From: a bacterium
GTDB taxonomy: Bacteria > CAIWAD01
Reading direction: 5' to 3'
Assembly: GCA_030429345.1 (NCBI GenBank)
Contig: JAUIFJ010000049.1
Location: forward strand, 1-18,551
Length of the DNA: 18,551 nucleotides
The notes under the pieces were generated by a model, which did not search any database, had not been told where the DNA came from, and was given only the letters and a program-made list of their open reading frames with translations. Numbering within the stretch: position 1 is the first letter of the stretch; every line of letters starts with the position of its first letter. A program made the position numbers and the translations under genes. This document shows, piece after piece, positions 1 to 18,551 of the stretch.

Positions 1-104
1 TGGACCTGATCGCGCCCATCGCCATGGAGCAGGACCTGCGCTTCGCCATTCGCGAAGGCGGCCGCACCATCGGCGCCGGCGTCGTGACCAAGATCATCGA
101 GTAG
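1..104 (+). CDS. tuf: Elongation factor Tu, C-terminal end (partial)
   Basis: Only the last 33 residues are in the window; the first complete codon is at 3 and the TAG stop at 102-104. The peptide contains [20 protein letters not shown] and ends VVTKIIE, the hallmark tail of EF-Tu domain III, so the gene is secure despite the truncation. EF-Tu is the GTPase that delivers aminoacyl-tRNA to the ribosome. It lies 12 bases ahead of rpsJ, which joins the str operon to the S10 operon. The usual Gly in MEQGLRF is Asp here, a minor oddity. The upstream part, including the GTPase domain, lies outside the window. Confidence 0.95.
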
Positions 105-116
105 GAGGGAGCCTTC

Positions 117-425
117 GTGGCCAACCAGAACATTCGCATTCGGCTCAAGGCCTACGATCACAACCTGATCGACATGTCCACGGAGAAGATCATCCGGACC
201 GCCAGGGATTCCGGCGCCTTCATTGCGGGCCCGATTCCCCTGCCGACGACGCGTTCGGTGGTGACCGTGAACCGCTCGCCCCACGTGGACAAGAAGAGCC
301 GCGAGCAGTTCGAGACACGCATTCACAAGCGTCTCATCGACATCCTGAATGCGACCAACAAGACGATCGACGCCCTGATGAAGCTCGAGCTTCCCGCCGG
401 CGTTGACATTGAGATCAAGTCCTGA
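117..425 (+). CDS. rpsJ: 30S ribosomal protein S10 (NusE)
   Basis: 102 residues, against 103 in E. coli. S10 sits in the head of the 30S subunit and, in characterised bacteria, also pairs with NusB in transcription antitermination. The conserved loop GPIPLPT is at residues 38-44 and the family pattern around [10 protein letters not shown] is clear. The start is GTG at 117, supported by an AGGAGGGA ribosome binding site at 103-110 that overlaps the tuf stop, and by [14 protein letters not shown] matching the usual N-terminus. First gene of the S10 block. Confidence 0.97.
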
Positions 426-441
426 CACACGGAGTCTATGG

Positions 442-1059
442 ATGAGTGCAATCCTGGGACGAAAGCTGGGCATGACGCAGGTCTTCGACGACCAGGGGAA
501 CTGTGTTCCCGTGACGATGATCGAGGCCGGCCCCTGCTTTGTATCACAGAAGAAAAGCGTCGACAGCGACGGCTACGATGCCGTGCAGCTCGCCTTCGGC
601 GAGATGCGCGCCAACAAGGCCAATCGCCCGATGAGCGGACATTTCAAGAAGGCCGGCGTCAAGCCGAAGCGCCACCTGCGCGAGTTCGACGCTCCCGAGC
701 TGCTCGAACTGGAAGTCGGCGCCGAGGTGACCTGCGAGCTCTTCACCGCCGGTGACGTGGTGGCGGTTTCCGGCAACAGCAAGGGCCGCGGCTACTCGGG
801 CGTGATGAAGAAGCACAATTTCCACGGCTTCAAGATGAGCCACGGTGTGCACGAGTCCTATCGCGGACGCGGCAGCGTCGGTGCGGCCTCCGACCCCTCG
901 CGAACCTATCGCGGGCTGAAGATGGCCGGCCGCTACGGCAACGACCGTGTCACAGTGAAGAATCTCCAGGTGGTGCAGGTCCTTCCCGAGCAGAACCTGA
1001 TCCTGGTGAAGGGCGCGGTTCCCGGGGCACGCAACGGCCTCGTGGAAATCCGGAAGTAG
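442..1059 (+). CDS. rplC: 50S ribosomal protein L3
   Basis: 205 residues, close to the 209 of E. coli. L3 is an early assembly protein whose extended loop reaches the peptidyl transferase centre. The N-terminus [13 protein letters not shown] and the loop region around [11 protein letters not shown] to [10 protein letters not shown] (about residues 130-170) are typical. The start at 442 is preferred over one at 403, because 442 follows GGAG at 431-434 with 7 bases between and gives the conserved [13 protein letters not shown]. By eye the Gln that PrmB methylates in E. coli aligns with Ser here, so that modification is not expected. Confidence 0.96.
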
Positions 1060-1067
1060 GTGAGACA

Positions 1068-1703
1068 ATGGAACTGAAACTCCACAAGGCCGACGGCAGC
1101 GCCAGCAGCGAGACGGTTGCCCTGCCCGCCAGCCTCTTCGACATCGAGAGTCCCAGCGCCCACGCCATCTACCTGGCCGTGACCGCCGAGGAGACCAACA
1201 GCCGCCAGGGCACGCGCGGCACCAAGGGGCGCACCCAGGTCCGCGGCGGCGGGCGCAAGCCCTTCCGCCAGAAGGGCACGGGCAACGCCCGCCAGGGCAC
1301 GCGCCGCGCCCCGCAGATGCGCGGCGGTGGCCGGGTCTTCGGCCCCCAGCCCCAGGACTTCCACAAGGGAATCAACCGGAAAGTCAAGCTGCTGGCCCGC
1401 AAGAGCGCACTGACGCTCGCCGCGCGCGCCGAGAACGGCCTGCTGGTCCTGGAGGATTTCAACTGGGACGCGCCGAAGACGCAGGACATGGCCGCCCTGA
1501 TGAAGAAACTCAACCTGGACGGAAAGCGCGTGCTCTTCCTGACCGGCGACAGCAAACGCGCCCTCTACCTGAGCGCCCGCAACATCTACCGCCTGGACCT
1601 GATGCCGGCGGACCAGCCCAGCGTGCGTGACATCGTCAACTGTGATACGGTCGTGTTGCAGAAGGGTGCCATCGAAAGACTGCGGGAGGTATACGGTGAC
1701 TGA
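1068..1703 (+). CDS. rplD: 50S ribosomal protein L4
   Basis: 211 residues (E. coli 201). L4 binds 23S rRNA early in assembly and its long arm lines the constriction of the exit tunnel; in E. coli it also represses the S10 operon. The arm is plain here at about residues 45-100, rich in Gly and Arg, with [19 protein letters not shown] and [14 protein letters not shown]. The ATG follows AGGTGAG in the rplC stop region. The last 8 bases overlap the start of rplW, which suggests translational coupling. The S10 leader at which L4 would act is not in the window. Confidence 0.96.
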
Positions 1704-1986
1704 TTCCAAGCAGATCCTCGTGCACCCGCTGATGACGGAGAAAATGGTGTTGCTGCAGGACGAGCGGAACCAGTACGGTTTCGTCGTCGCCCGCGGTGCC
1801 AACAAGCTCGAGATCAAGCGCGCCGTCGAGCAGCGCTTCGATGTCCACGTCGAGGACGTGCGCACCATGAACGTCAGCGGCAAGCTCAAGCGCCAGGGCC
1901 GGTACATCGGCCGCCGCGCCGCCTGGAAGAAGGCCATCGTGACCTTGCGCCAGGGTGACACCATTGAACTGGTGGAAGGAGTCTAG
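1696..1986 (+). CDS. rplW: 50S ribosomal protein L23
   Basis: 96 residues (E. coli 100). L23 sits at the tunnel exit and docks trigger factor and the signal recognition particle. The N-terminal [11 protein letters not shown] and the central [24 protein letters not shown] fold signature are present. The start is a GTG at 1696 inside the end of rplD, placed 5 bases after GGGAGGT at 1684-1690. An ATG-led extension from 1627 would only read rplD in another frame, so it was not used. Confidence 0.95.
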
Positions 1987-1989
1987 GCC

Positions 1990-2820
1990 ATGGCCCTGAA
2001 GAAGTACAAGCCCACGACGCCGACCCAGCGTTTCAAGATCGGTCTGACCCGCGAGGAGCTCTCCAGGGAGAAGCCGCTGCGCAGTCTGACCGTGACCAAA
2101 AAGAAGTCCGGCGGCCGCAACAACACCGGCCGGATCACCTGCCGGCACAAGGGCGGCGGGCACAAGCAGAAGCTGCGCCTGATCGACTTCCGTCGCAACA
2201 AGGACGGCATTCCGGCCCGCGTCGCCGCGCTGGAATATGATCCCAACCGCAGTGCCAACATCGCCCTGCTGTTCTACAAGGACGGCGAGAAGCGCTACAT
2301 CCTGGCGCCGGCCGGCATCAAGGTCGACGACTGGATCGTCAGCGGCGAAGGCAGCGAGATCAAGGTCGGCAACTGCCTGCCCCTGAAGAGCATCCCCACC
2401 GGTGAGACCGTGCACTGCGTGGAGCTGAAGATCGGCAAGGGCGCCCAGATGGGCCGCAGCGCCGGCAGCCGCATCCAGGTGATGGCCAAGGACGGCCACC
2501 ATGTCACCCTGAAGATGCCTTCCGGCGAAGTGCGCAAGGTGCACGAGAACTGCCGCGCCACCCTGGGGGCCGTCGGCAACTCGGATCACATGAACATTGC
2601 CTCGGGCAAGGCCGGCCGCAGCCGCTGGAAGGGCGTCCGCCCGACCGTGCGCGGCGTGGCGATGAACCCCGTGGATCACCCGATGGGCGGCGGCGAGGGC
2701 CGCACCAGTGGCGGACGCCACCCGTGCAGCCCCTGGGGCCAGTTGGCCAAGGGCTACAAGACGCGCAAGAAGTCCAAGCCCTCCGACAAGTACATCGTCC
2801 GCCGGCGCAACGCGAAGTAA
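1990..2820 (+). CDS. rplB: 50S ribosomal protein L2
   Basis: 276 residues (E. coli 273). L2 is one of the most conserved large-subunit proteins, needed for subunit joining and located near the peptidyl transferase centre. The conserved C-terminal loop is intact: [17 protein letters not shown], with His at residue 230 matching the functionally important E. coli His229. The N-terminal [12 protein letters not shown] and the following [14 protein letters not shown] are also standard. It starts 3 bases after the rplW stop; GGAAGGAG at 1976-1981 provides the ribosome binding site. Confidence 0.97.
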
Positions 2821-2835
2821 CACGGGGAGTCAGTC

Positions 2836-3114
2836 ATGCCGAGATCAGTCAAGAAGGGGCCCTTCATCGATTCCCATCTCGTCCGCAAGGTCGAGACCAT
2901 GAAGGACCAGATGAACAAGAAGGTGATCCAGACCTGGAGCCGGCGCAGCGTGATTTCTCCGGACTTCATCGGCCTGACCTTCGCCGTCCACAACGGGAAG
3001 AAGTTCATTCCCGTATACGTGAACGAGAACATGGTCGGACACAAGCTGGGCGAATTCGCCCCCACCCGCACCTTTCATGGTCACAAGAAGGGTGACAAGA
3101 AGGGGAAGCGCTAG
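2836..3114 (+). CDS. rpsS: 30S ribosomal protein S19
   Basis: 92 residues, the same length as E. coli S19. It forms part of the 30S head beside S13 and contacts tRNA and the intersubunit bridge region. [15 protein letters not shown] at the N-terminus, [20 protein letters not shown] in the middle and the [12 protein letters not shown] segment near the C-terminus are all diagnostic. A GGGGAGT ribosome binding site at 2823-2829 precedes the ATG. Nothing unusual was seen. Confidence 0.97.
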
Positions 3115-3126
3115 GAGATGGAAGCC

Positions 3127-3492
3127 ATGACAGCCAAAGCGATCAGCCGCAACCTGCGGATTTCGCCGCGCAAAATGCGCCTGGTGGCCGACCTTGTGCG
3201 CGGCCTCAACGTCAACGACGCCCTCGTCCAGCTGCAGCTTTCCCCGAAGCGCTCGGCGACCCCGGTCTTCAAGGCCGTCAAGTCCGCCGTCGCCAACTGG
3301 AAGCAGGCGGACGGCGTGGATCACAGCCAGGCCGACGAGCTGGTGATCACGCGGATCTGGGTCGACGAAGGTCCGACACAGCGCCGCTACCTGCCCCGTG
3401 CCCAGGGTCGTGCGACCCTGCTGCGCAAGCGTTCCAGTCATTTGACCGTGGAAGTGGGCAGCCTCACGAACAACAGCGACACGGAGGAATAG
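3127..3492 (+). CDS. rplV: 50S ribosomal protein L22
   Basis: 121 residues from the chosen start (E. coli 110). L22 spans the large subunit and its beta-hairpin lines the exit tunnel near L4. The signature [15 protein letters not shown] opens the protein, and the C-terminal region around [17 protein letters not shown] corresponds to the hairpin and tail. ATG 3118 lies directly against the GGAG at 3114-3117, too close to work well. ATG 3127 has a 9-base spacing and begins [14 protein letters not shown], so it was chosen. A short acidic C-terminal tail ends in DTEE. Confidence 0.93.
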
Positions 3493-3493
3493 A

Positions 3494-4219
3494 TTGGGAC
3501 AGAAAATCCATCCGATCGGCCTTCGCCTGGGGATCAACAAGACCTGGAGCTCGAACTGGTTCGACGAGAGCAATTTCGCCGACAAGCTTCTTGAAGATGT
3601 CGAGATCCGCCGCTATGTCCTCAACCGCAAGGCCTACAAGCAGGCCGCCATTGCGAAGGTGGACATCCAGCGCCAGTCGACCAGCATCACCCTGGCGATC
3701 CACACGGCCCGTCCCGGGCTGGTGATCGGCCGCAAGGGCGCCGATGTGGAACGGCTGCGCCAGGAGTTGAATCACAAGTTCAACACCCAGGTGCAGGTCA
3801 ACATCGTCGAGATCAAGAAGCCCGAGCTGGTCGCCCAGCTGGTCGCCGACAGCGTGGCCCGGCAGCTGGAAGGCCGCGTGTCCTTCCGCCGCGCCATGAA
3901 GAAGACTCTGCAGGCCACCATGCGCAACGGTGCCGAAGGCATCAAGATCATGTGCGCCGGCCGCCTGGGCGGCGCCGAAATGTCCCGTCGCGAGATGTAC
4001 AAGGAGGGGCGTATTCCCCTGCACACCCTGCGCGCGGACATTGACTACGCCCTCTCCGAGGCTCGCACCACCTACGGCATCATCGGCGTCAAGGTGTGGA
4101 TCTGCAACGGCGAGAAGTTCGGCATCGAGTACGGCACGCCGCGCAGCGCCGGCCGTGACACACGTTCCCGCGGCGGATCCGGAGGCGGACGCGGCGGTCG
4201 CAGCAGGAAAGGGGCCTAA
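3494..4219 (+). CDS. rpsC: 30S ribosomal protein S3
   Basis: 241 residues (E. coli 233). S3 helps form the mRNA entry channel and has helicase activity there. The KH type II domain shows GRKG at residues 79-82. The N-terminus [13 protein letters not shown] and the C-terminal domain with [20 protein letters not shown] are conserved. The C-terminus ends in a Gly/Arg/Ser-rich tail ([17 protein letters not shown]), common in S3 and probably disordered. The start is TTG at 3494, two bases past the rplV stop, with GGAGGA at 3483-3488. Confidence 0.95.
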
Positions 4220-4222
4220 GTC

Positions 4223-4633
4223 ATGCTGATGCCCAAGCGCGTAAAAAGGCGCAAGCAACACCGTGGCCGCATGCGGGGTCTGGCTCACCGCGGCTGCAAC
4301 GTGGATTTCGGAGAATACGGCCTGAAGGCCATCGAGTGCGGATGGATCACGGCGCGGCAGATCGAGGCCGCCCGTATCGCCATGACCCGCTCCATCAAGA
4401 GGACGGGCAAGGTCTGGATCCGCGTATTCCCGGACAAGCCCGTATCGAAGAAGCCCCTCGAGACCCGTATGGGCAAGGGCAAGGGCGGACCGGAGTTCTG
4501 GGTGGCCGTCGTGCGGCCCGGAAAGGTGATGTTCGAGATCGAGGGCGTCGGCCTGGCGGAAGCCAAGGAGGCCATGCGCCTGGCGAGCCACAAGCTCCCG
4601 ATCCACACCAAGTTTGTCGAACGCGTAATCTGA
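4223..4633 (+). CDS. rplP: 50S ribosomal protein L16
   Basis: 136 residues, exactly the E. coli length when started at 4223. L16 sits at the A-site side of the large subunit and helps position tRNA. The N-terminal [15 protein letters not shown] and the later [16 protein letters not shown] are diagnostic; the latter contains the Arg that is hydroxylated in E. coli. Starting at the second ATG (4229) is possible, but the ML-x-PKR opening is the family norm and the AGGAAAGGGG at 4205-4214 spaces better to 4223. Confidence 0.95.
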
Positions 4634-4643
4634 CGGACGGACC

Positions 4644-4850
4644 ATGAAAGCAAGCGAACTGAACACACTGGGGCGCGAGGAGCTGATGGCCCGCCTGGAC
4701 ACGGCCGAGGCGAGTCTGATCGATCTGCGTTTCAAGCACGGGACCTCCCAGCTGGAGAATCCTCTCGAGCTGCGTCGTCTTAAGAGAAACATCGCCCGCC
4801 TGCGGACCGTGATCCGGGAGATGGAGCTGGGCATCCGCAAGGAAAGCTAG
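4644..4850 (+). CDS. rpmC: 50S ribosomal protein L29
   Basis: 68 residues (E. coli 63), a small two-helix protein near the exit tunnel next to L23. The core [19 protein letters not shown] and the following [13 protein letters not shown] match the family. Its position between rplP and rpsQ is the universal one. The ATG at 4644 is preceded only by a weak GGACGGA, so reinitiation from rplP may contribute. Confidence 0.94.
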
Positions 4851-4859
4851 GAGGCCGTC

Positions 4860-5117
4860 GTGGCTGAACGAGGTTATCGCAAGGTCCGCGTGGGTCGGGT
4901 CGTTTCCGACGGCATGGACAAGAGTATCACGGTCGCGGTGGTCCGAAAGGTCAAGCACCCGATCTACAAGAAGTACTACCAGAGCACCAAGAAGTACATG
5001 GCGCACGACGAGAACAACGACGCCAACGTGGGTGACCTGGTCAGTATCATGGAATGCCGCCCGATGAGCAGGCGGAAGCGCTGGCGGATGACCGAAGTCA
5101 TCCAGCGCCGCAAGTAA
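4860..5117 (+). CDS. rpsQ: 30S ribosomal protein S17
   Basis: 85 residues (E. coli 84). S17 is a primary 16S rRNA binder with an OB fold. The characteristic [16 protein letters not shown] and KYMAHDE segments are present, followed by a C-terminal region holding [16 protein letters not shown]. The start is GTG at 4860, with TAGGAGG at 4848-4854 straddling the rpmC stop. Last gene of the S10 block. Confidence 0.95.
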
Positions 5118-5130
5118 GGAGTCGTTCCTC

Positions 5131-5499
5131 ATGATCCAGGAAGAAACCCTGCTGAACGTGGCCGACAACACCGGCGCAAAGACCATCAAGTGTTTCCGGA
5201 TTCTGGGCGGCTCCAAGCGCCGTTATGCCCGGATCGGGGACGTGGTCGTCGCCTCGGTGAAGAAGGCCCTGCCCGGTGGCAAGGTCAAGAAGGGCACGGT
5301 GGTACGCGCGGTGATCGTCCGCACGCGCAAGGAGTTCCGTCGCACGGACGGATCCTACATCCGCTTCGACGACAACGCCGCCGTCATCATCGACGAGAAG
5401 AAAGAACCGCAGGGCACCCGCATTTTCGGGCCGGTGGCCCGCGAGCTGCGCGAGAAGCAGTACATGAAAATTGTCAGCCTTGCGCCGGAGGTGCTCTGA
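5131..5499 (+). CDS. rplN: 50S ribosomal protein L14
   Basis: 122 residues, a usual length. L14 forms intersubunit bridges with the 30S subunit and is a contact site of ribosome silencing factor Rsf[21 protein letters not shown] and the following [17 protein letters not shown] are unmistakable; the C-terminal [18 protein letters not shown] is also typical. AAGGAG at 5117-5122 precedes the ATG. Its TGA stop shares one base with the rplX start (TGATG), implying stop-restart coupling. First gene of the spc block. Confidence 0.97.
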
Positions 5500-5807
5500 T
5501 GAAACTGAAAAAAGGCGATCGCGTGGTCGTCCTGGCCGGAGTGGACAAGGGCAAGGAGGGCAAGATCCTCATGACCCTGCCCAAGAAGGACCGGGTGATC
5601 GTGGAAGGGGTTCGCGTGGTCAAGCGTCACACGAAGCCCAGCCAGCAGAACCAGACCGGCGGCATCATCGAGAAAGAGGCGCCGATCCACGTCTCCAACG
5701 TGGCCTTCGTGGATCCCAACACGAACAAGAAGGCGAAGCTGGGCGTGCGCGTGCTGGAGAACGGCAAGCGCGCCCGCGTCTCCAAGTCCTCCAACGAACT
5801 GGTGTAG
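5499..5807 (+). CDS. rplX: 50S ribosomal protein L24
   Basis: 102 residues (E. coli 104). L24 initiates large-subunit assembly. The N-terminal KOW motif region reads KKGDRVVVLAGVDKGKEGKI at about residues 4-23, and VKRHTKPSQQNQTGGIIEKE and IHVSNVAFVDP follow as expected. The start is the ATG in the TGATG junction with rplN, after GGAGGTG at 5487-5493. A longer frame opens upstream to 5190, but that part is a shadow of rplN. Confidence 0.95.
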   Translation: MKLKKGDRVVVLAGVDKGKEGKILMTLPKKDRVIVEGVRVVKRHTKPSQQNQTGGIIEKEAPIHVSNVAFVDPNTNKKAKLGVRVLENGKRARVSKSSNELV

Positions 5808-5810
5808 ACA

Positions 5811-6374
5811 ATGAGTACCATACCGCGACTGAAGACCAAGTACGACGAGACGGTCAAGGGCAACCTGATGAAGACCTTCTCCTACAAGAGCGTGATGCAG
5901 GTGCCTCGCCTGGAGAAGATCGTGCTCAACGTGGGCCTGGGGGACGCCAAGGAAAACCCCAAGGCGCTCGAGGCCGTCGTCTCCGAGCTGGAGCAGATCA
6001 CGGGCCGCAAGCCCATGGTCAACAAGGCCCGTCTCTCGATCTCCAACTTCAAGCTGCGCGAGGGCATGGCCGTCGGCGCCAGCGTGACCCTGCGCCGCGA
6101 GTGGATGTGGGAATTCCTGGACCGTTTCATTTCGATGACGGCTCCGCGAATCCGCGACTTCCGCGGCCTCTCCACCAAGTCCTTTGATGGCCGGGGCAAC
6201 TACAACCTGGGCATCAAGGAGCAGGTGGTCTTTCCCGAGATCGAATACGACAAGGTCGAACGGGTCCATGGCATGGACATCGCGTTCGTCACGGACGCCC
6301 GAACCGACGAAGAATGCTACGAGCTGCTCAAGGAGCTCGGCATGCCCTTCGTCCGCAAGTCGAAGGAAGGCTAA
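5811..6374 (+). CDS. rplE: 50S ribosomal protein L5
   Basis: 187 residues (E. coli 179). L5 binds 5S rRNA in the central protuberance and contacts P-site t[23 protein letters not shown], the [20 protein letters not shown] stretch and the [14 protein letters not shown] motif are conserved. The ATG at 5811 is 3 bases after the rplX stop and has no good ribosome binding site, so translation probably depends on coupling to rplX. In E. coli the S8 repressor site overlaps the start of this gene; I did not identify a matching fold here. Confidence 0.95.
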
Positions 6375-6377
6375 GGG

Positions 6378-6563
6378 ATGGCACGCAAAGCACTGATCAA
6401 GAAGAGCCAGGCGACCCCGAAGTTCGCCGTACGCGCCTACAACCGCTGCCGCAAGTGCGGCCGCCCGCGGGCCTTCATCCGCAAGTACGGTATCTGCCGT
6501 ATCTGTTTCCGCGAAATGGCTCACAACGGTGAGATCCCCGGCGTGGTCAAGGCCAGCTGGTAA
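6378..6563 (+). CDS. rpsZ: 30S ribosomal protein S14, zinc-binding short form
   Basis: 61 residues, the length of the short type Z S14 as opposed to about 100 in the zinc-free long form. Four cysteines form the zinc knuckle: C24 and C27 in CRKC, C40 and C43 in CRIC. The C-terminus [18 protein letters not shown] is diagnostic. S14 sits in the 30S head. The gene follows rplE by 3 bases; GGAAGG at 6365-6370 lies in the end of rplE. The symbol rpsN is also used for this form. Confidence 0.96.
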
Positions 6564-6579
6564 AGAAGGAGCACGAACA

Positions 6580-6978
6580 ATGCCGGTGACCGATCCCATC
6601 GCCGACCTGCTTACGCGGATCCGCAATGCCATCATGGCCAACCGCAAGGTGGTCGACTGCCCGCGGTCGAAGATGAAAGAGCAGATCGTGGACCTGCTGA
6701 CGCGCGAGAATTTCCTGCGCGGCTACAAGGTCGTCGAGGAAGGCCCCCAGGGGACGATCCGCATCGCCCTGCGTTACGGCAGCGACGGCCGCAACGTGAT
6801 CACGGGCCTGAAGCGCATTTCCAAGCCCGGACTGCGCCAGTACCGCGGCGTGAACAGCATGCCGCGCGTCAAGAACAATCTGGGCATCGCCATTCTCAGC
6901 ACTCCCGAGGGCATCCTTTCCAACAAGGAAGCCCGCAGCCGCAACGTGGGCGGCGAAGTGCTGTGCCACATCTGGTAA
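6580..6978 (+). CDS. rpsH: 30S ribosomal protein S8
   Basis: 132 residues (E. coli 130). S8 binds helix 21 of 16S rRNA early in assembly and is the spc operon repressor in E. coli. The N-terminus TDPIADLLTRIRNA and the C-terminal region with GIAILSTPEGILSNKEA and GGEVLCHIW are typical. ATG 6580 was chosen over an earlier one at 6529 because AAGGAG at 6566-6571 is spaced 8 bases from it and the conserved protein begins there. Confidence 0.96.
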   Translation: MPVTDPIADLLTRIRNAIMANRKVVDCPRSKMKEQIVDLLTRENFLRGYKVVEEGPQGTIRIALRYGSDGRNVITGLKRISKPGLRQYRGVNSMPRVKNNLGIAILSTPEGILSNKEARSRNVGGEVLCHIW

Positions 6979-6996
6979 TCGAGACAGGAGTCCATT

Positions 6997-7539
6997 GTGT
7001 CACGAATCGGAAGACTTCCCATTCCCATGCCTGCGGGAGTGGAATTCAAGGCCGACGGAAGCCAGGTCGCGGTAAAGGGCCCCAGGGGAGAACTCTCCCT
7101 GACCGTGCACCCGGACATGAGCGTGGCTGCTGAAGACGGCAACATCGTCGTCTCGCGCCCCTCGGATCACCGCAACCACCGCGCGCTCCATGGCCTGACG
7201 CGAGCCCTGATCAGCAACGCCGTCACCGGCGTGACCCAGGGCTTCAAGAAAGAACTGGAGATCCGCGGTGTCGGCTTCGTCGCCGAGATCAAGGGCCAGA
7301 TCCTCAATCTGAAGCTCGGCTTCACCCACGGCATCGCCTTCCACCTTCCGGAAGGGATTACCGTCACCTGCCCCAAGCCCACCATTGTCATCATCGAAGG
7401 CAATGACAAGCAGCTGGTCGGCGAAGTGGCGGCGACCATTCGCGGCCTGCGTCCGCCGGAGCCCTACAAGGGCAAGGGTGTGCGCTACAAGGGTGAGTAT
7501 GTCGAGAAGAAGGCCGGCAAGACCGGCAAGACGGCCTAA
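6997..7539 (+). CDS. rplF: 50S ribosomal protein L6
   Basis: 180 residues (E. coli 177). L6 has two tandem alpha/beta domains and lies near the factor-binding stalk base. [16 protein letters not shown] begins the protein and the C-terminal [20 protein letters not shown] is a strong family signature. The start is GTG at 6997 with AGGAG at 6986-6990, spacing 6. The tail [11 protein letters not shown] is Lys-rich, as often seen. Confidence 0.96.
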
Positions 7540-7553
7540 GCGGGGAGGAACCG

Positions 7554-7913
7554 ATGAGTCACAATCGTCTGCAGGGTCGTCGCCGCCGGCACGCCCACAT
7601 TCGCAAGAAAATTTCCGGTACGGCCGATGTGCCGCGCCTGTCCGTCTTCCGCAGCGGCCTGAACATCTACGCGCAGCTGATCGACGATGTCGAAGGGAAG
7701 ACCCTGGTAGCCAGTTCCTCGCGCAGCAAGGCACTGAAGAGCGGGCTGGAGGGCAGCCCCGTCGAGCGCAGCAAGGCCGTGGGCAAGGCCCTGGCCGAGC
7801 TCGCCAAGGATGCCAAGATCACGCGCTGCGTGTTCGACCGTTCCGGCTATGCCTACAAGGGACGCGTGAAGGCACTGGCCGATGGCGCCCGCGAGGGCGG
7901 CCTGCAATTCTAG
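7554..7913 (+). CDS. rplR: 50S ribosomal protein L18
   Basis: 119 residues (E. coli 117). L18 binds 5S rRNA together with L5. The N-terminal basic segment with [12 protein letters not shown], the [19 protein letters not shown] core and the C-terminal [20 protein letters not shown] are conserved. The ATG at 7554 follows GGGGAGG at 7541-7547. Nothing unusual was seen. Confidence 0.96.
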
Positions 7914-7928
7914 CCGAAGGAGAGTCCC

Positions 7929-8429
7929 TTGGAGCATGTCAACACCTCTGAGATGAGCCTCATCGAGAAGGTTGTCAAGATCAATCGCACCGCCAAGGTG
8001 GTGAAGGGTGGTCGCCACTTCGGCTTCAACGCCATCGTGGTGGTCGGCGACGGCAACGGCCGGGTCGGCTGGGGCCTGGGCAAGGCCCGGGAAGTGGTCG
8101 ACGCCATCAGCAAGGGCACGGAGCTTGCCCGCCGCAACATGATCCAGGTGGAGCTGTCGGGTTCGACCCTGCCCCACGAGATCATCGGCAAGTTCGGCGC
8201 CGGCAAGGTCCTGCTGCGTCCGGCTTCCGCCGGTACGGGCGTCATCGCCGGCGGAAACGTCCGCGCGGTCATGGAATGCCTGGGCGTGCATGATGTGCTG
8301 GCCAAGAACCTGGGCAGCAACAATCCGCACAACGTGGTCAAGGCCACTTTCCAGGCACTGCAGGAAATGGTTTCTCCGGGGGTGATGGCCCGCCGGTTGA
8401 ACAAGACCGTCAAGGAACTTTACGAGTAA
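7929..8429 (+). CDS. rpsE: 30S ribosomal protein S5
   Basis: 166 residues (E. coli 167). S5 shapes the mRNA entry site and decoding accuracy. The double-stranded RNA-binding-like N-terminal domain shows [19 protein letters not shown] at about residues 13-31, followed by [17 protein letters not shown] and a C-terminal [20 protein letters not shown]. The start is TTG at 7929 after AAGGAGA at 7917-7923. An in-frame ATG about nine codons later would trim the N-terminus but has no ribosome binding site. Confidence 0.94.
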
Positions 8430-8439
8430 GGGACTTTCG

Positions 8440-8622
8440 ATGCAGCTAAAGATCACCTGGAAGCGCAGCGCGATCGGTCGCAAGGTGGACCAGAAGAAGG
8501 TCATCGAGGCCCTGGGCCTTCGTCGCCTGCAGCACACTGTGACACACAAGGATACGCCGCAGATCCGCGGCATGATCGGCAAGGTCAGTCACCTGGTCGT
8601 CGTCGAGGAAATCGAGGAATAA
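8440..8622 (+). CDS. rpmD: 50S ribosomal protein L30
   Basis: 60 residues (E. coli 59). A small large-subunit protein lost in some lineages. LKITWKRSAIGRKVDQKK, then LGLRRLQHTVTHKDTPQIRG and MIGKVSHLV, follow the family pattern throughout. It lies between rpsE and rplO as usual. TAAGGGAC at 8427-8434, overlapping the rpsE stop, is a modest ribosome binding site. Confidence 0.95.
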   Translation: MQLKITWKRSAIGRKVDQKKVIEALGLRRLQHTVTHKDTPQIRGMIGKVSHLVVVEEIEE

Positions 8623-8634
8623 GGAGCTTCTGAC

Positions 8635-9072
8635 ATGAATCTCGGAAGTCTGAAATACGCCGACGGCAGTCGTCGCAAGCGCAAGCGCATCGCGCGCGGA
8701 CAAGGTTCCGGACGTGGCGGCACCGCCACCCGCGGACACAAGGGACAGCTGTCCCGTTCCGGCGCCAGGAAGCGCGCCTGGTTCGAGGGCGGCCAGATGC
8801 CCCTGGCGCGCCGCCTGCCCAAGCGCGGCTTCACCAACATTTTCCGCGAGGAGAACCAGGTGGTCTCCCTGTCCCAGCTGGACAGCCTGGCCGGCAAGGC
8901 CGAGGTCGTGACGCCGGAAGTGCTGCTGCACATGGGCTGGATTTCCCACGTGGACAAGCCGGTCAAGGTGCTCTGCAACGGCGAGATCAGCTCGGCGCTG
9001 AAGCTCGAGGGAATCAAGGTCTCGGCGTCGGCCCGGGCCAAGATCGAGGGAGCCGGCGGCTCCATCGCCTAG
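8635..9072 (+). CDS. rplO: 50S ribosomal protein L15
   Basis: 145 residues (E. coli 144). L15 is a late-assembly protein with a long basic N-terminal arm, visible here as SRRKRKRIARGQGSGRGG with TATRGHKGQ behind it. FEGGQMPLARRLPKRGFTN is diagnostic, and the C-terminal half forms the globular domain. AAGGAG at 8622-8627 precedes the ATG. It is directly followed by secY, the standard order. Confidence 0.96.
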   Translation: MNLGSLKYADGSRRKRKRIARGQGSGRGGTATRGHKGQLSRSGARKRAWFEGGQMPLARRLPKRGFTNIFREENQVVSLSQLDSLAGKAEVVTPEVLLHMGWISHVDKPVKVLCNGEISSALKLEGIKVSASARAKIEGAGGSIA

Positions 9073-9085
9073 AACGGAAGAATCG

Positions 9086-10441
9086 ATGCTCGAAAAGTTT
9101 GGCAATATCTTCAAGATTCCGGAGCTGCGGGACCGCGTGCTCTTCACCCTGTTCATCTTCCTGGTGTGCAGGATCGGAGCGCATATTCCCACTCCCGGCA
9201 TCAATGCCCAGGCCCTGGGGGATTTCTTCCAGCAGAGCCAGAACACCCTTTTCGGCCTGTACGACATGTTCACCGGCGGCGCCTTCCAGAAGGTGGCCAT
9301 CTTCGGTCTGGGCATCATGCCGTACATCAGCGCCTCCATTATCATTCAGATGATGGGGTCGACGGTGCCCTACTTCCAGCGCCTGATGAAGGAAGGCGAG
9401 CAGGGCCGCAAGAAGATCACCCAGCTGACCCGCTACGGCACCGTGGTCCTGGCAGCCATGCAGGCTTCCGGCGTCAGCGTTTTCCTGGAAAGCATCACCT
9501 CGCCCAGCGGCCAGTCGATCGTGCTCAATCCGGGCATCGGCTTCAAGCTGGCGGTGATCCTGATGTTGACCACGGGCTGCCTGATCATGATGTGGCTCGG
9601 CGAGCAGATCACCGAGCGCGGCCTGGGCAACGGCATCAGCCTGATCATTTTCATCAGCGTCATCGAGACCATTCCCAACGCCTTCTTCGACGAGTTTCAG
9701 CAGGTGGCGGCGCAGACGCGTCCGCTGCTGGCGGAAATCTTCCTCATCGGCCTGATGGTGGTCACGGTGATGGCGGCGATCCTGCTGACGCAGGGCGTGC
9801 GCAAGATTCCGGTCCAGTACGCCAAGCGCGTCGTCGGCAAGCGCATGATGGGCGGCCAGGCGACGAACATTCCGCTGCGCATCAACATGGCCGGCGTCAT
9901 GCCGATCATTTTCGCCCAGTCGATCATGTTCGTGCCCCAGACCGCGGCCACGCTGCTGCCCGAAGGCGCCATGCGCGACTGGGTCAGCGCGGCCTTCGAC
10001 TGGACGGCCTGGCCCTACCTGATCGTGATGTGGGCGCTGATCATCTTCTTCACCTACTTCTACACGGCAATGACTTTCAATCCGGTGGAAGTGGCGGACA
10101 ACCTGAAGCGTTACGGCGGTTTCATTCCGGGCGTGCGTCCCGGCAAGAAGACGGCCGAGTTCATTGACCGCGTGCTGACACGGATCTCCTTCCCGGGCGC
10201 CGTGTTCCTGGGTTTCCTGGCGATCTTCCCCCAGCTGCTGATGCGCTACGCAAGCGATTTGCTGGGAGGCGCTCTTTCGCCTGCCTTCGCCATGATTTTC
10301 GGCGGCACGGGCCTGCTGATTATGGTCGGCGTGGCTCTGGATACCTTGCAGCAGATCGAGTCCCATCTGACCATGCGTCACTACGACGGGCTGATGAAGA
10401 CGGGGCGGATCCGCGGTCGATCCCGAATGGGCTCGAACTAG
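9086..10441 (+). CDS. secY: Protein translocase subunit SecY
   Basis: 451 residues (E. coli 443), the channel of the Sec translocon in the inner membrane. Ten hydrophobic segments are expected and the visible ones fit: the first around [20 protein letters not shown], the second around [18 protein letters not shown]. The cytosolic loop with [18 protein letters not shown] and the region around RITQ-like LTRYGTVVL are SecY signatures. The C-terminus ends in a basic [11 protein letters not shown]. The ATG at 9086 has a weak CGGAAGA upstream. It should pair with SecE and SecG encoded elsewhere. Confidence 0.96.
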
Positions 10442-10468
10442 GAGCCGACCGGAGAAAGGGGCGGTTGC

Positions 10469-11107
10469 ATGCGGCTGATTCTCTTCGGAGCGCCCGGTGT
10501 CGGCAAGGGCACCCAGGCGCGGAAGATCACCCTGAAGGCGGGAATTCCCCAGATCAGCACGGGGGACATTCTGCGCCAGCAGATCCGCAGTGGCAGCCCG
10601 CTGGGGCAGAAGGCGAAAGAATTCACGGACCAGGGCAACCTGGTGCCGGATGAACTGATTCTTGACATCATTCGCGATCGACTGGGCAAGCCGGACTGCG
10701 CTCCCGGTTTCATCCTGGACGGTTTCCCGCGCACGGTGGCCCAGGCGGAAGGCCTGGAGCAGCTGCTTGGGGAAATGGAGTCGCAATTGGACGCCGTCAT
10801 TGCCCTGGAAGTGGGCGACGAGGCGATCGTGCAGCGGCTCAGTTCGCGGCGGGTCTGCCGCAGTTGCGGCGAAGTCTACAATGTGCTGCTGGAAGAGATT
10901 CCAAAGGTCTGTCGCCACTGCGGCGAAGCGGCCATCGAGCAGCGCGCCGACGACCGCGAGGAGACGATCCGGCATCGCCTGGGCGTCTTCAATCGACAGA
11001 CGGCGCCTTTGCTGGACTTCTACCGGGAACGGGGCCTGCTGAAGAGCATCGACGGCGACCGGGCGGTGGAGGATGTGCACCAGGAGCTGATGGGCCTGCT
11101 GGCATGA
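10469..11107 (+). CDS. adk: Adenylate kinase with a four-Cys zinc lid
   Basis: 212 residues (E. coli 214). It catalyses ATP + AMP to 2 ADP in the cytoplasm. The P-loop GAPGVGKGT is at residues 7-15, the AMP-binding STGDILR follows, and LDGFPRT is intact. The lid carries Cys130, Cys133, Cys148 and Cys151, the zinc-binding form of long bacterial adenylate kinases; the spacing between the two pairs is 14 residues, by my count two fewer than in the Bacillus type. The ATG at 10469 is preceded by GGAGAAAGGGG. Its stop overlaps the map start by four bases (ATGA). Confidence 0.96.
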   Translation: MRLILFGAPGVGKGTQARKITLKAGIPQISTGDILRQQIRSGSPLGQKAKEFTDQGNLVPDELILDIIRDRLGKPDCAPGFILDGFPRTVAQAEGLEQLLGEMESQLDAVIALEVGDEAIVQRLSSRRVCRSCGEVYNVLLEEIPKVCRHCGEAAIEQRADDREETIRHRLGVFNRQTAPLLDFYRERGLLKSIDGDRAVEDVHQELMGLLA

Positions 11108-11874
11108 CGCGGATCTACAGCGAGCGCGAATTCGAGAAGATCCGCAAGGCCGCGCGCATTGTGCCGCAGGCTTTTCAGGAAGTGGCGCCCAATGTGCAGC
11201 CGGGCATCACGACGGCCGAGCTGAACCGCATCGCGGACAGCTTCATCCGCTCGAAGGGGGCCGTGCCGGCCTTCATCGGCGTGCCGGGCGGCGAAGGAGT
11301 CGAACCCTTCCCGGCCTGCTGCTGCATCAGCGTCAACGACGAGGTGGTGCACGGCATTCCCGGCGATCGCAGGCTGGAAGAGGGAGACATCGTCTCCATT
11401 GACATGGGCGCCCTGCTGGACGGCTACTACGGCGACAGCGCGCACACCTTCGCCGTCGGCGAGATCAGCGCCGGGCGCCGCCGCCTGATGGACGCCACGC
11501 AGGAGAGCCTGCAGCAGGGCATCCAGGCGGCCCGCGAGGGGAATCGCGTATCGGACATCGGCCACGCGGTGCAGGCGCACATCGACGCCTGCGGAGGGCT
11601 GGGCATTGTACGCGAGATGGTCGGACACGGCTGCGGACGATCGCTGCACGAGGGACCGGAGGTCCCCAACTACGGAGAACCGGGCCGGGGGCCGCGGCTG
11701 AAAGCCGGCATGTGCCTCTGCATCGAGCCCATGATCAATTCCGGCGGATGGCGCATCCGCCTGCTGGACGACGGCTGGACCATCGCCACGGCGGATGGCA
11801 GCGACAGCGCCCATTTTGAGCACCAGATCCGCATCACCAAGGGGGATCCGGAGATCCTCACGAGTGTGGACTGA
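11104..11874 (+). CDS. map: Methionine aminopeptidase, type I
   Basis: 256 residues (E. coli 264). It removes the initiator Met from nascent proteins. All catalytic positions are present by my numbering: His83 in VVHGIPG, metal ligands Asp100 (SIDMG), Asp111 (YYGDS), His175 ([16 protein letters not shown]), Glu208 (IEPMIN) and Glu239 (FEHQI). The lack of an N-terminal extension or of the long insert of type II enzymes fits type Ia. Translation starts at the ATGA overlap with adk, which implies coupling. Its place behind adk and before infA is common in many phyla. Confidence 0.96.
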
Positions 11875-11883
11875 AAGGGAGTC

Positions 11884-12102
11884 ATGGCGAAACAGGACAT
11901 CATCAAGCTCGACGGCACCATCCTGGAAACCTTGCCCAATGCAAGCTTCCGGGTCAAGCTGGAGAACGATCACGTCGTCCTGGCTCACATTTCAGGCAAA
12001 ATGCGGATGCACTATATTCGGATTCTCCCCGGAGACAAGGTCACGGTCGAACTCTCGCCCTACGACCTCTCGCGCGGCAGGATCACGTTCCGACACAAAT
12101 AA
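11884..12102 (+). CDS. infA: Translation initiation factor IF-1
   Basis: 72 residues, the standard length. IF-1 is a single OB-fold protein that occupies the A site during initiation. [19 protein letters not shown] begins it, [20 protein letters not shown] is the core, and it ends [14 protein letters not shown], all diagnostic. GGGAG at 11877-11881 lies close before the ATG. It stands between map and rpmJ, as in many Gram-positive and FCB genomes. Confidence 0.97.
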
Positions 12103-12125
12103 GCGTCGAATTGGAGGGCACCACC

Positions 12126-12242
12126 ATGAAGGTGAACGCCTCGGTGAAGAAAATCTGCGAGCACTGCAAGATCATCCGTCGCAAGGGCGTGGTCCGAGTG
12201 ATCTGCAGCAAGACCCGGAAACACAAGCAACGGCAGGGCTAG
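12126..12242 (+). CDS. rpmJ: 50S ribosomal protein L36, zinc-binding
   Basis: 38 residues, the usual length of this smallest ribosomal protein. The reading runs [15 protein letters not shown], then [20 protein letters not shown], ending RQG and TAG at 12240-12242. The zinc ligands Cys11, Cys14, Cys27 and His33 are all there, so this is the C+ form. TTGGAGG at 12112-12118 precedes the ATG. L36 binds 23S rRNA late in assembly. It is followed by a 47-base gap before rpsM that has no clear signal other than the rpsM ribosome binding site. Confidence 0.96.
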
Positions 12243-12289
12243 GCGGCGCGCCCGCAGCGACCCGCTGATCCAACGCCCAGGAGGCACCA

Positions 12290-12658
12290 TTGGCACGTAT
12301 TGCCGGTATTGATCTTCCCAAGAACAAGCGCATCGAGATCGGGCTGACCTACATCTACGGGATCGGCCTGACCACGGCCCGCACCATTCTGGAGCGCGCC
12401 AAGGTCGACGCGGACAAGCGAGTGATGAACCTCGACGAAGAGGAAGTCAAGCGCATCCGCAGCCTGATCCAGAACGACTTCAAGGTCGAGGGCGCGCTGC
12501 GCACGGAAGTATCCATGAACATCAAGCGGCTGATGGACATCGGCTGCTACCGCGGTCTGCGTCATCGCAGGGGACTCCCGGTCCACGGGCAGAACACGAA
12601 GAACAATGCCCGTACCCGCAAGGGACGCAAGAAGAACAGCGGCGTCAAGAAGCGCTAA
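12290..12658 (+). CDS. rpsM: 30S ribosomal protein S13
   Basis: 122 residues (E. coli 118). S13 is in the 30S head, contacts P-site tRNA and makes bridges to the 50S subunit. [20 protein letters not shown] and the following IYGIGLTTA open it; the basic tail contains [20 protein letters not shown]. The start is TTG at 12290, with a full AGGAGG at 12279-12284, spacing 5. First gene of the alpha block. Confidence 0.96.
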
Positions 12659-12673
12659 TTCCCGGAGGAACTC

Positions 12674-13066
12674 TTGGCTAAGACATCCAAGAAGAAGGTC
12701 AAGAAGAAGGAGAAAGTGGACAGCGTGGGCTGCGCCTACGTCAAGGCCACTTTCAACAACACCGTCATTTCTCTGACCGACAATTACGGCAACGTGATCA
12801 GCTGGGCCTCCGGCGGCGGCAAGGGCCGCTTCAAGGGAAGCCGCAAGAACACGGCCTTCGCGGCCCAGCTTGCGGCCCAGGATTGCGCCAAGGTGGCCAT
12901 GGACCTGGGACTGCGCAAGATCTCGGTCTTCGTCAAGGGACCGGGCGCCGGTCGCGAAAGCAGTGTTCGCGCCCTGCAGGCCGCTGGCCTGACGGTCACT
13001 TCGATCAAGGACATGACTCCTCTCCCGCACAACGGCTGCCGGCCGCGCAAGAAGCGCCGCATCTAG
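12674..13066 (+). CDS. rpsK: 30S ribosomal protein S11
   Basis: 130 residues (E. coli 129). S11 lies on the 30S platform near the Shine-Dalgarno helix. A Lys-rich N-terminus ([12 protein letters not shown]) leads to [36 protein letters not shown] and the C-terminal [15 protein letters not shown] are diagnostic. The start is TTG at 12674 after CGGAGGAA at 12663-12670. In many bacteria rpsD would come next; here it does not. Confidence 0.96.
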
Positions 13067-13193
13067 GCCAGCCCTCGTTTCGGGACCGCCGCCTTCGGGC
13101 GGAGACAGCAGGCAGGATCTCAAGCCGACCCGCCCGACGCCGGGAGAATCCGGAGAAGGGCCGTTCGGCTTTCCAACAGAAGAGGACATGTAG
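13067..13193 (+). other. Intergenic gap at the usual rpsD position, with three short hairpins
   Basis: This 127-base gap is the longest inside the ribosomal cluster. It codes for nothing that I can recognise and has no remnant of S4. It contains a 5-bp stem CCGCC/GGCGG closed by a TTCG tetraloop (13089-13102), a 4-bp CCCG/CGGG hairpin (13133-13144), and a weaker GCC/GGC stem with GTTC loop extended by wobble pairs (13157-13172). None has a T-run, so they are not standard terminators. GAGG at 13182-13185 is the rpoA ribosome binding site. No clear promoter was seen. Confidence 0.5.
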
Positions 13194-14186
13194 ATGACCG
13201 GACTGAATCCGCAGATGCCGGAAGCGATTGAGCTCGAGGAACACAGCTACAGTTCGACCTATGGCAAGTTCATTGCCCAGCCGCTGGAACGCGGCTATGG
13301 CGTGACCCTGGGCAATGCCCTGCGCCGAGTGCTGCTTTCGTCGATTCCCGGCGCCGCGATCACCCAGATCAAGGTCGACGGCGTGCTGCAGGAGTTTTCC
13401 AGCATCACGGGCGTTACCGAGGACATGACGGACATCATCCTGAACCTGAAGCAGGTCCAGGTCAAGCTGCTTTCCAAGCGCCCGGAAGTGATGAGCATTC
13501 ACATCAAGGGCCCCGGAGAGCTGACGGCTGCCGAGATCCAGAACGCGAGCCAGGACATCGAGATCATGAATCCCGACCTGCACATCGCCACCCTGGGCGA
13601 GGACGCCGACCTGCGCATGGAACTGGAAGTGCGCAAGGGCTACGGCTACGTACCCGCCGAGGAGCACGATGCCGGCGAGGCGCCCATCGGGACGATTCCC
13701 GTGGACGCCCTGTACTCGCCCGTCGAGAATGTGACCTTCCGCGTCGAGAACACGCGTGTCGGACACAAGACGGACTACGAGAAGCTGATCCTCGAGATCA
13801 CGACCAACGGAAGTGTCACGCCGGACGACGCGCTGACCTTCGCCGGGCGCACGCTCATCGAGCACGCCCAGCTCTTCGTCAACTTCGACATGTCGCAGGA
13901 CGAGGAGCAGGAAGAGGAGATCAACGAGGAGATCCTCAACATCCGCAAGCTGCTGCTCAAGCCCGTAGAGGAGCTCGAGCTGACGGTGCGCGCCGCCAAC
14001 TGCATCAAGGAAGCCCAGATCCGCACCATTGGCGAGCTGGTCGGGCGCCGCGAGAGCGAAATGCTCAAGTTCAAGAACTTCGGCAAGAAGTCGCTGAACG
14101 AGCTGGTGGCCGTGTTGAAGAACAAGGGGCTGGAGTTCGGCATGGACACCAGCAAGTACCTGGGCGACGAGAAGAGCGCCTCCTAA
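13194..14186 (+). CDS. rpoA: RNA polymerase alpha subunit
   Basis: 330 residues (E. coli 329). Alpha dimers nucleate RNA polymerase assembly and the C-terminal domain contacts UP-element DNA and activators. The N-terminal domain shows [20 protein letters not shown] and [19 protein letters not shown]. The C-terminal domain has [15 protein letters not shown], with Arg266 and Asn269 matching the DNA-contacting E. coli Arg265 and Asn268, and then [23 protein letters not shown] 13194 is preceded by an ATG-TAG at 13188-13193. GAGG spacing fits the second ATG, which gives the conserved protein. Confidence 0.97.
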
Positions 14187-14200
14187 GCCGGGACGGAATC

Positions 14201-14596
14201 ATGAGACACCGCAAAGTCACGGTCAAGCTGAACCGCAGCACCTCGCATCGCAAGGCCCTGCTGGCCAACCTGGCCGGCAGCCTGATCGAGCACAAGCGTG
14301 TGACGACGACCATCGCCAAGGCCCGCGCGCTTCGCAGCTACACCGAGCGCCTGGTGACCTTCGCCAAGAAGGGCAGCCTGGCCGACCGCCGCCAGGTGCT
14401 GAAGAAGATCACCCACAAGAACATCGTCAAGCACCTCTTCGACGAGATCGGACCGCGATACGCGGATCGCCCGGGCGGCTACACCCGCCTGCTCAAGCTC
14501 GGCCCCCGCCGCGGCGACAACGCCGAAATGGCGATCGTCGAATTCGTCGGCTACGAGGACCAGCTCGACGTCCAGCCGGAGACGCCCCAGGGCTAG
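14201..14596 (+). CDS. rplQ: 50S ribosomal protein L17
   Basis: 131 residues (E. coli 127). L17 sits near the exit tunnel. [20 protein letters not shown] with [20 protein letters not shown] is the standard N-terminus. The C-terminus ends in an acidic [11 protein letters not shown] tail. The ATG follows GGGACGG at 14189-14195, 14 bases after the rpoA stop. It is the last gene of the cluster and an intrinsic terminator stands 25 bases downstream. Confidence 0.96.
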
Positions 14597-14620
14597 GCTG
14601 ACTCTTTGGATCACGATTGA

Positions 14621-14653
14621 AACCCGCCTTCCGGCCCTGGAGGGCGGGTTTTT
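14621..14653 (+). terminator. Intrinsic terminator of the ribosomal superoperon
   Basis: An AACCCGCC arm (14621-14628) pairs with GGCGGGTT (14643-14650), and the stem continues inward as TTCC/GGAG with one wobble, giving about 12 bp around a 6-base loop. It runs straight into TTTTT at 14649-14653. The position just after rplQ and the strength of the stem make this a confident end point for the whole operon. Confidence 0.92.
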
Positions 14654-14661
14654 GTGTGTAT

Positions 14662-14840
14662 CCACGTCTGCGCTGCGCGCAGTCGTGGAACGGGCACTTT
14701 CGCTGCGCGAAAGTGCCGGGGGTGGCAATCGTTTTTCGGTATGCGAACCGTTTCCGCATGTTTCACATGCGGCTATTGTTGGTCCGCCGCTGCGCGGCGT
14801 ATTGATTGGAGTCCTGGGCTCTCGTGCGGGCGGGGCGGTA
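14662..14840 (+). repeat. Composite hairpin element, copy 1
   Basis: A chain of four palindromes in a non-coding stretch. A: CCACG-T-CTGCGC/GCGCAG-T-CGTGG with TGC loop (14662-14688). B: perfect 11-bp GGCACTTTCGC/GCGAAAGTGCC with TGC loop (14693-14717). C: CCGCATG-TTTCA-CATGCGG (14754-14772). D: CGCCGC-TGC-GCGGCG (14785-14799). It ends with the box CTCTCGTGCGGGCGGGG (14819-14835). A, B and D share the apex CGC-TGC-GCG. A weaker CGGT/ACCG stem lies at 14737-14750. The same order recurs at 17521-17690 with different stem sequences. I do not recognise the family; it resembles REP/BIME-like extragenic palindromes in style. Confidence 0.85.
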
Positions 14841-14849
14841 GTGGCTGGC

Positions 14850-14915
14850 CCGTAGCTGGACCGTAGCCGGCCCGAAGCTAGCCCGAAGCTGGCCCGAAGC
14901 TGGACCGTAGCTGGC
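14850..14915 (+). repeat. Six-copy 11-bp tandem repeat
   Basis: Six contiguous units of consensus CCG(T/A)AGCTGG(A/C) run from 14850 to 14915, with two internal substitutions (CCGTAGCCGGC and CCGAAGCTAGC). A degenerate half unit (GTAGTGGCTGGC) precedes the array. Eleven bases is close to one helical turn, so each unit presents the same DNA face. There is no spacer, so it is not a CRISPR array. It starts 15 bases after the GC-rich box of the hairpin element. Confidence 0.9.
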
Positions 14916-14942
14916 CATCTCCGGGGTCGCCCGCTGCCTGTC

Positions 14943-14962
14943 ATTCCCACGAAAGCGGGAAT
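14943..14962 (+). repeat. Small dispersed-type palindrome ATTCCC-N8-GGGAAT
   Basis: ATTCCC at 14943-14948 and GGGAAT at 14957-14962 flank ACGAAAGC. This 20-base layout is the one described for the dRS3 repeat of Neisseria, and close variants (CATTCCCGCGAAAGCGGGAATCC-like) occur in intergenic DNA of many bacteria. Read on the minus strand it gives the peptide DSRFRGND or IPAFVGMT, a well-known spurious product. One stem-proximal base (A14949) breaks the usual inner pairing. Only one copy lies in this window. Confidence 0.75.
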
Positions 14963-15091
14963 CCTGATCGCACATGCACCGGGTGTCTCGTCTTCCGCAG
15001 AATCTGCCCGTGGCCGTCCTGCCTTGAATCCAGGCACTCGTAGCCACTCCCTCAGCGCATTCCTTCTGCCGCTTGACCTGGATCTGGAATT

Positions 15092-15113
15092 CCGGCACAT
15101 GCCTTGCTATGCT
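15092..15113 (+). promoter_or_regulatory. Candidate promoter of the beta-helix gene (sigma-54-like or extended -10)
   Basis: CGGCAC-ATGCC-TTGCT at 15093-15108 matches the sigma-54 -24/-12 pattern (TGGCAC-N5-TTGCA/T) with one mismatch in the core and the correct 12-base step from GG to GC. It would start transcription about 30 bases before the ATG at 15151. The same stretch also holds TGCTATGCT (15105-15113), an extended -10 look-alike, but with a poor -35 (TGGAAT). TTGACC at 15073-15078 is too far away to be its -35. Which reading is right, if either, cannot be settled here. Confidence 0.35.
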
Positions 15114-15150
15114 GCCAACATTCGGCAGTCAAACGATCCCCGAGGCATTG

Positions 15151-17511
15151 ATGCGTCCCCTGCTCCTTATCCTGGTTCTCGTTTCCCTGGCTGGGGGGGA
15201 GATCCTTCATGTGCCCGGGGAGTATTCGAGCATTCAGGAAGCCCTGGATTCTTCTGCTCCTCTGGATACGGTTCTTGTAGCACAAGGAACGTATCTGGAA
15301 CTGTTGACAACTCCCGAATGGTCCGTCACCCTGGCCTCACATTACATCTTGAGTGGGGATACAACGGATATACAGCAGACGATTTTGGATGGAAACCATC
15401 AAGGCACTGTTCTCACGGTGCACACGAATTGGCCCTGGGTTTTCAGTCTCTGCGGCTTTACCATTCAACACGGCATGGGTGAGTATGAGAGTATGCATGA
15501 CTTCTCCTGTGGCGCACTTGAACTGGAGAACGACGTTGCGTTGAATTTCAAGGATCTTGTTTTTCGAAATAATACAGGTGTCGGCACAGGAGCCATCTAT
15601 GCTGACCACATAGGTGAAGTGCAGACGGGAGACTTTACTTTCTCAAACATTCATCTTATCGACAATGACTTGGTTGATCCTGTTGTTGGTGCAAAAGTAC
15701 TCTATTTCTTTACAGAAGGAACTGTGACGCTTTCAGGTCTTCGTATTAGTGATACGCACTACCTGGCAGGACCAACCATTTTCACAGGCGGCCGCTTAAT
15801 TGCCAGCGATATCGCCCGAGTAGAGCCGGAAGGCTCAGAGTGGAGAGGGCTGGTATTGAGTGGGGAGAATTACTTGAATGTAAGAGATGTAACTGTTGCA
15901 CACTGTTTTAAGAATTCTGATAGCAATTTCTTGACATTAACTGCGGACACTGTCATCTGCCGCAATGTTAGCATCTATGATACACATAAGGCCGGAGGGA
16001 ATACGAATTCGATCATGGCAGATGAATACTGCGATATCGACAGTGTGTTTGTGCACCACAATACGGCCCAATCTTTTGAGGGGTGCATTGATATTAAAGG
16101 GCCTGGGCTTATTCGGAATGTGGAAGTCACGGACAATGTGCTAGGTGATTCACTCTCTTATACCGGTGAGATTCGACGCATGATGTTTTTGGAAGGGCGA
16201 CACATTGAAAACCTGAAGTTCAACCGTAACCGCATCTATGCTGCAGCTCCGGATACGGGACAAACCGCACCAAATTTTATCATTGGTCAGACGGCAGATT
16301 ATTTTTCGCAGTGGGTCAACTGCGAGTTCCTTGACAACTACATGTATGACGGCGACGACCACTCTTCGTTCACTCCTCCTTGGCCGAGCAATGGGCGTGT
16401 GTTGTATTTAAAGTTGAAACGACATGCGGATTTGGAGCTTCACCACTGCCGTTTCGAGAACAACCGTCTTGATGGGCATGTGGCGGAAGTACCCGGGATG
16501 GGTTTTCTACATCGCGCCGTTGGGTCTACCTTGTTCATTGACCCTACGGGTGGCTACCACGACGGGGACATTCTTCTGGACGATGTGCAAGTCATCGACA
16601 ATGACGATGGCGGCGTGTTGATTGATGCGCTTGACACGAACAAGATTGAAATCAATCAGTTGATTGTTCGCAATACGCCAAGGTTGGGGTTGGATGTGCG
16701 ATTGCCGGACACACTGATTATCCGCAATAGTCACTTTGAAAACATTGACGAGCAGGATATGTACTTAGGGTATCCCTACGACACAAGTTTTCAGGATGTA
16801 CTACGTATGGGAGGTGAATACAAAGAAGTAAGCAACATTACGGTGATGAACTGCGATCAAACCGTATTGCTTCGTAGTTCCGCTACATTTCACAACAGCA
16901 TTTTCCATGGGAACCAGTTCGATTTTCTTCAAGTTCCGGACTGGACGGATCCCACCTTTTCGTATTCCATCACCGAGCCCGGCATGTCCGGATCCAACAA
17001 CCTGCAACTGGACCCCCTCTTCGACAGCGAACTAGGCCCTCCCTACTTATCCCCCGCCTCACCCGCCATCGACGCCGGCAACCCCGATCCCATCTACAAC
17101 GACATCGAAGACCCCGAAGCCCCAGGCTTCGCCCTATGGCCCAGCCAGGGCGACCTGCGCAACGACATGGGCTATACCGGCGGTCCGGGTGCCCGGGAGC
17201 TGGATCCGCAGGTTTCTGTCATACCGAAGGAACCGCCGGCCCTGCCGGCAAGCATCGCCTTGTATCCGGCCTGGCCGAACCCCTTCAATCCGGCAACGAC
17301 GGTCGCCTTCGACCTGCCCAACAGTGCGCCGGTTACGCTGACCGTGTACAATTTGCGCGGGCAGAAAGTACGGACTCTGCTCCATGACCTGCTGACGGCG
17401 GGTCGGCATGAGGTTGTGTTCCGGGCAGAAGGGTTGGCCAGCGGCGTGTACTTCCTTAGGCTGGCGGCGCTGGGTGAGGTGCGGACGGGGAAGGTGTTGT
17501 TGCTGAAATAA
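15151..17511 (+). CDS. Secreted right-handed beta-helix protein with C-terminal NPFNP/FlgD-like sorting domain
   Basis: 786 residues. A signal peptide is clear (basic MRP, hydrophobic core to about residue 13, likely cleavage after SLA at 12-14). From about residue 20 the VPGEYSSIQEALDS opening and many N-rich short strands (HLIDNDL, FENNRLDG, VQVIDNDDGG) indicate a parallel beta-helix to about 630. SPAIDAGNP (637-645) and LRNDMGYTGGPG close it. The last 80 residues are a FlgD-like Ig sorting module: NPFNP at 710-714, VYNLRGQKV, ASGVYFLRL, KVLLLK, as in type IX secretion cargo. No catalytic residues were recognised, so function is unknown. The start at 15151 was chosen for the signal peptide and GAGG at 15142-15145. 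The passenger is AT-richer than both its own ends. Confidence 0.9.
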   Translation: MRPLLLILVLVSLAGGEILHVPGEYSSIQEALDSSAPLDTVLVAQGTYLELLTTPEWSVTLASHYILSGDTTDIQQTILDGNHQGTVLTVHTNWPWVFSLCGFTIQHGMGEYESMHDFSCGALELENDVALNFKDLVFRNNTGVGTGAIYADHIGEVQTGDFTFSNIHLIDNDLVDPVVGAKVLYFFTEGTVTLSGLRISDTHYLAGPTIFTGGRLIASDIARVEPEGSEWRGLVLSGENYLNVRDVTVAHCFKNSDSNFLTLTADTVICRNVSIYDTHKAGGNTNSIMADEYCDIDSVFVHHNTAQSFEGCIDIKGPGLIRNVEVTDNVLGDSLSYTGEIRRMMFLEGRHIENLKFNRNRIYAAAPDTGQTAPNFIIGQTADYFSQWVNCEFLDNYMYDGDDHSSFTPPWPSNGRVLYLKLKRHADLELHHCRFENNRLDGHVAEVPGMGFLHRAVGSTLFIDPTGGYHDGDILLDDVQVIDNDDGGVLIDALDTNKIEINQLIVRNTPRLGLDVRLPDTLIIRNSHFENIDEQDMYLGYPYDTSFQDVLRMGGEYKEVSNITVMNCDQTVLLRSSATFHNSIFHGNQFDFLQVPDWTDPTFSYSITEPGMSGSNNLQLDPLFDSELGPPYLSPASPAIDAGNPDPIYNDIEDPEAPGFALWPSQGDLRNDMGYTGGPGARELDPQVSVIPKEPPALPASIALYPAWPNPFNPATTVAFDLPNSAPVTLTVYNLRGQKVRTLLHDLLTAGRHEVVFRAEGLASGVYFLRLAALGEVRTGKVLLLK

Positions 17512-17520
17512 CGCGAATCC

Positions 17521-17690
17521 CCGCGGCTTCGCCGCTGCCGGCCCCTCTCCTTTCGGCGCTTCGCGGCGAAATGGGGGCAATTGGTTGGGGATCCCTTGAC
17601 CGCATGTTTCACATGAGGCTACGATTCATCGGCCGCTTCGCGGCCGATTGTGGTTTTTGGCCCGGCGCTCTCGTGCGGGCGGGGTTGTCC
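17521..17690 (+). repeat. Composite hairpin element, copy 2
   Basis: It begins 10 bases after the stop of the beta-helix gene and repeats the order of copy 1. A': GCGGC-TTC-GCCGC (17523-17535). B': TTTCG-G-CGC/GCG-G-CGAAA with TTC loop (17551-17571), enclosed by GCCCC/GGGGC (17541-17545, 17574-17578). C': CCGCATG-TTTCA-CATGAGG (17600-17618). D': perfect 9-bp ATCGGCCGC/GCGGCCGAT with TTC loop (17628-17648). The box CTCTCGTGCGGGCGGGG (17668-17684) is identical to copy 1. The C-to-box distance is 68 here and 65 in copy 1. The apex is CGC-TTC-GCG in B' and D', against CGC-TGC-GCG in copy 1. Confidence 0.85.
17628..17658 (+). terminator. Possible terminator formed by hairpin D' of copy 2
   Basis: The perfect 9-bp GC-rich stem at 17628-17648 is followed by TTGTGGTTTTT (17648-17658). 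No other terminator lies between the beta-helix gene and this point, so this hairpin could end its transcript. The T-run is interrupted by GTGG, so the call is weak. The matching hairpin in copy 1 is followed only by TATTGATTGG. Confidence 0.4.
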
Positions 17691-17930
17691 TGGTGGATCT
17701 GCGGGTGTGTCTGGTGGGGTGGACGGATTTGTGGATGGGAATGTGGATGGCGGTGGATTGGGGAGAAGTCTTACACGCTCCTACTCACGGTGCACGGCTT
17801 TATTGCCACAAAAATCAGACCGGCGAAATGGACACCTACATGGACAAGAAATCCTGACCCACCCCCTCTGTGTCCTCTGTCTTCCCCGTGCCTCCGTGCG
17901 AGTTCTTGTTCGTTGAGGGAATCCAGCCAG
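17691..17930. other. Non-coding, low-complexity stretch with GTGGAT repeats and a CTCTGTGTCCTCTGT block
   Basis: From 17692 to 17762 the motif GTGGA(T/C) recurs at irregular steps (five clear occurrences), in the place where copy 1 is followed by its 11-bp array. At 17866-17898 comes a CTCTGTGTCCTCTGT block followed by CCGTGCCTCCGTGCGAG. Blocks like this recur in intergenic DNA of many environmental bacteria and yield spurious Cys/Leu/Ser-rich peptides. An open frame spans 17571-18062 but crosses the hairpins and repeats and has no ribosome binding site, so it is not called a gene. Confidence 0.55.
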
Positions 17931-17932
17931 AG

Positions 17933-17962
17933 AAAACCCCCGCCATCCGAAGACAGCGGGGG
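17933..17962 (-). terminator. Intrinsic terminator of the minus-strand gene fragment
   Basis: On the minus strand CCCCCGC (17962-17956) pairs with GCGGGGG (17943-17937) in a perfect 7-bp stem around a 12-base loop, and TTTT follows at 17936-17933, then CTCT. It lies about 27 bases past the stop of the gene fragment at 17989, the right place and direction for its terminator. Confidence 0.85.
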
Positions 17963-17988
17963 CGAAGTGTATCGGTCCGGCCTCTTAT

Positions 17989-18423
17989 CTAGCGGATCTT
18001 TGCGGGCATGGGTTCAGATACAGGGGCCATGGTTTCCGGGGAGCTGGCGGAGACGGTGTTGACCAGGGTGAAGACGCCGCTGTCGCCGTCGACGCTGCCC
18101 ACGTGCCACCACCAGTGGTCCTCGGCCTGGGGCGTGGTCGGAACGGCGTAGGTGCCGATCAGGCTGCGGCCCTGGTAGACCTCGACCACGGCTTCGGACT
18201 CGCTGAGCGTCAGGTCGCCGGAGAATTCGTATACGGCGTAGTCGTAGGTCCCGCTTTGCAGGTCCTCGATGGTCATCACCTCGGGCCCGTAGCTGGTGAC
18301 ATCATCCACGTCGAGCCAGGCGAAGGGGGCGTTGCCCGCCGAACCGCGGTTGCCGTAGTAGACATGGTGCGGGCTGCCCTCGATCTCGGGCGTATACAGG
18401 TGGGAGTCCAGGTCGCGGGGGTT
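17989..18423 (-). pseudogene. C-terminal fragment of a YfaP/DUF2135-like domain protein, 5' end lost
   Basis: On the minus strand the frame reads NPRDLDSHLYTPEIEGSP, then HHVYYGNRGSAGNAPFAWLD, VDDVTSYGPEVMTIEDLQSG and on to a stop at 17989-17991. The DLDSHL, H-V-Y-Y and YGPE-x-x-T-I motifs followed by a beta-rich VYQGRSLIGTYAVP segment resemble the DUF2135/YfaP-type domain; this is recognition by eye. In that family the segment before NPRDLD normally reads something like LTWGE; here it becomes unrelated at 18424 and hits an in-frame stop at 18490-18492, with no plausible start. So the gene is truncated from its 5' side at about 18420, most simply by an insertion. Base composition changes at the same point. 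A short GTG-led version from 18309 is possible but would cut the domain. Confidence 0.65.
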
Positions 18424-18468
18424 CGGTTGAGTCCGTAGATTTGTGCAAAAGCAGCTAAGCCCTTGAAA

Positions 18469-18491
18469 AAGGAAGGGCCATGGCCTTCTTT
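18469..18491. promoter_or_regulatory. Dyad in the leader of the terminal gene
   Basis: AAGGAAG-G-GCC pairs with GGCCTTCTT around the CCATGG centre, giving about 10 pairs with one bulged G. It is 36 bases before the start codon at 18527. No T-run of terminator length follows on the plus strand, though AAAAA precedes it. It could be an operator or a stem that shields the start codon from read-through transcripts, as known for some insertion sequences. Confidence 0.4.
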
Positions 18492-18526
18492 AGTGGTGCA
18501 TAACCAAATCAATAAGGAGGAAAACC

Positions 18527-18551
18527 ATGACCCAGCAGCATGAAGCCAATT
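18527..18551 (+). CDS. Start of an unidentified gene, cut by the window edge
   Basis: ATG at 18527 with an excellent AAGGAGG at 18514-18520, spacing 6. Only MTQQHEAN can be read, too little to name a family. Its setting, at the start of a stretch of different composition that cuts a gene, makes a transposase plausible, but this is inference from context alone. Confidence 0.5.

Follow-up and report, generated by a model that had tools for sequence, protein, structure and literature searches.

The best described systems resembling the repeats considered here are the REP/BIME (REPIN) elements and RAYT/TnpA_REP enzymes of E. coli, Pseudomonas and Stenotrophomonas (PMC2817692; PMC3116915; PMC8266576). 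In these systems dispersed intergenic palindromes carry a G/ATAG-type foot and are often arranged in opposite pairs, and the repeat family flanks its single-copy Y1 gene. It has been shown that TnpA enzymes of classes 2.2 and 2.5 cut REP DNA as a folded single strand and that the GTAG is crucial (Corneloup et al., 2021; PMC8266576). Hairpins with a GTAG foot are also described in the text of a survey of the PVC phyla (Rhodopirellula, Opitutus), which further reports CGTC repeats without a known transposase (Di Nocera et al., 2013; PMC3733652). The Y1 enzymes have been classified by Quentin et al. (2018; PMC6006769). In that survey, subclass 1.2 is characterised by the motifs DH[VI]H, WQ and Y..Q..HH, a length of about 150 aa (~148), low copy number and divergent copies within a genome; the survey lists it as 'REP: no', generally without terminal structures, and places it mostly in Cyanobacteria and Bacteroidetes. 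No REPs were described for subclass 1.2 in the literature found, and no biochemistry for the subclass was found there.

The window analysed here, 18,551 bp long, is a complete contig from a draft genome of 4.24 Mb. It holds two copies of a hairpin-rich element, the first behind rplQ and the second behind a gene (15151-17508) for a large beta-helix type protein with a C-terminal T9SS type A sorting domain (TIGR04183). Their features are as follows.

14662-14688, plus strand: hairpin A of copy 1, with a D-like apex (CGCTGCGCG) and no alignment to A of copy 2
14693-14717, plus strand: hairpin B of copy 1, an 11-bp stem with the apex CGC-TGC-GCG
14754-14772, plus strand: hairpin C of copy 1, an 8-bp stem with a TTC loop, which on the minus strand follows the REP-like foot ATAG
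14773-14784, plus strand: linker of copy 1, CTATTGTTGGTC, in which CTAT adjoins C (ATAG on the minus strand) and a GGTC tag lies 5' of D
14785-14799, plus strand: hairpin D of copy 1, CGCCGC TGC GCGGCG
14818-14834, plus strand: 17-nt box of copy 1, GCTCTCGTGCGGGCGGG
17523-17535, plus strand: hairpin A of copy 2, GCGGC TTC GCCGC
17551-17571, plus strand: hairpin B of copy 2, 8 bp, as 5 + 3 bp around a G-G mismatch
17600-17618, plus strand: hairpin C of copy 2, a stem with one mismatch
17619-17627, plus strand: linker of copy 2, CTACGATTC, in which CTAC adjoins C (GTAG on the minus strand)
17628-17648, plus strand: hairpin D of copy 2, ATCGGCCGC TTC GCGGCCGAT
17667-17683, plus strand: 17-nt box of copy 2, identical to that of copy 1

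The initial annotation had placed hairpins at these positions in both stretches, with a B stem of 11 bp in copy 1 and of 8 bp with a G-G mismatch in copy 2, and all of this was confirmed. Folded as single-stranded DNA both copies beat 200 of 200 shuffles, with z scores of -6.0 for copy 1 and -3.0 for copy 2. The further claim that an ordered A-B-C-D series is present twice held only for its second half. C, linker, D and box of the two copies align with a local score of 72 (shuffle mean 17, 0/1000 as high), whereas the alignment of A and B is no better than that of shuffled sequences (536/1000 as high), and the unit common to both copies is therefore C-D rather than A-B-C-D. The A-B pair of copy 1 recurs without C-D in a tandem array elsewhere in the genome (C13:13300-13539) and a few further copies, such as that at C13:148913, have a B-like hairpin 5' of C, B being at best a variable companion of the C-D module. 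The 17-nt box is identical in the two window copies, as had been noted, but it was found in few copies, none of them adjoining a transposase gene, and was rejected as a part of the element. Copy 2 lies within an 837-bp segmental duplication (window 17010-17846) that spans the 3' end of the beta-helix gene together with the element, is 88% identical to a region of C13 (~141.5-142.3 kb) and has a partial match in C75, so that the copies are not all independent. Directly 3' of copy 1, at 14844-14916, is an 11-bp tandem repeat (GCTGGCCCGAA-like).

The C-D module is widely dispersed in the source genome. The core of C, with up to two mismatches, occurs in at least 16 places and a reversed control pattern in none. 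A covariance model (R1) recovered at least 46 copies of the window family at E < 0.001 and, combined with the cross-phylum model R2 described below, at least 124 C-D modules on 28 contigs. Covariation was assessed in 17 modules from this genome gathered by their C sequence. In this alignment 96.9% of the cells are paired, 23 cells are double-changed against a shuffle mean of 6.2, two are G-U, and the covariation score is 0.288 compared with 0.106 in shuffles (0/500 as high). The compensatory D stems GGCCGTTGCACGGCC, GGCCCTTGCAGGGCC and CGCCGCTGCGCGGCG illustrate partners changing together. The proposal that the diverged but still pairing stems reflect selection on structure, which had been made from two copies, is thus upheld both by further copies and by their covariation. 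When copies were mapped relative to genes, all 44 that could be placed lay between predicted genes. Neighbouring modules are arranged plus then minus, that is in opposite orientation, in 31 of 45 pairs, the window copies themselves being unpaired. On the minus strand of C the foot reads ATAG and GTAG in the window; other copies in the source genome also have TCAG or TTAG, and the foot is not a strict GTAG. An Rfam scan of the region gave no relevant match even at a permissive E-value, and the exact D core was not found in viral contigs. An element of the copy-2 type at C75:230855-230940 (L058, 1856-1941) lacks C and runs from A/B straight into D, an arrangement that resembles the product of recombination between two similar hairpins.

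Further evidence on the nature of the module came from the Y1 transposase genes of the same genome. Ten Y1_Tnp genes were found, five of which (on C8, C44, C52, C9 and C46) encode subclass-1.2-like proteins of 150-160 aa. All five have the motifs DH[VM]H, WQ and YI..QE.HH, and the class 2 TnpA_REP motif Y---NP is absent from each of them. NCBIfam models label the enzymes IS200/IS605 transposase; the C8 enzyme has no match to the NCBIfam REP_Tyr_transpos model and one enzyme reaches 25 bits against its cut-off of 80. The C8 gene (C8:76109-76570) has the window repeat family on both flanks, with CTGCAGGTGAAACCTGCAG-linker-GGTC-D upstream and two palindromic C-D...D'-C' pairs downstream. Each of the other four, whose proteins are 33-40% identical to the C8 protein, is flanked by C-D modules of its own sequence, and no C-D modules lie alongside the other five Y1 genes of the genome. 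The most likely cognate enzyme of the window family is the subclass-1.2 HUH/Y1 TnpA encoded at C8:76109-76570, and from the flanking positions we infer that modules and enzymes are specific to one another. Of the other modules in the genome, only part could be assigned by similarity to one of the five enzymes. Upstream of C9:163006 (L060) a short tandem repeat array (GGTTGGTCACCGAATC) runs straight into a C-D module. A second dispersed repeat, ACACGCTCCTACTCACGGTGCACGGCTTTATTGCCACAAAAATCAG, lies in the window at 17774-17817 and has at least ~30 matches in the source genome; since copies of it flank both sides of a class 2-like Y1 gene (C75:130401-130676), it may belong to that enzyme.

The association extends to other phyla. 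The five proteins were searched against 84,980 named genomes and the best 80 relatives were taken. They come from Planctomycetota, Verrucomicrobiota (one contig being labelled Akkermansia), Chlamydiota, Acidobacteriota, Bacteroidota, Sumerlaeota, Hydrogenedentota, Calditrichota, Myxococcota and others, and the motifs DH[VIML]H, WQ and Y..Q..HH occur together in 78 of 84 proteins. A strict pattern, requiring a C hairpin followed by CT, a spacer of 6-14 nt and a D hairpin, detected outward-reading modules in 30 of the 80 loci, on both sides in 14, and none in 80 dinucleotide shuffles or 72 distal stretches. In the cross-phylum consensus C is CCNNGGGYTGRCRCCCNNGG, followed by CTAY, about 8 nt and then D, which has a 5-bp stem and a 3-nt loop. 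On the opposite strand the order becomes D', linker, [G/A]TAG and C', which places a canonical REP foot on hairpin C; the foot is GTAG or ATAG in most cross-phylum modules. A third, D-type hairpin is often present 20-25 nt beyond C on the side opposite to D, and this may be what hairpin B of the initial annotation represents.

The covariance model R2 was built from 25 modules with 20-nt C hairpins from 17 of the 80 loci, with the source genome excluded, and the way in which these training modules were selected partly explains why its pairing is perfect. Both window copies are matched by R2, with rough E-values of 5.7e-9 (copy 1) and 4.4e-5 (copy 2). Applied to the source genome, R2 found modules beside 5/5 subclass-1.2-like genes and none beside the other Y1 genes. 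In the 80 related loci it found 137 modules at E ~3e-4 or better, beside 56 of the genes and on both sides of 48, counts that are partly by construction because the training modules came from 17 of these loci; among the untrained loci ~39/63 still carry a module. No more than 320 bp separates 122 of these 137 modules from the gene, a span that holds 15% of the bases, and among them 54 of 66 upstream modules are on the minus strand and 46 of 56 downstream modules on the plus strand. Across 145 whole genomes modules and enzyme tend to be present together (Fisher p 7.8e-5; 3.6e-4 with the source genome excluded). One unrelated genome (G132, L213) has 32 two-hairpin modules and no detectable Y1 transposase gene, and likewise no such gene accompanies the five modules of G101 or the two of G041; the modules of G132 may be an orphan population or may depend on another mobiliser. 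In a tree of 84 transposases module presence is strongly clustered, requiring 7 changes against 20.5 with shuffled labels. The proteins for which no modules were detected fall mainly into a Bacteroidota-dominated clade (13/13) and a chlamydial clade (4/4). In several members of the Bacteroidota-dominated clade single D-type hairpins recur, and D may therefore be the older substrate and C a later addition.

Taken together these data make it very probable that the window elements are REPs with two hairpins per unit, spread by transposases of subclass 1.2 (REPtrons). The data show that C-D modules accompany the transposase genes, and we infer that TnpA mobilises them. An unlikely alternative would take the repeats not for REPs but for ordinary ends of IS200/IS605 elements, or for MITEs derived from decayed insertion sequences. 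The closest curated models and PDB profiles for the enzymes are indeed those of IS200/IS605 TnpA (ISDra2, IS608), and the present system shares with that family its HUH/Y1 chemistry and the presence of hairpins at both gene ends. The near-identical, multi-copy transposase genes expected of an insertion sequence were, however, not seen; there are instead five single and divergent TnpA genes, each with its own module family. The modules far outnumber the gene, are mostly inverted at its two ends, and for the most part occur without it, alone or in opposite pairs. Moreover, class-1.1-like loci among the relatives have no clear module (best E 0.027).

It is very unlikely that the hairpins act instead as RNA, terminating transcription of the upstream genes or stabilising their 3' ends, and that their structure is kept for that purpose. 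Such a role would agree with the intergenic position of the copies and with the orientation of the gene pairs around the 44 placed copies (22 co-directional, 21 convergent and one divergent), although these orientations are approximate because the simple gene caller used mis-strands some ribosomal genes, the intergenic call being sturdier. D in both copies and C in copy 1 also carry a terminator-like flag. Against this, rplQ has its own terminator-like hairpin (14627-14643) ahead of copy 1, the orientation of modules follows tnpA on both sides of the gene rather than transcription, and the 23 double changes contrast with only two G-U cells. R1 found no copies in three genomes of the same family or in one of the same class, which also counts against this reading. 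Even if single copies did act in this way, the link with the transposase would be left unexplained. The initial annotation had allowed for structure in RNA or as DNA cruciforms; the DNA level is retained, with recognition by a single-strand transposase fitting the data better than an RNA element does. That the window copies are alike only through local or segmental duplication, with stem differences arising by chance, is barely credible, since outside C, D and the box the flanks of copies 1 and 2 are unrelated, dozens of other copies change in sequence yet keep their pairing, and both the covariation and the R2 matches to the two window copies contradict it, even though copy 2 does sit in the duplicated segment common to C13 and, in part, C75.

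The unit of this probable two-hairpin REP comprises hairpin C, with a [G/A]TAG foot 5' of it on the minus strand, and hairpin D, with a GTC-type tag 5' of it, which lies ~12 nt away, beyond the foot of C. By analogy, TnpA would bind the folded single strand during replication by way of the TAG foot and the hairpins, would cut near the foot, and would copy the module, or move it, into the DNA between genes, spreading it at the replication fork. On this view the window copies are dispersed, non-autonomous insertions, copy 2 having afterwards been partly duplicated along with its neighbourhood.

The suggestion of REP/BIME elements as the nearest known idea has proved apt, in that the repeat is intergenic, covaries and flanks its own Y1 transposase gene, and it shares with the REP/RAYT systems (PMC2817692; PMC3116915; PMC8266576) dispersed palindromes, a foot of the G/ATAG type in the window copies and in most cross-phylum modules, units often in opposite pairs and a repeat family on the flanks of a single-copy gene. 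It differs from REP/BIME elements in that the unit has two distinct hairpins, a fixed linker of ~12 nt and a GTC-type tag 5' of D, and in that its cognate enzyme belongs to class 1, which is IS200-like, rather than to class 2. Hairpin C fits the GTAG superfamily and the GTC tag of D recalls the CGTC repeats as these are described in the text of Di Nocera et al. (2013; PMC3733652), a text in which neither the coupling of C with D nor the link to subclass 1.2 appears. In motifs, size, low copy number and divergence within a genome the enzymes agree with subclass 1.2 as set out by Quentin et al. (2018; PMC6006769). Unlike the picture given there, two-hairpin modules are present in most members outside one Bacteroidota-dominated clade, and module-bearing members are found in Planctomycetota, Verrucomicrobiota, Acidobacteriota, Chlamydiota and other phyla.

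A broader proposition, for which we consider the chances to be evenly balanced, is that the subclass-1.2 IS200-like TnpA enzymes constitute a separate, ancient and phylum-crossing REP system. C with its TAG foot and the tagged D would be read together, as a bipartite recognition unit undescribed for any REP or IS200 element, and the system would represent an independent origin, within class 1, of REP-type genome parasites or domesticated REPtrons.

With these repeats a transposase subclass without a known substrate gains a concrete, sequence-defined candidate, and the C-D layout is tied to many phyla in which REPs have been little studied. Both the route from an IS200-type enzyme to a REP mobiliser and the question of which of the two hairpins is read become testable. 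The finding also calls for caution, as a conserved hairpin behind a gene in these phyla may be a REP insertion rather than a riboregulator.
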